Positions 1 through 64,000 of a DNA stretch of 64,000 nucleotides are shown piece after piece. The stretch is from Litorihabitans aurantiacus (GTDB lineage Bacteria; Actinomycetota; Actinomycetes; Actinomycetales; Beutenbergiaceae). The position numbers were made by a program, and so were the translations under genes. The stretch is from positions 1 through 64,000 of the forward strand of contig NZ_BSUM01000001.1 of NCBI RefSeq assembly GCF_030161595.1, in the 5' to 3' direction. The notes beneath the pieces were generated by a model that saw nothing but the letters and a program-made list of their open reading frames with translations, searched no databases and had not been told where the DNA came from. Numbering within the stretch: position 1 is the stretch's first letter; every line of letters begins with the position of its first letter.

Positions 1-1175
1 CGCGCGCACGCCGCGCGGCCGGCGCCGCTGCCACCGTCGCCGTCGTCGTCGCCGTCGTCGTCGTCCACGTGCGGCGTGCCCCCCGACCACGTCGTCGTCG
101 ACGGCGTCGCGCACGAGGTGCTGCGCGGCTGGCCGCGCGGCCCGGGTCGAGCCCTGCTCGAGCTCGCGGCCGCCGACGGCTCGCGCCGGGGCGCCGAGGT
201 GCAGCTCGACGACGGCGCCGCCCGTGTCACCGTCCACCCTCGCGGCGTCGACGCGCGCCTGCCTGCCCTCGCGGACCGGCTGGCGCTCGGCGAGAAGGTC
301 GTGGTGCACCGGCCAGGCCGCCGCGCCGTGCTGCGCGGCAGCGGTCCCGACGCACCGTTCGTCAAGGTGACGCGGCGCGGTCGCGCCGCCGACGCCGCGC
401 GACGGCACCACGCGCTCGCCGGCCTCCTCGACGGCGCCGCGCGCACCCGCGACTGCTGTGGTCGACCGACGACGCGCTCGCCACCGCGCCGCTGCCCGGT
501 CTGACCCTGCTGGCACTCGGTCGGGACGAGACCGCCGACGAGGAGGCGCTCGCGGCGGCGTGGTCCGGCGTCGGGCGCGTGCTTGCGACGCTGGCGGCGC
601 ACGGGACCGTGGGCGGCGAGGCCGAGGGCACCGACGGCACCGGCCCGGCGCCGCACCCCGGCACCCCTGCGCTCCTCGAGCTTCCCGGCCACGACGCCGC
701 AGCCGAGCACGCCACGACCCTCGCCTGGCTCGACCCGGTGCGTGCCTGGGGGCTGCTGCCCGCCGTCGGCGACGACGTCGTCCGCGACGCGCTCGCGCCG
801 CTCCTGACGGACCCGCCCGGCCCGCGTGGCGTGCTGCACCGCGACCTGCACGAGGCGCAGGTGCTCGTCGCCCCCGACGGCGGGCTCGGCCTCCTCGACC
901 TCGACACCCTTGCGCGCGGCGAGAGCGCGCTCGACCTCGCGAACCTGCTCGCGCACCTCGACCTGCGCGAGCGCCAGGGACTGCTGACCCCGCGTCGTCG
1001 GGCCCGCGCGGAGGAGGCGCTGCTCGGCGCCGCGGCTCCGGCTCCCGGCACGCTCGCACGGGTGCCGGCGCACCTCGTGGCGGCCCGTCTGCGGCTCGCG
1101 GGCGTCTACGCGATGCGGCCGCGGTGGCGCACGACGGCGGTGGGTCTGCTGCGCGCGGCGCTCGCGAGCGCGTAG
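1..1175 (+). CDS. Phosphotransferase-family kinase (APH/choline-kinase fold), 5' end possibly cut, frameshifted
   Basis: Probable small-molecule kinase of the aminoglycoside/choline phosphotransferase fold. The C-terminal half has a catalytic loop HRDLHEAQVL (about 837-866) followed by LLDLDTLARGE, which fits the Brenner HxDxxxxN and DFG-like motifs with Q in place of N. The frame is open from base 1, so the start may lie outside the window; a GTG at 76 (PPDHVVVDG) is the first internal candidate. The frame breaks at the CCC run 446-448: one missing C joins LLDGAART to PRLLWSTDDALA and gives 392 codons. A GTC microsatellite (about 31-66) precedes the internal start. Substrate unknown; the family call rests on the catalytic loop. 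Confidence 0.6.
   Translation, partial: RARRAAGAAATVAVVVAVVVVHVRRAPRPRRRRRRRARGAARLAARPGSSPARARGRRRLAPGRRGAARRRRRPCHRPPSRRRRAPACPRGPAGARREGRGAPARPPRRAARQRSRRTVRQGDAARSRRRRRATAPRARRPPRRRRAHPRLLWSTDDALATAPLPGLTLLALGRDETADEEALAAAWSGVGRVLATLAAHGTVGGEAEGTDGTGPAPHPGTPALLELPGHDAAAEHATTLAWLDPVRAWGLLPAVGDDVVRDALAPLLTDPPGPRGVLHRDLHEAQVLVAPDGGLGLLDLDTLARGESALDLANLLAHLDLRERQGLLTPRRRARAEEALLGAAAPAPGTLARVPAHLVAARLRLAGVYAMRPRWRTTAVGLLRAALASA
31..66 (+). repeat. GTC/GCC trinucleotide microsatellite
   Basis: About 36 bp of imperfect CCG/TCG triplets that would encode a Pro/Ser run upstream of the kinase start. It may be coding or 5' flank, depending on the true start of the kinase. Confidence 0.6.
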
Positions 1176-1187
1176 CCGGCGGCGCCC

Positions 1188-2189
1188 CTACTGCGTGTAG
1201 ACGTCGTAGTGGTTGCCGTTCGTGCCCCGGTCGTAGACCTTGCCCTGGTGGCCGAAGGGCGTGTCGATGACCGAGCCGCGAGGGGAGTCGTTCGCCAGCA
1301 CGATGTAGCCGTCGGCGTCGGCCACGTAGCCGTCCGCGTTCACGTGCCGGCCGGGGATGCTCAGGCCCCCGCCCGGCAGCACCGCTTGCGAGTAGTACGT
1401 GAACCGGTAGCCGCCCCAGTTCACGACGCCGGCGCTCATGAACTGGCGCAGCGTGTACAGCTTCACCGAGGTCGGCAGCTCGTTCGTCCCGACCTCCACG
1501 ACCTCCGTCACGGGCGCGGTGACCTGCGTGGACAGCAGCGTGGCCCGCGCGACCTCGGTCTCGCCCGCGAGCGTGACCTCGCTCGTGGTGCGGGCGACGC
1601 CGTCGACACCCTCGGTGACCACCCGGGTCTCGCCGAGCGGCAGCTCGTCGGTCTCGCGCTGCTCGACGGCGTGCGGGACCGCCTCGTCCCGCGTCTCGTA
1701 GCGCGTGGTGCCGCGCTCGACGGTGACCACGGCACCCGCCTCGGGTGCCGCCGCGAGGTCGGCGGAGACGGTGTCGTCCCACCCGAGCTCGACCCCCGCC
1801 TCGGCGAGGGCGTCGGCGAGGGTGGGGGCCGCCGTCGTGATCTCGCGCGTCCCGCCGTCCACCACGACGGCGAGGCTCACCCCGGGCGCGTCGCTCAGCG
1901 CCGCACGGGCCTGGCTGCGCGAGGCCGGGGTGACGTGCACGAGGTCGGTGGCGGCGAGGTCGAGGTTCACGAGGGGGACGTCGGCGCTCGCGACGTGGGT
2001 GGCCGTGTCGGCTGCCGCCACGGCCGGGGTGCGGCCCAGCTCGCTCACGACGACGGCGCCGGTCCCGCCCACGAGGACGGCCAGCACGCCCGCGCCCGCG
2101 ACCGCGCGCAGCACGGGACGACGGCGGGGCACGTCCGGTGCGGCCGGCAGCGGTGTCACGGCGTCAGGCGTGGGGGAGGGCGAGGGCAT
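1188..2189 (-). CDS. Secreted DUF348/G5/3D-type cell-wall protein
   Basis: Membrane-anchored or secreted cell-wall-associated protein of 333 residues. An Arg-rich stretch and a hydrophobic segment (about 25-50) are followed by a DUF348-like ubiquitin-fold segment (VVVDGGTREITTAAPTLAD), a G5 domain (VTEGVDGVARTTSEVTLAGE) and a C-terminal 3D/double-psi-barrel-like segment with a DGYIVLAND patch and a terminal GNHYDVYTQ. This order recalls YabE/Rpf-type proteins that act on or bind peptidoglycan, but no lytic catalytic domain is visible. ATG 2189 is used; GTG 2216 is an alternative, four bases after a TACCGT hexamer. Convergent with the kinase gene. Confidence 0.75.
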   Translation of the reverse strand: MPSPSPTPDAVTPLPAAPDVPRRRPVLRAVAGAGVLAVLVGGTGAVVVSELGRTPAVAAADTATHVASADVPLVNLDLAATDLVHVTPASRSQARAALSDAPGVSLAVVVDGGTREITTAAPTLADALAEAGVELGWDDTVSADLAAAPEAGAVVTVERGTTRYETRDEAVPHAVEQRETDELPLGETRVVTEGVDGVARTTSEVTLAGETEVARATLLSTQVTAPVTEVVEVGTNELPTSVKLYTLRQFMSAGVVNWGGYRFTYYSQAVLPGGGLSIPGRHVNADGYVADADGYIVLANDSPRGSVIDTPFGHQGKVYDRGTNGNHYDVYTQ

Positions 2190-2301
2190 GGTGGCGTCCG
2201 TCTCGGGAGGGGTCACCCGAACGGTAGCCGAGGCCGCGGGCCCGGGGCGAGGGCGCGTGAGGACGGCCACGCACGCCGTCGTTCGCTCCTCGGGGGCGAC
2301 G

Positions 2302-2772
2302 TCAGTCCCGGAAGAACGGCAGCGCGGGGACGCGGAACTCCCGGCCGGCCCCGGCGCGGACGCCACCGACGATGCAGACGACGACGTGCGCCAGGCTGAT
2401 CAGCAGCCACAGCGTCATGAGGATGCCGAGCGGGAAGAAGCCGTCGACGGGTCCCTCGCGCGTGGCGAGGAACAGCAGCACGAAGTGCCCCGCCACGAGC
2501 AGCACGGTCAGGAGCGCGTAGGTCAGTCCCCAGTTGGCGGCGTGCCGGCCGTTGACCGCGTCGACGCCGCCGTAGCGGCGCCGGCTCCGGCCGACCCCGG
2601 CCATCACGATCCCGGAACCCACCTGCGCGAGGAACGGGATCGGCACGAGCGCGAGGACGCCGAGCGCCCACGGGGCGCCGCTCGGCGGCGCGGGCGGCGG
2701 CTGCCACGAGGGCGGCGGGCCGTACGGCGAGGCGAACGGCTCGGCGGGACGGTCGGGGTCGTGGGGCGTCAC
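2302..2772 (-). CDS. DUF4870-family membrane protein
   Basis: Small integral membrane protein of 156 residues. A Pro-rich cytoplasmic N-terminus (about 1-42) precedes hydrophobic segments near 45-70, 90-110 and 120-145. The family landmark is the NGRHAANWGLTYALL motif (residues ~75-90), matching the N-Q-KxALNWQ-like core of DUF4870. GTG 2772 is chosen: a CAGGCT hexamer ends 6 nt upstream (2779-2784), a degenerate version of the leaderless promoter seen elsewhere. Divergent from the DUF418 gene. Function of the family is unknown. Confidence 0.75.
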   Translation of the reverse strand: MTPHDPDRPAEPFASPYGPPPSWQPPPAPPSGAPWALGVLALVPIPFLAQVGSGIVMAGVGRSRRRYGGVDAVNGRHAANWGLTYALLTVLLVAGHFVLLFLATREGPVDGFFPLGILMTLWLLISLAHVVVCIVGGVRAGAGREFRVPALPFFRD

Positions 2773-2856
2773 GGCCACAGCCTGCCAGGCCGCGCGGGGC
2801 GGTGCGGTGTCAGGTCGCTGGGCGGTCCCCGGGCCCCACGCGCGGTCGAACCTCCC

Positions 2857-2862
2857 TAGGGT
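2857..2862 (+). promoter_or_regulatory. -10 element of leaderless DUF418 gene
   Basis: TAGGGT ends 7 nt before ATG 2870, and there is no Shine-Dalgarno sequence. No convincing -35 box seen. Confidence 0.6.
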
Positions 2863-2869
2863 GGTGGCA

Positions 2870-4203
2870 ATGACGAGCGCGCAGCCACCGCAGACGCCCC
2901 CGATGCCGCGGATGCCACCGATGGCGACGCCGCCGGTCGCCCCGCCGGTCGCCGCCCCGGCCGCCGCACCCCCGACCGGGGCCGCAGGCCCGACCGCCAT
3001 GACGGGCCGGAGCCTGGCACCCGACCTCGCCCGCGGCACGATGCTGCTGCTGATCGTGCTGGCGAACATCCCCTGGTACCTGTACGCGGCCACGAAGCGC
3101 GACATCTCGGAGCACCCGGTCGACGGTTCCGTGATCGACCGCGTGGTCCAGACCGTGATGCTGGTGGCCGTCGACGCGCGCTCCTACCCGATGTTCGCCG
3201 CGCTGTTCGGCTACGGCATCTGGCAGCTCTACACGCGCCAGGCGGCGGCCGGCACCGAGCACCGCGCCGCCCGCCGACTCCTACGACGCCGGAACTGGTG
3301 GCTCGTGGCGTTCGGGGCGGTGCACGCCGTGCTGCTGTGGTCCGGCGACGTGCTGGGTGCCTACGGGCTGGCCGGCGTCATCCTCGTGGCCCTGTTCATC
3401 GACCGCGCGAGCGCCGTGCTCCGCATCTGGGCGATCGTGATCGCCGGCCTGCTGACGGTGGTGTCGGCGCTGACGCTCGCCGTCTCGATCGCCCTCGCCG
3501 ACACCGACCTCTTCGCGGCCGGTGGATCCGTCGAGGACCCCATCGAGACCGGGGTCGCCGAACCCGGCTACCTCGCCTCGATCGTCGACCGCTCCCTCAT
3601 GTGGGTGGTCGCCGTGCCCTCGCAGGTGTTCCTGTCCGGCGTCATCCCGGTCGTGATCCTGGTCGGCATCCTGGCGGCGCGCCACCGCGTGCTCGAGGAG
3701 CCCGAGCGGCACCTGCCGCTGCTGCGCCGCACGGCCGTGGTCGGGCTCGCGATCGGCTGGACGGGGGCGCCGCCACCGCCGCGCAGCACCTCGACCTGTG
3801 GGGTGTGCCCGAGACGGCGGACCTGGGCTTCGTGATGCTGCAGACGGTCACGGGCATGTGCGCGGGGCTCGGGTACGTCGCCCTGTTCGGCCTGCTCACC
3901 GTGCGCATCCAACGGAGGGGTCGCGCGCCCGGGCGGGTCGTGTGGGCGCTGCAGGCCGTCGGCAAGCGATCCCTGAGCTGCTACCTCGCGCAGTCCGTGC
4001 TCGTCGCGCCGCTGCTCAGCGCGTGGGGTCTGGGGCTCGGCGCGCACCTCGGGTCGGCGGGTGCGGCGGCGATCGCCGTCGCCGTCTGGCTCGTCATCCT
4101 CGTCGGCGCGTGCGCGCTCGAGCGCGCCGGTCGGCGCGGTCCGGCGGAGGTGCTGCTGCGTCGCCTGTCCTACCCCCGCGCCCGGGTGGGCGCTACCGCC
4201 TGA
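2870..4203 (+). CDS. DUF418 family multipass membrane protein (frameshifted)
   Basis: Polytopic membrane protein, 444 residues once corrected. A Pro-rich N-terminus is followed by about ten hydrophobic segments. Family marks are YPMFAALFGYG (about residue 105) and the C-terminal GKRSLSCYLAQSVL, matching the YeiB/DUF418 signature; the family resembles acyltransferase-3-like proteins but has no assigned reaction. The frame breaks at the GGGGG run 3763-3767; one missing G joins LAIGWTGA to the AATAAQHLDLWGVPE reading. ATG 2870 is chosen because a TAGGGT -10 lies 7 nt upstream and the upstream ATG-less region is GC-rich noncoding. Convergent with the MFS gene. Confidence 0.75.
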
Positions 4204-4215
4204 CGCGCGCCGTCG

Positions 4216-5607
4216 TCACCCCCGGGAGCGGCGCTCGCGCACGTCCCACCAGTGGGCGACGACGGGCAGCGCCACCTCCTCGCCCGCGGCGATCCGCCCG
4301 AGGGCGAGCCGCCGCAGGCGCAGCAGCGAGAGCACCATCGCGCACGTCGAGAAGGTCGAGATGACCACGATCGCGCTCAGCGCCCAGCGGTAGTCCGTCG
4401 GCGACGGCGAGCCGTCCGGCGCCAGCACGTCCAGGATCAGCCCGACGACGACCGCGCCCACCATCGCCGCGGAGAACCCGCCGATGTTGACGAGGCCGGT
4501 CGCCGTCGAGATCCGGCGGCGCGGGTTGTAGTCGCGTGCCAGGTGGAAACCGACCTGCGAGGCGGGACCGCCGGCCGCCAGGACGAGGAACGCGAGGGTC
4601 ACCGCCCACCGCGGCGGCCCGCCCGGCCAGGCCACCAGCGTCAGCAGGGCCGCGATGCCCGCGCTCGACGTGACGATCGCGATGGGCATGCGCCAGCCGC
4701 GGCGCCGCCCGGCGAGCGGTCCGATGAGGAAGCTGAAGGCGAGGGTGGCGACGATGAACAGCGACAGGGTGCCGGCGGCGGCGTCGGGGGTGTAGCCGAG
4801 CGCGTCGGTGAGGTACGGGAAGCCCCACACCATCGCGAGGACGGTCCCGCCCGCCATCGTCGCCTGGTGCGTCCAGAACCCCACCTGGGTGCCGCGGCCG
4901 AGCTCGGTGCCGCGCCACGCGGAGCGCACGTCGTCGACCACGCCGGCGAAGCGGCGCGGCCGGTGGTGCGCGACGTCGTCGGCCACCTCGGCGCGGTGCG
5001 CCTCCGCGCTGCGGAACGGCGCGGTGACGGCCGGGCGCAGCAGCAGCACCGTCGCGGCGAGCGAGGTCAGGCCGGTGAGGAGGAACGTCCGCACCCAGCC
5101 GAGCTCGCCCAGGGCCCAGGTCAGGGGCACGGTCGCCACGAGGTTGCCGGCCATCCCGAACAGGCCGGTCCACATCGTCAGGACGGCGTAGCGCCGCTGC
5201 GGGAACCACTCCGCGACCAGCCGCAGGCACGAGAGGTAGACGGCGGAGTCCCCGAGGCCGAGCAGCGCCCTCGCCCCGAGCGCGAGGCCGTAGGAGTCGG
5301 CGAAGGCGAACGCGACCTGACCGCTCGCCATCACCAGAGCGGCGACGAGCAGCACGCGGCGCGGGCCGAGGCGGTCGATGAGCAGGCCGGCCGGCACCTG
5401 CATCGCGGCGTAGATGCCGAGCTGGACGGTGACGAACGTGCCGAGCTGCGCCGCGGAGATGTCCAGGCGCTCGACGGCGGCCGGTCCGGCCACCCCGAGC
5501 GAGGAGCGGTGCAGGAGGGCGAGGAAGTACACCGAGCAGCCAGCGAGCCAGACGGCCCACGGGTTGCGCCGCGCGGCGTCGTCGATCCGGCGGACCAGCG
5601 ACGTCAT
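4216..5607 (-). CDS. MFS transporter
   Basis: Major facilitator superfamily permease, 463 residues with about 12 transmembrane segments, as usual for the family. The MFS motif between TM2 and TM3 appears as LLIDRLGPRRVL, and the ALLGLGDSAVYLSCLRLVAEWF segment in TM4 resembles nitrate/sugar-phosphate/D-galactonate-type carriers. A long charged loop (about 215-260) separates the two six-helix halves. Substrate cannot be told. The C-terminus is Arg-rich and cytoplasmic. The gene is immediately downstream of, but not overlapping, the Gln/Gly-rich protein gene on the same strand (46 bp gap), so co-transcription is possible. Confidence 0.85.
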   Translation of the reverse strand: MTSLVRRIDDAARRNPWAVWLAGCSVYFLALLHRSSLGVAGPAAVERLDISAAQLGTFVTVQLGIYAAMQVPAGLLIDRLGPRRVLLVAALVMASGQVAFAFADSYGLALGARALLGLGDSAVYLSCLRLVAEWFPQRRYAVLTMWTGLFGMAGNLVATVPLTWALGELGWVRTFLLTGLTSLAATVLLLRPAVTAPFRSAEAHRAEVADDVAHHRPRRFAGVVDDVRSAWRGTELGRGTQVGFWTHQATMAGGTVLAMVWGFPYLTDALGYTPDAAAGTLSLFIVATLAFSFLIGPLAGRRRGWRMPIAIVTSSAGIAALLTLVAWPGGPPRWAVTLAFLVLAAGGPASQVGFHLARDYNPRRRISTATGLVNIGGFSAAMVGAVVVGLILDVLAPDGSPSPTDYRWALSAIVVISTFSTCAMVLSLLRLRRLALGRIAAGEEVALPVVAHWWDVRERRSRG

Positions 5608-5653
5608 CGTGCCCCCACCCCCGCCGGGGGCGCGGCGGGGGTGCTCGGGTGCG

Positions 5654-7242
5654 TCAGTTCCAGACGACGGTCCTCGGTTCCGTGGAGAAGTCGACGGTCG
5701 GGGCGCCGAGGCTCGGGCCGAACAGGACGTCGCACGTCCCGACCTGGCCGTCCTTCGTGCACTCGGCGGTCGTCGAGACCCCGCCGATCGAGCGGCCGCG
5801 CACGAAGTTCGGGTTGTCGTAGCCGGCCGTGGGGTCGAGGTCGCCGATCCGCAGCTCGGCGTCGCCCGAGAGCGTGCGGGTCAGGGTGCCGTCGGTGAGC
5901 TGGGTGCCGTCGCTGAGGGTGGCCGGGACCGCCAGGCCGCACCCGGCCTCGAGCGTGGTCGAGGCGAGGCACTCGTCGACGGCGGCGCGCACCGACTCGT
6001 GGAAGGCCGCGACGGACTCCTCGGTCAGGTCCACGGTGAGACCGCTGAAGGATGCGGACTCGAACCGCTCGGTGATCGCGGCCTGCGTCTCGCCGGTGAT
6101 GCCGAAGACGGTCGAGGTCGTGGCGATCTCGTAGGTGCCGATGAAGGCGTCGTAGTCCTCGCCCGCGGTCACGGGCACGCCGTTCACGGTGACGTCGACG
6201 CCGGAGACGCTGCCGGGCACGTACACCGACCCGCCCGCCGAGGTGAGGGTGTAGGCGCCGTCGCCGTCGCCCGTGAGTCGCACGGTCGTGCTGACGGGGG
6301 TGTCGCCGAGCTGGTAGGCGACCTCCACCTCCACGCCGTAGGGGTTGTCGTCCGTCGGCGGGGTCACGACGATGTCGGTGATCGGCGCGATCGCGGCCGA
6401 CGCGGCGAGCACCTCGTCGGTCAGCAGGGTCTCGTCGAGGCCGGTGGAGGAGTCGACGAGATCGAGGGCCGTCTGGGCGTCGCCCGCGGCGATGGCGTCG
6501 AGGAAGGTCTGGACGATCTCCTCGGGGACGTCACCCGCGGCCTCGGCCTCCGTGCCCGTGCCGGTCGAGGTCGGCTCGGCGTCGTCGTCGTCCGAGCCTC
6601 CGCCGAGCACGAGGAGCAGAGAGACCACGACGATCAGCGCCACGACCCCGACGACGATGCCGATGATCGCCGCGAGCGGGAGCTTCCGGGAGCCGCCGGA
6701 CCCGCCGGGGCCGTTCGGGCCACCGGGGCCGCCGGGTCCGCCGAAGGGCAAGGTCCGGTACGGCTGGGCCGGGTCCCCGCCCGGCTGCGCAGCGCCGTAG
6801 GCGGGCTGGCCGTACTGCTGGGTGGCGGGCTGCTGGTCGTAGGTCGGCTGACCGCCGTACTGACCCGCCTGCGGCTGGGATCCGTACTGACCGGGCTGCG
6901 ACTGGCCGTACTGCTGGCCCCCGTGCTGCTGACCGCCGTACTGCTGACCGCCCTGCGCCTGGCCCCACTGCTCACCGCCGGGCCGGGCCTGGCCGGAGGG
7001 CTGACCGTGCTGCGGTGCGGAGCCCTGCGACCAGCCACCCTGGTCGGCCGGGGCACCCCACGACCCCGCCGGAGCCGCGGGTGGTGTCGCGCCCGACGAT
7101 CCCGCGGGCGCACCCCACCCGTCGTAGGCGGTGCCGGGACCCTGCGATCCGCCATCGGTCCCGGGTGCCGGGGTCGCGCCGGACGCGGGGTCGTGCTGCG
7201 CGTCGTCGTTCGGGGGTGCGGCGTGCGGCCGTCGTTGCTCAT
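5654..7242 (-). CDS. Gln/Gly/Tyr-rich tail membrane-anchored protein (frameshifted)
   Basis: Single-pass membrane protein, 529 residues after correction. The first ~165 residues are a low-complexity cytoplasmic tail with repeated QQYGGQQHGGQQYGQ-like units. A Gly/Pro patch and one transmembrane helix follow (KLPLAAIIGIVVGVVALIVVVSLLLVL begins with KLPLAAIIG). The extracellular part has a DUF4878-like segment (EEIVQTFLDAIAAGDAQTALDL) and an extended beta-rich domain with paired Cys. ATG 7242 is followed by a break at the GGGGG run 7212-7216 (one missing base on the coding strand). A TAGCCT hexamer lies ~28 nt upstream. Such tails occur in actinobacterial envelope proteins; function is unknown. 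Confidence 0.7.
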
Positions 7243-7353
7243 GTCTGGTCCCTGGTCGAGGTGTGGTCCGAGGCTATCGGTCGCCAACCCGGGACGGGTG
7301 AGCTGTCCGGTCCCCGGGTCCGCCGGTGTCCCGACGGTGCGCCGCGCCGGTGC

Positions 7354-8699
7354 TCAGCGCGCCCCCGCCACCACCGCCCGCGCCACCGGCGTGCTCGCCG
7401 CGGCCCCCAGCAGCACCAGCCCGGCGGCCGCCGCCACGCTCAGGACGTACCGCACGAGCACGGTCGGGTCCGCGAACGTCCCCACCCCCACCAGCGGCCC
7501 GAGGATCAGCAGCATCGACCCGGCGGCCGTCCCGGTCGCGACCAGCAGCGGCACGAGCGTCTCGCGGAACCGCGCGGCGTCGAGCGTGCGGGCGTCGGTC
7601 CCCACGAGCGCGAGGTCGCGGTACGTGCGCCGCTGGTCGATGACCCGCCCGGCCTGCAGCACCCCGGTCGAGACGGCGGCGAGCAGGCCCGCGATCGCGA
7701 GCGTGAGGAGGCCGCCGGTCCCGACGTCGTGCGCCAGCGCGTCCGCCGCCGGATCGCCCCCGTCGGTGGGCGTCAGCAGCGCCGCGACGGCCGTGATCCC
7801 CGCGATGAACGTCGCGAGCGCGACGCCGCCGACGCTGCGCCACGCGGTCCGGGGTCGTCCGCGATCCGCCGCCCCGCCAGGAGCGTCGCGGCGCTGCGGG
7901 CGCGCGCCGCCGTCACCCGCCCGACGAGGCCGAGCACGAACGGACCCACGAGGTTCAGCGTCGCCATGCCGCCGGCCACGAGGAGCATCGTGACGGCGAT
8001 CCCGACGGCGGCCGGCGCCCCCGCCAGCGCCGAGCTCACCGATGCCGCACCGACGGCGGCGAGGACGAGGGCGATCAGCCGGGCGGCGCGCATCCCCGGC
8101 GGGGTGGTGCGCGCGGCCACCCCGAGCGGCGAGATCGCGACGCGCCCGAGGCTCGAGGTCGCCGAGGCGAGTGCGACGAGGACGACGGCGACGATCGCCG
8201 CGGCCAGCCCGGGCACCCCCACCCACAGCTCGCCCACCTCGAACGCGCGGCCCTGGAACCGCAGGCGGGCGACGAGCGGCAGCAGCGCGAGGTAGCCCGC
8301 GACCCCCGCCAGCGCACCGGTCAGCGCCTGGACGGCCGCGTCCAGCACCGTCAGCGTGGCGACCCGCCCGGTGCTCGCACCGACGAGGCGCAGGGTGGCC
8401 AGGCGGGCGTCGCGCCGCGCGACCGCCAGTCGTGCCGCGGCGCCGCCGAGGGTCGACAGCGGCACGAGCAGCAGCAGGGTGGCGAACGCGGCGAGCACGA
8501 CGTAGGCACCGCTCTCGTCCCCGCCCGTGCCGGTCAGCTGCCGCTGCACGAACGCGGTCAGGCCGCCGACGACGACGAGCGCGACCGCCGTCGTCACGCC
8601 GAACGCGACGACGGCGAGCGCGCTGGTCAGGCGCGCGGGGTCGCGCGGGCCCGACGCCGTCCGCCGGCGCAGGAGGAGCCAGAGCCGCAGCGTGGTCAC
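7354..8699 (-). CDS. FtsX-like ABC exporter permease (frameshifted)
   Basis: Membrane subunit of a MacB/LolE-type ABC system, 448 residues after correction. Two FtsX-type units can be seen: the first (about 20-170) and second (about 290-445) each have three or four hydrophobic helices, with the typical ATLRLVGAS / DLALVGTDA cytoplasmic coupling segments. The frame breaks at the GGGG run 7851-7854; one missing base joins RIADDP to RTAWRSVGGVALATF. GTG 8699 overlaps the stop of the ATPase gene as GTGA, so the two subunits are translationally coupled. Cargo unknown; such pairs often export antimicrobial peptides or move lipoproteins. Confidence 0.85.
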
Positions 8700-9397
8700 G
8701 ACGCCACCTGAGCGAGCTCGCGCACGATGCGGCCGTCGCGCATCTCCACCGTGCGGCTGCACCACCGCGCCACCTCGGGGTCGTGGGTCACGACGACGAG
8801 CGCCGCACCCTGGGCGCGCGCCGCCGTCGTGAGCGCCCGCATGACCTCCCAGCCGGTGCCGCGGTCGAGCGCGCCGGTCGGCTCGTCGGCGAAGATCACG
8901 CCGGGAGCCCCCACCAGCGCCCGCGCGATCGCGACGCGCTGCGCCTGGCCGCCGGACAGCTCACCCGGGCGGCGCGCCTCCATCCCCGCCAGCCCGAGGT
9001 GCGTGAGCCACTGGCGGGCGCGACCGACCGCCTCGGAGCGGCTGCGGCCCGCGAGCAGCAGCGGGAGCGCCACGTTCTCCTGCGCGGGGAGCTCCGGGAG
9101 CAGCTGTCCCTGCTGGAAGACGAAGCCGAACGCGGTGCGGCGCAGCGCCGTGCGCTCGCGGTCGCGCATCGTGCTGAGCGGGCGGCCGTCCCAGACGACC
9201 TCGCCCGACGTCGGCGCGAGGACGCCGGCCAGCAGGTGGAGCAGCGTGGTCTTGCCGGATCCGGAGGGGCCGGTGACGGCGAGCGACGACCCGGCCGCGA
9301 GCGTCAGGTCGACGCCCGCGAGGGCGGTGGTGGTGGACTCGCGCGTGCCGTAGGTCCGGTGCAGGGCGCGCGCCTCGAGCGTGCGTGGAGTGGTCAT
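8696..9397 (-). CDS. ABC transporter ATP-binding protein (FtsE/MacB/LolD class)
   Basis: ATPase subunit of 233 residues for the permease encoded just downstream. Walker A GPSGSGKT (about 43-50), Q-loop FQQGQLLPELPAQENV, signature LSGGQAQRVAIARAL (about 147), Walker B VIFADEPTGALD and switch His in VVVTHD are all intact. Length and motif spacing are normal for the class. It overlaps the permease start by 4 bp (GTGA). A CAGGCT hexamer ends 6 nt before ATG 9397, similar to the leaderless promoters in this window but with C at position 1. Confidence 0.93.
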   Translation of the reverse strand: MTTPRTLEARALHRTYGTRESTTTALAGVDLTLAAGSSLAVTGPSGSGKTTLLHLLAGVLAPTSGEVVWDGRPLSTMRDRERTALRRTAFGFVFQQGQLLPELPAQENVALPLLLAGRSRSEAVGRARQWLTHLGLAGMEARRPGELSGGQAQRVAIARALVGAPGVIFADEPTGALDRGTGWEVMRALTTAARAQGAALVVVTHDPEVARWCSRTVEMRDGRIVRELAQVAS

Positions 9398-9506
9398 GCC
9401 TCGAGCCTGCGCGCCCGGGGGCCCCGCCGCGTCGGGCCACGGTCGGCGTCCCGCGCGACGGCGTGCGCCCGCGGACGGGCGGGCCCCTCCTCCCGGGGTC
9501 GGACCC

Positions 9507-10061
9507 TCAGCGACGGCGGGAGAACGTGGCGGTGTAGTAGGTCTGCACGTCGACCTCGTCGGCGGTGAGGTCGCTCACGCGCCGCGCCCGCCGGAACAGG
9601 TGGTCGGCGAAGTGGTGCGAGAGGTCGTTGAACCGGGACACGTCGTACCCGACCGTGACGCGTCCGTCCGCGAGCATGTCGATGAGTGCGTCGAGCATGT
9701 CGACGAACGCGGTCGTCCGACGTTCCGACGGGTGCGCGAGGGTGTACCCGACGTACCAGAGAGCGTTCCTCGCGAGCGCCTCGGGATGCTTGGCACGGTA
9801 GTAGTCCGGGCTGATCCACGGGACGGCCGAGACGTCCGTGGCGATCGTGGTCATGGCGACGGCGCGCCCCTCGTCCCGCGCGAGGAGCTTGAGGATGCGG
9901 TCGTCGCCCATCTCCTCGGCGAACTCGTCCCGGGTGAGGAGGTGGCGAGCCGCCGCCCGCGTCGCCATCGGCGCGAACGCTGCCTCGTACACGGGCCACC
10001 ACGCCTCGACGTCGTCGGGCCCGAGGTGTCGGACGGTGCTGACGGCGGTGCGGCCCGTCAC
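9507..10061 (-). CDS. GNAT-fold acyltransferase-like protein coupled to arginine decarboxylase
   Basis: Protein of 184 residues. The N-terminal VRHLGPDDVEAWWPVYEAAF helix-turn and the central strand GRAVAMTTIATDVSAV resemble the first half of a GNAT acetyltransferase; the classic acetyl-CoA loop (Q/RxxGxG/A) is not clear, so the assignment is tentative. GTG 10061 overlaps the stop of the pyruvoyl-dependent arginine decarboxylase gene as GTGA. That coupling suggests a joint role, for example modifying agmatine or a derived polyamine. This is inference from context only. Confidence 0.5.
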   Translation of the reverse strand: MTGRTAVSTVRHLGPDDVEAWWPVYEAAFAPMATRAAARHLLTRDEFAEEMGDDRILKLLARDEGRAVAMTTIATDVSAVPWISPDYYRAKHPEALARNALWYVGYTLAHPSERRTTAFVDMLDALIDMLADGRVTVGYDVSRFNDLSHHFADHLFRRARRVSDLTADEVDVQTYYTATFSRRR

Positions 10062-10570
10062 GACCAGCCCTGCGCACGGTAGGTGGCCACCACCAGGGCG
10101 CAGACCGGCTCGGTCTCGCAGACGGCGCTGGTCATCAGCGTGCCCGCCGGGTGGTAGCCGCCCCCGCGCCCGACGATCAGGTCGTCGAGGCTGGACTGCA
10201 GGTCGCGCTCCACCTGCTCGCGCGAGGGGCCCTCGTGCTCGACGAAGAGGCCCCCGCCCGAACCGTCGTCCGCCAGTGCCCAGGCCACACCGGCCCAGGC
10301 CTCGTGGGAGGGCAGCTCGGCGTGGGCCTCCGCGTACACGCAGAAGAGGAGGTCGCCGTGGTCCCCGACGATCTGGTCGGTCCCCGCGACGGTCTCCACG
10401 AGCGAGTTCGGGGGGATGACCGAGCTGAGCCGCACCAGGTTGAAGTCAGCGACACCCGCCTCGCGCAGCGCGGCGTCGAAGGCCGACAGCGGCGTCCGAC
10501 CCGACCCTGCACCGGCGCTCACACGGATCACAGGGAAAGGTGAAGGTGTCGTCAAATCTTCGTTCGGCAC
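10058..10570 (-). CDS. Pyruvoyl-dependent arginine decarboxylase
   Basis: Proenzyme of 170 residues that should convert arginine to agmatine and CO2 using a self-made pyruvoyl group rather than PLP. The self-cleavage region NLVRLSSVIPPNS places the scissile Ser-Ser at about residues 49-50, as in archaeal and chlamydial PvlArgDC. Downstream ETEPVCALVVATYRA and the Gly-rich RGGGYHPAGTL loop also match the family. Length is normal. GTG 10570 is chosen: TACGAT ends 6 nt upstream (leaderless pattern). The next gene starts inside its stop codon. It lies 34 bp downstream of the histidine kinase gene on the same strand but seems to have its own promoter. Confidence 0.85.
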   Translation of the reverse strand: MPNEDLTTPSPFPVIRVSAGAGSGRTPLSAFDAALREAGVADFNLVRLSSVIPPNSLVETVAGTDQIVGDHGDLLFCVYAEAHAELPSHEAWAGVAWALADDGSGGGLFVEHEGPSREQVERDLQSSLDDLIVGRGGGYHPAGTLMTSAVCETEPVCALVVATYRAQGWS

Positions 10571-10576
10571 CCTGCG

Positions 10577-10582
10577 ATCGTA
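10577..10582 (-). promoter_or_regulatory. -10 element of leaderless arginine decarboxylase gene
   Basis: TACGAT on the minus strand ends 6 nt before GTG 10570. No -35 box recognised. Confidence 0.6.
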
Positions 10583-10604
10583 GGGCCCGCCGGGAGGTGG
10601 GCCG

Positions 10605-12724
10605 TCATCCCACGCGGGTCGACGACGGGGGCTTGTCGGCGGTGTCCGCACCCGCGTCGGCGCTGCGGAGCGTGAAGAGGAACGTGGAGCCCACCCCCGG
10701 TTCCGACTCGGCCCAGATCCTCCCGCCGTGCCGCGAGACGATGCCGCGCGATATCGCGAGACCGAGTCCGGTTCCACCCTTCTCGCGCGCATCGGAGGAG
10801 TCGACCTGCTCGAAGCGCCCGAAGATCGACTCGAGCCGGTCGGCGGGGATGCCGCGCCCCGTGTCCCGGACGGCGACCTCGAAGAACATCCCCGCGGGTC
10901 TCGCGGACACGTCCACGCGCCCACCGGTGCCCGTGAACTTGACGGCGTTCCCGAGCAGGTTCACGAGCGTCTGCACGATCCGGTCGACGTCGGCGTTCAC
11001 GGTGCCGGGGACGTCACCGACCACGAGTGCGATCCCGGACTGGGTCGCGAGCGCCTCGGTCTGGTCGACCGCGGCCCGGACGACCTGCTCGAGGGGGACG
11101 TCGACCAGCTCGAGGGGTCGGCACCGGACCCCAGACGCTCGACCTCGAGGATGTCGTTGATGAGGCGCGTCAACCGGTCCACGCTGCCGCCCGCGATGCC
11201 GAGCAGTCGTGCGGACTCCGGGGCGACCTCGCCCGTGGCGCCGCCGGCCACCAGGCCGATCGCCCCCTTGATCGAGGTCAGCGGGGTCCGCAGCTCGTGG
11301 CTGATGACCGAGAGAAACTCGCTCTTCATGCGATCGATCTCGCGGCGCTGCGTGACGTCGCGGAAGACGACCACGGCCCCGGTGACGTGACCGTCGTCGA
11401 TCACGGGGCTGGCCGTGACCTCGACGGGAACCAGCGCCCCGTCCGCCCGGCGGTAGAAGTCCTCCTCGGAGTTGATCGTCACGCCCTGGGTGACGGCCTC
11501 GTGGATGTAGCAGCCCGAGTACGGGAAGGGTGTGCCGTCCTCGCGGGCGGCGTGCAGCTCGTCGTGGGCGTGCCGCCCGACGAGCGACTCGGAGCGCATC
11601 CCCAGGGTGCGGGCGCCCGCCGGGTTCACGAAGGTCACGATGCCGTCGGGATCGACGCCGTAGATGCCCTCGCCGACGGAGGTCAGCGTGAGCTGCGTCG
11701 TGCGCGTGAGGTCGGCGAGCTCCTGGGTGCGCTCCTGCACGCGGATCTCGAGCCGCCGTCGCAGGCGCTCGTTCGTGACGACGAGGGAGATCTGGCGGAG
11801 CGCGACCGCGCCGATCACGATGAACCAGAGCGCGACGGCGAGCCCGGAGATCGCCCCGAGGCTCTCCTGGATCTGCACGACAGCGGCAGCGATGAACAGG
11901 CAGAACGTGACGACGGTGCCCGCCACCGCCGAACCCTCCCGCTCGGTGCCGTCGGTGGCGGGGGCGTCCTGCGCCGGACCGGCTCCCGCGGGGTGGCACG
12001 CCGCGATGCCACCGAGCGCGTACCCGACCACCCACCCCAGGTCCGCGACCGTGCCGAACTGGAAGCCGACGGAGGAGTCGACGACGGCGTAGGTGAGGTC
12101 GGCGACGGCGTACATCGTGAAGCTCAGACCCACGAGCGCGAGCGGTACGCGGTCCGTCCCGGTGCTGCGCATGATGAGCAGCACGGCGAACGTCGCCAGG
12201 ACGGCGTCCATCACGGGCAGGGCGATCGTGATGACCCGCGTCAGGTCCCAGCCGCCGTTGCTGGTGGTCAGTGCGGGGAAGATGACCAGGGCCGAGACGA
12301 AGAGCACCGACCCGCCGACCACCACGCCGTCGAGCAGCATGCGCAGCACCTGCGGTCGCTTCAGCTCCCGGTCGGGGAACGACCGCAGGGCGGCCACGCC
12401 GATGACCAGCGCCAGCAGGAGGGCCAGCTCCGAGACGTTCTCCGCACCCGTGAACGCCGCCAGCACGTTCCCGGTCAGCCCTGTGAAACCCGCGGCTCCG
12501 AGCAGGAGCCACGCGCGCGCGCGACGCCCGGAGCTGCGCCTCGCGCGCAGGCAGCACAGCACGGTGGACACGAGAGCGGTGACGATGATCGCCACCTGGG
12601 AGATCGCGGAGCGGGTCTCGCGGTCGAGGCCCGACAGCGTGACGGCGAGGAGGCCCAGCGTCCATGCGACGGTGACGATCGTCGCGATCGTCTGCGGTTC
12701 CCTGAGTCCGCGTGTGGTGATCAC
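10605..12724 (-). CDS. PAS-domain membrane sensor histidine kinase (frameshifted)
   Basis: Sensor kinase of 706 residues after correction. The first ~320 residues hold about nine or ten transmembrane helices (MASE-like sensor). A PAS domain follows (~340-465; SVGEGIYGVDPDGIVTFVNP) with a PAC end VVVFRDVTQRREIDRM. The HisKA H-box SEFLSVISHELRTPL carries the phospho-His near 475. The HATPase domain (~580-690) has NLLGNAVKFT, DTGRGIP and GGTGLGLAI boxes. The frame breaks at GGGG 11114-11117 (one missing base joins LGSGADP to LELVDVPLEQVVRA). GTG 12724 is preferred over GTG 12730 because TAGGCT ends 7 nt upstream. The divergent neighbours encode a receiver and an Hpt protein, likely its partners. 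Confidence 0.88.
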
Positions 12725-12731
12725 GAGCACG

Positions 12732-12737
12732 AGCCTA
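12732..12737 (-). promoter_or_regulatory. -10 element of leaderless histidine kinase gene
   Basis: TAGGCT ends 7 nt before GTG 12724 and only 1 nt before GTG 12730, which decides the start choice. Confidence 0.6.
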
Positions 12738-12880
12738 ATGTTCGGTGCGCTCCAGCAGCGGTGACCGACGTCGTTGATGCGCCGCCGTGGCGTGCCCACT
12801 ACCGTTGCCCTCGTCGGGCCACCCCGGGTCCGACCGGTACGGGCCGGCCCCTCGCCCGATTCTCCGTGACGGAGGACGAC

Positions 12881-13276
12881 ATGACCGACACCCGCGGTCA
12901 CGTCATGGTCGTGGACGACGACGACTCCATCCGCGAGGTCGCCACGCTCGCGCTCGAGCTCGTGGGTGGGTGGCGCGTCACGACGGCGGGCGACGGCCCG
13001 GCGGCGATCGACGCCGTCCGCGACGCGCGCCCCGACGTCGTCCTCCTCGACGTGATGATGCCCGGGATGGACGGGATCACGACGCTCGCGCGGCTGCGCG
13101 AGGTGCCGGGTGCGGCGGAGGTCCCCGTCGTGCTCATGACGGCGAAGGCCGCGACGGGCGAGGAGCCCGAGTGGCAGGGGCTCGACATCCTGGGCGTCAT
13201 CGCCAAGCCGTTCGACCCGATGACCCTGGCGGCCCGCGTCGCGGAGCTCCTCGACGCGCGGGGTGCCGACCGCTGA
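12881..13276 (+). CDS. Single-domain response regulator (CheY-like)
   Basis: Stand-alone receiver domain of 131 residues with no output domain. Acidic pocket DDDD (about 11-14), phospho-acceptor Asp in VVLLDVMMPGMDG (~57), switch Thr in VLMTAKA and Lys in VIAKPFDP are all present, so it should be phosphorylatable. GGAGG at 12871-12875 sits 5 nt before ATG 12881. It is divergent from the histidine kinase and 20 bp upstream of the Hpt gene, suggesting a His-Asp-His relay. No DNA-binding effector is encoded nearby. Confidence 0.92.
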   Translation: MTDTRGHVMVVDDDDSIREVATLALELVGGWRVTTAGDGPAAIDAVRDARPDVVLLDVMMPGMDGITTLARLREVPGAAEVPVVLMTAKAATGEEPEWQGLDILGVIAKPFDPMTLAARVAELLDARGADR

Positions 13277-13284
13277 GGCTGCAC

Positions 13285-13290
13285 TAGTTT
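13285..13290 (+). promoter_or_regulatory. -10 element of leaderless Hpt gene
   Basis: TAGTTT ends 6 nt before GTG 13297. The intervening GGAGGG abuts the start codon too closely to work as a normal ribosome binding site. Confidence 0.55.
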
Positions 13291-13296
13291 GGAGGG

Positions 13297-13649
13297 GTGA
13301 GCGAGCTCGGTCCCGACGGGGACGCCCTCCTGGCGGCGATCGCCTCCCGCGCCCTCGAGCGCAACCAGGAGCGCGCCGACCGCCTCGTGACGCTCCTCGC
13401 CGCGGGTGCCGACCCCCTGGCCGACGCGGTGCGGGAGGACGCCACCACCCTCGCCCATCAGATCGCGGGATCGGCGGGGACCTTCGGCTACGAGGCCGCC
13501 TCCGCTCTCGCCCGGACCGTCATGGACGGCCTGGCGGCGGGGGCGCTGCCGCCACGGTGCGTCCCGCCGCGCTGCGCGTCGTCGAGCTCCTCACCCTCGG
13601 CCCGGACTCGACCGAGGACGACGACACCCCGACCCCAGGAGCGACGTGA
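13297..13649 (+). CDS. Histidine phosphotransfer (Hpt) domain protein (frameshifted)
   Basis: Small helical phosphotransfer protein, 117 residues after correction. The phospho-His motif is AHQIAGSAGTFGYEAAS (His near 50), in an acidic helix context normal for Hpt domains. The frame breaks at GGGGG 13539-13543; one missing G restores AATVRPAALRVVELL and a stop at 13647-13649. The next gene starts at GTG 13646 inside this stop codon. Together with the upstream receiver and the divergent PAS kinase it makes a multistep phosphorelay set without a visible effector. The Hpt call is firm; pathway membership is inferred from location. Confidence 0.8.
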
Positions 13650-14101
13650 CCACCATCCGTGACCAGGACCGCACCGTCGTGCTGTTCGTGTGCGTGCGCA
13701 ACAGCGGGAAGTCGCAGATCGCGGCCGCCCTGGCGCGCCGGGACGCCCCCGCCGCCGTCGAGATCCGCTCGGCGGGCACGGCGCCGGCGCCCGACGTGAG
13801 CGCCGAGGCCGCGGCCGTCGTCGAGCAGGTCGGCGCCACCTGCCGCGGGGAGTACCCCAAGGAGCTGCTCGCGGCCGACCTCGGCGAGGCCGGCCGTGTG
13901 GTGCTGCTCGGCGGCGAGGTCGACGTCGAGCCCCTCCTCGAGGAGCTCGACCGCTCCGGTGCGTCGCGCCCGGCCGTGGAGCGGTGGGAGCTCGACGAGC
14001 CCTCCGAGCGCGGCGTCGAGGGGCTGGAGCGGCTCGTGCTCCTGCGCGACGACATCGCCGCGCGCGTCGAGGCCCTCCTGGCGGACGTCGCGCCGCGCTG
14101 A
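13646..14101 (+). CDS. Low-molecular-weight phosphatase / ArsC-like protein
   Basis: Protein of 151 residues in the LMW protein-tyrosine-phosphatase / mycothiol-dependent arsenate reductase fold. The P-loop is VCVRNSGKSQIAAALARR, i.e. C-X5-K-S in place of the usual C-X5-R-S; actinobacterial family members commonly show this K/R swap. A late VLLGGEVDVEP replaces the classical DPxxD acid loop, so catalytic details are uncertain. GTG 13646 overlaps the Hpt stop (GTGA), indicating coupled translation. No arsenic-resistance genes are nearby, so a role beside the phosphorelay is as plausible as arsenate reduction. Confidence 0.7.
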   Translation: MTTIRDQDRTVVLFVCVRNSGKSQIAAALARRDAPAAVEIRSAGTAPAPDVSAEAAAVVEQVGATCRGEYPKELLAADLGEAGRVVLLGGEVDVEPLLEELDRSGASRPAVERWELDEPSERGVEGLERLVLLRDDIAARVEALLADVAPR

Positions 14102-14225
14102 CTCCGGCCGTCGGGACGGCGGCGCATCCGCCGTCGTGCGCGCGTTCCGTGGGAAGGTGTGACGGCGCCGCCCCGCGGCGCCGCCCGCCGTCGTCCGACG
14201 AGCGGGAGACGTCCCGGAGGTAGCG

Positions 14226-15551
14226 ATGCCGAACCCGTCCACCCGCCGACGCCCCACCACGGCCGAGACGCCGCGCGAGGGCGTGGCGCGCCTGTGGTCC
14301 GACGGCGTGGGCACGATCGGGACGCGCGCGCTGCAGTGGCTCGCGATCCTCGCGGTCGTCGCGGTGTTCGGCCTGCTCGTGACGCAGCTGACCCTGGTGG
14401 CCATCCCCGTGCTGGTCGCGCTGGTGCTCGCGTCCGCGATCTCACCGGTCGTGCGGTGGCTCCGCGACCACGGCTGGCCCTCGATCCTCGCGACGTGGAC
14501 CGCGCTGCTCGGTCTGGTCGCGCTGCTCGCCGGGATCGTCTGGGGCGTGGTCGAGACGGTCGCGCGCCAGTGGAGCGACCTCCAGGACTCCGCCGTCGAG
14601 GGCATCGGGAAGCTCCAGGACCAGTTCTCCGGCCTCCCGTTCGAGATCACCGATCAGCAGATCCAGGAGGCTCAGTCAACCGTCACCGGTCTGCTGTCCT
14701 CGAGCGGCTTCTCCTCCGGCGTCGTGGCCGGCGTCTCGGCCACCGCCAACTTCGTCACCGGCCTCGTGCTCGTGATTGTCGTGCTGTTCTTCTTCCTCAA
14801 GGACGGCCCGCGCATCTGGGAGTTCCTGCTGCGCCCGTTCGAGGGTGAGGCCTACGAGCGCGGCCGCCGCGTCGGGGACAAGACGGTGCAGACCCTCGGC
14901 GGCTACGTGCGGGGGACCGCGACCGTCGCCGCCGTCGACGCGATCGGCATCGGCATCGGTCTCGCCATCCTCGGCGTGCCGCTGGCGATCCCGCTGGCCG
15001 TGCTCACGTTCCTGCTCGCGTTCATCCCGCTCGTCGGGGCGACGCTCGCGGGGGTGCTGGCGGCGCTGGTCGCGCTCGTCACCGACGGGCTGGGCGCGGC
15101 GATCATCGTCGTCGCCATCGTGGTCGGCGTGAATCAGCTCGAGGGGAACCTCCTGCAGCCGATCATCATGGCGCGCTCGCTGCGCCTGCACCCGCTCGTG
15201 ATCCTCGTGGCCCTGACCGCGGGCACCGTGACCGCCGGCATCACCGGTGCCGTGCTCGCGGTGCCGATCGCCGCCGCGATCTGGGGCGCCGTCACCGTCT
15301 GGGACGGGCCCGGGACACCGGCGCGGTTCGCGCGGAAGAAGCGCGAGGAGGTGGTGCCGGTGCGACGGCGACGGCGCGCCGCGGCCGCCGACGAGGAGGC
15401 GCACGAGGGCGAGGCGCACGACGGCGAGTCGCACGAGTCGTACGGCGATCACGACGGTCGCGACCGTGCCCACCCCGCTGCCGCCGCCCCCGTGCACGAG
15501 GACCTCGCCGCGCCGACGTCCACCCGCGACGAGGCCCCGCCGCGACCGTGA
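14226..15551 (+). CDS. AI-2E family transporter (PerM/YdiK type)
   Basis: Polytopic membrane protein of 441 residues. It has the usual seven to eight transmembrane helices of AI-2E/UPF0118 proteins, a periplasmic amphipathic region (about 120-165) and the conserved LLAFIPLVGATLAG and QLEGNLLQPIIMARSLRLHPL motifs near 265 and 305. The C-terminal ~60 residues are a charged His/Glu/Asp-rich cytoplasmic tail. GGAGG at 14217-14221 precedes ATG 14226. Family members export small molecules or Na+/H+; substrate unknown. The LacI regulator starts 5 nt after its stop. Confidence 0.88.
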   Translation: MPNPSTRRRPTTAETPREGVARLWSDGVGTIGTRALQWLAILAVVAVFGLLVTQLTLVAIPVLVALVLASAISPVVRWLRDHGWPSILATWTALLGLVALLAGIVWGVVETVARQWSDLQDSAVEGIGKLQDQFSGLPFEITDQQIQEAQSTVTGLLSSSGFSSGVVAGVSATANFVTGLVLVIVVLFFFLKDGPRIWEFLLRPFEGEAYERGRRVGDKTVQTLGGYVRGTATVAAVDAIGIGIGLAILGVPLAIPLAVLTFLLAFIPLVGATLAGVLAALVALVTDGLGAAIIVVAIVVGVNQLEGNLLQPIIMARSLRLHPLVILVALTAGTVTAGITGAVLAVPIAAAIWGAVTVWDGPGTPARFARKKREEVVPVRRRRRAAAADEEAHEGEAHDGESHESYGDHDGRDRAHPAAAAPVHEDLAAPTSTRDEAPPRP

Positions 15552-15555
15552 CGAC

Positions 15556-16572
15556 GTGAGCGCGATCGGGACCGGTCCCGCCGCCGGGACGTCCCGCCCG
15601 CGGCGCGCCACCGTCAAGGACGTCGCCCGCGCCGCCGGCGTCGGGATCGGGACCGTCTCGCGCGTGCTCAACGACGACACGGCGGTCTCCGACGCGGCGC
15701 GGGACCGGGTGCGGGCCGCGATCGAGGCGCTGGGCTACGTGCGCGACCACGCGGCGCGCGATCTGCGCGCGGGGCGCTCGCGCACCGTCGGCCTCCTCGT
15801 CGAGAACGTCGCCGACCCGTTCTACTCCCACCTCCAGCGGGCGCTCGAGCACGCGCTCGAGGGCGGTGACCGGGCCCTCCTCGCCGCGTCCGCGGGCGGC
15901 TCCGCGACTCGGCGCCGTCGCCTGCTGGAGGAGTTCGCCTCCCGCCGGATCGAGGGGCTCGTCGTCACGATGCCGCTGGACGCGGACGAGTCCGGCATCG
16001 CGGCGCTCGCCCGCGAGGGCGTGCACGTCGTCCTGGTCGACCGGCCGGCGCTGACCTTCGAGGCCGACAGCGTGATGACGGACAGCCGGTCCGGGGCGCG
16101 CGCCGCCGTCGCCCACCTCCTCGCGCGCGGGCATCGGCGCGTCGTGGCGATGCTCGACGACGACCGCCACTTCACGGCCCGCGAGCGGCGGCGCGGGGCG
16201 CAGGACGCGGTCGACGCCGCGGACGACGCGGCGCTGCTGGCCTACCACGACGGTGCGGACGACGCCGTCGTGCTCGACCGGCTGCGCGGCGAGCTCGCCT
16301 CGCCCCACCCGCCCACCGCGGTGTTCTCGGGCAACAGCCGCACCACGGTCGCCACGCTGCGCGCCCTGCGGCGGCTCGGGTCCCGGCTCGACCACGTCGG
16401 ATTCGACGACCTCGAGCTCGCCGACCTCCTCGACCCGCCGCTGACGGTCGTCGCGCAGGACCCCGCGGCGATCGGACGCAGCGCGGCGCGCATGCTGCTG
16501 GACCGCGTCGGCGGGTGGGACGGACCGGCCCGCGCGGAGCTGATCGACGCCCGGCTCGTCGTGCGCAGCTGA
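15556..16572 (+). CDS. LacI-family transcriptional regulator of the mannosidase locus
   Basis: DNA-binding repressor of 338 residues. The helix-turn-helix TVKDVARAAGVGIGTVSRVL (about 17-36) and hinge AARDLRAGRSRTVGLLVEN are typical, and the periplasmic-binding-protein-like core follows to the end. GTG 15556 lies 5 nt after the AI-2E stop; no separate promoter is apparent. The target is probably the perfect palindrome at 16610-16623, 37 bp past its own stop and just before the first GH92 gene. Likely inducer: a mannose-containing sugar produced by those enzymes (inference from context). Confidence 0.9.
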   Translation: MSAIGTGPAAGTSRPRRATVKDVARAAGVGIGTVSRVLNDDTAVSDAARDRVRAAIEALGYVRDHAARDLRAGRSRTVGLLVENVADPFYSHLQRALEHALEGGDRALLAASAGGSATRRRRLLEEFASRRIEGLVVTMPLDADESGIAALAREGVHVVLVDRPALTFEADSVMTDSRSGARAAVAHLLARGHRRVVAMLDDDRHFTARERRRGAQDAVDAADDAALLAYHDGADDAVVLDRLRGELASPHPPTAVFSGNSRTTVATLRALRRLGSRLDHVGFDDLELADLLDPPLTVVAQDPAAIGRSAARMLLDRVGGWDGPARAELIDARLVVRS

Positions 16573-16575
16573 CCC

Positions 16576-16604
16576 TTGTGTGAGATCTGGATCACCTCTA
16601 CGGT
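16576..16604 (+). promoter_or_regulatory. Probable promoter of the GH92 genes
   Basis: TTGTGT (16576-16581) and TACGGT (16599-16604) are 17 bp apart. The -10 fits the actinobacterial TANNNT form; the -35 keeps only TTG. The LacI-type operator starts 5 bp downstream, so a bound repressor would block initiation. Confidence 0.5.
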
Positions 16605-16609
16605 GGCTC

Positions 16610-16623
16610 TGGAATCGATTCCA
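16610..16623 (+). promoter_or_regulatory. LacI-family operator palindrome
   Basis: TGGAATCGATTCCA is a perfect 14-bp palindrome with a central CG, the hallmark of LacI/GalR operators. It lies between the LacI-family gene and the GH92 start at 16658, at or just after the predicted transcription start. A second copy was not found before the ABC-transporter genes. Confidence 0.8.
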
Positions 16624-16657
16624 AGCCATGCCACCGCAGTCATGTCGAGGGGGACCC

Positions 16658-19600
16658 ATGCAGCCACGTCCGCACATCCGTCACGCCGAGGGCCGCCGGC
16701 GGGGACCCGTCCCGCGCCGCGCCGTCGCGGTCCTCACCTCGGTCGGTCTCGGCGGCGCCCTGCTCGCCGGGCTGCCCGCCGCCGCGTCCGCCGAGCCCGC
16801 GCAGGCGGCCGCACCGGCCGACGCCGCCGCCGCGCAGCCCGCCCCGGAGAACCTCGCCGCCCTCGTGAACCCGTTCGTCGGCACCGAGAGCGAGGGCAAC
16901 GCCTACCCGGGCGCCACCGTCCCCTTCGGGATGGTGCAGCCGAGCCCGGACAACACCAACAGCTACGCCTCGACGTCGTACTCCTTCGACGCGCGCCGCA
17001 CGTGGGGCTTCAGCCAGCGGCACGTGAACAGCGCGGGCTGCCCGGCGGCCGGCGAGCTCCTGGTGACCCCGACGACGACGCCGCAGCCGGTCACCGCGCG
17101 GCAGTTCATCCCGATCACGGGCGAGGAGAGCGCGGAGGCCGGCTACTACTCGGTCGGGCTCGGCAACCAGGTCACCGCCGAGCTGACGGCGTCCGAGCGC
17201 ACCGCCGTCCACCGCTACACCTTCCCGGCGACGCAGACCGCCAACCTCTCCTTCAACCTGGGGCAGACGCTGCGGGACGCGGGCGCCAGCTCCTACGCGT
17301 GGACCGACGCGCGCACGCTCGAGGGCTGGATCGACAACTCCGGGTTCTGCGGCGGCGGCGCGATGCAGCGCTACTTCTTCAGCCTCGAGCTCGACCGCGA
17401 CCCGACCTCGCGCGGCGGGTGGAGCGGTTCGGCGACCTACGAGGCCGACCGCGCGCAGGGTGAGGTCGCGGGCGGCCAGAACGGCGCCGCCGTCGTGCTC
17501 GACACCCGCGAGGACGCCACGCTCGAGGTCAGCATCGGCGTCTCGTTCGTCGACGTCGAGGGGGCGCGCGCCAACCGCGAGGCCGAGGTCCCGGCCGGCA
17601 CCACCTTCGACGTCGTGCGCGACGCCGCGCGCGAGCGCTGGAACGAGGCGCTCGGCCGCATCGCCGTCACGGCCTCGCCGCAGGAGCAGCGGGTCTTCTA
17701 CACCCAGCTCTACAAGACGCTCCTGTCCCCGACCATCGGGAGCGACGTCGACGGCCGCTACCGGGGGATGGACGGCGAGGTCCACACCGCGGACGGCTGG
17801 ACCTACCACCAGACGTTCTCGCTCTGGGACACCTACCGCACCCAGGCCACGCTGCACGCCCTGATCGAGCCCGAGCGGGCGCAGGACGTCGTGCGCTCCA
17901 TGTACCGCCACCGCGTCGAGGGCGGGTGGCTGCCGCGCTGGAGCCTCGGGAACGTCGAGACCAACATCATGGCCGGCGACCCCGTCTCGGCGTGGCTGGC
18001 CGAGAACTTCACGCTCGGCACGGTGCCCGAGGACATCCACGACGAGCTGTGGGACTTCCTGGTGGAGAACGCGACCACCGCGCCGCCCGAGGGCGTCGCG
18101 AGCGTCGGGCGCCAGAGTGCGGAGTTCTACCTCGAGAACGGCCACATCCCCTTCTACCCGGAGACGCAGCCAGGTCTCGGGCAGCAGTTCGAGGAGTACC
18201 GCCACGGCGGTTCCTCGAGCATGGAGTTCGCCATCTCCGACGCCGCGATCGGCGCGGCGGCGCAGCGGATGGGCGAGGACGAGACCGCCCGCGAGTTCCT
18301 GCGCCGCGGCCAGAGCTGGCAGCGGCTGTGGAACCCCGACGTCGAGCTCACGGGTGGGTTCCGTGGCATGGTCAACGCCGTGCGCCCCGACGGCACCTTC
18401 GTCACGACGCCGGAGATCTCACCCGTCCAGCAGACCGGTTTCCACGAGGCCGTGCCGTGGCAGTACCAGTGGATGGCGGGCCAGGACGTCGCCGGCCTGC
18501 AGCGCGCGATGGGCGGCACCGAGGCCTTCCTCGACCGCCTCGACACCTACGTGAACCTGCCCGCGCTGCAGAGCAGCCCGGGCGCCCGGCCGTCGTCGTG
18601 GGACCCCGGCGGCAGCCGGTACTACCAGAGCCGCGGCTTCAACCCGGGCAACGAGCCGACCATCATGAACCCCTGGCTCTACAGCGCCGCGGGTGAGCCC
18701 GAGCACGTCAACGACGTCCTGGCGGCCGCGATGAACCTCTACCCGGACTCCCCGGGCGGCGGCGTCGGCAACGACGACCTCGGCACGCTCTCGGCCTGGT
18801 ACGTCATGGCCGCGATCGGCGTCCAGCCGGTCGTCCCGGGCTCCGGGATGATGGCGCTCAACGCCCCCGCGTGCAGGAGGCCGTGGTCTCCTTCGGTGAC
18901 GACTCCGGGCATCTGACCATCGCGGCCGAGGGTGCCACGGAGCGGACCCCGAGCTACATCGCGTCGGTGGCGCTCGACGGCGAGGACCACTCCGCCACCT
19001 GGGTCGACGTCGAGGACCTGCGCGCGGCCGGCGACCTGACCTTCGACCTCGTGCAGGACCGCACCACCACCTCCTGGGGGAAGGCGGAGGCCGACCGCCT
19101 GCCGAGCGTGGCGTGGCCGGACCGCGTCGCACCCGAGCTCACGACGGTGGAGGTCGCCGCGACCGCCGGCGTCGCGAGCCCCGTGACCCTCGGCTCGCTC
19201 GCGCTGACCGACGACCGCCCGGACGCACCGGGCGACGTGCCGGTCGACGAGCTGCTCGCGCGGGACGTCCCCGTCTCGGCGTCGCTCGAGATCGACGGCG
19301 CCACCGTCCCGGTCGAGGCGACCGCGACGGACGACGGCACCGCCTGGGAGCTGGCCGCCGTCCTCGATCTCCCGGAGACCGGCACCGTCACCGGGACGCT
19401 GACGGTGGCACCCGCCGGGGAGCGCCCCCGGTTCGCGCCGGAGCCGTTCGCGCCCGTGACCGCCGAGGTGACGGTGCAGGTGCGGCAGGTGCCGCTCGAG
19501 TTCGTCGACGTCGCCCCCGACCAGCAGTTCGCCGCGGACATCGCGTGGCTCGCGGAGCGTGGCATCACCACCGGGTGGGAGAACCCCGACGGCACCCGCG

Positions 19601-20076
19601 AGTTCCGCCCGCTGACACCGATCGCGCGCGACGCGATGGCGGCGTTCCTGTACCGCCTCGCCGGGCGCCCGGAGGTCGCGCTGCCCCCGGCCTCGCCCTT
19701 CACCGACGTGACGCCGGAGAACCAGTTCTACACGGAGATCGTGTGGCTCTCGCAGGCCGGCATCTCGACCGGGTGGGGATCCGGGGACGGCACGGCGGAG
19801 TTCCGCCCGCTGGAGCCGATCGGCCGCGACGCGATGGCGGCGTTCCTGTACCGGATGGCGCAGGAGCCCGACACCACGCCGCCGGCGGTCTCACCGTTCA
19901 CGGACGTGACGCCGCAGACGCAGTTCTACCGGGAGATCACGTGGCTGCACGGGACGGAGATCGCGACCGGCTGGGTCGGCAACGACGGCACCGCGCTGTA
20001 CCGTCCGACGTCGCCGATCAACCGCGACGCCATGGCGGCGTTCCTGCACCGCTTCGACGAGCGGGAGCAGCGGTGA
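16658..20076 (+). CDS. Secreted GH92 alpha-mannosidase with three SLH domains (frameshifted)
   Basis: Exo-alpha-mannosidase of family GH92, 1,139 residues after correction. An Arg-rich signal peptide ends near AAASAEP (~50). The GH92 region shows NPFVGTESEGNAYPGATVPFG, SLWDTYRTQ, the AVPWQYQW region, NPGNEPTIMNPWLY and GNDDLGTLSAWYV, conserved in this calcium-dependent family. Three C-terminal SLH repeats (~947-1139; WLAERGITTGW, RDAMAAFLYR) should hold it on the cell wall. The frame breaks at CCCCC 18864-18868; one missing C joins ALNAP to RVQEAVVSFGDD. GAGGGGG precedes ATG 16658. The stop overlaps the next GTG (GTGA). Confidence 0.9.
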
Positions 20077-23000
20077 GCGCGGCGGTGGCGACGCGAGCCG
20101 TCCGGCGCGCGCGGCGGGCGCGTCTCGCCGTCGCCCCAATCGCGGCGCTCGCGGTGGGGGCGACGCTCGCGCTCGTCCCGACCGGGGCGGCGACGGCGGA
20201 GCCGGCGCCCGAGAACCCGTCGGCGCTGGTGAACACCTTCATCGGCAGCCGCGGGGAGGGCAACACCTTCCCGGGCGCGACCGCCCCGTTCGGGATGACG
20301 CAGGTCAGCCCGACGACGGCGTGGTTCTCCGGCTACGCCTACGACGACCCGACGATCTACGGCTTCAGCACGCAGAACCTCTCGGGCGCGGGCTGCTGGG
20401 AGCAGGGCGGCGTGCTGCCGATCCAGCCGACCACCGGGTCGGTCGGCCCCGGCGCGACGTTCGACACCGGGGACGCCGCGACCTTCGACTACCGCAGCTA
20501 CGGCTCGGGCTACACGCACGAGGGCGAGGTCGGCGAGGCCGGGTACTACCGGACGATGCTGACCTCGTTCGGCGGGATCGACGTCGAGACCACCGCCACG
20601 ACGCGCGTCGGGCTGCAGCGCTACACGTTCCCGGCCACCCCCGAGGCGAACCTCTTCCTCAACGTCGGGCAGGCCAACGGCGTCGCCGGCCGCGCCGACG
20701 CGCAGATGAAGATCCGGTCGTCCTCCATCGAGATCGGTGACGACGGCGTGATCACGGGCGAGGCGGAGGCGCAGGGCTTCTGCTCCGGCCAGGGCTACAC
20801 CTACACGCAGTACTTCGCGCTGCGCGTGGACGGCGACGTCACCGGCTCCGGCACGTGGGACGCCCGGGGCGCACAGGCCGGCCGCCCCGCCGTCGCGAAC
20901 GACGCGCAGGGTCTGGCGGGCGCCTGGCTCACGCTCGACACGACGACCGACCGCACGGTCCAGGTCTCGACGGCGATCTCCTACACCTCGGTCGAGGGGG
21001 CGCGGCGCAACCTCGCGGCCGAGGGTGAGACCGCCGACGGCGCGCTGGTGCCGTTCGACGAGGTCCGCGAGCGGACGCAGGCCGACTGGGACGCGGAGCT
21101 GAGCCGCATCCGGGTGCACGGCGGCTCCGACGACGACCGGACCGTCTTCTACACGGCGCTCTACCACGCGCTCACGCAGCCCTCGATCGGCACGGACGTC
21201 GACGGCCGTTACGTCGGCCTCGACGGTCGCGAGCACGTGGCCGACGGCTGGGAGTACTACCAGTACTTCTCGCTGTGGGACACCTACCGCACGCAGAACC
21301 AGCTGCTCGCGGCGTTCTGGCCCGAGCGGGCGCGCGACCTCGGGCGATCGGTCCTGGCGATCGACGCCCAGGCGGGCTGGCTGCCCCGCTGGTCCTACGC
21401 CAGCTACGAGACCAACACCATGACGGGTGACCCGGCCGGGCCCTACCTCGCGGACCTGTGGCGCTACGGCGCGATCGACGCCGAGGGCGACCCGGGCGCC
21501 GTCGTGCTCCCCGCCGCCGAGACGCTGGCCGGTGAGGACGTGGCGCTCGACGCCGCCACCGCCTACGCGGCGATGGTGAGGAACGCGACCGAGCTGCCGC
21601 CGGCGGACTCGCAGTTCGCGGGCCGCTCGGGCAACGCGAGCTTCATCGCCGACGGGTTCATCCGGCACGAGCCGGGCGTGGCCAAGAAGGGGATGTCGGA
21701 CGACCGGCAGCGCGCCGGGTCGGCCACCCTCGAGTACGCGGTGGGCGAGTGCGCCGTCGCCGTCGTGGCCGACGACCTCGGGATCGAGGCGGACGCGCGC
21801 CGGCACGCCGACCGGGCCGGGAACTGGCGGAACGTCTGGGACCCGAGCGTCACGCACGGGGGCTTCACCGGCTTCCCGCGCGCCCGGGTCTCGCCGACGC
21901 AGTGGAGCCCGTCCGCCCCGGAGGCCTCGGGCTCGGACTCCAACGGCTTCGAGGAGGGCACGCCGTGGCAGTACCAGTTCTCCACGATGCAGGACCCCGA
22001 GGGGTTCGCGGCGCAGGTCGGCGGGCGTGAGCAGGCGCTGGAGCGCCTCGACACGTTCTTCGAGACGCCCGGGATCCTCGACGGCAGCGACGGCTGGCTC
22101 ACGCACGCGCGCTCGAGCTGGGTGACCGGGGCGCTGGACTACTCCGGCTCGAAGTACAACCCCAACAACGAGCCCGACCTGCACGCGCCGCTGTACTACT
22201 CCTACCTCGGCGAGCCCGCGAAGGCCTCCGCCGTGGTGCGCACCGCGCAGCGCCTGTTCACCAACGGCCCGGCCGGGGTCACGGGCAACGACGACCTCGG
22301 CACGATGTCGGCCTGGTACGTGCTGACGTCGCTCGGCCTCTACCCGGGGCTGCCCGGCACGGGCGAGCTGCTCGTGACGAGCCCGCGGTTCGAGCGCATC
22401 GAGATCACGCTGCCGGACGCCCCCGACCTCGTGATCGTGGCCGACGGCGCCTCGGGGGACGAGCTGCAGATGGTCGACGGCGTCTCGCTGGGGGGCGACG
22501 CCGTCACGCGCAGCCACCTGACCATCGAGGAGGTGCTCGCCGGCGGTGAGGTGCGCGTCGACCTCACGTCGGAGACCACCTCGCCGTGGGGCACGGGACC
22601 GGGCGACGCGCCCGTGTCTCGCTGCTCGACCGTGGCGCAGCTGCGGGCCGCCGAGGGCCGGGTCGTGGGCGTCGAGGGGCTGACCGGGGCGGTCGGCACC
22701 CTGACCGGTGCGGAGGCGGCCGTGCCGGCCGATGCCACGGCGCGGCTGGACTGGGAGGACGGGACGAGCACCGCCGTCGCGATCGGCGACGGTCTCGCGC
22801 GTCCGCTCGAGGTCACGACGCCGGTCCTCGCCGGGCCGGGGGAGCGGCGCGGCGAGCTCGTGGTGACGCGTGCCGACGGCGGTGAGATCGCTCGCACACC
22901 GTTCGCGTACACGGTCTCGCTGGTCTCGCCGTTCAGCGACGTGGCCACCGGTGACCAGTTCGCGAGCGACATCATCTGGGCGCACGACCGGGGCATCACG

Positions 23001-23525
23001 CGCGGGTGGGCGGAGTCGGACGGCACGGCGACCTACCGGCCGCTCGCCCCGATCGCGCGCGACGTGATGGCCGCGTTCCTCTTCCGCCTCGCGGACGAGA
23101 GCGACTACGTGGAGCCCGCGGTGTCGCCGTTCGTCGACGTCGCCACGACCGACCAGTTCTACCGGGAGATCGCGTGGCTCGCCGAGCGCGGGATCTCGAC
23201 CGGGTGGGAGCGGGCCGACGGCGCGCGCGAGTTCCGGCCGCTCGAGCCGATCGCCCGCGACGCGATGGCGGCGTTCCTGTACCGGCTCGCCGGCTCGAGC
23301 GGGGACGACGGGGACGGCGGGGGCGACGCCGCAGGGGTCTCGCCGTTCGTCGACGTCGCGGTCACGGACCGGTTCGCCACCGAGATGATCTGGCTGCACG
23401 ACACCGGCATCGCGACCGGCTGGGAGGGCAACGACGGCACCCGGCGGTACGAGCCGCTGCGCCCGATCGCCCGCGACGCGATGGCCGCGTTCCTGCACCG
23501 TTTCGACGAGCGGGAGCGTGACTGA
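20073..23525 (+). CDS. Secreted GH92 alpha-mannosidase with three SLH domains
   Basis: Second GH92 exo-alpha-mannosidase, 1,150 residues and unbroken. Arg-rich signal peptide to about residue 45, then VNTFIGSRGEGNTFPGAT, LWDTYRTQNQLL, TPWQYQF, YNPNNEPDLHAPLYYSY and GNDDLGTMSAWYVL blocks. Three SLH repeats occupy ~951-1150, with a short Gly/Asp linker between the second and third. It is a distant paralogue of the upstream enzyme: same architecture, different specificity pocket sequences, as expected for enzymes acting on different mannose linkages. GTG 20073 overlaps the upstream stop, so expression is coupled to the LacI-controlled promoter. Confidence 0.92.
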   Translation: MSAAVATRAVRRARRARLAVAPIAALAVGATLALVPTGAATAEPAPENPSALVNTFIGSRGEGNTFPGATAPFGMTQVSPTTAWFSGYAYDDPTIYGFSTQNLSGAGCWEQGGVLPIQPTTGSVGPGATFDTGDAATFDYRSYGSGYTHEGEVGEAGYYRTMLTSFGGIDVETTATTRVGLQRYTFPATPEANLFLNVGQANGVAGRADAQMKIRSSSIEIGDDGVITGEAEAQGFCSGQGYTYTQYFALRVDGDVTGSGTWDARGAQAGRPAVANDAQGLAGAWLTLDTTTDRTVQVSTAISYTSVEGARRNLAAEGETADGALVPFDEVRERTQADWDAELSRIRVHGGSDDDRTVFYTALYHALTQPSIGTDVDGRYVGLDGREHVADGWEYYQYFSLWDTYRTQNQLLAAFWPERARDLGRSVLAIDAQAGWLPRWSYASYETNTMTGDPAGPYLADLWRYGAIDAEGDPGAVVLPAAETLAGEDVALDAATAYAAMVRNATELPPADSQFAGRSGNASFIADGFIRHEPGVAKKGMSDDRQRAGSATLEYAVGECAVAVVADDLGIEADARRHADRAGNWRNVWDPSVTHGGFTGFPRARVSPTQWSPSAPEASGSDSNGFEEGTPWQYQFSTMQDPEGFAAQVGGREQALERLDTFFETPGILDGSDGWLTHARSSWVTGALDYSGSKYNPNNEPDLHAPLYYSYLGEPAKASAVVRTAQRLFTNGPAGVTGNDDLGTMSAWYVLTSLGLYPGLPGTGELLVTSPRFERIEITLPDAPDLVIVADGASGDELQMVDGVSLGGDAVTRSHLTIEEVLAGGEVRVDLTSETTSPWGTGPGDAPVSRCSTVAQLRAAEGRVVGVEGLTGAVGTLTGAEAAVPADATARLDWEDGTSTAVAIGDGLARPLEVTTPVLAGPGERRGELVVTRADGGEIARTPFAYTVSLVSPFSDVATGDQFASDIIWAHDRGITRGWAESDGTATYRPLAPIARDVMAAFLFRLADESDYVEPAVSPFVDVATTDQFYREIAWLAERGISTGWERADGAREFRPLEPIARDAMAAFLYRLAGSSGDDGDGGGDAAGVSPFVDVAVTDRFATEMIWLHDTGIATGWEGNDGTRRYEPLRPIARDAMAAFLHRFDERERD

Positions 23526-23555
23526 CCCGTCGTAGGTTTTGTCGGACTGTCGACC

Positions 23556-23561
23556 TAGTGT
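23556..23561 (+). promoter_or_regulatory. Candidate -10 of the sugar ABC operon
   Basis: TAGTGT lies 83 bp before the lipoprotein start. Initiation ~7 nt later would fall at the first base of the 15-bp hairpin at 23568-23600. No -35 recognised. Confidence 0.35.
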
Positions 23562-23567
23562 GGCGCT

Positions 23568-23600
23568 CGGAGCGGGGTCCCGGATCGGGACCCCGCTCCG
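23568..23600 (+). terminator. Perfect 15-bp hairpin between mannosidases and ABC operon
   Basis: CGGAGCGGGGTCCCG, loop GAT, then its exact reverse complement. There is no T-tract, so it could be a GC-type terminator of the GH92 transcript or a 5' stem protecting the ABC-operon mRNA. See findings. Confidence 0.55.
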
Positions 23601-23643
23601 ACGGCGCCGCCCGCCCCGGTGCCGCTCGACGATCGGAGCCACC

Positions 23644-24948
23644 GTGTCCCTCACCATCCCCTCGCGCCGCGGGTTCCTCCTCGGGCTCGGCGCCGTCGCC
23701 GTCCCGGTGGTCCTGGCCGGCTGCGGGTTCACGCAGCAGTCCTCGCCGTCGGGCCGCACCGACACCCTGACCTTCACCACCTGGGGCACCGACGCCGAGC
23801 TCGCCGGCTTCCGCGCCGCGATCGCGGCGTTCGAGGAGGCCAACCCGGGCTCGACCGTCGAGCTCAACGCCGTCCCGTACGAGCAGATGTTCACCAACAT
23901 CGACGCCCAGCTGCAGGCCGGGAACCCGCCGGACATCTTCCGCGTGCCGTACTACACGTTCGGCGCGTACGCCGGCCGCGGTCAGCTGCTCGACCTGTCC
24001 CCGCACCTCACCTCCGGCCGCCAGGACGCGTTCACGCCCCAGGCGTGGGCGGCGGTCCAGAACGGGGAGGGCACCTACGGTCTGCCGCACCACACCGACA
24101 CCTCCGCGATCCTCGTCAACCGCGACCTCATGACCGCCGCCGGCGTCACCGAGATCCCGGAGCGGATCGAGGACGCGTGGACGTGGGAGGAGCTGGCGGC
24201 CATCGGCGACCGCCTGAAGGCGGGGCTGCCCGCCGGCACGAGCCCGTGGGCCTACAACTGGCAGGGCAACGGCGTCACGCGCTGGCTCAGCCTGCTGTTC
24301 CAGGCCGACGGCGCGTTCCTCGACGCCGACCAGGTCACGCCGCTGATCGACTCCGACGCCGGCCGCGCCGCCGTCGAGTTCTCCTCCTCGTTCTTCTCCT
24401 CGGGCTACGTGCCCGCCAACAACACGATCGCCTCCTCCAGCTACGCGAGCGAGTCGTGGTTCTCGCAGTCGGTCGCGATGGTCTGGTCGGGGGCGTTCCA
24501 GCTGCCCGACGCGCAGGACACCGCCTCGTTCGACTGGACCGCCACCTACGCGCCCCGCGGCGTGCGCGGCGGCGGCGACTTCGGCGGCAACGCGCTCGTG
24601 GCGACGGCGGACACCGCCCAGCCCGAGCTCGCCGCGGCGTTCCTCGAGTTCGTCACCGACGCCGACCCGATGCGCGACTTCTGCCGCGCCGCGTCGCTGC
24701 TGCCCACGCGGGGCGATCTCCTCAACGACGATCTCGAGTTCGACGTGCGCAGTGAACTCGCCCCGATCTTCGCGGCGCAGGCCGGGGTCGTGCAGGCGCA
24801 GGACGTGGCGCAGGTCGCGAGCCCGTCGATGTCGGCCATCATCCCGGTGCTCAAGGAGCAGCTCGACCTCGCCTTCGCCGGGTCGCAGGACGCGGCGACG
24901 ACGGTGGCGAACCTCAGCAGCGGGATCGCGGCCGCCACCGGTGCCTGA
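23644..24948 (+). CDS. ABC sugar-binding lipoprotein
   Basis: Extracellular solute-binding protein of 434 residues for a carbohydrate ABC importer. The N-terminus has SRRGFLLGLG then the lipobox VLAGC (Cys ~23), so it is lipid-anchored. The mature part shows LTFTTWGTDAELAGF, FEEANPGSTVEL and NPPDIFRVPYY, normal for family-1 sugar-binding proteins. GTG 23644 has GGAG 6 nt upstream. It lies behind two mannosidases and before two permeases, so released mannose or manno-oligosaccharides are the likely ligand (inference). Confidence 0.9.
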   Translation: MSLTIPSRRGFLLGLGAVAVPVVLAGCGFTQQSSPSGRTDTLTFTTWGTDAELAGFRAAIAAFEEANPGSTVELNAVPYEQMFTNIDAQLQAGNPPDIFRVPYYTFGAYAGRGQLLDLSPHLTSGRQDAFTPQAWAAVQNGEGTYGLPHHTDTSAILVNRDLMTAAGVTEIPERIEDAWTWEELAAIGDRLKAGLPAGTSPWAYNWQGNGVTRWLSLLFQADGAFLDADQVTPLIDSDAGRAAVEFSSSFFSSGYVPANNTIASSSYASESWFSQSVAMVWSGAFQLPDAQDTASFDWTATYAPRGVRGGGDFGGNALVATADTAQPELAAAFLEFVTDADPMRDFCRAASLLPTRGDLLNDDLEFDVRSELAPIFAAQAGVVQAQDVAQVASPSMSAIIPVLKEQLDLAFAGSQDAATTVANLSSGIAAATGA

Positions 24949-25894
24949 GGCGACCGCGACGGGCGTGCCGACCACCGCCGTCGCGTCCGCACCGGCGCCG
25001 GTGCGATCCCGCGCCCGGCGCCCCGGCGCCCGTGCCGAGGCGCTCGCGGCCTACGGCTTCCTGACGCCGAGCTACGTGCTGCTCGGCATCTTCGTGCTGC
25101 TCCCGCTCGCCGGTGCGCTGCTCGTCAGCCTGCAGCGGACCGACGGGTTCGGCACGGGGGAGTTCGTCGGCCTCGCGAACTACTCGCGGCTGCTGGGGGA
25201 CGCGCTGTTCTGGCGCTCGCTCGGCAACACCGTGCTGTTCACCGCGATCGTCACCCCGGCCTCGATGCTGCTGGGTCTGCTGATCGCGGTGCTGCTCAAC
25301 ACGGCGCTGCCCGCACGGGGGATCTTCCGCTCGCTCATCATCCTGCCGATGGCGGTCTCGGGAGTGGCGACCGGCCTCATCGGGGTCCTCGTGTTCGACC
25401 AGAACTCCGGCATCCTCAACCGCCTGCTCGGCACGGTCGGGATCGACCCGATCACGTGGCAGTCCGACGCCGTGCCCGCCTTCGTGACGATCGTGGTGGC
25501 CACCGTGTGGTGGCGCACGGGGTTCACCATGCTCATCTACCTCGCGGGGCTGCAGGGCATCGGGCCCGACCTTTACGAGGCCGCGCGCCTCGACGGCGCG
25601 AACGCGGTGCAGCGGTTCCGCAACGTGACCGTTCCCCTGCTGGGGCCCACCACGTTCTTCCTCGGCGTCCTCAACGTCATCTACTCCTTCCAGGTGTTCG
25701 ACATCGTGTTCGTCCTCACCGGTGGCGGGCCGGCCGGGGCGACGTCGGTCCTGGTGACCTACGCCTACGAGACCGGGTTCGTCACGCGCGACCAGGGCTA
25801 CGCCGCGGCGATCGGCTTCGTGCTGCTGCTGTTCGCGATGATGTTCGCCGCCGCGCAGTGGCGCGCGAGCCGGACCCGGGAGGTGACCGAGTGA
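24941..25894 (+). CDS. Sugar ABC transporter permease (MalF-type)
   Basis: Inner-membrane permease, 317 residues with six transmembrane segments. The EAA coupling loop YEAARLDGANAVQRFRNVTVP (about residue 210) is intact. A basic N-terminal tail of ~35 residues precedes TM1 (AAYGFLTPSYVLLGIFVLLP). GTG 24941 overlaps the end of the binding-protein gene by 8 bp. The following permease begins 4 bp before its stop. Confidence 0.92.
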   Translation: MPEATATGVPTTAVASAPAPVRSRARRPGARAEALAAYGFLTPSYVLLGIFVLLPLAGALLVSLQRTDGFGTGEFVGLANYSRLLGDALFWRSLGNTVLFTAIVTPASMLLGLLIAVLLNTALPARGIFRSLIILPMAVSGVATGLIGVLVFDQNSGILNRLLGTVGIDPITWQSDAVPAFVTIVVATVWWRTGFTMLIYLAGLQGIGPDLYEAARLDGANAVQRFRNVTVPLLGPTTFFLGVLNVIYSFQVFDIVFVLTGGGPAGATSVLVTYAYETGFVTRDQGYAAAIGFVLLLFAMMFAAAQWRASRTREVTE

Positions 25895-26711
25895 ACGCCC
25901 GGCGCGGGATCGTGTGGCGGACGGTGGTGATCGCCGTCGTCGGACTCGTGACGATCTCCCCGCTGTACTGGATGCTGGCGGTCGCGTTCTCCACGCGGGC
26001 GGAGCTGCTGGGGGCGGGGCGCTGCGGCTGTGGCCGCGCGAGGTGACGCTGGAGAACTTCGAGCGCGTCTTCTCCTCGTTCCCGGTGGCGACCTGGTTCA
26101 GCAACTCCGTCGCGATCTCGCTCGTGGTGATGGTGCTGTCGGTCAGCACGAGCCTGCTCGCCGGGTATGCGTTCTCGCACCTGCGCTTCCGCGGGTCGAC
26201 GGCGCTGTTCTTCGTCGCGCTCGCCACGATCGTGCTCCCGGTGCAGGTGATCATGGTCGGCCTGTTCCGGATCATCACCGAGACGAACCTCTACGGCACG
26301 TACTGGGCCGTGATCCTGCCGACGACGGCGAACGCGTTCGGCCTGTTCCTGGCCCGCCAGTTCCTCCAGGGCATCCCGCGCGAGCTGATCGAGGCGGCGC
26401 GGCTCGACGGCGCGGGTCACCTCACGACGTTCGTGCGGATCGTGCTGCCGCTCGCCCGGCCGCTGATCGCGGTGCTCGCGTTCATGAGCCTGCTGTCCTC
26501 GTGGAACGACTTCGCCTGGCCGCTGATCGCGCTGCGCGAGAACCGGCTGTTCACCCTGCCGATCGGACTGCTCTACCTGCAGGGGCAGGCGAACAGCGAC
26601 TACGGCGCCACGATGGCGTTCGCGCTGGTCAACATCGTCCCGATCGCGCTGGTCTTCCTGCTGTTCCAGCGCTACTTCATCGCGGGGTTCGCGCGCAGCG
26701 GCATCCGCTGA
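25891..26711 (+). CDS. Sugar ABC transporter permease (MalG-type, frameshifted)
   Basis: Second permease, 273 residues after correction. TM1 (VVIAVVGLVTISPLYWMLAVAF) is in the starting frame; the frame breaks at GGGGG 26010-26014, where one missing G continues as GGGALRLWPREVTLENFERV. The EAA loop IEAARLDGAGHLTTFVRIVLP is intact. GTG 25891 overlaps the upstream stop (GTGA). No ATP-binding protein follows, so the importer must borrow a shared MsmK/MsiK-type ATPase coded elsewhere, a common arrangement in actinobacteria. Confidence 0.85.
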
Positions 26712-26730
26712 GGATGGTTCGGCGGGCGCC

Positions 26731-27237
26731 TCAGCGGCCCTGGCGGTCGTGCTTGACCCGACGGCGCAGCTGACCGATCCGCAGCGCACCGACCACGAGG
26801 ACCACGAGACCCACGCCGATCCCGGCGATCAGGCAGACGACGGCGAGCGGCGCCGTCCCGGTCGCGCCCAGGAAGTTGACCTCGACCATCTCGGTGTTCT
26901 GCAGCAGAAAGATCACCAGGGCGATCAGCACGAGCACGCCGACGATGAGGCCCACCCAGACCGAGGCGGTCCGGGTGTGCAGGGCGTCGTCGGTGCGCTT
27001 GCCGGCCGCGGGGCGTCCGTCCCGGCCGCCCTTGCCGGTCGGCTTGGCCGAAGTCTTGTCGCTGCCGGCTCCCGGGGCGGTCGTGCCCGCGCCCGTGCGG
27101 GGCGAGGACGTCGTACCCGACGGCGTGGTGCCCGGGGTCCCGGTCGATCGCGGCGACGGTTCGACGTCGGGTGCCGCGACCGTGGGCGGGAGCGGCGTGC
27201 GGTCGGGCTGCGGCTGCGGGCTGGTGGGGGTCGTCAT
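26731..27237 (-). CDS. LapA/DUF1049-like membrane protein
   Basis: Protein of 168 residues. A Pro/Ser/Thr-rich, then Lys/Gly-rich cytoplasmic N-terminus (1-85) is followed by two helices (VWVGLIVGVLVLIALVIFLLQN and the LAVVCLIAGIGVGLVVLVVG region) joined by the family motif NTEMVEVNFLG. The C-terminus is basic (RRRVKHDRQGR). The family is tied to lipopolysaccharide assembly in Gram-negatives; its role in actinobacteria is unknown. TAGGTT ends 7 nt before ATG 27237. Convergent with the permease gene. Confidence 0.85.
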   Translation of the reverse strand: MTTPTSPQPQPDRTPLPPTVAAPDVEPSPRSTGTPGTTPSGTTSSPRTGAGTTAPGAGSDKTSAKPTGKGGRDGRPAAGKRTDDALHTRTASVWVGLIVGVLVLIALVIFLLQNTEMVEVNFLGATGTAPLAVVCLIAGIGVGLVVLVVGALRIGQLRRRVKHDRQGR

Positions 27238-27244
27238 ACCGGCG

Positions 27245-27250
27245 AACCTA
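27245..27250 (-). promoter_or_regulatory. -10 element of leaderless LapA-like gene
   Basis: TAGGTT ends 7 nt before ATG 27237; no Shine-Dalgarno. Confidence 0.6.
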
Positions 27251-27293
27251 CGCCTGCCCGCGACCGCCGTACAGGTTCCTGCTCGCGGGCGCG

Positions 27294-28271
27294 TCAGCCC
27301 GCCAGCGCGCGGACCTTCTCCAGGAGTGGCCCGGCCGCCTCGTCCAGGAAGCGCTGCTGGGCGACGTCGCCGATCTGGACGAGCGCGACGTCGGTGAAAC
27401 CCGCCTCGAGGAACGGGACCACGCTCGCCGCGAGCTCGTCGAGGTCCGGTCCGCACGCGATGCTGTGCGCGACGTCCTCGGGTCGCACGAACTGGGTCGC
27501 CCCCGCGAAGCCCGCCGGCGTCGGCAGGTCGGCGTTCACGCTCCAGCCGCCCGCGAACCAGCGGAACTGCTCGTGCGCGCGCTCGATCGCGACGTCGCGG
27601 TCGGGGTCCCAGCTGATCGGCACCTGGCCGATCTTGCGGGAGGCGCCGCCGGGGTGGCGCGCGTCCCAGTCGGCGACGAGCTCGGCGTCGGGCTCGACGG
27701 CCACGAGGTGGTCGCCCAGGGGCGCGAAGCGCTCCACGGACTGCTCGCCCGAGACCGCCAGGGCGATCGGGACACCGCCGTCGGGCACGTCCCAGACCCG
27801 GGCCGAGTCGACGCGGAAGTGGTCGCCCTCCCAGGTCACGAGCTCGCCGGTGTGCAGCTCGCGGATGATCGTCACGGCCTCCTCGAGCATGTCCTGGCGC
27901 TCGTGCACCGAGGGCCACCCGTCGCCGACCACGTGCTCGTTCAGGCTCTCGCCCGAACCGAGACCGAGGGTGAAGCGGCCCTCGCTCAGCAGCTGCAGGG
28001 TCGCGGCCTTCTGCGCCACGACGGCGGGGTGGTACCGGATCGTCGGGCACGTCACGTACGTCATGAGCTCGACGCGCTCGGTCGCCTGCGCGACGGCGCC
28101 GAGCACCGTCCACGCGTAGGGCGCGTGGCCCTGGCTCGTGAGCCAGGGGGAGTAGTGGTCGCTGGAGACCTCGAAGTCGAAGCCGATCCGCTCGGCGGCG
28201 GTGGCGTAGCGGACCAGGTCGAGCGGACCGCTCTGCTCGGTCATGAGGGTGTAGCCGAATCGTGCGGACAT
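27294..28271 (-). CDS. LLM-class F420-dependent oxidoreductase (TIGR03557/G6PDH-like)
   Basis: Luciferase-like TIM-barrel flavoenzyme, 325 residues, predicted to use coenzyme F420. The opening RFGYTLMTEQ, SSDHYSPWLTSQGHAP, MTYVTCPTIRYHPAVVAQ and GRFTLGLGSGESLNEHV are the standard F420-glucose-6-phosphate-dehydrogenase-like family blocks. Substrate cannot be deduced. AGGAG 6 nt before ATG 28271 fixes the start; longer upstream frame is noncoding in composition. Divergent from the SRPBCC gene. Confidence 0.9.
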   Translation of the reverse strand: MSARFGYTLMTEQSGPLDLVRYATAAERIGFDFEVSSDHYSPWLTSQGHAPYAWTVLGAVAQATERVELMTYVTCPTIRYHPAVVAQKAATLQLLSEGRFTLGLGSGESLNEHVVGDGWPSVHERQDMLEEAVTIIRELHTGELVTWEGDHFRVDSARVWDVPDGGVPIALAVSGEQSVERFAPLGDHLVAVEPDAELVADWDARHPGGASRKIGQVPISWDPDRDVAIERAHEQFRWFAGGWSVNADLPTPAGFAGATQFVRPEDVAHSIACGPDLDELAASVVPFLEAGFTDVALVQIGDVAQQRFLDEAAGPLLEKVRALAG

Positions 28272-28386
28272 CGTCGTCTCCTGACGTCGTGGTGCCGGCT
28301 GGCCTGATTCTCCACCCTCCGGCGGGGCGGCGGGGATGTCCAGGACGGCGATGGTCAGGAGCGCGTGGGCGGGGAGAGACTGGGGC

Positions 28387-28782
28387 ATGCGCAGCATCCA
28401 CGTCAGCAGGGTCGTCGCCGCCTCGGCCGAGGAGGTCTACGCGGTCGCGTCCGATCCGGACCGCCTCCCGGCATGGGCGTCGGGCCTGGCGAGCGCCGAC
28501 GTCGTGCGCGAGGGCGACCTTCTGCATGTGGCCTCCCCGATGGGAAAGGTCACGGTGCGCTTCGTTTCACGCAACGACCTGGGGGTGCTCGACCACGACG
28601 TGACGCTGCCGGACGGCACGGTCGTCACGAACCCGATGCGGGTCGTGGCGCACCCCGACGGCGCCGAGGTCCTGTTCACGGTGCGCCAGCTCGCGATGTC
28701 CGACGCCGAGCTCGAGCGGGACGCGGGAGTCGTCGCGGCGGACCTCGAGCGGCTCGCCGCGCTCGTGGAGCGGCGCGCCTGA
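28387..28782 (+). CDS. SRPBCC (START/Bet v1-like) family protein
   Basis: Small ligand-binding-fold protein, 131 residues. The start IHVSRVVAASAEEVYAVASDPDRLPAWASGL is typical of polyketide-cyclase/SRPBCC proteins, followed by alternating strands and a long C-terminal helix (AELERDAGVVAADLERLAALVERR). Ligand unknown. GGGAGAGACTGGGGC precedes ATG 28387. It ends at a strong bidirectional terminator shared with the adhesin gene. Confidence 0.85.
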   Translation: MRSIHVSRVVAASAEEVYAVASDPDRLPAWASGLASADVVREGDLLHVASPMGKVTVRFVSRNDLGVLDHDVTLPDGTVVTNPMRVVAHPDGAEVLFTVRQLAMSDAELERDAGVVAADLERLAALVERRA

Positions 28783-28807
28783 GCGACGCCCCACCGGAGC
28801 GCGACGG

Positions 28808-28846
28808 CGAGAGGCCCCGCCGGCTAGCTGCCGGCGGGGCCTCTCG
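28808..28846. terminator. Bidirectional hairpin terminator
   Basis: Perfect 17-bp GC-rich stem (CGAGAGGCCCCGCCGGC) around a TAGCT loop, between convergent SRPBCC and adhesin genes. Confidence 0.85.
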
Positions 28847-28860
28847 CGTGCGGGTGGTGC

Positions 28861-31800
28861 TCAGTCGCCCTGCGACTGCTCCGCCCGGCGGCGTCGCGTG
28901 ACGACGACGCCGGTGCCCGCGGCCACGAGGAGCGCCGCGGCGGCGAGGCCCCACATCACGTCCGCACCCGTGATCGCGAGCGGCGGTCGCGGGGGAGCGG
29001 GCGCCACCGGCGGGGACGACGGCGACGGCGGGGTGGGCGTCGGCGTCGGCGTCGGCGTCGGGGTGGGGGTGGGCGTCGGGCTCGGGGGAGCGTCGGGTGC
29101 CGGCGGCACCTCGTGCTCGGTCGAGACCGGGGGCGGGGTGAGCGGCGGGACCGGCCGGTCCGGGTTCTCCGGATCGATCGGGGGCTGGGCCACGCCCGTG
29201 ACCGTGTTGGTCAGGACGGTGGCGGCGGCGACGTCCGCGTTCACGGTGACCGAGTAGGTCAGGGTGACCTCCTGGTCGACGGCGAGCGCGCCGGTCCAGG
29301 TGAGCGTGGTCCCGTCGAGGGTGACGGTGCCCGCCTCCGCGCCGCCGATGGTGGCGACGGCGTCGCCGTCGTAGGTGGCGGCGTTCAGGACGGCGGCCAT
29401 GTCGTCGGTCAGGGTGACCGGGTCGAGCACGGTGGCGCCGGTGTTGGTGCCCGTGACGGTGTAGGTGATCGTGTCACCGGCTCGGACGGTGGAGCCGCTG
29501 GCCGGGTCGGAGGTCTTGGTGATCTCGAAGCCGGGCACGGGGTGCTCGGTGGTGACCGGGGGCGGGGTGATCGGCGGCACCGGGTTGTCCGGGTCCTCCG
29601 GGTCGCCCGGGGGCTGCGCCTCTCCCGTGACGCTGTTGGTCAGGACGGTGCCGGCGGCGACGTCGTCGTTCACGGTGACCGAGTAGGTCAGGGTGACGCT
29701 CTGGTCGACGGCGAGGGCGCCGGTCCAGGTGAGGGTGGTCCCGTCGAGGGCGACGGTTCCGGTCTCGGTGTCACCGACGAGGGCGACGGCGTCGCCGTTG
29801 TAGGCGGCGGCGTCCAGCACGGCGGCCATGTCGTCGGTCAGCGTGACCGGGTCCAGGACCGTGGCGCCGGTGTTGGTGCCGGTGACGGTGTAGGTGATGG
29901 TGTCGCCGCCGTTGACGGTCGAGCCGGAGGCCGGGCTGGAGGTCTTGGTGATCTCGAAGCCGGGCACGGGGTGCTCGGTGCTGACCGGGGGCGGGGTGAT
30001 CGGCGGGACCGGGTTGTCCGGGTCCTCCGGGTCACCCGGGGGCTGGGCCGAGCCCTCGACCGCGTTCACCAGGATCGTGCCGGCCGCGACGTCCTCGTTC
30101 ACGGTGACCGTGTAGGTCAGGGTGACGGACTCGCCGACGGCGAGGGCGCCGGTCCACGTGAGCGTGGTGCCGGTGAGCTCCGGGGCGTCGCCGGTCGAGG
30201 CCGTCGGTGCGCCCGTGAGGGTCGCGCCGGTGAGCACGTCGGACAGGTCGTCCGTGATCACGACCGGGTCGAGCTCGGTGGCGCCGGTGTTGGTGCCGGT
30301 GACGGTGTACGTGATGGTGTCGCCACCCTGCACCGTGGAGCCGGTGGTCGGGTTCGAGGTCTTGGTGATCTCGAAGCCGGGCACGGGGTGCTGCGTGGTG
30401 ACGGGGGGCGGGGTGATCGGCGGGACCGGGTTGTCCGGGTCCTCCGGGTCGCCGGGGGCTGCGCGGAGCCCTGGACCGTGTTGGTCAGGATCGTGCCGGC
30501 CGCGACGTCCTCGTTCACGGTGACCGTGTAGGTCAGGGTGACGGACTCGCCGACGGCGAGGGCGCCGGTCCACGTGAGCGTGGTGCCGGTGAGCTCCGGG
30601 GCGTCGCCGGTCGAGGCCGTCGGTGCGCCCGTGAGGGTCGCGCCGGTGAGCACGTCGGACAGGTCGTCCGTGATCACGACCGGGTCGAGCGCGGTGGCGC
30701 CGGTGTTGGTGCCGGTCACCGTGTACGTGATGGTGTCGCCGGCGTCGACGGTCGAGCCGGAGACCGGGCTGGAGGCCTTGGTGATCTCGAAGCCGGGCAC
30801 GGGGTGCTCGGTGGTGACGGGGGCGGGGTGATCGGGGGCACCGGGTTGTCCGGGTCCTCCGGGTCCCCCGGGGCTGCGCCACACCGGTGACCGTGTTGGT
30901 CAGGATCGTGCCGGCCGCGACGTCCTCGTTCACGGTGACCGTGTAGGTCAGGGTGACGGACTCGCCGACCGCGAGCGACCCGGTCCAGCTCAGCGTGGTC
31001 CCGTCGAGCTCGACGGTTCCGGCCTCGGTGTCGCCGACGAGGGCGACGACGTCGCCGTTGTACGCGGCGGCGTCGAGCACGTCGGAGAGGTCGTCGGTCA
31101 GCGTGACCGGGTCCAGGATCGTGGCGCCGGTGTTGGTGCCGGTGACGGTGTAGGTGATCGTGTCACCGCCCTCGACGAGGGTGCCGGAGGCGGGGTCGGA
31201 CGCCTTCGCGACGGTGAAACCGGGCACCGGGTGCTCGGTCGAGACCGGGGGCGGGGTGATCGGGGGCACCGGGTTGTCCGGGTCCTCCGGGTCCCCCGGG
31301 GCTGCGCCACACCGGTGACCGTGTTGGTCAGGATCGTGCCGGCCGCGACGTCGTCGTCCACCGTGACCGTGTAGGTCAGGGTGACGGACTCGTCGACGGC
31401 GAGCGATCCGGTCCAGGTCAGCGTCGTCCCGGCCAGGACCGGGGCGTCGCCGAGCGAGGCGGTCGGTGCGCCCGTGAGGGTGGCACCCGTCAGCACGGCG
31501 GAGAGGTCGTCGGTGAGGGTGACCGGGTCCAGGACCGTGGCGCCGGTGTTCGTGCCGGTCACGGTGTACGTGATCGTGTCGCCCGCCCGGACCGTGGAAC
31601 CGGTGGTGGGGTCCGAGGACTTGGTGACCTCGAAGCCCGGCACGGGGTGCTCGGTCGAGACCGGCGGCGGTGTGAGGGGCGGAACCGGTCGGTCCGGGTC
31701 CTCCGGGTCGACCGGCGGCTGCGCGGAGCCGGTGACCGTGTTGGTCAGGACGGTCCCGGCGGCGACGTCGTCGTCCACCGTGACCGTGTAGGTGAGCGTG

Positions 31801-34800
31801 ACGGACCCGCCGACGGCGAGAGCGCCCGTCCAGGTCAGCGTCGTGCCCGCGAGCGTGGGGGCGTCGCCCACCGTCGCCGTCGGGGTACCCGTGAGCTCGG
31901 CGTCGGACAGCACCGCGGAGAGGTCGTCCGTGATGGTGACCGGGTCGAGCACGGTCGCCCCGGTGTTGGTGCCCGTCACGGTGTACGTGATCGTGTCGCC
32001 ACCGTTCACCGTGGACCCCGAGGCGGGGTCGGCCGTCTTCGTCAGCTCGAAGCCGGGCACGGGGTGCTGCGTCGAGACCGGGGGCGGCGTGAGCGGCGGG
32101 ACGGGTCCCGGCGGCTGCGCCGAACCGTTGACGGTGTTGGTCAGGATCGTGGCGGCCGCGACGTCGTCGTCCACCGTGACCGTGTACGTCAGGGTGACGG
32201 ACTGGCCGACGGCGAGCGCACCCGTCCAGTTGAGGGTCGTCCCGTCCAGGGTCGGTGCGTCACCGACGGTCGCGGCGGGGGTGCCGGTCGGCGTCGCGCC
32301 GACCAGCACGTCGGACAGGTCGTCGGTGATCGTGACCGGGTCGAGCGCGGTGGCGCCGGTGTTGGTGCCGGTCACGGTGTAGGTGATGGTGTCGCCCGCC
32401 TGGACGGTCGAGCCGGACGGCGGGCTCGCGGTCTTCGCGAGCTCGAAGCCGGGGACCGGGTGCTCGGTCGTGACCGGTGGCGGCGTGATCGGGGGCCGAC
32501 CGGCGGTGTGCCGGAGCCCTGCGCCACGTTGGCGACCACCGTGCCGGGGGCGACGTCGTCGTCCAGCGTCACGGTGTAGGTGAGCGAGACCGACGTGCCG
32601 GGGGCGAGCGTGCCGTTCCAGGCCAGGGACGTCCCCGTGAGGACGGGCGCGGCCCCGGCGGACGCGGTGGGTCCGGCGGTGATCGTGGCGTGCTCGAGCA
32701 CGCCCGAGAGGTCGTCCGTGAGCGAGACGGGGTCGAGCGTCGTGTTGCCCGTGTTGCTGCCCGTCACCGTGTAGGTGATGGTGTCGCCGCCGCGGACGCT
32801 GGTGCCGGAGGCGGGGTCGGCGGTCTTGGTGACCTCGAAGCCCGGGGCGGGCGTCAGGAGGTTGTAGACCGTGCAGCTCACCTGCACGTCACGGGCGCCG
32901 ACCACCGAGAAGCCGGGGGTGGTCGCCGTCCCGGCGTTGGTCACCGGCACCTGCGCACCGGACTCGTCGAGGCAGACGGCGTTGGCCCCGTCCACCGGCA
33001 CGAGCTCGTAGCCCGGCTGCTGGGTCTCGAGGATCTGCACGGCACCGGAGTCGGCCGGGCTGACGAAGTTGAGGCCGAACGTGACGCGACCGTCACCGCC
33101 CTCCTGCGTCGTCACGGTCGTGGGGTCGGTGACCTGCGTACCGGGCGCCGTCGAGGAGCCCGTGAACTCCCAGCCGGCGGGGGCGGGGGTCGCCTGGTCG
33201 ATCGTGCCGCCCTGCGGGACGATCATCTTGCGCACCTCGATGCTGCCCTGGCAGTCGCCCTGCGCGAGCGCCTCGAGCGCGGCGGCCGCCTGGTCGAAGT
33301 CCGAGAAACGCAGGTAGTCGGTGCCGCGGGTCGTGCCCGAGATGGCACGCAGGTTGAGCTCGCTGTTGGCGGTGAGACCCGGCCCGACGCCGACGGCCAG
33401 CACCATGGCGCCGGTGGCCTTCACCGCGTTGGCGGACGCGATGCCGCCGTCGATGTCCTGGTAGCTGTTGTACGTGCTCGAGCTCGAGGGCGGGTTGGGT
33501 CCGACCATGGTCGGGTTACCGTCCGTCAGCAGCACGACCAGGTCGTAGTCCGTCGCCGCGGACGCCGCCTCGAAGAAGCCACGTCCCCAGTTCGTCCCGC
33601 CCTGCGACTGCCATCCCGCGTACTGGGCCTTGGCAGTCGCGGCCTCCGCCTCGGTGGTGACGCGGAGCGGGGCGGGGTGGTTGCTCGCGAGGGTTCCCGG
33701 GCTGGTGGTCGAGAAGGAGAAGAAGGACATCCGCGTGGGCGTCCCGCGGAACCCGTCGACGAAGGCGTCCATCGCGGCCTTCGCATCGGCGATCCCGCCC
33801 GGGCCGAGCGAGCCCGAGGTGTCGGTCACGACGGCGACGTCGATGCCGCACTGGCGCGCAGGCGTCGGGTTGACGCGCGACTGGCTCCACACGCCGGTGG
33901 TACGGCCGATGTTCGAGCGCTCCTGGCCCTCCGCGCTCGCATCGGTCCGGTTCCGCATGAAGCCGCGATCGCCCTCGTTCGCGTCGGTCCACGACGCGTC
34001 CGGCAGGAGAGGGTCGGTCGAGCGGTAGGTGGCACCGGCACGCAGCTCCGTCCCGGTCCGGAAGCGGTAGCCCCACGCGAACTCCGGGGTTGCGAGGAAT
34101 CCGCCGAGACGGACGGTCGGGTTGCTGTAGTAGTTCGCGGGCGAGGCCCCGACCTGCTGCACCCAGAACCGCGTGTCCTGGGGCACGCCGGTGGCAGACG
34201 GTGCCCCGGGGCGGATCGGGATGACGAAGTTGCAGTCACCGTCGGCGTCCGAGGTGCAGCGGCTCCACGCCCAGCTCGGGTCGTACGCCGGGCCGGGGGT
34301 CCCCTGCGTCGGTGCCGTCAGCGAGCCGGCGTTGGGGGTCCCGGCTCCGAACAGAGCCAGCGTCACCCCGGGTAGGCCGGCCACCGAGGTGTCGGGCTGG
34401 CGGTCGCCGCCCACACGGACGGAGATGACCGCGCTCCCGGCAGGCGGAACCGGGACGGACATCGGGCTCACCGCGCCGTCGGTGTCGGACGGTGCGCTCG
34501 TGGCGGCCGGAACGTCCGCGGGCGTCGGCGCGCCGGAGCGGGCGGCATCCGTCGACGGCGCGGCCGCGTCGGGCGCGACGGCGTCCGAGCCGGTGTCGTC
34601 CGAGCCGGTGTCGGACGTGGCGGCGCCGGACGATGTGGTGCCGGTGGCCGGTGCGTCCGCGGGCGCACCCGTGGAGCCGTCACCGGGGGCGGTGGCCGCG
34701 TCCGGGGAGGACGCCGACGCGGGCGTCGGCGAGGAACCGTCCGTCGGTGCGGCGGCCGGTGCCGTGGTGGTGCCGGCGACCTGCGGCTCGGCGACGGCGG

Positions 34801-34930
34801 GGGCCACTCCCGCGAGGAGCGGGAATGCGATCAGCGCTGCGGACAACGCACCGCCGAGGCGACGCCTCCTCGTCCTGACAATGTCGTCGCGCACCGGGCG
34901 TACTGCTCGTCCCACGTTCCCCACCACCAT
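28861..34930 (-). CDS. Giant VWA / DUF11-repeat sortase-anchored surface protein (five frameshifts)
   Basis: Cell-wall adhesin of about 2,024 residues after correction. It has a signal peptide (LGGALSAALIAFPLLAGVAPAVA, ~25-48), an Ala/Pro/Thr-rich stalk to ~160, then a von Willebrand A domain (~360-560) with intact MIDAS DTSGS and LLTDGNP. Nine ~140-residue DUF11 repeats follow (PGFEITKT, GGDTITYTVTGTNTG). A Pro-Thr run leads to the sorting signal LAITG, a hydrophobic helix and an Arg-rich tail; LAxTG suits class E sortases. Frame breaks lie at 32491-32495, 31298-31301, 30870-30873, 30819-30823 and 30454-30458, each one missing base. ATG 34930 is used; the 5' region to ~35200 looks like a leader. 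Confidence 0.85.
29190..32850 (-). repeat. Nine tandem ~420-bp DUF11-coding repeats
   Basis: Units recur about every 390-425 bp and are nearly identical in the 3' half. Landmark GAAGCCGGGCACGGGGTGCT (plus strand) recurs near 29526, 29956, 30376 and 30793, with variants upstream. High DNA identity makes the unit number prone to recombination and assembly error. Confidence 0.85.
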
Positions 34931-35442
34931 TTCCGACCGGGCCCCCGAGCCCGACGCATCGTCGTCGACAGCAGTCGCGCGGGACGGCACCCGCGCGTCG
35001 GAACACCGCCTCGCCGCCGATGGCGTCGAGACGTGAGCCTGGTCGTGGCTCGGTGGATCCCCCTGCCGGACGCCGGGTGCGAGCCCGGCGTTGGCAGCAC
35101 AGTAGTGCCTGGTTTTCGCACCCCGCTCGGGTAGGGAATCGGGTGATCGACCGAACCTCAAGAATTCATGCAGGTGCTGTGGAAGTGAGCGTTCACTTCC
35201 TGAGCTAATCTCGAATCGACGTGAGTTTAAACGTAAGGGAATATCAGGCTCGCGCTTGTTCCAGCACAGGGCGCGATGAGCTGATGAAGCGTCTCGGCGA
35301 TCGTGGTAGCGCTGTTGGGCGTGGTGTCGGGCGATCGAGCGTTCGGCCGCCGACGGAGACACTCAGGGTTCTCTGAGGTTCCGCCTAAGGATCGTGTGAT
35401 CCCCCTCACGGGTGCCTCGCCCGGTCGTGTGCAGGGAACGCA
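34931..35442. other. Gene-free, less GC-rich region with palindromes
   Basis: About 510 bp upstream of the adhesin gene with no credible coding frame. On the minus strand it contains a two-level hairpin (35063-35097, stem ACGCCGGG within CTGCC/GGCAG) and a small hairpin GCAC-AGTA-GTGC (35097-35108). The 20-bp palindrome at 35181-35200 and a GTTTAAAC site at 35225-35232 lie farther upstream. It probably holds the promoter and structured 5' leader of the adhesin gene; no known riboswitch was recognised. Confidence 0.5.
35181..35200. promoter_or_regulatory. 20-bp regulator-type palindrome
   Basis: GGAAGTGA-GCGT-TCACTTCC: perfect 8-bp arms around GCGT. Size and symmetry suit a dimeric regulator such as a TetR-family protein; likely part of the adhesin promoter region. 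Confidence 0.5.
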
Positions 35443-35475
35443 GAAGCCCCGCCAGCCGTGGGCTGGCGGGGCTTC
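35443..35475 (-). terminator. Terminator of tRNA-Arg
   Basis: 15-bp perfect stem GAAGCCCCGCCAGCC, loop GTG, 21 bp downstream of the tRNA 3' end on the minus strand. Confidence 0.75.
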
Positions 35476-35496
35476 CGCGTCGCTGTCTCAACGAGC

Positions 35497-35568
35497 GCGC
35501 CCGGAGGGACTCGAACCCCCAACCTTCTGATCCGTAGTCAGATGCTCTATCCATTGAGCTACGGGCGC
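35497..35568 (-). tRNA. tRNA-Arg (anticodon ACG)
   Basis: 72-nt cloverleaf. The acceptor GCGCCCG pairs with CGGGCGC, the D-arm is GCTC..GAGC, the anticodon stem TCTGA/TCAGA holds loop CTACGGA (ACG), and the T-loop is TTCGAGT. CCA is not encoded. No integrase or duplicated 3' end (attachment site) was seen beside it. Confidence 0.97.
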
Positions 35569-35659
35569 GTGGCCCTGAGGCCGGAAAAGAGCATACCCCG
35601 CGACGGCGCGCGTGGGAAATCGGCTGGGTCCCGGGCCTCAGGGCGGGTCTCGAGACCCG

Positions 35660-36208
35660 TCAGGCCTCGCGCTGCGGGTGCACGCCCTCGGCGATCTCCT
35701 CCACCAGCTTGTCGTTGAACGCGGGCAGGTCCTTCGGCGTCCGGCTGGAGACGAGCCCCTGGTCGCAGACCACCTCCTCGTCGACCCAGGTCGCACCGGC
35801 GTTCGTCAGATCAGTGCGCAGGGTCGGGAAGGAGGTGATCGTGCGGCCGCGCAGGACGTCGGCGTCGGCCAGGATCCACGCGCCGTGGCAGATGACCCCG
35901 ACCGGCTTCGCGGCGGTCACGAGCGCCTTCACGAGCGCGACGGCGTCGGCGTCGAGCCGGATGTCGTCGCTGTTCACCACGCCGCCCGGCAGCACCAGGG
36001 CGTCGTAGTCGCCGGCGTCGGCCTCCGCCGTCGTGACCCCCACCTCGGCCTCGCCGCCGTTCTTGCCGGTGATCGTGCCCGCCTCGGTCGAGACGAGCAC
36101 CGCCGTCGCGCCGCTGGAGGTGACGGCGGTCCAGGGGTCGAAGAGCTCGGAGTCCTCGAAGCCGTTCGTGGCGACGAACGCCACGCGCTTGCCGGTGAGA
36201 TCAGTCAT
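35660..36208 (-). CDS. DJ-1/PfpI (type-1 glutamine-amidotransferase-like) protein
   Basis: 182-residue protein of the PfpI/YhbO branch of the DJ-1 superfamily, associated with proteotoxic or carbonyl stress. The nucleophile elbow is VGVICHGAWIL (Cys ~105), with YDALVLPGGVVNSDD before it and the acidic site residue in GFEDSELFDP. AAGGAGAAG precedes ATG 36208. The next genes on the strand code for a stress-type SDR and a CsbD protein, suggesting a general-stress cluster. Confidence 0.9.
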   Translation of the reverse strand: MTDLTGKRVAFVATNGFEDSELFDPWTAVTSSGATAVLVSTEAGTITGKNGGEAEVGVTTAEADAGDYDALVLPGGVVNSDDIRLDADAVALVKALVTAAKPVGVICHGAWILADADVLRGRTITSFPTLRTDLTNAGATWVDEEVVCDQGLVSSRTPKDLPAFNDKLVEEIAEGVHPQREA

Positions 36209-36249
36209 GTTCTTCTCCTTCTCGTGTGTGCGTGCGTGTGTCGGTGCGC

Positions 36250-37119
36250 TCAGAAGACCGGTCGGCCGCCGGTCACGCCGAGCACCGTCCCGCTCACGTA
36301 GGACGCCTCGTCGCTCGCGAGGTACACGAACGCGGAGGCGACCTCGACGGGCTGCCCGGGGCGGCCGAGCGGGGTGTCGGCGCCGAAGCCGTCGACCTTC
36401 TCGGCGTCGAACGTCGCGGGGATGAGCGGGGTCCAGATCGGACCGGGGGCGACGGCGTTGACGCGGATGCCCCGCGGCCCCAGCTCCTCGGCCAGGTTCA
36501 CCACGAGGTTGTTCAGCGCGGCCTTGGTGGAGGCGTAGTCGAGCAGCGGGCCCGAGGGCTGGTAGGCCTGGATCGACGTCGTGACGATGATCGACGAGCC
36601 GGCGCCGAGGTGCGGCGAGGCGGCCTTGACCAGCCAGAACGTCGCGAACACGTTGGTCTCGTAGACCTGACGCAGCTGGTCGTCGGGGAAGTCCTCGATC
36701 CCGCCGGGCCGCGCCATCTGGTAGGCGGCGTTGGAGATCACGACGTCGAGCCCGCCGAGCGCCTCGACGGTCGTGGCGACGAGGTCGATGTTGGCCTGCT
36801 CGGTGCGCTGATCGGTGGGCACGAGCACGCAGGTGCCGCCGGCGGCCTCGACCGCGGCGCGGGTGGCCTCGGCGTCGTCGGACTCCTGCGGCAGGTAGGC
36901 GATGGCGACGGCGGCCCCCTCGTGGGCGAAGGTGATCGCGACGGCGCGGCCGATGCCGGAGTCGCCCCCGGTCACGAGGACACGCTTGCCGGTCAGGCGG
37001 TCGCGACCCTTCCAGCCGGTCTCACCGTGGTCGGGCGCCGGCGTCATGTCGGCGACGGTGCCGGGCCACTCCTGGGTCTGGCCGGGCAGGTGGGTGGGGC
37101 GGTCGGGGGTCGTGGTCAC
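36250..37119 (-). CDS. SDR-family oxidoreductase (YghA/YhdF-like)
   Basis: NAD(P)-dependent short-chain dehydrogenase, 289 residues. An extended N-terminus (1-42, LPGQTQEWPG) marks the GSP39/YghA-type subfamily. Cofactor motif TGGDSGIG (~50-57), NAA in VISNAAYQ, catalytic Ser in TTSIQAY and YASTK (Tyr/Lys) are present, with the end PLGRPGQPVEVASAFVYLAS normal for the family. GTG 37119 has GGGAG upstream. Just before it sit three 11-bp repeats. The usual substrate is a small aldehyde or ketone; exact reaction unknown. Confidence 0.9.
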   Translation of the reverse strand: MTTTPDRPTHLPGQTQEWPGTVADMTPAPDHGETGWKGRDRLTGKRVLVTGGDSGIGRAVAITFAHEGAAVAIAYLPQESDDAEATRAAVEAAGGTCVLVPTDQRTEQANIDLVATTVEALGGLDVVISNAAYQMARPGGIEDFPDDQLRQVYETNVFATFWLVKAASPHLGAGSSIIVTTSIQAYQPSGPLLDYASTKAALNNLVVNLAEELGPRGIRVNAVAPGPIWTPLIPATFDAEKVDGFGADTPLGRPGQPVEVASAFVYLASDEASYVSGTVLGVTGGRPVF

Positions 37120-37130
37120 GTGTGCTCCCG

Positions 37131-37163
37131 GTGGTTCGGCAGTGGTTCGGCAGTGGTTCGGCG
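37131..37163. repeat. Three tandem 11-bp repeats before the SDR gene
   Basis: GTGGTTCGGCA repeated three times head-to-tail (last copy ends G instead of A), starting 12 bp upstream of the SDR start codon. One unit per DNA turn could bind a regulator side by side. Confidence 0.6.
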
Positions 37164-37237
37164 GCGGAACGGGGCCGGAACGGCGACGGCGCCGGTCGCG
37201 ACGGGTGTCGCGGCCGGCGCCGTGCGCTCGGGTGGAT

Positions 37238-37441
37238 CTACTTGAAGGCGTCCTTGACGCTGTCCGCGGCCTTGCCGAGGGCGTCCTTGGCCTTCTCGGC
37301 CGCGCCCTGCGCGCCGCCCTTGGCCTGGTCGGCGCGACCCTCGGCCTCGAGCTGCTCGTTGCCGGTGGCCTGACCTGCGGTCTTCTTCAGCGCGCCGCCG
37401 GTCTCGGTGGCCTTCGCGTCCAGCTTGTCGTCGAGTCCCAT
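37238..37441 (-). CDS. CsbD-family stress protein
   Basis: Tiny hydrophilic helical protein, 67 residues, with the family pattern ETGGALKKTAGQATGNEQLEAEGRADQAKG and an amphipathic C-terminus. CsbD proteins are general-stress (SigB-type) proteins of unknown mechanism. AAGGAGAGACCC precedes ATG 37441. Confidence 0.88.
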   Translation of the reverse strand: MGLDDKLDAKATETGGALKKTAGQATGNEQLEAEGRADQAKGGAQGAAEKAKDALGKAADSVKDAFK

Positions 37442-37518
37442 GGGTCTCTCCTTCGGTCGGGTAGGACTACGGTAGGCACGTCACCGCCACCCTGACCAGG
37501 ATCTTGTCGACGGCCGGC

Positions 37519-37944
37519 TCAGGGGTCGTTGCGCGTCACGGGGATGCCGAGGATCGTGAACGGCTTCGGGGCGATGGCGTCGTCGGGCGGGCCGGCGTCG
37601 CGCGGGCGCGGCCGCGGGCCGACCCAGACCCGCCAGCTGCCCTCGAGGCGGAACACCTCGCCGTCGGCCTCGACCCGCGCCCCGCGCGCCGCGACGATCT
37701 GCTCGCTGATCGAGGTGTGGTGCGAGGCGGGCACGAATCCGACGTTGCGGTTGTGCCAGGCGATCACGACGGCGCCGCCCGTCTCGGCGTGCAGCGTGAA
37801 CCGGGCGGGCAGCTCCTGCGCGGCGCCGCGGGCCCGCCCCGACCCGGCGCTCGTCTCCAGGGCGGGCTGGTGCGCCGTCGTCTCGATCGCGAGGAAGCCC
37901 TCGCCGACGTCGGCGAGGACGGGGCTGCGCCGCCACCGGACCAC
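37519..37944 (-). CDS. Conserved-looking hypothetical protein, 141 residues
   Basis: I do not recognise this protein. It begins VVRWRRSPVLADVGEGFLAIET, has an Arg/Gly/Ala-rich loop near 35-50 and a beta-rich middle with AVVIAWHNRNVGFVPASH, then LEGSWRVWVGPRPRPRD. No signal peptide or membrane segment. GTG 37944 is 1 nt after the stop of the SGNH lipoprotein gene, so the two form a transcription unit. A partner role with the hydrolase is possible but unsupported by motif. Confidence 0.6.
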   Translation of the reverse strand: MVRWRRSPVLADVGEGFLAIETTAHQPALETSAGSGRARGAAQELPARFTLHAETGGAVVIAWHNRNVGFVPASHHTSISEQIVAARGARVEADGEVFRLEGSWRVWVGPRPRPRDAGPPDDAIAPKPFTILGIPVTRNDP

Positions 37945-37945
37945 G

Positions 37946-38922
37946 TCACTCGCCCCGCTGCGCGAGCGCCTCGTCGACGGCGGGCCACACGGCCTCCGCG
38001 AGCGCCGCCTGCCCCAGGGGCGAGGGGTGGAAGTGGTCGACGTCGGAGAGCCACGCCGGCGTCAGGGCGACGGCGGCCACCGCGCCGTCGTCGGTGCGGC
38101 ACGCGGGGTGCTGCTGGCACGTGGCGGTGGCGGCCTCGTCGAGCTCGACCAGGCGCTGGGCGGCAGCGGCGCGGGCGGTGTCGTCACCGCCCAGGACGGT
38201 CGCGCACAGCCCGTTGTCCCAGACCGCGCGCGCCTCGGGGTCGTCGTTCGCGGCGTCCCACACCGACGTGACGGCCGGGATGCTCGCGAGCACGACGGCG
38301 GCGTCCGGCGCGCGGGTGGCGAGGTCGCTCAGCAGGGCGTCGAGCTGGGCGGTGTAGTCCGCCGTGCTCGTCATGGCCGCGACGTCGGGAGCACACACAT
38401 CGTTGGCGCCGAGCAGCACGGTGACGAGGTCGACGTCGGCGGCTCCGGGGGCACCCGGTGCCTCGAACGCGGCGTCGACGAGCGGCCGCGCGTCGGCCAT
38501 GCGTGCACCCTCGCGCGCGGCGGGGACGGCCGTGACGGCCCAGCCCGCCTCGCCCAGCCGGGTGTCGAGCGAGTCGATCGCGGGGTCGGTCCCGATCGCC
38601 CACGAGGCACCCTGGCACACGAACACCGCGGCGCAGGAGGCGAAGCCGGTGGTCAGGCTGTCACCGACGGCGAGGTGGACGAGCGGTTCGCCCGTGGCGG
38701 TCGCGGCGGTCGCAGGTCCACCGGGCTCCGCCGCGCCGCCGGTGGTCGTCGGGTCGCTCGAGGTCGGTGAGGTCGGTGAGGTCTCCGGGGTGGCGGTCCC
38801 GGGCGTCGACGGACCCGGCGCGGGGCCTCACCGCCGCAGCCGGCGACGAGGGCGAGGAGGGCCGCAGCGGTGCCGGCGGCGAGGGGGCGGCCGACTCGTG
38901 CGGGGCGGCGTCGGAGGGTCAC
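37946..38922 (-). CDS. SGNH/GDSL hydrolase lipoprotein (frameshifted)
   Basis: Secreted esterase-type hydrolase, 325 residues after correction. The lipobox is LVAGC (Cys ~29), followed by a Pro/Thr/Ser-rich linker. Block I is LAVGDSLTTG (Ser nucleophile), the Asn block is VTVLLGANDVC and block V is SDVDHFHPS (Asp-x-x-His). Paired Cys suggest disulfides outside the cell. The frame breaks in the linker at GGGG 38822-38825; one missing base gives GEAPAPGPSTPG. GTG 38922 is leaderless-type (TACCGT ends 6 nt upstream). Likely acts on an ester in the envelope or on a polysaccharide acyl group. Confidence 0.85.
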
Positions 38923-38928
38923 GGGGTC

Positions 38929-38934
38929 ACGGTA
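38929..38934 (-). promoter_or_regulatory. -10 element of leaderless SGNH lipoprotein gene
   Basis: TACCGT ends 6 nt before GTG 38922. Confidence 0.55.
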
Positions 38935-38997
38935 GTGCGCGAGGGGTTCTTCCGCACCGGATCGTCGTCGACCCGCGTGACCGGAGATGAGATGGAG

Positions 38998-39033
38998 GCT
39001 GGCCCGTCGGCAGGGGGCGGTCGACGGGCCAGC
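38998..39033. terminator. 12-bp hairpin between divergent genes
   Basis: GCTGGCCCGTCG and its exact complement around a 12-nt loop. It lies between divergent promoters, so it is not an obvious gene-end terminator; it may be a regulatory structure or the end of a small antisense RNA. Confidence 0.4.
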
Positions 39034-39177
39034 TGTGCACAACTGTAGCGCCCCGGAGCCGGGGTGGTAGACCGATCGGGGTGGTTTCGGCCCTCGGGAC
39101 CGCTTTCTTGATCGAATCGTGATGAACGTTCACATGCATGGACCGCCGCGGGCCCGCGCACCCGGGTCCCCGGTCGC

Positions 39178-39183
39178 TACGAT
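39178..39183 (+). promoter_or_regulatory. -10 element of leaderless three-gene operon
   Basis: TACGAT ends 7 nt before ATG 39191. A TGAACGTTCA palindrome (39123-39132) lies 45 bp upstream of it. Confidence 0.6.
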
Positions 39184-39190
39184 CGGCCCC

Positions 39191-39844
39191 ATGACGACCC
39201 CTCCGCCCGCACCGCCGCCCGCGGGCGGTCCGTCGCACCTCGTGCGGCGCGGGCTGCGCTCGGTGTGGACGTGGGCCGCGGTGGCGGGTCTCGTGGCCGT
39301 GACGTCCGGGGCCTGGGCCGCCGGAGGGTTCGCCCAGGTGCCCGAGGAGGGTCTGCCCCGCGTCCCGGCCGACGCCCGCGTCGCGCTCGGCCCCTACGAC
39401 GTCGCCATCGAGGGCTGGTCGATCTCGCGCGAGTACGACCCGAGTCTGCTCGAGATCGTCGACGGCGACGCCTGGCTCGTCATCGGTGCGGACCTCACCG
39501 GGGCCCCGCCGCGATCGACCACCTACAAGTCGGACTCGATCGAGGTGAGCAGCCTCGAGCCGACCGCCTACCCCCGTGCGGTCTCTCCCGTGGACGGGAG
39601 CTACGTCTCCTACATCCACCCCGGTGTGACGACGCCGGCGCTCATCCTCATCCCGGTCACGGAGGAGGACGCGCGCACGCTGGAGAGCCTCAGCACCCTG
39701 CCCGTGCTCCTGACGTCCTACACCTACACGCAGCACGTCCTGTCGGGCGAGGAGACCTGGTTGCGGCCGCAGCCCCGCGCCACCGCGCAGGTCCCGCGCG
39801 TCGACTCGATCGTCCCCGAGGTCGAGCCCGAGGACGACCGGTGA
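39191..39844 (+). CDS. Single-pass envelope protein, first of three coupled genes
   Basis: Unrecognised protein of 217 residues. A Pro-rich N-terminus and one transmembrane helix (SVWTWAAVAGLVAVTSGAWAAGG, ~25-47) precede an extracytoplasmic beta-rich domain with DVAIEGWSISREYD and DAWLVIGADLTG strands. These recall DUF4352/telokin-like immunoglobulin folds, though similarity is weak. It starts a tight operon: the next gene begins at GTG 39841, inside its stop. Confidence 0.7.
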   Translation: MTTPPPAPPPAGGPSHLVRRGLRSVWTWAAVAGLVAVTSGAWAAGGFAQVPEEGLPRVPADARVALGPYDVAIEGWSISREYDPSLLEIVDGDAWLVIGADLTGAPPRSTTYKSDSIEVSSLEPTAYPRAVSPVDGSYVSYIHPGVTTPALILIPVTEEDARTLESLSTLPVLLTSYTYTQHVLSGEETWLRPQPRATAQVPRVDSIVPEVEPEDDR

Positions 39845-40410
39845 GCCGCTACAGCCTCGGTGCGACGGCGACCGGCGGGGTCCTCCTGGTCGCCGCGCTC
39901 GGCCTCGGGGTGCACGAGGCGAACCGCCCGGTCGTCCCCACGGTCGCGACGACGGTGCGCGGCGACGTCGGCGAGGAGGTCGCCGTCGGGGGCACCGTGG
40001 TCGAGGTGGGGCGGGCGCGGTCCGCGCCGCTCATCGAGGTGCCCGAGTCCTACGGCGACGAGGTGCTCGAGTACGAGAGCGCGGGGCGCTTCCTCGTGGT
40101 GCGCGTCGCCTACTCGGGCAAGCGCGAGCCCGACCTCGTCCGAACCCTCGCCTGGCGCGGTGCCAACGGCGCGGAGTACGCCCCGAGCGACGTCTTCGAC
40201 GCGGGCTACACCGAGGCGCAGCCGGGCGAGTGGTGGCACCTCGACGTCATCTTCGAGATGCCGGCGGACGCGGCCGAGAGCGGCACGCTGCGCGTGCTCC
40301 CCGAGGGTTCCGACTGGGCGCTGCCCATGGAGATCGGCGAGGTGCGGGTGGACGAGGTCGAGCAGGTCGAGGAGATCGCCGCCGTGCTGCTGACGGCGGG
40401 GCGGGGATGA
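39841..40410 (+). CDS. Single-pass envelope protein, second of three coupled genes
   Basis: 189-residue protein with an N-terminal helix (TGGVLLVAALGLGVHEAN) and an outer domain with EEVAVGGTVVEVGRA, GRFLVVRVAYSGKRE and an aromatic EWWHLDVIFEMP strand, the best DUF4352-like match of the three. Acidic C-terminus (DEVEQVEEIA). GTG 39841 overlaps the upstream stop (GTGA); the third gene overlaps its own stop as ATGA. Confidence 0.7.
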   Translation: MSRYSLGATATGGVLLVAALGLGVHEANRPVVPTVATTVRGDVGEEVAVGGTVVEVGRARSAPLIEVPESYGDEVLEYESAGRFLVVRVAYSGKREPDLVRTLAWRGANGAEYAPSDVFDAGYTEAQPGEWWHLDVIFEMPADAAESGTLRVLPEGSDWALPMEIGEVRVDEVEQVEEIAAVLLTAGRG

Positions 40411-40931
40411 CCCTCTCGGTGCGCGGCGCGATCGCCGGAGCGGTGTCCGTGCTGGCGGTGGCCGGCATGCTCGCGAGCGTCGGCTACCGCGAGGCCTCGC
40501 GCTGGAGCGGGTCGCACCCGGTCGCGCCGGCCTCCGCCGAGGTCGGCGGTGAGGCGAGGACGCGCGGTGTGACGATCGGGTTCCGCGGCATCGAGGAGGT
40601 CGATCGTCTGAACGGCAGCTACGGCGACCCGTTCCTGCCGCCGGACGGCTGGCAGCTCTGGGAGGCGGACTTCACCGTGGACGGTGCTCCGCCGTCGGAC
40701 GACGGCGGCTTCGGCGTCGACCTCGTGGTGCTCGCCGACGACGGCGCGACCTACACCCGGTCGCGGCTGATCAGCACGAGCGTCGAGCCCGAGGGCGGGT
40801 GGCTCGGGTCCATCTTCCTCGTGGACGGTTCGCGCTCGGACGTCGTGCTGCTGCCCGACGGTGTCGAGCCGCGGTCGGTGCGCGTGGTGCCGACCGACAC
40901 CCCTCGCCGCTACTGGTCCTTCGACTTGTGA
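40407..40931 (+). CDS. Single-pass envelope protein, third of three coupled genes
   Basis: 174-residue protein with a signal-anchor (AIAGAVSVLAVAGMLASVGY) and a beta-rich outer domain (GWQLWEADFTVDG, FGVDLVVLADDGATYTRSR). It shows the same topology and size class as the two genes before it, so the operon is probably a series of diverged duplicates. Function unknown. Its last 22 bp overlap the 3' end of the convergent membrane-protein gene. Confidence 0.7.
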   Translation: MTLSVRGAIAGAVSVLAVAGMLASVGYREASRWSGSHPVAPASAEVGGEARTRGVTIGFRGIEEVDRLNGSYGDPFLPPDGWQLWEADFTVDGAPPSDDGGFGVDLVVLADDGATYTRSRLISTSVEPEGGWLGSIFLVDGSRSDVVLLPDGVEPRSVRVVPTDTPRRYWSFDL

Positions 40932-42340
40932 GGTAGCCGCAGGATGCTCGGCAGGCCGAGCCGCCGCATCGTCAGCTCGGTGCCGGCGGCCACCAGCGCG
41001 AGCGTCAGCACCTGGACGAGCACCGTCCCGACGGCGGCGACGAGCGGGTAGATCGCCCGCCAGTCGTTGGCGGCGACGGTCGGCAGGAGCAGGTCGGCCA
41101 GCCACCACACGAGGTAGTCCGCCTGCGCGAGGATCGTGAACAGGATGCAGAACACGCCGATCGGGAGCCACCCGCGGGCGAGCACGAGACCGGCGGCGCC
41201 GCCGAGCGGACCCCACCGGCTCGTGGGCCGCACGAGCGATGACCAGGAGCGCTGCAGGCGCGCGACGTCGGTGAGGGCGTCGGCGGCGCGGGGTACCGCC
41301 ACCCGGCTGCCCAGGCTCGCCGTGACCTCCGCCGCGCGGGAGGCGAGCGCCGCCGTCGCCCCGCGGCGCGTGCCGTAGAGGACCGTGCCGAACGCGAGCC
41401 ACCCGGCCGGCACGAGCACACCGGCGACGGCGAACTCCACCAGGGTTCCGACGACGCCGCCGACGGCGCCGATCGCCGGCGCGACCTGCGGCCAGTCGAG
41501 CCTGGCCCAGGCGTCGCTGACGGCGTGCACCGCGCTGCGGCTGCTCCACCAGTTCCGCAGCGCGTTGCCGACGGCGACGGCGGCGAGCACCGACAGCACG
41601 AGCCACACGAGCTCGGAGTAGGTCACGACGACGCGCAGCGCCCCGGTGCCGATCGTGGCGCCGCGGCCGCGCGTGCGGTGCTGCTCGCGCGCGATCTCGT
41701 CGCGGCGCTCCTGGCGGTCGAGGAAGGCGGCGCCGAGGCTGCGCAGCACGAGCGCCACGACGAGGATGCCGAGCACAGAAACCGACAGCACCTCGGGGAT
41801 GCGGTCGAGGGCGGAAGGGGCGTCGTCGTTGAACGCCGACTCGTAGACCGCCTCCATCGTCGTCTCGTAGAGGTAGACCCGGCGGTCCTCGGTCAGCTGC
41901 CCGTTCTGCTCGTACAGCACGAGGTAGAGCAGCAGGGCGCTCGCGAACGTCGCCAGCGCGCTCGCGGCGCTGCGCTGCGTGGCGTCGGTGAGGCGGCCCA
42001 TGAGCACGAGCATCCCGACGGCGGTGACGAACGCGGCGCCCGGCACGAGCGCGAACACGAGGATGCCCGCCGTCGCGCTGCCGCGGGAGGCGATGACCGC
42101 GAGCACCGAGATCCAGTGCGCGGCGATGATGCCGAGCGCCGCGATCCCGGTGAGCACGAGCGAGTACCGGCGCAGGAGCCGCCCCGTGATCGTCAGGAGG
42201 CTGAGGGCCTCCTGCCCGACGGCGCGCCAGGCGACCGACGCCGTGATGCGCGGGCCGGGGGACGAGGACGGCGACGTGGTGGGCTCCGTCGTGCGCGCCG
42301 TCGTGCTGGTCGGCACCGGCCGGGCGGGCGGCGTCGTCAC
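40910..42340 (-). CDS. Polytopic membrane protein of unknown function
   Basis: 476 residues with roughly nine hydrophobic segments, a Thr/Ser/Pro-rich cytoplasmic N-terminus and a basic C-terminus. No transporter or enzyme signature recognised. A charged cytoplasmic loop (about 205-225: DRQERRDEIAREQHRTRGRG) splits it. GTG 42340 overlaps the hydrolase stop as GTGA, so it is translated with that enzyme. Its 3' end overlaps the convergent envelope-protein gene by 22 bp. Confidence 0.7.
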   Translation of the reverse strand: MTTPPARPVPTSTTARTTEPTTSPSSSPGPRITASVAWRAVGQEALSLLTITGRLLRRYSLVLTGIAALGIIAAHWISVLAVIASRGSATAGILVFALVPGAAFVTAVGMLVLMGRLTDATQRSAASALATFASALLLYLVLYEQNGQLTEDRRVYLYETTMEAVYESAFNDDAPSALDRIPEVLSVSVLGILVVALVLRSLGAAFLDRQERRDEIAREQHRTRGRGATIGTGALRVVVTYSELVWLVLSVLAAVAVGNALRNWWSSRSAVHAVSDAWARLDWPQVAPAIGAVGGVVGTLVEFAVAGVLVPAGWLAFGTVLYGTRRGATAALASRAAEVTASLGSRVAVPRAADALTDVARLQRSWSSLVRPTSRWGPLGGAAGLVLARGWLPIGVFCILFTILAQADYLVWWLADLLLPTVAANDWRAIYPLVAAVGTVLVQVLTLALVAAGTELTMRRLGLPSILRLPHKSKDQ

Positions 42341-43290
42341 AGCCGGTCGCTGATCCAGGAGGTCACCGCGCGCTCGTAGTCGGTGCGCGCGGCCGGGGCC
42401 GACAGGGCGAGGTCGTGCAGACCGCCGGGCACGGTGCGCAGCGTGACGTCGTCACCCAGGCGCGCGACGGCGTCCCACATGTGCTTCACGTCGAGCAGGA
42501 CGTCGCTGGAGCGCACCTGGGCCGGGGTGACGGCGGTCCCGCCGGCGCCGCCCGAGCGGCTCGAGGTGCACATGAGGACGGGGACGCGGATGTCGAGACC
42601 CTCGGCCACGCGACGCTGCGCGCGGCGGATCGCGCTGAGCCAGGAGGCGCGCACGGGGAAGCCCTCGATCGGCTTCCACGCGAGGTCGAAGTCCCACTCG
42701 CCGCCGGTGCTGGCGTGGATGGACGAGCCGTAGGTCCCCGAGAGGCGGGAGATGACGGCGTCGGGATCGCGCCAGGCGGCGACGGCGGCGACCGTGCCGC
42801 TGAGGCTGCGGCGCAGCGGGGTGTCGTTGATGTCGTACCAGGGGCTGTTGAGCACCACGGCCTGCAGCGCGCGCGGGTGGTGGTGCGCGAACAGCGTGGC
42901 GATCAGGCCGCCCGTCGAGTGGCCGAGCAGCACGACCTGGCGGTGGCCCTCGGCGCGGACGACGGCGAGCGCCGCGAGGATCTCCTCGTCGTACTCCGCG
43001 AGGTCGCGCACGAGGCCGGGGACCTGACCCTCGCGCAGCGAGCGCCCGTAGCGACGCAGGTCGAGCGCGTAGACGTCCTGGCCGCCCGCGGCCAGCGTGC
43101 GCGCGTGCTCGGCCTGGAAGAAGTAGTCGGAGAAGCCGTGGACGTAGAGGATCGCGCGCTCGTGCGTCGGCTCGCCGAGCCGGACGAGGGTCGCGACGGC
43201 GCCGTCGCCGTCGTCGCCCAGCTCGATGGTGCGCGCCACGAAGTCGCCGCCCAGCACGTCCGGCGCCCACGCCGTCGTCACCTCATGCAT
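42337..43290 (-). CDS. Alpha/beta hydrolase (serine aminopeptidase S33-like)
   Basis: Hydrolase of 317 residues. The oxyanion segment is ILYVHGFSDYFFQ, the nucleophile elbow GHSTGG (Ser ~133), and a late His lies in VPGGLHDLALS; an acid in VLLDVKHMWD completes a plausible triad. The pattern is that of monoacylglycerol-lipase-like proteins. TAGGCT ends 7 nt before ATG 43290. The downstream polytopic membrane protein is coupled by GTGA. Confidence 0.88.
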   Translation of the reverse strand: MHEVTTAWAPDVLGGDFVARTIELGDDGDGAVATLVRLGEPTHERAILYVHGFSDYFFQAEHARTLAAGGQDVYALDLRRYGRSLREGQVPGLVRDLAEYDEEILAALAVVRAEGHRQVVLLGHSTGGLIATLFAHHHPRALQAVVLNSPWYDINDTPLRRSLSGTVAAVAAWRDPDAVISRLSGTYGSSIHASTGGEWDFDLAWKPIEGFPVRASWLSAIRRAQRRVAEGLDIRVPVLMCTSSRSGGAGGTAVTPAQVRSSDVLLDVKHMWDAVARLGDDVTLRTVPGGLHDLALSAPAARTDYERAVTSWISDRL

Positions 43291-43297
43291 GACCCGG

Positions 43298-43303
43298 AGC
43301 CTA
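43298..43303 (-). promoter_or_regulatory. -10 element of leaderless hydrolase gene
   Basis: TAGGCT ends 7 nt before ATG 43290. Confidence 0.6.
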
Positions 43304-43436
43304 GTGCGTCCCCTCCCGCGAGGGGTTTGTGGGAGCCCGCGAGGTACTTGTGGGGGAGCGGCTCGCGGTCGCCGCCGGACCGGTGAGCCGCTTTTCATCA
43401 CACCGACTTCCCGTAAATCGGGCTCGGTGAGGCATT

Positions 43437-43481
43437 CCTGAATTCAGGTGAGGCGACCCTCAATAAGTGCACCCTGAATTC
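43437..43481. promoter_or_regulatory. CCTGAATTCAGG palindrome and a downstream half copy
   Basis: A perfect 12-bp palindrome (43437-43448) and a repeated CCTGAATTC (43473-43481) start 36 bp apart in the AT-richer stretch before the DUF1540 gene. Candidate operator pair; regulator unknown. Confidence 0.45.
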
Positions 43482-43552
43482 TTCTCGAAAGTGGCGAGAA
43501 CGCTATTTCGGGTTTATCGTTCTAGCATCAGGTCGCCCCCGAGGAGGAACTC

Positions 43553-43843
43553 ATGTCGTCTCTCGCCGAGATGCCCCAGGTCGTCGAGTGTGCCGTCGCC
43601 GGCTGCTCCTACAACCACGACGGCTGCCACGCCTTCGCCGTCACGGTCGACGACGACGCGGACTGCGCGACGTTCATCGACGTCGGCACGCGCGGCGGTC
43701 TCGACCGCGTGGTCGCCCAGGTCGGCGCGTGCCAACGCAGCGCCTGCCGCTTCAACAGCAACCTCGAGTGCACGGCGACGGCCGTGCGCATCGGCCCGGG
43801 CGGCGGTGGCACGGCCAACTGCCTGACGTACGCCGAGGCCTGA
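43553..43843 (+). CDS. DUF1540 Cys-rich protein, two copies of the motif
   Basis: 96-residue protein with two DUF1540 units: VECAVAGCSYNHDGCHAFAV and ACQRSACRFNSNLECTATAV, plus a final NCLTY. The Cys spacing (C-x4-C-x5-C) suggests bound metal, commonly zinc. GAGGAGGAACTC precedes ATG 43553, one of the strongest ribosome binding sites here. It has a promoter region of lower GC content. Followed by a hairpin. Confidence 0.9.
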   Translation: MSSLAEMPQVVECAVAGCSYNHDGCHAFAVTVDDDADCATFIDVGTRGGLDRVVAQVGACQRSACRFNSNLECTATAVRIGPGGGGTANCLTYAEA

Positions 43844-43878
43844 GCCCCGCGGCCGCCCGGCCCCACGAACCCAGTACC

Positions 43879-43902
43879 GCCCGTCGGCCCGAGCCGGCGG
43901 GC
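43879..43902 (+). terminator. Hairpin after DUF1540 gene
   Basis: 10-bp stem with one G-T pair (GCCCGTCGGC / GCCGGCGGGC), loop CCGA, 36 bp after the stop. Confidence 0.5.
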
Positions 43903-44027
43903 GCTGCTGTGCCCGGTCTCGACATGTGAGAAGGATCGTGGCGCGACGACGAGGAGCGCCGCGGGTTCCTAGAGTGGCGCCATCCGCACCGGAGCTCCGG
44001 TGCTCACCGCGAGGAGAGGAGCAGGCC

Positions 44028-44964
44028 ATGACGACGACCGTCCCGCCGCTCCTGGTCCCCGCCCGCGGGTGTCGGTCCCTGTGTATGCACGGGCCCGACT
44101 CCGCCGTCGCCATCTGACGCCGGACGAGTCGGGCCTTCCCGCCCACACACGACTCGACCCGGAGCTCCCCGTGACCACCACCCTTCTCGCTCGTCCCGCC
44201 CGTCCGCTCGGCACGGTCCGCCTGACCCTGCCGGCGGGGGCGCGCCCCGTGCGGAGTCCCTCGGTCGCCGTCGGCGGCGCCCGGGGAGTCCCCTCCTCGT
44301 CGCCCGCGGTCGAGGTCCGCGCCGACCTCCCGTTCCCGGTTCTCGTGGCCCGCGCGCAGCAGGCCGAGCGCGACGGCACCCCGCTGCTGTGGCTCACGGG
44401 TGCCGGCGCTGCGGCCGTCGCGTCACGGCTGCTGCGCCTGACGCGGGTCCTCGCCGTCGGGGCAGAGCTCGACCTCGGCCAGGGCGCCCGCGGTGCGGCG
44501 CTCGACGCCGTCGCCCTCACCCAGATCGGTGGCGCGCGGGCGCACGTGCGGGTCGCCGACGCCAGGCTGCTGGGCGCCCTCGCGCGTGAGCTGGGGCTGC
44601 GTCCCCGGGCCCGTGCCACGCGGTTCGGCGGCGACGCGTTCACCGCCACGCTGCCGCCGGCGGGTCACCAGGAGGTGCAGGTGACCGCCGTCGTGACGCA
44701 CCAGGGCGACCTGGTCGCGGCGTTCCCGGTCGCGAGCACGGTGGTCGTGACCGCGCCGTCCGGGGTCGACGCTCACGTGCTGGTGCGCCGCGCGCGCGCC
44801 GCGGGGAGGGGTGGCCCGACGTCGCCGTCCACGTCGCGGTGCCCGCGGGTCAGCGTCCGGCCGCCTGGCCGCACGCGGACGGCCTGGTGCTGGCGGACGC
44901 GCCGGTAGCGGTGCCGGCGGCGTCGGCTGCTGCGGCGGGCGCTCCCGCCCGCCCCGCAGCCTGA
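44028..44964 (+). CDS. Hypothetical protein, 312 residues (two frameshifts)
   Basis: Not recognised. After correction at GGG 44067-44069 and GGGG 44803-44806 (one missing base each) a single 312-residue frame runs from ATG 44028, which has a strong GAGGAGAGGAGC site. The body is Ala/Arg/Val-rich with TLLARPARPLGTVRLTLPAG, an ALDAVALTQIGGARAHVRVA segment and a HADGLVLADAPVAVPAA end; no membrane helix. Alternative: a 29-codon Cys-containing upstream peptide from 44028 and a main gene from GTG 44171 (GGAG upstream). A TAGAGT hexamer near 43970 may be the promoter. Confidence 0.5.
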
Positions 44965-45298
44965 CCCGGCTGGAGATCGACCAGGCACGAGGATCCTCGC
45001 TCACCAGCTCGAGAATGCGTCTGGCTGCTCTACCGGCGCGATACAGCTCGCGTGCACATGGTCGCGGTCGGTTCGATCGCGAGGGGCCGCGCGAGCAGGC
45101 GGATGACTGCTGAATCGGTGGGACAGAGCAGTCGTACGCATGGTGGCGGCCCCGGGTGTCGCTCGAACGCACGCGTGCCTGCGTGAGCATGCAGGTAACT
45201 GCTCTGTCGCCGCGATTCAGCAGTCCTGCGCATTCTCGGCCCCGAGGGATCGTCACCCGGGCCCGGCCGATCGGCGGGCCGCGCGGCATCATGGGGGC
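44965..45298. other. Gene-free region carrying an inverted-repeat element
   Basis: 334 bp with no credible coding frame. It holds the repeat structure at 45010-45238 and a GCACGCGTGC palindrome (45169-45178). The oxidoreductase gene starts at the right edge. Confidence 0.6.
45010..45238. repeat. 229-bp element with outer and inner inverted repeats
   Basis: Ends are CGAGAATGCG (45010-45019) and its exact complement (45229-45238). Inside, 27-bp arms at 45106-45132 and 45198-45224 are inverted copies differing at four central positions; each arm itself begins ACTGCT and ends AGCAGT. The left end carries a third, diverged copy of the same unit. It could be a MITE-like remnant, a REP-type element or a structured RNA. 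Confidence 0.6.
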
Positions 45299-46342
45299 AT
45301 GAGCGAGCAGCGCAGCCTCCGCTGGGGAGTCCTGGGCCCCGGACGCATCGCCGCGGAGATCGCCCGGGACCTCGACCACGTCGCGCACGCCGAGATCGTC
45401 GCCGTCGGATCGCGGGACGAGGGCCGCGCCCGCGCGTTCGCCGCCGAGCACGCCCCGCGCGCCCGCGCCCACGGCTCCTACGCCGCGCTGCTCGCCGACG
45501 ACGAGGTCGACGTCGTCCACATCGCCACCCCGCACGCCCAGCACGCCCGCCACGCCTGCGCGGCGATCGCGGCGGGCCGCGGCGTCCTCGTCGAGAAGGC
45601 CTTCGCCGCGACCGCCGCCGGCGCGCACCGCGTGGCGGACGAGGCGCGCGCGGCCGGGACCTTCGCGATGGAGGCGATGTGGACGAGGTTCCTCCCCGCC
45701 GTCGTGCGCCTGCGCGACCTCGTGGCGGACGGCGCGATCGGCGAGGTCCGCGCCGTCACGAGCGAGATGGGCTGGCCGCTGCCGGGCTCGAGCGTCGACG
45801 ACGAGCCGGCCGCCGGCCGAGGCGCGCTCCTCGACCTCGCGGTCTACGGCATCTCCCTCGCGCAGATGCTGCTCGGTGCGCCCACGCAGGTGCGTGCGAC
45901 GGGGACGCTGACCGCGGGTGGCACGGACTCCCACGTGGGTGCGGTCGTCGGATTCGCGGGCGGGTCGACGGCGTCCGTGCTCGCCTCGCGCACGACACCG
46001 ATGCCCGGGGTGGCGAGGGTCTACGGCAGCCGCGGCTGGATCGACCTCGACGCGCCCTTCCACGGCACCGACGGTTTCGTGCTGCACCGCGACGGCGCAG
46101 ACCCGGTCCGCGAGCACCACCCCGCACGCGGGCGCGGGTACGCCCACGAGCTCGAGGAGGTCGCCGCGTGCGTGCGCGCCGGTCGCACCGAGTCGAGCGT
46201 GATGCCGCTCGCCGACACCCTCGCCGTGCAGGGTGTCCTGCAGGACGTCGCCGACCAGATCGGTCTGGTCCTCCGCGACGAGGACGACGACGGCGTCGCC
46301 TCCGCCCCCGACCATCCCGCCGACGCCCAGGAGACGCGATGA
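45299..46342 (+). CDS. Gfo/Idh/MocA-family oxidoreductase
   Basis: NAD(P)-dependent sugar or polyol dehydrogenase-type protein, 347 residues. The dinucleotide motif WGVLGPGRIAAEIARDL (residues ~9-25), the HIATPHAQHARHACAAI strand-helix and the family Lys in VLVEKAF are present. The C-terminal domain has EAMWTRFLPAVVRLR and a GALLDLAVYG helix, matching the trans-1,2-dihydrobenzene-diol/glucose-fructose-oxidoreductase-like group. The DNA ligase gene begins at ATG 46339, overlapping the stop (ATGA). Substrate not known. Confidence 0.9.
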   Translation: MSEQRSLRWGVLGPGRIAAEIARDLDHVAHAEIVAVGSRDEGRARAFAAEHAPRARAHGSYAALLADDEVDVVHIATPHAQHARHACAAIAAGRGVLVEKAFAATAAGAHRVADEARAAGTFAMEAMWTRFLPAVVRLRDLVADGAIGEVRAVTSEMGWPLPGSSVDDEPAAGRGALLDLAVYGISLAQMLLGAPTQVRATGTLTAGGTDSHVGAVVGFAGGSTASVLASRTTPMPGVARVYGSRGWIDLDAPFHGTDGFVLHRDGADPVREHHPARGRGYAHELEEVAACVRAGRTESSVMPLADTLAVQGVLQDVADQIGLVLRDEDDDGVASAPDHPADAQETR

Positions 46343-47496
46343 CCCTCCCGCTCACACCCCCGATCGCGCCGATGCTCGCGAAGAGCGTCGCGGCAATCCC
46401 CGGCCCCGACGCCGCGGGCGGCCCGTTCGCCTACGAGCCCAAGTGGGACGGGTTCCGCGCGATCGTGCTGGTCGACGACGGCGACGTCGAGATCCTCTCC
46501 CGCAGCGGCAAGTCGATGACGCGATACTTCCCCGACGTCGTCGAGGCGGCGCGTGCGGAGCTGCCGGACCGCGTCGTGGTCGACGGCGAGATCGTGCTCG
46601 CGCGCGGGTCGCGCCTCGACTTCGAGCTGCTCGGTCAGCGGATCCACCCGGCCGCCTCGCGCGTGGCGATGCTCGCCGAGCACGCGCCCGCGAACCTCGT
46701 CGTCTTCGACGTGCTGGCCCTGGGCGACGACGTCGTGATGGACCGGCCGCTCGCCGAGCGGATCGAGGTGCTCGACGGACTGGGCCTGTCCGGCCCGCGC
46801 GTCCACCCGACGCCTCGCACGCGCGACGCCGCGCTCGCTCAGGAGTGGCTCGGGATCTTCGAGGGCGCCGGGCTCGACGGCGTGATGGCCAAACCGCTCG
46901 CGGACCCCTACGCGCCGGGGAGGCGCACGATGCTGAAGATCAAGCACGCGCGCACGGCCGACGTCGTGCTCGCCGGGTACCGCGAGCACAAGGCGTCGAC
47001 GCCGGAGCAGCCGCTGGTCGGTTCGCTCCTGCTCGGCCTCTACGACGGCGACGGCGAGAGTGCGGCCCTGCAGTTCGTCGGCGTCTCCGCCTCGTTCCCG
47101 ATGGCGCGGCGCGCGGAGCTCGTGGGCGAGCTGGCGCCGCTCGTCGTCGACGTCTCCGACGAGGCCGCCGCCGAGGCGCACCCGTGGGCGACCTGGTCCG
47201 ACCCCGCCGCCGGTGACGACGCGAAGCGGCAGCCGGGGGCGCAGTCGCGCTGGTCGGCGGGCAAGGACCTGAGCTTCACGCCGCTGCGCCCCGAGCGCGT
47301 GCTCGAGGTCGGCTACGACCACATGGAGGGCACCCGGTTCCGGCACACCACGCAGCTGAAGCGCTGGCGGCCCGACCGCGAGCCGCGCTCGTGCACGTAC
47401 GACCAGCTCGAGGAGCCGGTCGGCTACGACCTGGCGCAGCTGCTGCCGGGCGCGCCCGCCGCGCCGGAGTCGTTCACCGGGTCGGTGGCGCAGTGA
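46339..47496 (+). CDS. ligC: ATP-dependent DNA ligase (LigC type)
   Basis: DNA ligase of 385 residues. Adenylation motif I is EPKWDGFRA (nucleophile Lys ~31); further motifs are DGEIVL (III region), LVVFDVLAL, LDGVMAKPL (IV) and RRTMLKIKH (V). An OB-fold C-terminal half follows (LVGSLLLGLYDG ... TTQLKRWRPDREP). It lacks polymerase and nuclease domains, as in mycobacterial LigC, which serves base-excision and accessory end-joining repair. A separate LigD-type polymerase gene lies 4 kb downstream at 51559. Start overlaps the oxidoreductase stop and its own stop overlaps the next GTG. Confidence 0.9.
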   Translation: MTLPLTPPIAPMLAKSVAAIPGPDAAGGPFAYEPKWDGFRAIVLVDDGDVEILSRSGKSMTRYFPDVVEAARAELPDRVVVDGEIVLARGSRLDFELLGQRIHPAASRVAMLAEHAPANLVVFDVLALGDDVVMDRPLAERIEVLDGLGLSGPRVHPTPRTRDAALAQEWLGIFEGAGLDGVMAKPLADPYAPGRRTMLKIKHARTADVVLAGYREHKASTPEQPLVGSLLLGLYDGDGESAALQFVGVSASFPMARRAELVGELAPLVVDVSDEAAAEAHPWATWSDPAAGDDAKRQPGAQSRWSAGKDLSFTPLRPERVLEVGYDHMEGTRFRHTTQLKRWRPDREPRSCTYDQLEEPVGYDLAQLLPGAPAAPESFTGSVAQ

Positions 47497-47864
47497 GGCG
47501 GGTCGCGACGACCGCCGCCGAGCTCGCGGAGATCGACGAGTCCGGTCTCGCGCTCTGCTGGGAGGGACTGCCCGAGGGTGAGGAGAGCGCGTTCCTCGAG
47601 GGGCTCGCCGTCATGCTCGACGTGCCGGCCCTGCGCGAGGCCGAGGTGCTGATCGTGCCGGGTGCGCTGATGAACGCGACCTACGGGCTGACCGGTGACA
47701 ACGCCTACCCCGGCGACCTGCGCATCGCCGCGGTGACCGTGCCGCCCGAGGTTCGATCGCTCGTGCCGGTCCTGACGCCGCGCGGGCTGCGCTTCTTCGA
47801 CAACCTCGTCACGAACAACGCGCGCGAGCAGCACCGGCTCGACGGCGAGCCGCCGTCGGTCTGA
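47493..47864 (+). CDS. Hypothetical protein coupled to DNA ligase
   Basis: 123-residue soluble protein that I do not recognise. Acidic N-half (ELAEIDESGLALCWEGLPEGEES) and a VLIVPGALMNATYGLTGDNAYPGDL core. GTG 47493 overlaps the ligase stop as GTGA, so it is translated with LigC. Ends 15 bp before a strong bidirectional terminator. A repair role is only suggested by position. Confidence 0.65.
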   Translation: MRRVATTAAELAEIDESGLALCWEGLPEGEESAFLEGLAVMLDVPALREAEVLIVPGALMNATYGLTGDNAYPGDLRIAAVTVPPEVRSLVPVLTPRGLRFFDNLVTNNAREQHRLDGEPPSV

Positions 47865-47878
47865 GGTCCGGCCGCTCT

Positions 47879-47917
47879 GCGGAAGATCGGCGGCGTGTGG
47901 CGCCGCCGATCTTCCGC
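47879..47917. terminator. Bidirectional hairpin terminator
   Basis: Perfect 17-bp stem (GCGGAAGATCGGCGGCG) with loop TGTGG between the convergent ligase operon and rocD. Confidence 0.88.
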
Positions 47918-47919
47918 GA

Positions 47920-49146
47920 TCAGCCCTCGAGCGCCTCGCGCAGCTGCTCCAGCAGCCACTTGACCTCGTCGGCCGAGACCACGAGCGGCGGCGCGAGCCG
48001 CAGCGTGCGGGTGTGGGTGTCCTTCGCGAGCACGCCTCGAGCCATGAGCCGCAGCGCGACGTCGCGCGCCGTGCCCACCGCCGGGTCGATGTCGACGCCG
48101 GCCCACAGCCCGCGGCCGCGCACCGCGCTCACGCCGTGCCCGACCAGCGCGTGCAGCCCCGTGTGCAGCTGCTCGCCGAGCACGCGCGAGCGCTCCTGGT
48201 ACTCACCGGTGCGCAGGAGGCGCACGACGGCGGTCGCCACGGCCGCGGCCAGCGGGTTGCCACCGAAGGTGGACCCGTGGGTCCCGGGTGTGAGGACGCC
48301 CAGCACGTCGGCGTCGCCCACGACGGCGGAGACCGGCACGATGCCCCCACCCAGCGCCTTGCCGAGGAGGTACATGTCCGGTTCGACGCCGTCGTGAGAG
48401 ATCGCGAACGTCTCGCCCGTGCGCGCGAGGCCCGACTGGATCTCGTCCGCGATCAGCAGCACGCCGCGCTCGGCGGTCACCGCGCGCACGCGCGCGAAGT
48501 AGTCCGGGGGCGGCACGACGACGCCCGCCTCGCCCTGGATCGACTCCAGCAGCACCGCGGCGGTGTTCTCGGTCAGTGCGGCTGCCAGCGCATCGGCGTC
48601 GCCGTAGGGCACGGTCACGAACCCGGGGGTGAAGGGGCCGTACCCCTCGCGCGCCAGGGCGTCGTCGGAGAAGCTGACGATCGTCGTCGTGCGCCCGTGG
48701 AAGTTGCCGCTCGCGACGACGATCTCCGGCACCGCGATGCCCCGGACCTGCGACGCGTGCTTGCGCGCGACCTTGATCGCGGTCTCGACAGCCTCCGCCC
48801 CGGTGTTCATCGGTACCACGACGTCCTTGCCCGCGAGCGCGGCGAGCTCGGTCACGAACTCCGCCATCCGGTCGTGGTGGAACGCGCGCGAGGTGAGCGT
48901 GAGCCGGTCGAGCTGCTCGTGCGCCGCGGCGAGGAGCGCCGGGTGGCCGTGGCCGAAGTTCACCGCCGAGTAGGCGGCGAGGCAGTCGAGGTACCGGCGC
49001 CCGTCGACGTCCGTCACCCACGCGCCCTCGCCACGCGCGATCACCACCTCGAGCGGGTGGTAGTTGTGCGCGGCGTGGGCCTCGATCGCGGCGATCTGCT
49101 CGGCGGCGCTCGCGGTGCCCGTGGTGGGAGCGGTCACGGTGCTCAC
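47920..49146 (-). CDS. rocD: Ornithine aminotransferase
   Basis: PLP-dependent ornithine-delta-aminotransferase of 408 residues; converts ornithine plus 2-oxoglutarate to glutamate-5-semialdehyde and glutamate. Key blocks: NFGHGHPALLAAA, PMNTGAEAVETAIK, ASGNFHGRTTTI, LLESIQGEAGVV, LIADEIQSGLARTG and the PLP Lys in YLLGKALGGGIVPVSAV. The NTGAEAVE and GRGLWAGVDI segments favour ornithine over acetylornithine specificity. GTG 49146 follows the ddaH stop by 7 bp, so it is the second gene of an arginine-catabolic operon. Confidence 0.92.
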   Translation of the reverse strand: MSTVTAPTTGTASAAEQIAAIEAHAAHNYHPLEVVIARGEGAWVTDVDGRRYLDCLAAYSAVNFGHGHPALLAAAHEQLDRLTLTSRAFHHDRMAEFVTELAALAGKDVVVPMNTGAEAVETAIKVARKHASQVRGIAVPEIVVASGNFHGRTTTIVSFSDDALAREGYGPFTPGFVTVPYGDADALAAALTENTAAVLLESIQGEAGVVVPPPDYFARVRAVTAERGVLLIADEIQSGLARTGETFAISHDGVEPDMYLLGKALGGGIVPVSAVVGDADVLGVLTPGTHGSTFGGNPLAAAVATAVVRLLRTGEYQERSRVLGEQLHTGLHALVGHGVSAVRGRGLWAGVDIDPAVGTARDVALRLMARGVLAKDTHTRTLRLAPPLVVSADEVKWLLEQLREALEG

Positions 49147-49153
49147 GGGTGCC

Positions 49154-50045
49154 TCAGCCGGCGTCGGGCGCGGGGCGCAGCTCGAGCGTGCAGCACTTGA
49201 TGCCGCCGCCGCCCTTGAGCAGCTCGGACAGGTCGACCGGGACGGGCTGGTAGCCGGCGGCCTCGAGCGCGGCGATGAAGCCGGTGGCCTGGGCGGCGAC
49301 GACGACGTTGCGGCCGTCCGAGACGGCGTTCAGCCCGAAGACCTGCGCGTCGGCGAGGCTGACGTGGATCGCGTCCGGGAACAGCTCCTGCAGGCGCTCG
49401 CGGCTCGCGGGGGAAGGCCTCGGGCAGGTAGGCGACCGTGCGCTCGTCGAGCACGGTCAGCGCCGTGTCGACGTGGTAGAACCGCGGGTCCACGAGCTCG
49501 AGCGAGACGACCTCGAGGCCCGTGACGGCGGCGAGCTCGGCGTGCGAGGCGGGGTCCGAGCGGAAGCCGGTCGCCGCGATCATCCGGCGGCCGACCGTGA
49601 GGAAGTCGCCCTCACCCTCGTTGATGGCGACGGCGTCGGTCACCTCGAAGCCGTCGGCGCGCAGCCAGTCGGCGTACAGCTGAGCCTCGCCGCGGCGCTG
49701 CGGGTAGTGGAAGCTGACCGCGAGCGCCTTCCCGTCCACGACCGTGGCGCCGTTGGCCGCGAACACCATGTCCGGCAGGCCGGGGGCGCCCTCGATGACC
49801 TCGACCTCGTGGCCGAGCTCGAGGTAGGTGCGGCGCAGCGTCTCCCACTGGCTCATGACGAGCTCGTGGTCGACCGGCACCTCGGGGTGCATCCACGGGT
49901 TGATCGTGTAGACGACGTCGAAGTGGGTCGGGCGGCACATCAGGTAGCGGCGGGTCGTGGCCGTGCGGCCGTCGGCCGGGGCGGCGGGGACGGTGCCGGT
50001 GGCGGGTGCGGGTGCGGCGGTGGTCGCTGCGACGTCGGTGGTCAT
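49154..50045 (-). CDS. ddaH: DDAH-family guanidino hydrolase (arginine/dimethylarginine), frameshifted
   Basis: Amidinotransferase-fold hydrolase, 296 residues after correction. MCRPTHFDVVYTINPWM, PDMVFAANGATVVDG, GEGDFLTVGRRMIAATGFRSD and the catalytic Cys in GGGIKCCTLELR fit DDAH and arginine-dihydrolase-like enzymes. The frame breaks at GGGGG 49409-49413, and here one extra base must be removed; that restores FPASRERLQELFPDAIHVSLADAQVFGLNAV and a stop at 49154-49156. It precedes rocD and is divergent from an Lrp-type gene. Product could be citrulline or, if it is a dihydrolase, ornithine, which would feed rocD directly. Confidence 0.85.
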
Positions 50046-50125
50046 GCGGTGGGGGCTCCCTCGGGGCGAACGCCGGATGTCTCTCTACGGTGGCACCTCG
50101 GGGGCGGGTGCGGCAACGGCCGGGG

Positions 50126-50184
50126 GTTGCGTGTCGGCGCAACGATTCGACGATAAGGGGCGTCCGTACGGCGATTCGTTGTGC
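50126..50184. promoter_or_regulatory. Lrp-type operator region between ddaH and its regulator
   Basis: Imperfect 13-bp inverted pair GCGCAACGATTCG (50137-50149) and CGATTCGTTGTGC (50172-50184), 11 of 13 matching, plus a GTTGCG...CGCAAC palindrome (50126-50143). The CGATTCG heptamer also occurs twice in direct orientation. Placement between divergent genes fits autoregulation plus control of ddaH-rocD. Confidence 0.6.
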
Positions 50185-50193
50185 GACCGCCGC

Positions 50194-50199
50194 TAGTCT
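50194..50199 (+). promoter_or_regulatory. -10 element of leaderless Lrp-type gene
   Basis: TAGTCT ends 6 nt before ATG 50206. Confidence 0.6.
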
Positions 50200-50205
50200 C
50201 GACGG

Positions 50206-50636
50206 ATGGACGCACTCGACGCGCAGATCCTCACCGAGCTCACGGCCGACGGCCGCGCCACGTACGCGGCGGTGGGCGACGTCGTCGGGCTCTCCGCGCC
50301 GGCCGTGAAGCGGCGGGTGGACCGGATGCTCGACGACGGCGTTATCGGGCATTTCACCGCCGTCGTCGACCCCGCCGCGCTCGGGTGGGGGATCGAGGCG
50401 ATGATCGACGTCTGGTGCGCCGGGCGCATCTCCCCGGGGAGCTGCGCGCCGCGTGGGAGCCGATCAGCGAGGTGGTGCAGGCGAGCACGGTCGCGGGCGG
50501 GGCGGACGCGGTGCTGCGCGTGCGGGCGCGCGACGTCGCGCACCTCGAGGAGACGCTCGAGCGGATCCGGGAGTCGGCCGACATCGAGCGGACCGAGTCC
50601 ACGATCGTCCTCTCGCGCCTCATCGAGCGCGGCTGA
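50206..50636 (+). CDS. Lrp/AsnC-family regulator of arginine catabolism (frameshifted)
   Basis: 143 residues after correction. The winged HTH is LDAQILTELTADGRATYAAVGDVVGLSAPAVKRRVDRML (recognition helix SAPAVKRRV), followed by the RAM ligand domain with GWGIEAMIDVW and ADAVLRVRARDVAHLEE. The frame breaks in the CCCCGGGG run 50432-50439; one missing base restores SPGELRAAWEPISEVV. Divergent from ddaH-rocD, so it likely activates those genes in response to arginine or ornithine. Confidence 0.88.
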
Positions 50637-50683
50637 CCCGCCGCACCGCTTTGCTCCGCCCCGCACGTTCCCCGCCCCGCCGT

Positions 50684-50750
50684 CGAGATGCGACATCTGC
50701 GCCGAGACATCCCGTCACGGTTCGCATCTCGACGCGAATGTCGCATCTCG
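50684..50750. repeat. Inverted repeat CGAGATGCGACAT with a third partial copy
   Basis: CGAGATGCGACAT (50684-50696) and its exact complement (50738-50750) are 41 bp apart; CGCATCTCG also occurs at 50723-50731. Lies in the gap after the Lrp gene; no coding frame. Confidence 0.6.
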
Positions 50751-50801
50751 GCGGCTGCTGGGGGCGGTGCGCGGTGCGGGCGCGCCCGGGACGCACGACG
50801 A

Positions 50802-50827
50802 CGCCCGACCAGTCTCCCGGTCGGGCG
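50802..50827. terminator. Hairpin terminator of DUF4342 gene
   Basis: 9-bp stem CGCCCGACC / GGTCGGGCG with an 8-nt loop, 23 bp past the stop on the minus strand. Confidence 0.65.
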
Positions 50828-50850
50828 CCGTGGCGGTGGTGCGGGTCGGC

Positions 50851-51315
50851 TCAGATGCTGTAGCCGATGGTGCTGGTGCCGTGGTTGCTGTCGCTGGCCT
50901 CCGGGTTCACGGGGTCCACCGGGGTCACGGGGACTTCGGGCTCGGCGGCGTGCTTGCCCTCGCCCCTGGTCTCGCCGCGCTCGACGGCGACGGTCACCGA
51001 CGTCACGAGCGCCGCGATCGCGCCGACGGCCACGAGGACCGGGGCGAACACCGCGGCCGCGGCCGTCACGGCCAGGCCCGCGTTCAGCGGGACCTCGAGC
51101 AGCGTGCGGTTCTCGTTCTTGATGATGATGCGGCGGACGTTGCCCTCGCCGATGAGCTGCTTGACCTTCGCCAGCAGGTTCTCGCCCGAGACCTTGAACT
51201 CCTCGGTCCAGGTGCGGCCGTCGGCCTTGGTCTTCTCGCTGCCGGCCGTGCTGCCGGTCTCGGTGCCGGCGGGCTGCTCGGAGGTGGGCTCGCTGGTTCC
51301 GTACTCGTTCGTCAT
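50851..51315 (-). CDS. DUF4342 domain protein
   Basis: 154 residues. A Thr/Glu/Ser-rich N-terminus (1-32) is followed by the DUF4342 core TWTEEFKVSGENLLAKVKQLIGEGNVRRIIIKNENRTLLEVPL, then a hydrophobic segment (GLAVTAAAAVFAPVLVAVGAIAALV) and a Pro/Val-rich tail. The core resembles a ubiquitin-associated-like helix plus membrane anchor; function is unknown. AGGAGAGGGAGAGACGAC precedes ATG 51315. Confidence 0.88.
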   Translation of the reverse strand: MTNEYGTSEPTSEQPAGTETGSTAGSEKTKADGRTWTEEFKVSGENLLAKVKQLIGEGNVRRIIIKNENRTLLEVPLNAGLAVTAAAAVFAPVLVAVGAIAALVTSVTVAVERGETRGEGKHAAEPEVPVTPVDPVNPEASDSNHGTSTIGYSI

Positions 51316-51482
51316 GTCGTCTCTCCCTCTCCTCGGCACGACCCCCGCGCCGATCTGGGTTCCATCCTGCGCTCCCGTACCGCGGCGTGGGTATCCGGAT
51401 CTCCCCCGAGACGACCCTGATCTTGGGCCCGCCGCACGACGTCCGCGCGATGCCCGCACGACGCCCGCTCCTCACCCGCACG

Positions 51483-51545
51483 GCCGAGCCGGGTGCGCCG
51501 GGCCGAGCCGGCCGAGCCGGCCGAGCCGGGTGCGCCGGGTGCGCC
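51483..51545. repeat. GGCCGAGCC / GGGTGCGCC short tandem repeats
   Basis: About 63 bp of alternating GGCCGAGCC (four copies) and GGGTGCGCC units in the gap between DUF4342 and the polymerase gene; no coding role seen. Confidence 0.6.
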
Positions 51546-51558
51546 TCCCCGGGTCGAC

Positions 51559-52638
51559 TCAGCCCTCGTCGTCGTGACGCGCCCGGCTCGGCTGCACCCG
51601 CTTGGGCTCGCCCGGCATCTTGGGGTACTCCGGCGGGTAGGGCGCCTCACCGAGGCCGTGGTCGCGCTCGTCGCGCGCGGCCCACTCCAGCAGCGTCTCC
51701 AGTCCGCCGACGCTGCCGTCGGCCAGCCCCTGCGGCGAGGTGTTGGCGCCCGCGAACAGGTCGCCCACCTCGGTGAACCGCGCCGGCATGGTGCGCACGG
51801 TGAAGTCGTCCGGCGTCACGTCGGGGATCTCCTCCCACCGCAGCGGCGCCGACACGGTGGCCCGGACGTTGGCGCGCACCGAGTAGGCCGAGGCGATCGT
51901 GCGGTCCCGCGCCATCTGGTTGTAGTCGATGAACACTCGTCTGCCGCGCTCCTCCTTCCACCACTTCGTGGTGACGGCGCCGGGCGCGCGCCGCTCGATC
52001 TCGCGGGCGAGTGCGATGGTGGCGCGGCGCGCGGGGCTGAACTCCCACTCGGGCCGGATGGGCGCGAACAGGTGCAGGCCGCGGCCGCCGGAGGTCTTGG
52101 GGTACAGCGTCAGGCCGGCCTCGGCGGCGACCTCGCGCACGAGCGGGGCGATCGCCGCGGCGTCGTGGTAGTCCGTCCCGGGCTGGGGGTCGAGGTCGAT
52201 CCGCAGCTGGTCGGGGCGGTCGACGTCGTCGCGCCGCACCGGCCACGGGTGGAACGTCAGGGTGTTCTGCTGCACCGCCCAGACCACGACGGCGAGCTCG
52301 GTCGGGCACACCTCGTCCGCGTACCGCCCGCTCGGGAACCCGATGCGCACGCTCTCGACCCAGTCGGGCGCACCCTTCGGCACCCGCTTGGAGTAGAAGC
52401 CGTCGCCCTGCGCGCCGGTGCGCTGCGTCAGCACCATGCCCTCGCGGTAGCCGCTCGGCCAGCGCTCCAGCGCGGTGGGCCGGTCGGCGAGCGCGGCGAG
52501 GATCCCGTCACCCACCGCGATCACGTACTCGGCGACGTCCCGCTTCGTGATGCCCGAGGCGAAGAGCACCTTGTCGGGCGAGCTCAGGCGCACCTGACGA
52601 CCGCGGACATCGAGCTGGACTGCCTCCGAGGCTGGCAT
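51559..52638 (-). CDS. LigD-type primase-polymerase domain protein (PolDom)
   Basis: Archaeo-eukaryotic-primase-type polymerase of 359 residues used in bacterial end joining. It has LSSPDKVLFASGITKRDVAEYV, FYSKRVPKGAPDWV, WAVQQNTLTFHPWPVR, the catalytic RIDLDPQPGTDYHDA (Asp-x-Asp) and KTSGGRGLHLFAPI. No ligase or nuclease domain is fused, unlike full LigD. The C-terminal ~50 residues are a charged extension. TAGGGT ends 6 nt before ATG 52638. With the separate LigC-type ligase at 46.3 kb this gives split NHEJ-like functions; no Ku gene is in the window. Confidence 0.9.
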   Translation of the reverse strand: MPASEAVQLDVRGRQVRLSSPDKVLFASGITKRDVAEYVIAVGDGILAALADRPTALERWPSGYREGMVLTQRTGAQGDGFYSKRVPKGAPDWVESVRIGFPSGRYADEVCPTELAVVVWAVQQNTLTFHPWPVRRDDVDRPDQLRIDLDPQPGTDYHDAAAIAPLVREVAAEAGLTLYPKTSGGRGLHLFAPIRPEWEFSPARRATIALAREIERRAPGAVTTKWWKEERGRRVFIDYNQMARDRTIASAYSVRANVRATVSAPLRWEEIPDVTPDDFTVRTMPARFTEVGDLFAGANTSPQGLADGSVGGLETLLEWAARDERDHGLGEAPYPPEYPKMPGEPKRVQPSRARHDDEG

Positions 52639-52644
52639 GCCGTC

Positions 52645-52650
52645 ACCCTA
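52645..52650 (-). promoter_or_regulatory. -10 element of leaderless polymerase gene
   Basis: TAGGGT ends 6 nt before ATG 52638. Confidence 0.6.
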
Positions 52651-52704
52651 GTGCGGCGGTGCGACATCGCAGCGGACCGGTACCGGGGGCGGTGCCCGCC
52701 GTGC

Positions 52705-53358
52705 CTACGCCTCGAGGTCGGCCGACACCGTCACGGTGAGCTCGACGTCCTGCGGCTGCAGCTCGAGCCCGCCCCCGCCGTCGTGAGCGACGGCGCGCAT
52801 CGCCATCATCGGTACCGGGCCGCCGCCGGGTCCGCCCGGCCGCAGGCCGTCCTCGTAGACGGCGGTCAGACGCGGCGTCGTGAGGCCGAGCGCACCCGCG
52901 TAGGTCGCGGCGCGCGCGACGGCGTCGCGCACCGCCCGCACGCGCAGGTTCTCGACGGCGGCGGTGCGCGTGACCTCGGTCAGGTCCCAGGAGACGTGGT
53001 CGACGGCGACGTCCTCCTGCGCGCCGACCTCCAGCAGCCAGGATCCCAGGACGGCGACGTCGACGACGTGGACGCGCACGTTCGCGGTCGCTCGGAAGAG
53101 GCGCTGCCGGTGGCGGTCGCCGTCGCCCTCCACCCACTCGTGCACGGTGCCGGTGGTGACGTCCTGCGCCTCCCAGCCCGTCGCGGCGCCCGAGGCGACG
53201 TGGGTGCGGGCCTGGTCGAGCAGCTCGGCGTGGCGGTGGGCGGCCCGGGCGACGACGTCGGCACGGTCCGCCCCGGTCGCCTCGACCCTCAGGTGCGCGG
53301 TGGCGCGCTCGGCGGCGAGGCTGGTCGACGCCTCGCCGGTGACGGCTATCAGGACCAC
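52705..53358 (-). CDS. SIMPL (DUF541) domain protein
   Basis: 217 residues with the SIMPL fold: GEASTSLAAERATAHLRVEATG at the start, then VHVVDVAVLGSWLLEVG, a RAVRDAVARAATYAGALGL helix and the end DVELTVTVSADLEA. Unlike many relatives it has no signal peptide, so it is probably cytoplasmic. GGAGG 5 nt upstream supports GTG 53358. Function of the family is unclear; some act in stress or kinase signalling. Confidence 0.85.
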   Translation of the reverse strand: MVLIAVTGEASTSLAAERATAHLRVEATGADRADVVARAAHRHAELLDQARTHVASGAATGWEAQDVTTGTVHEWVEGDGDRHRQRLFRATANVRVHVVDVAVLGSWLLEVGAQEDVAVDHVSWDLTEVTRTAAVENLRVRAVRDAVARAATYAGALGLTTPRLTAVYEDGLRPGGPGGGPVPMMAMRAVAHDGGGGLELQPQDVELTVTVSADLEA

Positions 53359-53706
53359 GGTGACCTCCGGTCGACGGCGGGGTGGAGGGCTCCAGCATCG
53401 CACCGCGCCCCACCTTCTTAACCGCGATCAAGTTCGTACGGGGTGGCCTGAACCCGGATCAAGAGGCGGTTTGGTGGGTGTCAGAGGCGCTCCTTAAGTT
53501 CGTGATGATATTCGGCGGCCCCGCAGGGGAGGCCGTCCGGATGTCGGGCGGTAACCGGCGGCCGGGTCCCTCACCTCCAGGGGCCCGGCCGTCTCGCTGC
53601 GCCCGGGGCGCGACCGGTCCACACCGCGACCGGTCCGCACGACGACGGCGCCGCACCCCGGGAGGAGCGGCGCCGTCGTGGTGCTGCTGCGCGGGACGCG
53701 CGTGTG
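53359..53706. other. Gene-free gap with lower-GC stretch and terminator
   Basis: 348 bp without a credible gene. 53420-53520 is relatively AT-rich; 53610-53636 has two GCGACCGGTCC copies 16 bp apart; the lpdA terminator lies at 53642-53679. Confidence 0.6.
53642..53679 (-). terminator. Terminator of lpdA
   Basis: 13-bp stem ACGACGGCGCCGC with a 12-nt loop, 28 bp past the lpdA stop. Confidence 0.75.
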
Positions 53707-55101
<1,395 letters not shown>

Positions 55102-55107
55102 GCCGCC

Positions 55108-55113
55108 AGCCTA
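55108..55113 (-). promoter_or_regulatory. -10 element of leaderless lpdA
   Basis: TAGGCT ends 6 nt before ATG 55101. Confidence 0.65.
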
Positions 55114-55183
55114 GTTCGGCGGGGCCGTCGGGCGGGTCGGCGGGTGGCCGCACTCACATGCGCCTGCACATAGCGTGCAGTTA

Positions 55184-55197
55184 GGAATGTTCATTCC
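55184..55197. promoter_or_regulatory. GGAAT-GTTC-ATTCC palindrome
   Basis: 14-bp inverted repeat in the AT-richer gap between lpdA and the Val-Pro repeat gene; candidate operator for that gene. Confidence 0.4.
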
Positions 55198-55306
55198 ACC
55201 CTTGTATGTGTTCTTACTCACGTTTAGCGTGAAGGAGCGGTCCGGACCGTTCGGGCTGCGTGTGCGTGACGGACTGATCAGTTCAACGAGGCCAGGAGCC
55301 GAGACG

Positions 55307-56616
55307 ATGACGACGCCGGAGCAGCAGCGGGTGCAGCGGGGATCCTCCGCGCGCCGCTGGCTCCTGCGCGGTCTGCTCGCCGGCGCCGGCGCGGCGGGGG
55401 CTCTCGGCCTCGGTGCCGCGGGTGCGTCGGCGCTCGACCTGCTGGGCGGCGACGGTGCCGTGAGCGGGATCGTGTCCGAGGTGGGCGACCGTGTCGTCGC
55501 TCCCGTGGTGGACGGGGTGGTCGACGGTGTCGTGACCCCCGTCGTGGACGAGGTGGTTGCGCCGGCGGTCGAGACCGCGGTGGTGCCGGTGGTCGAGCCC
55601 GTGGCGCAGGACGTCGCAGCGCCGGTGGCGCAGGATCTCGCCGCACCCGTGGTCGAGGCGGCTGCCCTTCCGGTGGTGGACGACGTGGTCGCCCCCTCGT
55701 GGAGGAGGTCGCAGCACCGGTGGTCGACGACGTCGTCGCCCCCGTGCTGGACGAGGTGGCAGCTCCCGCGATCGAGGAGGTCGTGGCTCCCGTCGTCGAC
55801 GGGGTCGTGGCGCCGGTGGTCGAGGAGGTCGCGGCTCCGGTGGTCGACGGCGTGGTCGCGCCGGTGGTGGACGAGGTCGTGACCCCCGTGGTCGACGACG
55901 TGGTCGCCCCCGTCGTCGAGCAGGTCGCGGACGGCGTCGTGACACCGGTCGTCGCTGCGATCGAGCCGGTTCTCACCCCCGTGGTCGACGCGGTCGAGCC
56001 GGTCCTGACCCCGGTGGTCGAGGGTGTCGGTGGCGTGGTCGACCCCGTGCTCGAGCCGCTCGTGCCCGCGCTGCCGGGTGGGCTCGAGGAGGAGGTCGCG
56101 CCCGTCGTGCCGGTGCCCGCTCCCGGCCTCCCCGGGATGCCCGGGACGCCCGCCGACTCCGGCGCACCGCTGCCCGCGCCTGTGCTCCCCTCCATCCCGG
56201 CGCAGCCGGACGCCGGCCAGGTGGCGCTCGCGGACGCCGGCGCCGCGTCGACGGCCGGCGACGCCTCGTCGTCGCGCGACTCCGCCACCGCGCCGCGTAC
56301 CGCGATCTCGACGCCGGTCGCCGCGCCGTCGGGCCCCGGGGGTGTCGAAGCACTTCCGCAGGCGTCCACCGCCACGCAGGACGGCGGAAGCGGTGCCGAC
56401 GAGCGCGAAGGCAGCCCCTGGGGTGGTGCCGCCACGGTCGCCGTGATCGGTGGTGCGGCCACCGCCGTCGGCTCCGCGGGACCGACCCTGCTGCGCGAGG
56501 CGGCCCCGGCCGGCGGCGTCGCCCTCTCCGCCCTTCTTCTCGTGGGCGTGGCCCGGCGTCACCAGGACGCGCTGCCGCCCGCCCCCGCCCTGCGCATCCC
56601 CGTCTCTCCCGCCTGA
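55307..56616 (+). CDS. Secreted Val-Pro repeat protein (frameshifted)
   Basis: 436 residues after correction. The signal peptide is RRWLLRGLLAGAGAAGALGLGAAGASA. Residues ~40-255 are degenerate repeats of APVVDEVVAPVVDGV type: short valine-rich strands broken by Pro-Val and acidic residues. A Pro/Ala/Ser-rich region and a C-terminal hydrophobic segment (GGVALSALLLVGVARRHQ) follow. No known domain. The frame breaks at CCCCC 55692-55696; one missing C joins VVDDVVAP to LVEEVAAPVVDDV. CAGGAGCC precedes ATG 55307. The chaplin-like gene follows after 80 bp, so the pair may build a shared surface structure. Confidence 0.75.
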
Positions 56617-56696
56617 GGGTCGTCGCGACCGGACCACGTCCGGCAGACGACATCGCGCCACGTGGCGCACCCACCCTCAGTCAAGGAGAAGGATCG

Positions 56697-58850
56697 ATGC
56701 ACGTAGTCATGCGTCGAGCACTGCAGACGGTGCTCGTGTCAGGCGGCCTGGTGGCCGCAGCTGCGGGGGCGGCTCACGCCTCCGACGGGTTGCTGGGAGA
56801 CGTCGGGATCGACGTCCCGGTGACCGTTCCGGTGGAGGTCAGCGACGTCGCCGTCGGCCTCCTCGGTGACGCCGCCGTGGTGTCGCCGCCGGCGGCCCCG
56901 GCCGAGGCCCCGCCCCAGGCGCCGGTCGGCGGCGGTGGTGAGGTCGAGCGTCCGGTGGAGGCGCCGCAGGCGGCGGTCGAGGGCGACGGGCTCGCCGGGG
57001 ACGTCTCGGTCGAGGCGCCCGTGACCGTCCCCGTCGACGTCGAGTCGATCGCGGTCGGGGACGCGACGGTCGTCTCGCACGAGGAGCCCGCGGCTCCGGC
57101 GCCGGCAGCTCCCGCCGAGGCGGCTCCGGCCGCTGTGGCGGAGGAGTCGTCGCACTCGGACGACGGTCTGGTCGGTGACGTCTCGGTGGTGGCGCCGGTG
57201 ACGGTGCCGGTGGAGGTGTCCGACGTGGCCGCGGGTGTCCTGGGTGATGCCGCGGTGGTCTCGCACGAGACTCCGGCTGCTGCTCCGGCTGCCCCGGTCG
57301 AGGCGGCTCCTGTCGCTGTGGCGGAGGACTCGTCGCACTCGGACGACGGTCTGGTCGGTGACGTCTCGGTGGTGGCGCCGGTGACGGTGCCGGTGGAGGT
57401 GTCCGACGTCGCAGCAGGTGTCCTGGGTGACGCTGCGGTGGTCTCGAACGAGACGCCCGCGGCTGCCTCGGCCGCTCCGGTGGCAGTGGCGCCGTTGGGC
57501 TCGGGCTCGGGCTCGGACTCGGACTCGGACGACGGTCTGATCGGTGATGTCTCGGTGGTGGCGCCGGTGACGGTGCCCGTGGAGGTGTCCGACGTCGCTG
57601 CTGGTGTCCTGGGTGACGCCGCGGTGGTGTCCAACGAGTCGCCCGCTGCTCCGGCCGCTCCGGTGGCGGCTGCGCCGTCGTCGTCGGGCTCGGGCTCGGA
57701 CGACGGCCTCGTCGGTGACATCTCGGTGGTGGCGCCGGTGACGGCGCCCGTGGACGTGTCCGACATCGCCGCAGGTGTCCTGGGTGACGCTGCGGTGGTC
57801 TCGAACGAGACCTCGGCTGCTGCTCCCGCGGCTCCGGTGGCGGCTGCGCCGTCGTCGTCGGGCTCGGGCTCGGACGACGGCCTCGTCGGTGACATCTCGG
57901 TGGTGGCGCCGGTGACGGCGCCCGTGGACGTGTCCGACATCGCCGCAGGTGTCCTGGGTGACGCCGCGGTGGTGTCCAACGAGTCGCCCGCTGCTCCGGC
58001 CGATCCGGTGGCGGCTGCGCCGTCGTCGTCGGGCTCGGGCTCGGACGACGGCCTCATCGGTGACATCTCGGTGCTGGCACCGGTCACGGTGCCCGTCGAC
58101 GTGAGCTGCATCGCCGCCGGAGTCCTCGGCGACGCCGCGGTTGACTGCACCACGACGCCCGCGCAGCCGGTCGACACCACCCCGGGCGCCGAGGCTCCCG
58201 GCGGCGGTACGGGCGGTGGCGGTCTCATCGGCGACATCGGGATCGAGCTGCCGGTGACCGTCCCTGTCGACGTCGGCTGCATCGCGGTCGGTCTCCTGGG
58301 TGACGCCACGGCCGAGTGCACGACGGCCGCCGTCGACCCGGTGGACCCGGTGGACCCGGTGGACCCGACCGACCCGGTGGACCCGACCGACCCGGTCGAC
58401 CCGGTTGACCCGACGGATCCGACGGACCCGGTCGACCCGACGGACCCGGTCGACCCGACGGACCCGGTGGACCCGGTTGACCCGACGGACCCGGTCGACC
58501 CGACGGACCCGGTCGACTCGACGGACCCGGTCGACCCGACCGACCCGACCGACCCGACGGACCCGACGGACCCGACCACGCCCGTCACCCCGGTGACGCC
58601 GGTGACCCCGGTGACGCCGATCGACGTCACGACCCCGGGGACCACCCCCGGCGGCTTCATCAGTGACGACGGCCGCGTGATCACCGCGACCGGCACCACC
58701 GGTGCCGGCACGACCATGCAGGTCGCGAGCCAGCAGTCCTCCCTCCCGACCACGGGCGTCACTCCGTTCGCGGCCGGGATCGCAGGGCTCCTGCTCCTCC
58801 TGGGGGCGGCTGCGCTGCGGTACTCGCGTCGGTCGACCTCGGCGGTGTGA
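56697..58850 (+). CDS. Chaplin-like nine-repeat surface protein with LPTTG sorting signal
   Basis: 717 residues. Signal peptide to ~28, then nine repeats of about 32-34 residues ([32 protein letters not shown]), separated by Ala/Pro or Ser/Gly/Asp linkers. The pattern parallels chaplin domains: G-x-x-G-D/N, V-P-V-x-V-P-V-x-V, then G-x-L-G-D-A. Only repeats 8 and 9 keep the two Cys (SC/GC and DC/EC) of true chaplins. A DPVDPTDP stalk (~545-626) and a Thr-Pro run lead to LPTTG (~682), a hydrophobic helix and an Arg-rich end: sortase-linked to the wall. AAGGAGAAGGATCG precedes ATG 56697. Assigned by pattern, not by alignment. Confidence 0.75.
57150..58135 (+). repeat. Near-identical DNA repeats coding chaplin-like units 3-8
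   Basis: Six units of about 150-190 bp (GACGACGGTCTGGTCGGTGA landmark near 57158 and 57338, with close variants every unit). DNA identity between neighbours is very high, suggesting recent duplication or gene conversion. Confidence 0.8.
58338..58581 (+). repeat. Asp-Pro minisatellite (GACCCGGTCGACCCGACG-type)
   Basis: About 240 bp of 9-bp units coding D-P-V / D-P-T, including one DST variant. Forms an extended wall-spanning stalk and is likely length-variable. Confidence 0.85.
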
Positions 58851-58900
58851 GGCTGCGTCGACCACCGACGCGTCGCACCTGCTGACGCACGCCACGACGT

Positions 58901-58927
58901 CTCCCGGGCGGGCCGCCCGCCCGGGAG
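58901..58927 (+). terminator. Terminator of the chaplin-like gene
   Basis: 12-bp stem CTCCCGGGCGGG with loop CCG, flanked by an outer CACGACG/CGTCGTG pair; 50 bp past the stop. Confidence 0.75.
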
Positions 58928-59004
58928 GCGCCGTCGTGCGCCGGAGCGGGACGGGATGCGGACCGATGTCGGACCCTCGTGACACCTTCGCTACCATCGG
59001 CGGG

Positions 59005-59091
59005 ACCATCCAGAGCAGCTGAGAGACCTGGCTCGACGACGCTGCAGCAACCCCCGTCACGGGTGCGGGTGCTACCGCCAGGCCCGATGGA
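59005..59091 (+). ncRNA. SAM riboswitch (SAM-I/IV clan)
   Basis: S-adenosylmethionine aptamer in front of a methionine-synthesis gene pair. P1 is CCATC/GATGG (59006-59010 with 59086-59090). The kink-turn parts are CTGAGAGACC and CTCGACGACG, the core is GCAGCAACC, P3 is CCCGTCACGGG and the late strand is GGTGCTACCGCC; all match S-box landmarks. The P1 3' strand runs straight into GGAGGAG (59089-59095), the ribosome binding site of the next gene, so SAM binding probably hides it and blocks translation. The choice between SAM-I and SAM-IV needs a covariance search. Confidence 0.85.
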
Positions 59092-59100
59092 GGAGTGAGC

Positions 59101-59549
59101 ATGACCGATTCCGCATCGTCCGACTGTCGTCACGACGGCGGCACCCACGGCTACGCGGGCGATCTCACGCCCGCCGAGGCGTGGGAGGCGCTGGAGCAGG
59201 ACGGCGAGGCCGTCCTCGTCGACGTCCGCACCCCCAGGAGTGGCAGCACACCGGGGTGCCGGACCTGACGTCGCTCCACCGTGACGCCGTCCTCGACCCG
59301 CTGCAGACGTTCCAGGGGCCGAACCCGGACTTCCTCGAGGCGCTGACGCGCGCCGGTCTCACCCCCGGCGACAACCGGACCGTCCTGTTCGTGTGCAAGT
59401 CGGGCGGTCGTTCGATCGCCGCGGCCCAGCTCGCGACGTCGGCCGGGTTCGGCCCGGCGTACAACGTGCTCGAGGGCGTCGAGGGTCACGCCGGCCCCGG
59501 CTGGGCGGGTCAGGGCCTGCCGCTGCGCGCGTGGGAGGGCGAGCGATGA
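59101..59549 (+). CDS. Rhodanese-domain protein under SAM riboswitch (frameshifted)
   Basis: Single rhodanese domain, 149 residues after correction. DLTPAEAWEALEQDGEAVLVDVRTP starts the fold; the active-site Cys lies in VLFVCKSGGRSIAAAQLA (Cys-Lys-Ser-Gly-Gly-Arg, ~100). The frame breaks at CCCCC 59231-59235; one missing C joins DVRTP to QEWQHTGVPDL. ATG 59101 has GGAGGAG, which overlaps the riboswitch P1. Its stop overlaps the metZ start (ATGA). It likely carries persulfide sulfur for the sulfhydrylase or matures a sulfur donor; that role is inferred from the operon. Confidence 0.88.
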
Positions 59550-60772
59550 CCGACCCGCAGCCGCGCTCGCACCTGCCCGAGGGACTCCGTCCGGCGACGC
59601 TCGCCGTCCGCGGCGGCCAGGAGCGCACCGGCTTCATGGAGATCTCGGAGCCGCTGTTCCTCACGCAGGGCTACGCCTACCCGCGTGCGGCCGACGCCGA
59701 GGCCGCCTTCCTCGGCGAGCTCGACCGCTTCACGTACACGCGCTACTCGAACCCGACCACCTCGGCGTTCGAGGAGCGGCTCCGGCTCATCGAGGGGGCG
59801 GAGGCGTGCTTCGCGACCGCGACCGGGATGGCCGCGGTCTTCGCATCGATGGCGTGCCTCGTGCGCCAGGGCTCGCGCATCGTGGCCGGGCGCGCGATGT
59901 TCGGATCCACGCTCCTCGTGCTGGACGAGCTGTTCACCGGGTGGGGCGTCGAGACCGTCTACGTCGACGCGCACGACACCGCGCAGTGGGCTGAGGCGCT
60001 GGCGAGGCCGACCGACGTCGTGTTCTTCGAGACGCCGTCGAACCCGATGCAGGACATCGTGGACGTGCCCGAGGTGAGCCGCCTCGCCCACGCGGCGGGC
60101 GCCGTCGTGATCGTCGACAACGTCTTCGCGACGCCGGCGCTCCAGCGGCCGCTCGCGCTCGGCGCCGACGTCGTCGTCTACTCCGCCACGAAGCACATCG
60201 ACGGCCAGGGGCGCGTGATGGGTGGGGCCGTGCTCGGTCCGCGCGACTACGTCACCGGGCCGCTGCAGACCTTCATCCGCAACACCGGCCCCACGATGAG
60301 CCCGTTCAACGCGTGGACGCTGCTCAAGGGCCTCGAGACGATGGACCTGCGCATCGCCCGGCAGTGCGAGAGCGCGCTGCGGGTCGCGCAGTGGCTCGAG
60401 ACGCAGTCGGCCGTGACCGAGGTCCGCTACCCCTACCTGCCTTCGCACCCCCAGCACGAGCTCGCGAAGGCGCAGCAGAGCGCGGGCGGCACGGTCGTCG
60501 CGTTCACGCTCGACGGGCCGCAGGATCCCGACGGCGGGAAGCACCGCTCGTTCGCGTTCCTGGACGCGCTGCGGATGATCGACATCTCGAACAACCTCGG
60601 GGACGCCAAGTCGCTCGTCACGCACCCCGCGACGACGACGCACATGAAGACCGGCTACGACGGGCGCCAGCGCGTCGGCCTCTCGGAGACGACGATCCGG
60701 TTGTCGGTCGGGCTCGAGGACCCGGACGACCTGCTCGACGACCTCGCGCGGGGGCTCGCCGCCGGGTTCTGA
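59546..60772 (+). CDS. metZ: O-succinylhomoserine sulfhydrylase
   Basis: PLP enzyme of the Cys/Met-metabolism family, 408 residues, predicted to make homocysteine from an activated homoserine and sulfide. RYSNPTTSAFEERLRLIEGAE, ATATGMAAVFASMAC, FFETPSNPMQDIVD and the PLP Lys in YSATKHIDGQGRVMGG are intact, with the SLGDAKSLVTHPAT-like end NNLGDAKSLVTHPATTTH. The sequence resembles MetZ more than MetY, but an O-acetylhomoserine substrate cannot be excluded. Start overlaps the rhodanese stop (ATGA); expression is set by the SAM riboswitch. Confidence 0.92.
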   Translation: MTDPQPRSHLPEGLRPATLAVRGGQERTGFMEISEPLFLTQGYAYPRAADAEAAFLGELDRFTYTRYSNPTTSAFEERLRLIEGAEACFATATGMAAVFASMACLVRQGSRIVAGRAMFGSTLLVLDELFTGWGVETVYVDAHDTAQWAEALARPTDVVFFETPSNPMQDIVDVPEVSRLAHAAGAVVIVDNVFATPALQRPLALGADVVVYSATKHIDGQGRVMGGAVLGPRDYVTGPLQTFIRNTGPTMSPFNAWTLLKGLETMDLRIARQCESALRVAQWLETQSAVTEVRYPYLPSHPQHELAKAQQSAGGTVVAFTLDGPQDPDGGKHRSFAFLDALRMIDISNNLGDAKSLVTHPATTTHMKTGYDGRQRVGLSETTIRLSVGLEDPDDLLDDLARGLAAGF

Positions 60773-60793
60773 GGGGTTGGTGGACGTCAGGCG

Positions 60794-62944
60794 TCAGGCG
60801 GCGCCGCGCGGCCGGGTGGCGGGCCGCGTCGTGTCGGGTGTCTCGACCAGCGTGCTCACTCCGCCGATCTCGCGCCGGTAGCGGTGCCCCTCGGGCGTGC
60901 GCCACAGCGCGGCACCCGTGGCGTCGAGGGTCAGCTCGTGACCGAGGTGCGTCTTCACCAGGTGGTGGTGGCGGCACAGCGGCCGGAGGTTCGCCGCGGT
61001 CGTGTGCCCCGCGGGCCAGGGCGTGACGTGGTCCAGGTCGCACGCCGAGGCGAGCACGGTGCACGACGGCGCGACGCACGTCGGGTGCATCACGCGCACC
61101 TCCCGCGCGAGGGCCGCACCGGGGACGTACCCGGCCCGGCCTGCGGCTGACCCGCCGCCGTCGGTCACCTCGACGGTGCGGCCGTCGGTCACCTCGACGG
61201 TGCGGCCGTCGTCGTGATCGGGACCGGCGGCGACCGGCGTGACGCTCACGGTGAGGTGCGACGGCGGGTCCACGGCAAGCGCCCGCGCCGTCACCGGATC
61301 GAGGGGGCCCAGTCCGAGGACCGCCGGCACGTCGACGCCGAGGCGGCAGCTGGTCGGTGCCTCGAAGGTGTCGTAGGGGTTGGCGGCGTCGTCGACGAGC
61401 GCCGCCGGGGAGAACTCCCACGCGTAGGCGTCGGCGGCGCACGGGTGCGCGTCCGGGGTCGCGAGGTGGGCGTCGCTCAGCTGCAGGGTCAGCCGGGACG
61501 TGGTTCCGCCGAACGGGACGAACGGCGGTGGTGCCTCGAGTCGCGGGTCGAGGATCGACTCGGCGAGGCTGCGGGCCGGCGGAGGTGGTGGTGGTTGCGC
61601 CGCCGTCGGTGACCCGGACGCCGGCGGGGGAGCGCCGCGCTCCGACGCCACGTCGCGCGATCGTCGACGCGAACGCCTCCGGGCGTCGCGCGCCAGGCGC
61701 CGCACGGCGGGGAGCGCCTGCGACGGAACAGTGAAGAGTTCTGGTTCCGGCGTCGACGCCCACGCGGGTGCCGATGCCGGGTCTGGTGCAGACACCAGGG
61801 TCGATCCCGACGCAGGCACAGACCCGAACGCCGACCGCGACGACGACGCGGGGGCTGGGTCGGCTTCGTCGGGCGTTGGAGGCACGGTCGGCGTCGCGGG
61901 TCGAACGAGCGGCGGCTCAGCGGAGGCCCCGGCCGTCGCGCCGCCGGGGGATGACGCCGTTACCCCGAGTGCCGGTGCCCGGAGCGCCGGCGACCCGAGT
62001 GCCGGTGCCCCGGGCGCCGGCGACCCGAGCGTGGGGGCCTGACCAACGTGAGCAGCGCCGTCGTCACCTTGGCCACCCGCCCGCCCGCACACGTCGATCC
62101 GCCCCGCCGCGAGCGCGTCGGCCGCGACCGCCACGACGGCGTCGGCACGGAGCTGGTCCAGCGTCCGGGCGTCGCCAGCGGCACGTGCCGCTCGCGCGGC
62201 CGCCTCGGCCATCGCGTGGACAGAGGCCACGTCCATCAACGGGGCCACGAGGCGGACGGACGCCTGCCCGTCGGGCAGCAGCCGCACGGACTCGAGACGC
62301 CGACGAGCGGTCGCCCGCACGGCGCGCTCACGTGCAGCACCGGGATCGACCTGCACCACCACCGCCTGCACCCGCGCGCGCAGCTCCTGGTGCGCGAGCC
62401 CGGGCGCGTCGGGCAGCACCTGCTCGCAGACCGCGAACGAGACCTCCGGCTCGGCGTCCACGAGCACCTCGGCGAAGACGCTCGCCTTCCCGGCGTCGAT
62501 CCGCCCCTGCGCCAGGGCGGTGCCGACGGGGTGCAGGACGTCCTCGTACAACCGCCCCTCGCCGACCAGGCGCGCCGCCCGGTGCCGGGAGATGCCGAGC
62601 CGCATCGCGATCGAGTCCGCGGCGCTCCCCCTCATCTCGACGCGACCCGACCGGCGGCGCTCCCGCTCCACGACCGGCTGCCGGGCCTCGAGGGCCGCCG
62701 CGGCGTCGCGCTGGGCGGCGGCCGCCCACGCCTCGACGCCCGCGAGGGCGGCGATGGTCTCGACGAGCGCCGCGGAGTCGAGCGAACGCAGCCGCGCGTA
62801 CTCGGTGAGCTGGGCGAGACGTTCGAGGAGCTCCTGCGGCGCGCCACCATCGTCAGGAGCACCGAGCCCGAGGTGCTCGCGCACGGCAGCGGGACTCTCG
62901 GCCCTCCGGCCGAGATCCCACGCTGCGACGCCCCCATCGAACAT
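60794..62944 (-). CDS. DUF222/HNH endonuclease-type protein
   Basis: 716 residues. The N-terminal DUF222 domain (~1-260) includes GSAADSIAMRLGISRHRAARLV and DAGKASVFAEVL. A long Pro/Ala/Ser-rich low-complexity middle (about 290-460) contains short SPAPGAPALG repeats. The C-terminal HNH domain has CVAPSCTVLASACDLDHVTPWPAGHTTAANLRPLCRHHHLVK with zinc-knuckle Cys and catalytic DH...N...H. A duplicated GRTVEVTD lies near 590. This is a family abundant in actinobacterial genomes, often as 13E12-like repeats, and of unclear function. TAAACT ends 6 nt before ATG 62944. Confidence 0.9.
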   Translation of the reverse strand: MFDGGVAAWDLGRRAESPAAVREHLGLGAPDDGGAPQELLERLAQLTEYARLRSLDSAALVETIAALAGVEAWAAAAQRDAAAALEARQPVVERERRRSGRVEMRGSAADSIAMRLGISRHRAARLVGEGRLYEDVLHPVGTALAQGRIDAGKASVFAEVLVDAEPEVSFAVCEQVLPDAPGLAHQELRARVQAVVVQVDPGAARERAVRATARRRLESVRLLPDGQASVRLVAPLMDVASVHAMAEAAARAARAAGDARTLDQLRADAVVAVAADALAAGRIDVCGRAGGQGDDGAAHVGQAPTLGSPAPGAPALGSPALRAPALGVTASSPGGATAGASAEPPLVRPATPTVPPTPDEADPAPASSSRSAFGSVPASGSTLVSAPDPASAPAWASTPEPELFTVPSQALPAVRRLARDARRRSRRRSRDVASERGAPPPASGSPTAAQPPPPPPARSLAESILDPRLEAPPPFVPFGGTTSRLTLQLSDAHLATPDAHPCAADAYAWEFSPAALVDDAANPYDTFEAPTSCRLGVDVPAVLGLGPLDPVTARALAVDPPSHLTVSVTPVAAGPDHDDGRTVEVTDGRTVEVTDGGGSAAGRAGYVPGAALAREVRVMHPTCVAPSCTVLASACDLDHVTPWPAGHTTAANLRPLCRHHHLVKTHLGHELTLDATGAALWRTPEGHRYRREIGGVSTLVETPDTTRPATRPRGAA

Positions 62945-62950
62945 GCGTCC

Positions 62951-62956
62951 AGTTTA
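62951..62956 (-). promoter_or_regulatory. -10 element of leaderless DUF222/HNH gene
   Basis: TAAACT ends 6 nt before ATG 62944, inside an unusually AT-rich stretch (62950-63000). Confidence 0.6.
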
Positions 62957-63033
62957 CCGGCTACACATGCAAAAATATAGGGGGTCGGAAGAATCTGTGG
63001 ACAGACGTTCCGTCCGGCGGACCGCCGCCACCG

Positions 63034-63999
63034 TCACTCCTCCTCGACCTCCCCGTCCCGCCAGTGCTCGACCGTCTGCAGGATCCAGAACGCCGTGTAG
63101 AGCAGGAGCAGCACGACCTCGATCCAGAACACGAGCGGGAACGCGTCGTCGTCGCCCACCGCGAGCCACACCACGAGACCCGCCACCACAGACGCACCCA
63201 TCGCGACCCCTATCGCGAGGTACGAGCGGCGGTAACCGCGCTCGCCCATCCGCCGGGGCCGCGGCGGTGGCGACGCCCGCCGCGCGTTGATCCACACGAC
63301 CGCCACGAGCAGCGCGAAGAACGTGATCGCGCTCGCGTAGTGCGCGTACGCGAGGAACGACGCACGCCCGAGCAGGAACCACGCCGTCGTGATCGCCCAC
63401 AGGCCCACCGCGATCGCGACGGCACGTTCGGAGCCCGCCCGCCACGCGCGGCCCCGCGCTCGCGCGCGCACCGCTCGCACGCCCACGAGCACAAGGGTCG
63501 CGAGGCCCACCAGGAGGTAGGCGGAGACGTTGTTGGCGACGTCGGGCTCCACCTCGACCGGGACGCACGCCACCTCCACGTCCGGGCACGAGACGGGCAG
63601 CCACTCGCCGCCGGGGATCGAGGCGAGCACCACCGGCGTCGGCACGAGCCCGACCAGCGGGACGAGCATGCCGGCGACGTCGAGGAGCCCGTCCTCCCAT
63701 CCGGGCCGCCCCTTGATGGCGAGCAGCGCGAGCCCGACGGCGATCAGCGAGCCCACCAGCACGCCCCGGACGGGGGAGTAGAAGGTCGCGCTGATCGATC
63801 CCGGGATGACGCCGACGCGTGCGATCTCCACCCCGACCCCGGTCAGCAGCAGCAGGCCCGCGCCGACGAGGCCGACGCGCAGCGCCCGGTAGGTGTCGAG
63901 CGTCGGGGGCGCCGAGCTCGCCGTCGTGGAGGAGGCCGCGCGTCGGTCCGGCGAGTCCGCCGCCCCCGAACCAGCCCCCGACCGCGTCGCCCCGTTCAT
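63034..63999 (-). CDS. Polytopic membrane protein, unknown function
   Basis: 321 residues with about eight transmembrane segments. An Ala/Ser-rich cytoplasmic N-terminus of ~35 residues precedes TM1 (VGLVGAGLLLLTGVGVEIARVG). An outside loop around 125-150 holds two Cys (CPDVEVACVPVEVEP). The conserved-looking FYSPVRGVLVGSLIAVGLALLAIKGRPG, NNVSAYLLVGLATLVLVG and an acidic C-terminal tail (VEHWRDGEVEEE) recur in uncharacterised actinobacterial proteins. ATG 63999 is at the window edge; a longer start outside cannot be excluded. Confidence 0.75.
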   Translation of the reverse strand: MNGATRSGAGSGAADSPDRRAASSTTASSAPPTLDTYRALRVGLVGAGLLLLTGVGVEIARVGVIPGSISATFYSPVRGVLVGSLIAVGLALLAIKGRPGWEDGLLDVAGMLVPLVGLVPTPVVLASIPGGEWLPVSCPDVEVACVPVEVEPDVANNVSAYLLVGLATLVLVGVRAVRARARGRAWRAGSERAVAIAVGLWAITTAWFLLGRASFLAYAHYASAITFFALLVAVVWINARRASPPPRPRRMGERGYRRSYLAIGVAMGASVVAGLVVWLAVGDDDAFPLVFWIEVVLLLLYTAFWILQTVEHWRDGEVEEE

Positions 64000-64000
64000 C

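Follow-up and report, generated by a model that had tools for sequence, protein, structure and literature searches.

The window (the whole 64,000-nucleotide stretch of Litorihabitans aurantiacus DNA that was analyzed) carries, at positions 45010-45238, three direct tandem copies of one 55-bp imperfect palindrome, separated by spacers of 27 and 37 bp. The array and its flanks are laid out as follows.

44249..44908, + strand: upstream gene, from a home-made gene call; the ORF list starts the gene at 44000
44929..44960, no strand: weak short inverted repeat between the upstream gene and the array, with arms of 14 nt (79%)
45010..45064, no strand: unit 1, a 55-bp imperfect palindrome of type A (ATGC ends), right arm diverged
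45065..45091, no strand: spacer 1, 27 bp; start-to-start distance 82
45092..45146, no strand: unit 2, a 55-bp imperfect palindrome
45147..45183, no strand: spacer 2, 37 bp; start-to-start distance 92
45184..45238, no strand: unit 3, a 55-bp imperfect palindrome whose right end is the consensus GCATTCTCG
45299..46342, + strand: downstream gene, a GFO/IDH/MocA oxidoreductase

The upstream gene matched no Pfam family at E <= 1e-5; its orthologue in Serinibacter arcticus lies at L094:2343-2933 (78% over 158 amino acids). The oxidoreductase also has an orthologue there (64%), which again lies directly 3' of a unit. The inverted repeat at 44929..44960 has a hairpin score of 8, below the cut of 10 for a separate terminator.

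The repeats described in the original prediction are all present. The 10-bp perfect inverted ends, CGAGAATGCG and CGCATTCTCG at 45010-45019 and 45229-45238, correspond to the outermost sequence of unit 1 on the left and of unit 3 on the right. The inverted arms of 27 bp (45106-45132 and 45198-45224), reverse complements at 24 of 27 positions and each dyad-ended with ACTGCT at the start and AGCAGT at the end, fall inside units 2 and 3 as their inner portions; a repeat search lengthens them to 41 nt at 83% (45092-45132 and 45198-45238). The third, diverged copy placed in the left end (45010-45047, 71%) is unit 1. What did not hold up is the nesting of these repeats within a single 229-bp element, as three direct tandem 55-bp palindromes describe the anatomy better.

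This arrangement is not due to chance, since the three window units score E values of 2e-10 to 6e-9 in the genome (with a covariance model built from 32 copies, these three included) and the genome contains GCATTCTCG at 42 places (two of them in a repeated contig end), versus 0 for the reversed pattern. The units of the window fold weakly, at -14 to -22 kcal/mol, and the array is a rather diverged member of its family. The end of the contig repeats its start: window positions 43924-46324 correspond to C1:3643600-3646000, identical over the 2401 bases checked. This is likely an untrimmed circular overlap, of about 73 kb if it reaches the contig end, and the second perfect copy at C1:3644686 was therefore taken as the same locus.

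Recurrence of the repeat, on which the case for a real element turned, was borne out: comparison of the 229-bp element with the host genome gave many partial copies. Two covariance models, the first built from 32 units and the second from 75, were run over this genome (G000) and two congeners (G001 and G002, the latter taken as S. arcticus K3-2), and units were matched in all three as well as in G007, which belongs to another genus. The 113 units kept comprise 61 from this genome, 33 from G002, 18 from G001, and 1 from G007; left out of the counts are three units of the repeated contig end, an 88-nt match in G007, and 1, 5, and 3 further matches in G000, G002, and G001, all nine with E above 1e-3. 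Searches of the literature, with partial coverage, found no description of this 55-bp repeat.

The length of the unit is exactly 55 bp in 102 of the 113 catalogued copies, and 52 to 56 bp in the remainder. Both arms carry a conserved outer block, CGA[G/C][A/C]A[T/C]GC, and an inner block, CTGCT/AGCAG; the consensus ends in CGAG at either side, followed outward by G (54%) and then C (69%). The units fall into two subtypes: type A has ATGC ends and, in many cases, ATCG close to the loop, and type B has ACGC ends; arm position 7 (T or C) sets the subtype, with a kappa of 0.92 between arms (150 arms). Over the same 150 arms, positions 1-3, 6, 8, 9, and 16-19 are strongly conserved, and departures at the conserved positions are not mirrored in the opposite arm (kappa -0.09 to 0.14); at positions 4-5 the states GA, GC, and CC predominate, and the state of one arm is nearly independent of that of the other. 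Such unmirrored departures and independent states fit what is expected of half-sites. Positions 10, 12-15, and 20-22 covary between arms (0.33-0.59), and covariation over the whole structure is 0.300 versus 0.157 when shuffled; none of 500 shuffles reached this value and all slid versions gave lower ones. Conserved half-sites and pairing are thus both present in the unit. The median RNA folding energy of the 113 units is -36.7 kcal/mol. In an Rfam scan of 5 loci two tRNAs reached their cut-off, and the other matches, miRNA-type hairpins and one plastid family, were sub-threshold; those drawn by the units were of the miRNA type.

The units form 67 clusters in the four genomes, of which 64 are clear of gene calls (made with a home-made codon model); the 3 that overlap a call were set aside. 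Of these 64, convergent gene pairs flank 39 and codirectional pairs flank 25, with none in a divergent gap; in the window, divergent gaps account for 25% of intergenic bases and convergent gaps for 3%. The median distance from gene end to cluster is 33 nt, with 72 of 103 gene ends within 60 nt. In codirectional gaps the 3' end of the upstream gene is the nearer one in 18 of 25 cases (Wilcoxon p 0.005), and convergent clusters have at least one gene end within 60 nt in 34 of 39 cases and both in 23. We scanned 50 proteins picked from genes adjoining the clusters, and 44 have a Pfam family. Many flanking genes are housekeeping genes, including those for PEP carboxykinase (PEPCK), 6PGD, aconitase, PDH E1, and IMPDH; others encode ribosomal proteins S20 and L9, HisRS, argininosuccinate synthase, CrgA, and ABC transporters. 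No regulatory theme was seen among the 50. We do not claim a bias toward the origin, from which the median distance is 0.61 Mb (KS p 0.057, with the origin position set by gene order). Two units 103 bp apart at L038:1141-1243 have a simple repeat of the GGCACC type between them.

Many of these loci are shared between species. For 18 of 28 clusters in this genome, a congener carries a unit next to the orthologue of a flanking gene, and in 12 of these both flanks match. The window array is among them: in S. arcticus the orthologues of its two flanking genes enclose a single unit of 54 bp. Orthologous units retain the conserved blocks, with a slight gain in likeness at variable positions (0.55, versus 0.46 for unrelated units; p 0.013), and in 15 orthologous unit pairs we counted 30 both-sided compensated changes, 19 one-sided changes that kept the pairing, and 26 broken pairs. 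The best reading is that the family is old and largely inherited by descent. The original prediction had taken conservation of the arms as selection on the repeat itself, and this gains support from the syntenic loci in congeners and from spacers that are mostly unrelated. At the 3' end of gnd, all three congeneric genomes carry type B units; G006 has a plain hairpin instead (L124; 32 nt, GAACGCC..GGCGTTC, with a similar outer stem), next to a gnd that is 89% identical. It is possible that the unit family originated from a terminator of this kind.

Beyond the genus the whole unit is rare. A search of 24 genomes of the family gave matches at E <= 0.001 in the three genomes of the genus and in G007. 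In the order, 6 of 396 genomes matched at E <= 1e-4 under strict filters, with 14 candidates scored per genome among the matches listed; the matches outside the family, G028 and G088, are hairpins without the motif, and of two weak extra-family matches, G029 and G031, the former lacks the motif on reading and the latter has its outer block. Whole-unit models gave no convincing copy elsewhere in the genomes searched. With filters this strict and so few candidates scored, relatives of the kind present in G031, a member of another family, can be missed. In the 200 kb sampled from G031 there are four 56-bp palindromes that share the outer block, with arms CGA[G/C]CATGC (one arm CGAGCATTC).

C1:867711 (L152:17711-17766), no strand given: 56-bp palindrome
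C1:868284 (L152:18284-18339), no strand given: 56-bp palindrome
C1:869451 (L152:19451-19506), no strand given: 56-bp palindrome
C1:1019830 (L158:19830-19885), no strand given: 56-bp palindrome

Their inside, GGCCCGTC..GACGGGCC, differs from that of the 55-bp unit, and each has a gene 3' end 10-30 nt away. The outer half-sites and the distance between them therefore reach further than the whole unit does, and confinement of the motif to one genus is ruled out. No 56-bp palindromes with the outer block were found in 100 kb each of G006 and G009. The strict motif is carried by 0 viral contigs; viral matches to the outer block alone numbered 6 for a length of 55 bp and 14 for 56 bp, with an inner pairing of 1-8 of 17, at chance level. 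We also considered an uptake signal and dropped the idea: 33 of the 42 copies of GCATTCTCG are inside units, and the other nine, when read, included no unit.

The spacing of neighboring units is narrowly distributed. Arrays hold 1 to 6 units, and 46 neighboring pairs lie within 300 bp of each other, 42 of them under 100 bp. All 42 close pairs have start-to-start distances of 71 (5 pairs), 72 (22), 82 (12), 83 (1), 91 (1), or 92 bp (1); the remaining four gaps, of 124, 128, 133, and 158 bp, have no common phase. Narrow spacing classes in steps of about one helical turn are read as helical phasing. Any helical period from 10.0 to 10.5 bp gives much the same fit, and a rough estimate puts at one in ten the chance that three lengths some 10 bp from each other would all come close to whole turns. 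The 10-bp step alone is thus modest evidence, and the stronger point is how narrow the classes are. The 82-bp class occurs in this genome only (12 of 12). Nine array pairs were compared between congeners, several of them paired through a single flanking gene. The spacing is one step apart (82 versus 72) in three pairs and the same to within 1 bp in four, and in two the partner is a single unit. Spacers are mostly unrelated, with mean identities of 0.34-0.39. In the array at 154359, three spacers of the 82-bp class are identical and two 17-bp spacers are 94% alike; a few other spacer pairs exceed the shuffled maximum (up to 0.76 at 17 bp and 0.67 at 27 bp). In the same array (L010:2360-2660, C1:154359-154659) an 82-bp segment made of unit and spacer is duplicated in tandem with the spacers identical, perfectly so at 154441-154577, which shows how arrays can grow. 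The identical units that we noted (154441/154523 and 843040/843131) are neighbors within one array.

Bacterial intergenic palindromes are usually explained as REPs spread by a transposase or as terminators. The main rival to the reading that we favor is that the units are bidirectional factor-independent terminators, in which a hairpin of up to 26 bp, transcribed from either strand, ends one or two genes, and the sequence is inherited or copied rather than read by a protein; on balance we regard this as somewhat unlikely. The units resemble such terminators in forming a stable hairpin between convergent genes at a short distance from the stop codon, and where convergent gene ends lie within 60 nt of a cluster, the unit may simply be the terminator. 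The location nearer the upstream 3' end in codirectional gaps, the median folding energy, the covariation above all 500 shuffles, the compensated changes between orthologous units, and the plain hairpin of G006 at gnd point the same way. However, no U-tract follows the hairpin (T makes up 6-17% of the next 12 nt, both sides pooled), and on the transcribed strand of 42 codirectional units G-U mismatches are no more common than A-C mismatches (53 each). Termination requires neither a conserved stem sequence nor a fixed tandem spacing, and the units of the window fold weakly. Moreover, several genes already have a strong separate hairpin in front of the unit, among them those for aconitase, PDH E1, ribosomal S20, L9, CrgA, and a DEAD-box helicase. 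Of 46 testable gaps from stop codon to unit, 16 contain a separate hairpin (score 10 or more), versus 0.8 expected by mononucleotide shuffling, and one of the 16 is itself unit-like; in the other 30 no other hairpin was found before the unit. The 46 are what is left of 103 gene-end gaps after exclusion of 53 under 35 nt and 4 over 420 nt. The aconitase hairpin is found 3' of the gene in G000, G002, G006, G007, and G009, and of these genomes G000 and G002 alone show units there as well. Template switching that corrects one arm against the other, or a role for DNA hairpins, could likewise produce covariation that favors neither strand. The 55 convergent units of three genomes have more G-U than A-C mismatches on the + strand (77:46, p 0.007). 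Strong hairpins of a second class share the outer stem (A)CGACGGC..GCCGTCG(T). They were noticed at window 53642-53679 and 50333-50366 and in L017, L147, and L148 after acn; genes of more than one genus are followed by them (window 53642, acn, PDH E1, and rpsT), and they are possibly an ordinary terminator type here. The hairpin at window 50333 lies between divergent gene calls, which misfits that assignment. An RNA with long-range pairing, another idea in the original prediction, is left unsupported, as each 55-mer forms its own hairpin and the transcribed strand has no G-U preference.

Of the known repeat types, REPs come closest. Like REPs, the units are extragenic palindromes dispersed in the genome, and as in proteobacterial REPs and BIMEs they form regular arrays. 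They differ in copy number (18-61 per genome in the three congeners) and in their spacing by 10-bp steps, in length, as REPs measure 20-40 bp (PMC3733652), and in tag, as the GTAG/GTGG or CGTC found at one end of a REP is absent from the symmetric ends of the 55-bp unit. Alternating orientation, as in a BIME, is meaningless for a full palindrome, in which it is the spacing that is regular. The REP-associated (RAYT) Y1 transposase domain, PF01797, gave 0 matches at E <= 1 in this 95% complete genome, against 10 of 14 control genomes positive. The REP-type label offered in the original prediction thus holds for dispersal, extragenic position, palindromy, and arrays, and fails for size, tag, and transposase. 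BIME-2 is reported to bind gyrase, inter-REP sequence IHF, and REPs DNA polymerase I, and REPs are reported to aid Rho-dependent termination (PMC2817692); the main texts of PMC3733652, PMC2817692, and PMC6006769, so far as they were accessible, do not mention Actinobacteria. The 55-bp repeat is a genuine and apparently undescribed family of a REP/BIME-like kind.

MITEs and ERIC-like elements are short non-coding intergenic palindromic repeats, and the unit is like them in kind, with no parent transposon known for it. That the units are a non-autonomous mobile element of the REP or MITE type, moved by a putative transposase, with old copies surviving vertically and the spacing arising as new copies are added beside old ones, would account for dispersed copies of one consensus, for arrays of 1 to 6 in three species (61, 33, and 18 units), and for the perfect tandem duplication. 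We nevertheless consider it improbable, and the MITE-like remnant of the original prediction is weakened with it: Y1_Tnp, the transposase family searched for, gave no match in the genome, no viral contig carries the strict motif, 18 of 28 clusters have a congener partner (12 on both flanks), and the identical units are neighbors within one array. Operator sites for a regulator of the neighboring genes would likewise be palindromic and phased, with conserved half-sites; this is highly improbable, however, given that none of the 64 clusters lies in a divergent gap and that the flanking genes scanned lack a regulatory theme and mostly have the units on their 3' side. The more specific proposal of an operator for the oxidoreductase-ligase operon is not supported, since the same unit lies at the 3' ends of unrelated genes and never between divergent ones in the 64 clusters.

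The reading that we favor, with the case for and against it about evenly balanced, is that the units are fixed-length 55-bp palindromic DNA boundary sites at the 3' ends of transcription units, REP/BIME-like in kind and bound as double-stranded DNA by a putative protein. The fixed length, the conserved blocks, the placement at 3' ends, the synteny, the spacing, and the outer block in G031 argue for it; the covarying positions 10, 12-15, and 20-22, which also fit RNA or single-strand hairpins, argue against it, as do the restriction of the 82-bp class to this genome, the four longer gaps with no shared phase, the convergent clusters close to gene ends, the 30 gaps in which the unit is the one hairpin found, and the lack of 56-bp outer-block palindromes in the samples of G006 and G009. 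A sequence-specific protein would read the outer half-sites, and neighboring complexes may touch on one face of the helix to form a boundary between transcription units. Our guess is that such a boundary could act by blocking polymerase, or by keeping a topoisomerase or nucleoid protein at the place where supercoils run into each other. Y1_Tnp was the one protein family searched as a candidate, and no binding protein was found. A fuller version of this proposal, speculative and in our view rather unlikely in all its parts, is that the putative protein reads pairs of the 9-bp half-site CGA[G/C][A/C]A[T/C]GC at the ends of 55-56-bp palindromes that lie 3' of transcription units. Where two to six sites stand in tandem, it would often bind them as oligomers aligned on one face, and it would serve between adjacent genes, most of them convergent, as a topological insulator or as a roadblock on double-stranded DNA; the half-site would be common to at least two families of the order, and the inside of the palindrome would be lineage specific.

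Here, a small family of palindromes resides in a genome with no detected Y1 transposase and stands beside orthologous genes of diverged species. What intergenic palindromes bind, and why they lie at gene ends, becomes a testable question in these organisms.

Follow-up and report, generated by a model that had tools for sequence, protein, structure and literature searches.

The window, which is the whole 64,000-nucleotide stretch of DNA that was analysed, contains a gene for an LPXTG-anchored surface protein with a poly-chaplin-like architecture (Table 1). The open reading frame, here called poly-chaplin, opens with an ATG a short way behind the ribosome site AAGGAGAAGG and closes with a stop codon at 58848–58850. 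Translation, motif inspection and TRF confirmed the coordinates, the nine units of which seven are free of Cys, the signal peptide, the Asp-Pro stalk and the LPTTG motif given in the initial annotation. Each unit is about 35 aa long; the first seven contain no Cys and each of the last two contains a pair. TRF reports a tandem array with a period of 171 bp at 57155–58141, and its score of 1226 shows that the repeats are not due to chance. The identity of units 6 and 7 (57702–57980) at the protein level points to a recent duplication or expansion of the array. Sortase anchoring, also proposed earlier, is borne out at the level of the motif, as LPTTG is followed by a hydrophobic stretch and a basic tail. 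The anchor models of Pfam and NCBIfam stay below cut-off on this C-terminus. Six sortase genes are found in the genome, none of them within the window. Antisense ORFs over the gene and a long ORF from 55557 were rejected as by-products of the high G+C content.

Table 1 Features of the poly-chaplin locus (window positions; res, residues of the poly-chaplin product).
Feature	Position	Strand	Properties and basis
Partner gene	55307..56616	+	signal peptide, VVAPVVDEV repeats, C-terminal LRIPVSPA; immediately 5' of poly-chaplin
Poly-chaplin-like, LPXTG-anchored surface protein gene	56697..58850	+	717 aa; translation and orthologues in relatives
Signal peptide, res 1-29	56697..56783	+	sequence; relatives with the same N-terminus type
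Unit 1, res 30-64, no Cys	56784..56888	+	
Unit 2, res 97-128, no Cys, 3 residues shorter	56985..57080	+	
Unit 3, res 156-190, no Cys	57162..57266	+	
Unit 4, res 217-251, no Cys	57345..57449	+	
Unit 5, res 279-313, no Cys	57531..57635	+	
Unit 6, res 336-370, no Cys	57702..57806	+	
Unit 7, res 394-428, no Cys, protein-identical to unit 6	57876..57980	+	
Unit 8, res 451-485, Cys pair CX12C	58047..58151	+	
Unit 9, res 508-542, Cys pair CX12C	58218..58322	+	
Asp-Pro (DPVDPT) stalk, then TPVTPV run, res ~546-648, net charge -28	58332..58640	+	
Sorting signal: LPTTG (res 683-687), hydrophobic stretch, basic RYSRRS tail	58743..58847	+	motif

Upstream of poly-chaplin, separated by 80 bp, lies a gene for a secreted-type Val/Pro-rich protein, which we call the partner. 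It is the new element here; the initial annotation does not mention it. No meaningful family match was obtained for the partner in Pfam and NCBIfam, and no LPXTG-type sorting signal is seen in the product, which ends in IPVSPA. The reading frame is broken near 55694; the gene is intact in the same-genus relative G002, where it encodes 491 aa.

A second copy of poly-chaplin is located at C1:3656466, at the other end of the contig C1, with 99.98% identity and 1-bp indels as the only differences. We rejected a gene duplication in favour of terminal redundancy of the contig. The two ends concerned are about 1–73028 and 3599680–3672707 of C1. In the parts compared, from window position 55320 to about C1:73029, the start is repeated at the end with differences of 1-bp indels only, which we read as an unremoved terminal overlap of a circular chromosome. 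Gene counts in the terminal region of C1 are therefore doubled. The assembly copies differ by single-base indels at 55396 and 59230, and the frame break near 55694 is common to both. Indel noise in the sequence is what breaks the partner gene, and it probably also breaks the rhodanese-like gene at 59181–59549. A SAM riboswitch (RF00162, 50.8 bits) at 59003–59093 stands ahead of this rhodanese-like ORF and a MetZ-like sulfhydrylase gene, both of which are conserved in G002 and G009.

The initial annotation interpreted the units as chaplin domains and made its refutation depend on the lack of any significant profile match together with a predicted fold unrelated to beta-strand stacking. A Pfam search with the whole protein returned no chaplin match, and none of the nine units reaches the gathering cut-off of PF03777 (ChpA-C), which is 21 bits, the best unit scoring 13.3 bits (E 0.075). 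Matches to Amelogenin, LiaF, DUF7162, Apolipoprotein and similar families are sub-threshold and driven by composition. A search of the whole genome with PF03777 gave two matches at E ≤ 0.01 (best E 0.0055) and no short chaplin genes. One of the two matches (L093), once fetched, proved to be unit 1 of poly-chaplin, and the other is presumably the assembly copy of the same locus. A weak unit-like match at C1:2115699 falls within an apparent hydrophobic membrane protein and was judged to be chance; a tblastn search of plasmids with the last units found no match.

Three further comparisons establish homology. The scores of the nine units lie at 12–24 bits when the profile is made from accepted chaplins. 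Eight of them beat all of their 300 same-composition shuffles and the ninth is equalled by one of 300, i.e. by one shuffle among the total of 2700. In a profile-profile comparison with accepted chaplins, the genus-level unit profile scores 26.1 with a column-shuffle maximum of 20.1 (300 shuffles), a result that is modest taken alone since the reversed profile scores 21.5. The family-level profile scores 44.2, with a column-shuffle maximum of 18.8. A unit from the same family, DVVADNTVTAPVTVPVNVSCNSVAVLGDASAEC, reaches 24.6 bits against PF03777, and Cys-free poly-chaplins with the same architecture and gene order from other families of the same order score 71.2, 50.6, and 39.9 bits. The intermediates between poly-chaplin and the accepted chaplins thus form a continuous series, and the hydrophobic strand pattern is retained in all units and across genera. 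Judged from these sequence comparisons, poly-chaplin is related to the chaplins by descent.

Membership of the family in the strict sense is a different matter. In Streptomyces chaplins, each domain is defined by a set of three GN motifs together with a pair of Cys (PMC13251363, PMC7766987). The nine units contain no GN motif and have two GD each instead, and the Cys pair is limited to units 8 and 9. Exceptions to the rule of two Cys per domain are ChpE and the second domain of ChpB. Compared with chaplins, the GN of the first turn has changed to GD and the second GN is lost. The earlier claim that Asp stands in place of the chaplin Asn therefore holds for the first GN. It does not extend to the Asp of VLGDA, which is no special Asn-to-Asp change because VLGDA is also present in Cys/GN-bearing poly-chaplins (L080/L083). 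With its signal peptide and C-terminal sortase signal, the protein has the layout of a long chaplin. Considering the profile tests together with the missing GN motifs and the restriction of the Cys pair to the last two units, we regard poly-chaplin as homologous to chaplins and long-chaplin-like in layout, yet outside the family by Pfam and motifs. The refuting condition of the initial annotation has a mixed outcome. What stands of the chaplin interpretation is homology, from the shuffles, the profile-profile scores and the bridging relatives; what falls is the assignment of any unit to the family at the Pfam cut-off.

The poly-chaplin gene is found in 11 of 24 genomes of the family (4 of 10 genera) and, across the order, in 54 of 347 genomes (20 of 104 genera), which agrees with the earlier statement that it occurs outside the Streptomyces context. 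The number of units in the order's poly-chaplins ranges from 3 to 11. Most of these proteins carry LAxTG or LPxTG at the C-terminus, and some of the loci that lack such a signal are frame-broken or lie at a contig end. In the family of the window, Cys pairs occur mainly in wall-proximal units and are missing from most others. Multi-domain PF03777 proteins with 6–8 domains and intact Cys exist outside the order as well, elsewhere in the class. Nine domains, presented in the initial annotation as a distinguishing property, are therefore unexceptional. A contig (L049) whose match is mainly to the stalk was judged unrelated. A 2013 report (PMC4255298) already described chaplin-like genes outside Streptomyces, among them one in the non-sporulating Arthrobacter chlorophenolicus. 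Genes of this type were known before, but the poly-chaplins range more widely than the literature searched describes.

The initial annotation had also suggested a look at the neighbours in related genomes, and the partner gene lies upstream in essentially all of the 35 order loci examined. A same-strand partner ORF ends near the poly-chaplin start in 34 of them, and in the 35th (L061/G015) the partner match is likewise upstream. These loci come from related, non-independent genomes that cover several families and differing outer neighbours; the lpd/metZ flanks, for instance, are common to only 2 of the 11 relatives first fetched. The partner products end in IPVSPA, VPVSPG, DVSPD, GSSPD or GSRPD. 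All 34 C-termini have Pro at position -2 with Asp, Gly, or Ala at -1, and 31 of the 34 have Ser at -3 or -4, compared with 8 among the 1673 remaining ORF ends of these loci; as the partner set was gathered partly with the C-terminal pattern, the counts for matched cases are not fully blind, and pattern-free listings show the same ends. The middle region of the partner is variable and of low complexity, so homology of the partner between families rests on its position, the secretion-type N-terminus and the C-terminal signature. A partner match in G021 was set aside, as it is located in a 2466-aa frame and probably reflects composition.

Outside the order, a gene ending in ADDPSFSPD precedes a Cys/GN-bearing poly-chaplin in 5 of 8 loci. 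The five proteins concerned (L124, L125, L128, L130, and L131) have 6–8 such domains, a membrane stretch and a basic tail, with no LPXTG seen. At Streptomyces-type long-chaplin loci, the partner-type ending occurs in 0 of 10, and the long chaplin adjoins a short chaplin. In three genomes of the window's family (loci L142, L143, and L144) a second partner-like gene, with the C-terminus RPGFAPD, directly precedes a different secreted repeat protein, which is rich in Ser, Asp and Glu and contains APISVGGVTVTG-type motifs; the one such protein scanned, that of L142, gave no Pfam match. The partner is therefore not exclusive to chaplins, and its type goes with surface repeat proteins, mostly poly-chaplins.

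An aggregation prediction had been proposed in the initial annotation. On the AGGRESCAN scale, hot spots cover 49–86% of each unit and 0–30% of each linker, and the unit values resemble those of Streptomyces-type chaplins. Kyte-Doolittle GRAVY values are 1.0–1.2 for eight of the nine units and 0.35 for unit 2; Streptomyces-type chaplins have 0.5–0.7. The unit region has a net charge of -75, an acidity that, unlike the near-neutral state of Streptomyces chaplins, could oppose packing. An AlphaFold check had been suggested as well. The single-sequence AF2 model of all nine units is all-beta, with pLDDT near 80 in the strands and pTM 0.68, and has no match in the PDB (best E 0.77, TM below 0.1). 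The model of two units has pLDDT 47 and pTM 0.20. AF2 is known to produce confident but unrealistic beta-solenoids on repeats (PMC11795689). Given this artefact, the missing PDB match and the collapse of the two-unit model, we left the nine-unit model out as evidence and regard its predicted beta stacking as unreliable.

We consider it reasonably probable that poly-chaplin is a diverged, multi-unit long chaplin which is anchored to the wall and forms a self-associating coat with the help of the upstream secreted partner. The protein would be exported through its Sec-type signal peptide and attached covalently to the wall by a sortase acting on LPTTG. A stiff, acidic Asp-Pro stalk may keep the units off the wall. 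The nine Val/Ala-rich hydrophobic units, predicted to be beta-prone and separated by putatively flexible Ala/Pro/Ser linkers, would most likely self-associate on the surface in the manner of chaplin domains, giving a coat with hydrophobic or adhesive properties. Each of the two wall-proximal units is probably locked by a disulfide. Tandem duplication within one chain would replace the separate short chaplins, which in Streptomyces polymerise on the long chaplins. The partner, presumably co-made with poly-chaplin, may aid assembly or co-assemble, and its action might depend on the conserved S-x-P-(D/G/A) C-terminus.

A protein descended from chaplins that no longer forms films would account for several of the same observations. 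It might be a soluble, extended brush or adhesin, in which the units serve as a spacer array and which gives a hydrophilic surface or binds cations or ligands. The strong negative charge of the unit region, the loss of the GN motifs and the disordered two-unit model are consistent with this, as is the long Asp-Pro stalk, since such stalks are typical of wall-spanning adhesins. However, the hydrophobic strand pattern has been kept in every unit and across genera, and all units but unit 2 are more hydropathic than Streptomyces-type chaplins. We therefore regard the brush or adhesin as rather unlikely. Less credible still is the view that the partner is a mere neighbour, its order kept by general operon inertia, and that poly-chaplin acts alone. 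Streptomyces-type long chaplins indeed function without a partner, and the partner-like gene before a different repeat protein in three genomes fits this view. The adjacency nevertheless persists across several families and another lineage while the outer neighbours change, and the partner, though variable elsewhere, keeps its C-terminal residues. Convergence of Val/Pro-rich low-complexity repeats in an unrelated repeat adhesin, to which the whole-protein Pfam search and the low unit scores might point, is largely refuted and highly improbable, as same-composition shuffles almost never match the unit scores and continuous intermediates have a common gene order.

Chaplins are known chiefly for their part in aerial growth and sporulation in Streptomyces. 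The conserved order of poly-chaplin and partner in many actinobacteria suggests a widespread two-gene surface-coat system. A diverged poly-chaplin lineage that is paired with the same kind of secreted partner and present in roughly one in five of the genera sampled from another order would suggest a broader role for chaplin layers, for example in attachment or surface hydrophobicity. The partner would then be an undescribed assembly partner. As Pfam misses the divergent end of the lineage, annotation underestimates it. More tentatively, and with somewhat less confidence than in the coat itself, we propose that a two-gene surface system is in wide use among actinobacteria other than Streptomyces. 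In it, a one-chain poly-chaplin would make separate short chaplins unnecessary, and the conserved S-x-P-(D/G/A) end of the dedicated secreted partner would serve for docking or capping when the chaplin layer assembles.

Among the known systems, poly-chaplin shares with the long chaplins ChpA-C of Streptomyces coelicolor the signal peptide, a repeated beta-prone hydrophobic unit and the C-terminal sorting signal, and its units have detectable sequence homology to Streptomyces-type chaplins. It differs from ChpA-C in having nine units rather than two, no GN motif, a Cys pair in the last two units only, an acidic character with an Asp-Pro stalk, a genome in which no short chaplins were found, and a different upstream partner. 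The Cys-free poly-chaplins of the order (e.g. L101, L111, and L063) have a signal peptide, 4–10 units, LAxTG, a Pro-rich stalk in most cases and the same kind of upstream partner gene, whereas they are less diverged and lie above the Pfam cut-off. The PF03777 poly-chaplins of other actinobacteria, such as L124, L125, and L128 (8 domains, 14 Cys), likewise have many units per chain and an upstream product ending in SPD, but they keep the CGN motifs and Cys pairs and have the membrane stretch and basic tail in place of a visible LPXTG. The rodlins RdlA and RdlB are secreted and cooperate with chaplins on the surface (PMC7766987); the partner matched no family meaningfully in the Pfam and NCBIfam scans.

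By analogy, the nearest published counterpart outside Streptomyces is a gene pair of Actinoplanes missouriensis, cwpA-cwpB. Its two hydrophobic products are anchored by SrtE, have no chaplin domains and are proposed to render the surface hydrophobic (PMC13251363). Both systems consist of adjacent surface-protein genes in a non-Streptomyces actinobacterium with no further homologues in the genome. While CwpA and CwpB are both sortase substrates and contain no chaplin domain, here the sorting signal is on the downstream product only, and it is this product that carries the chaplin-related units.
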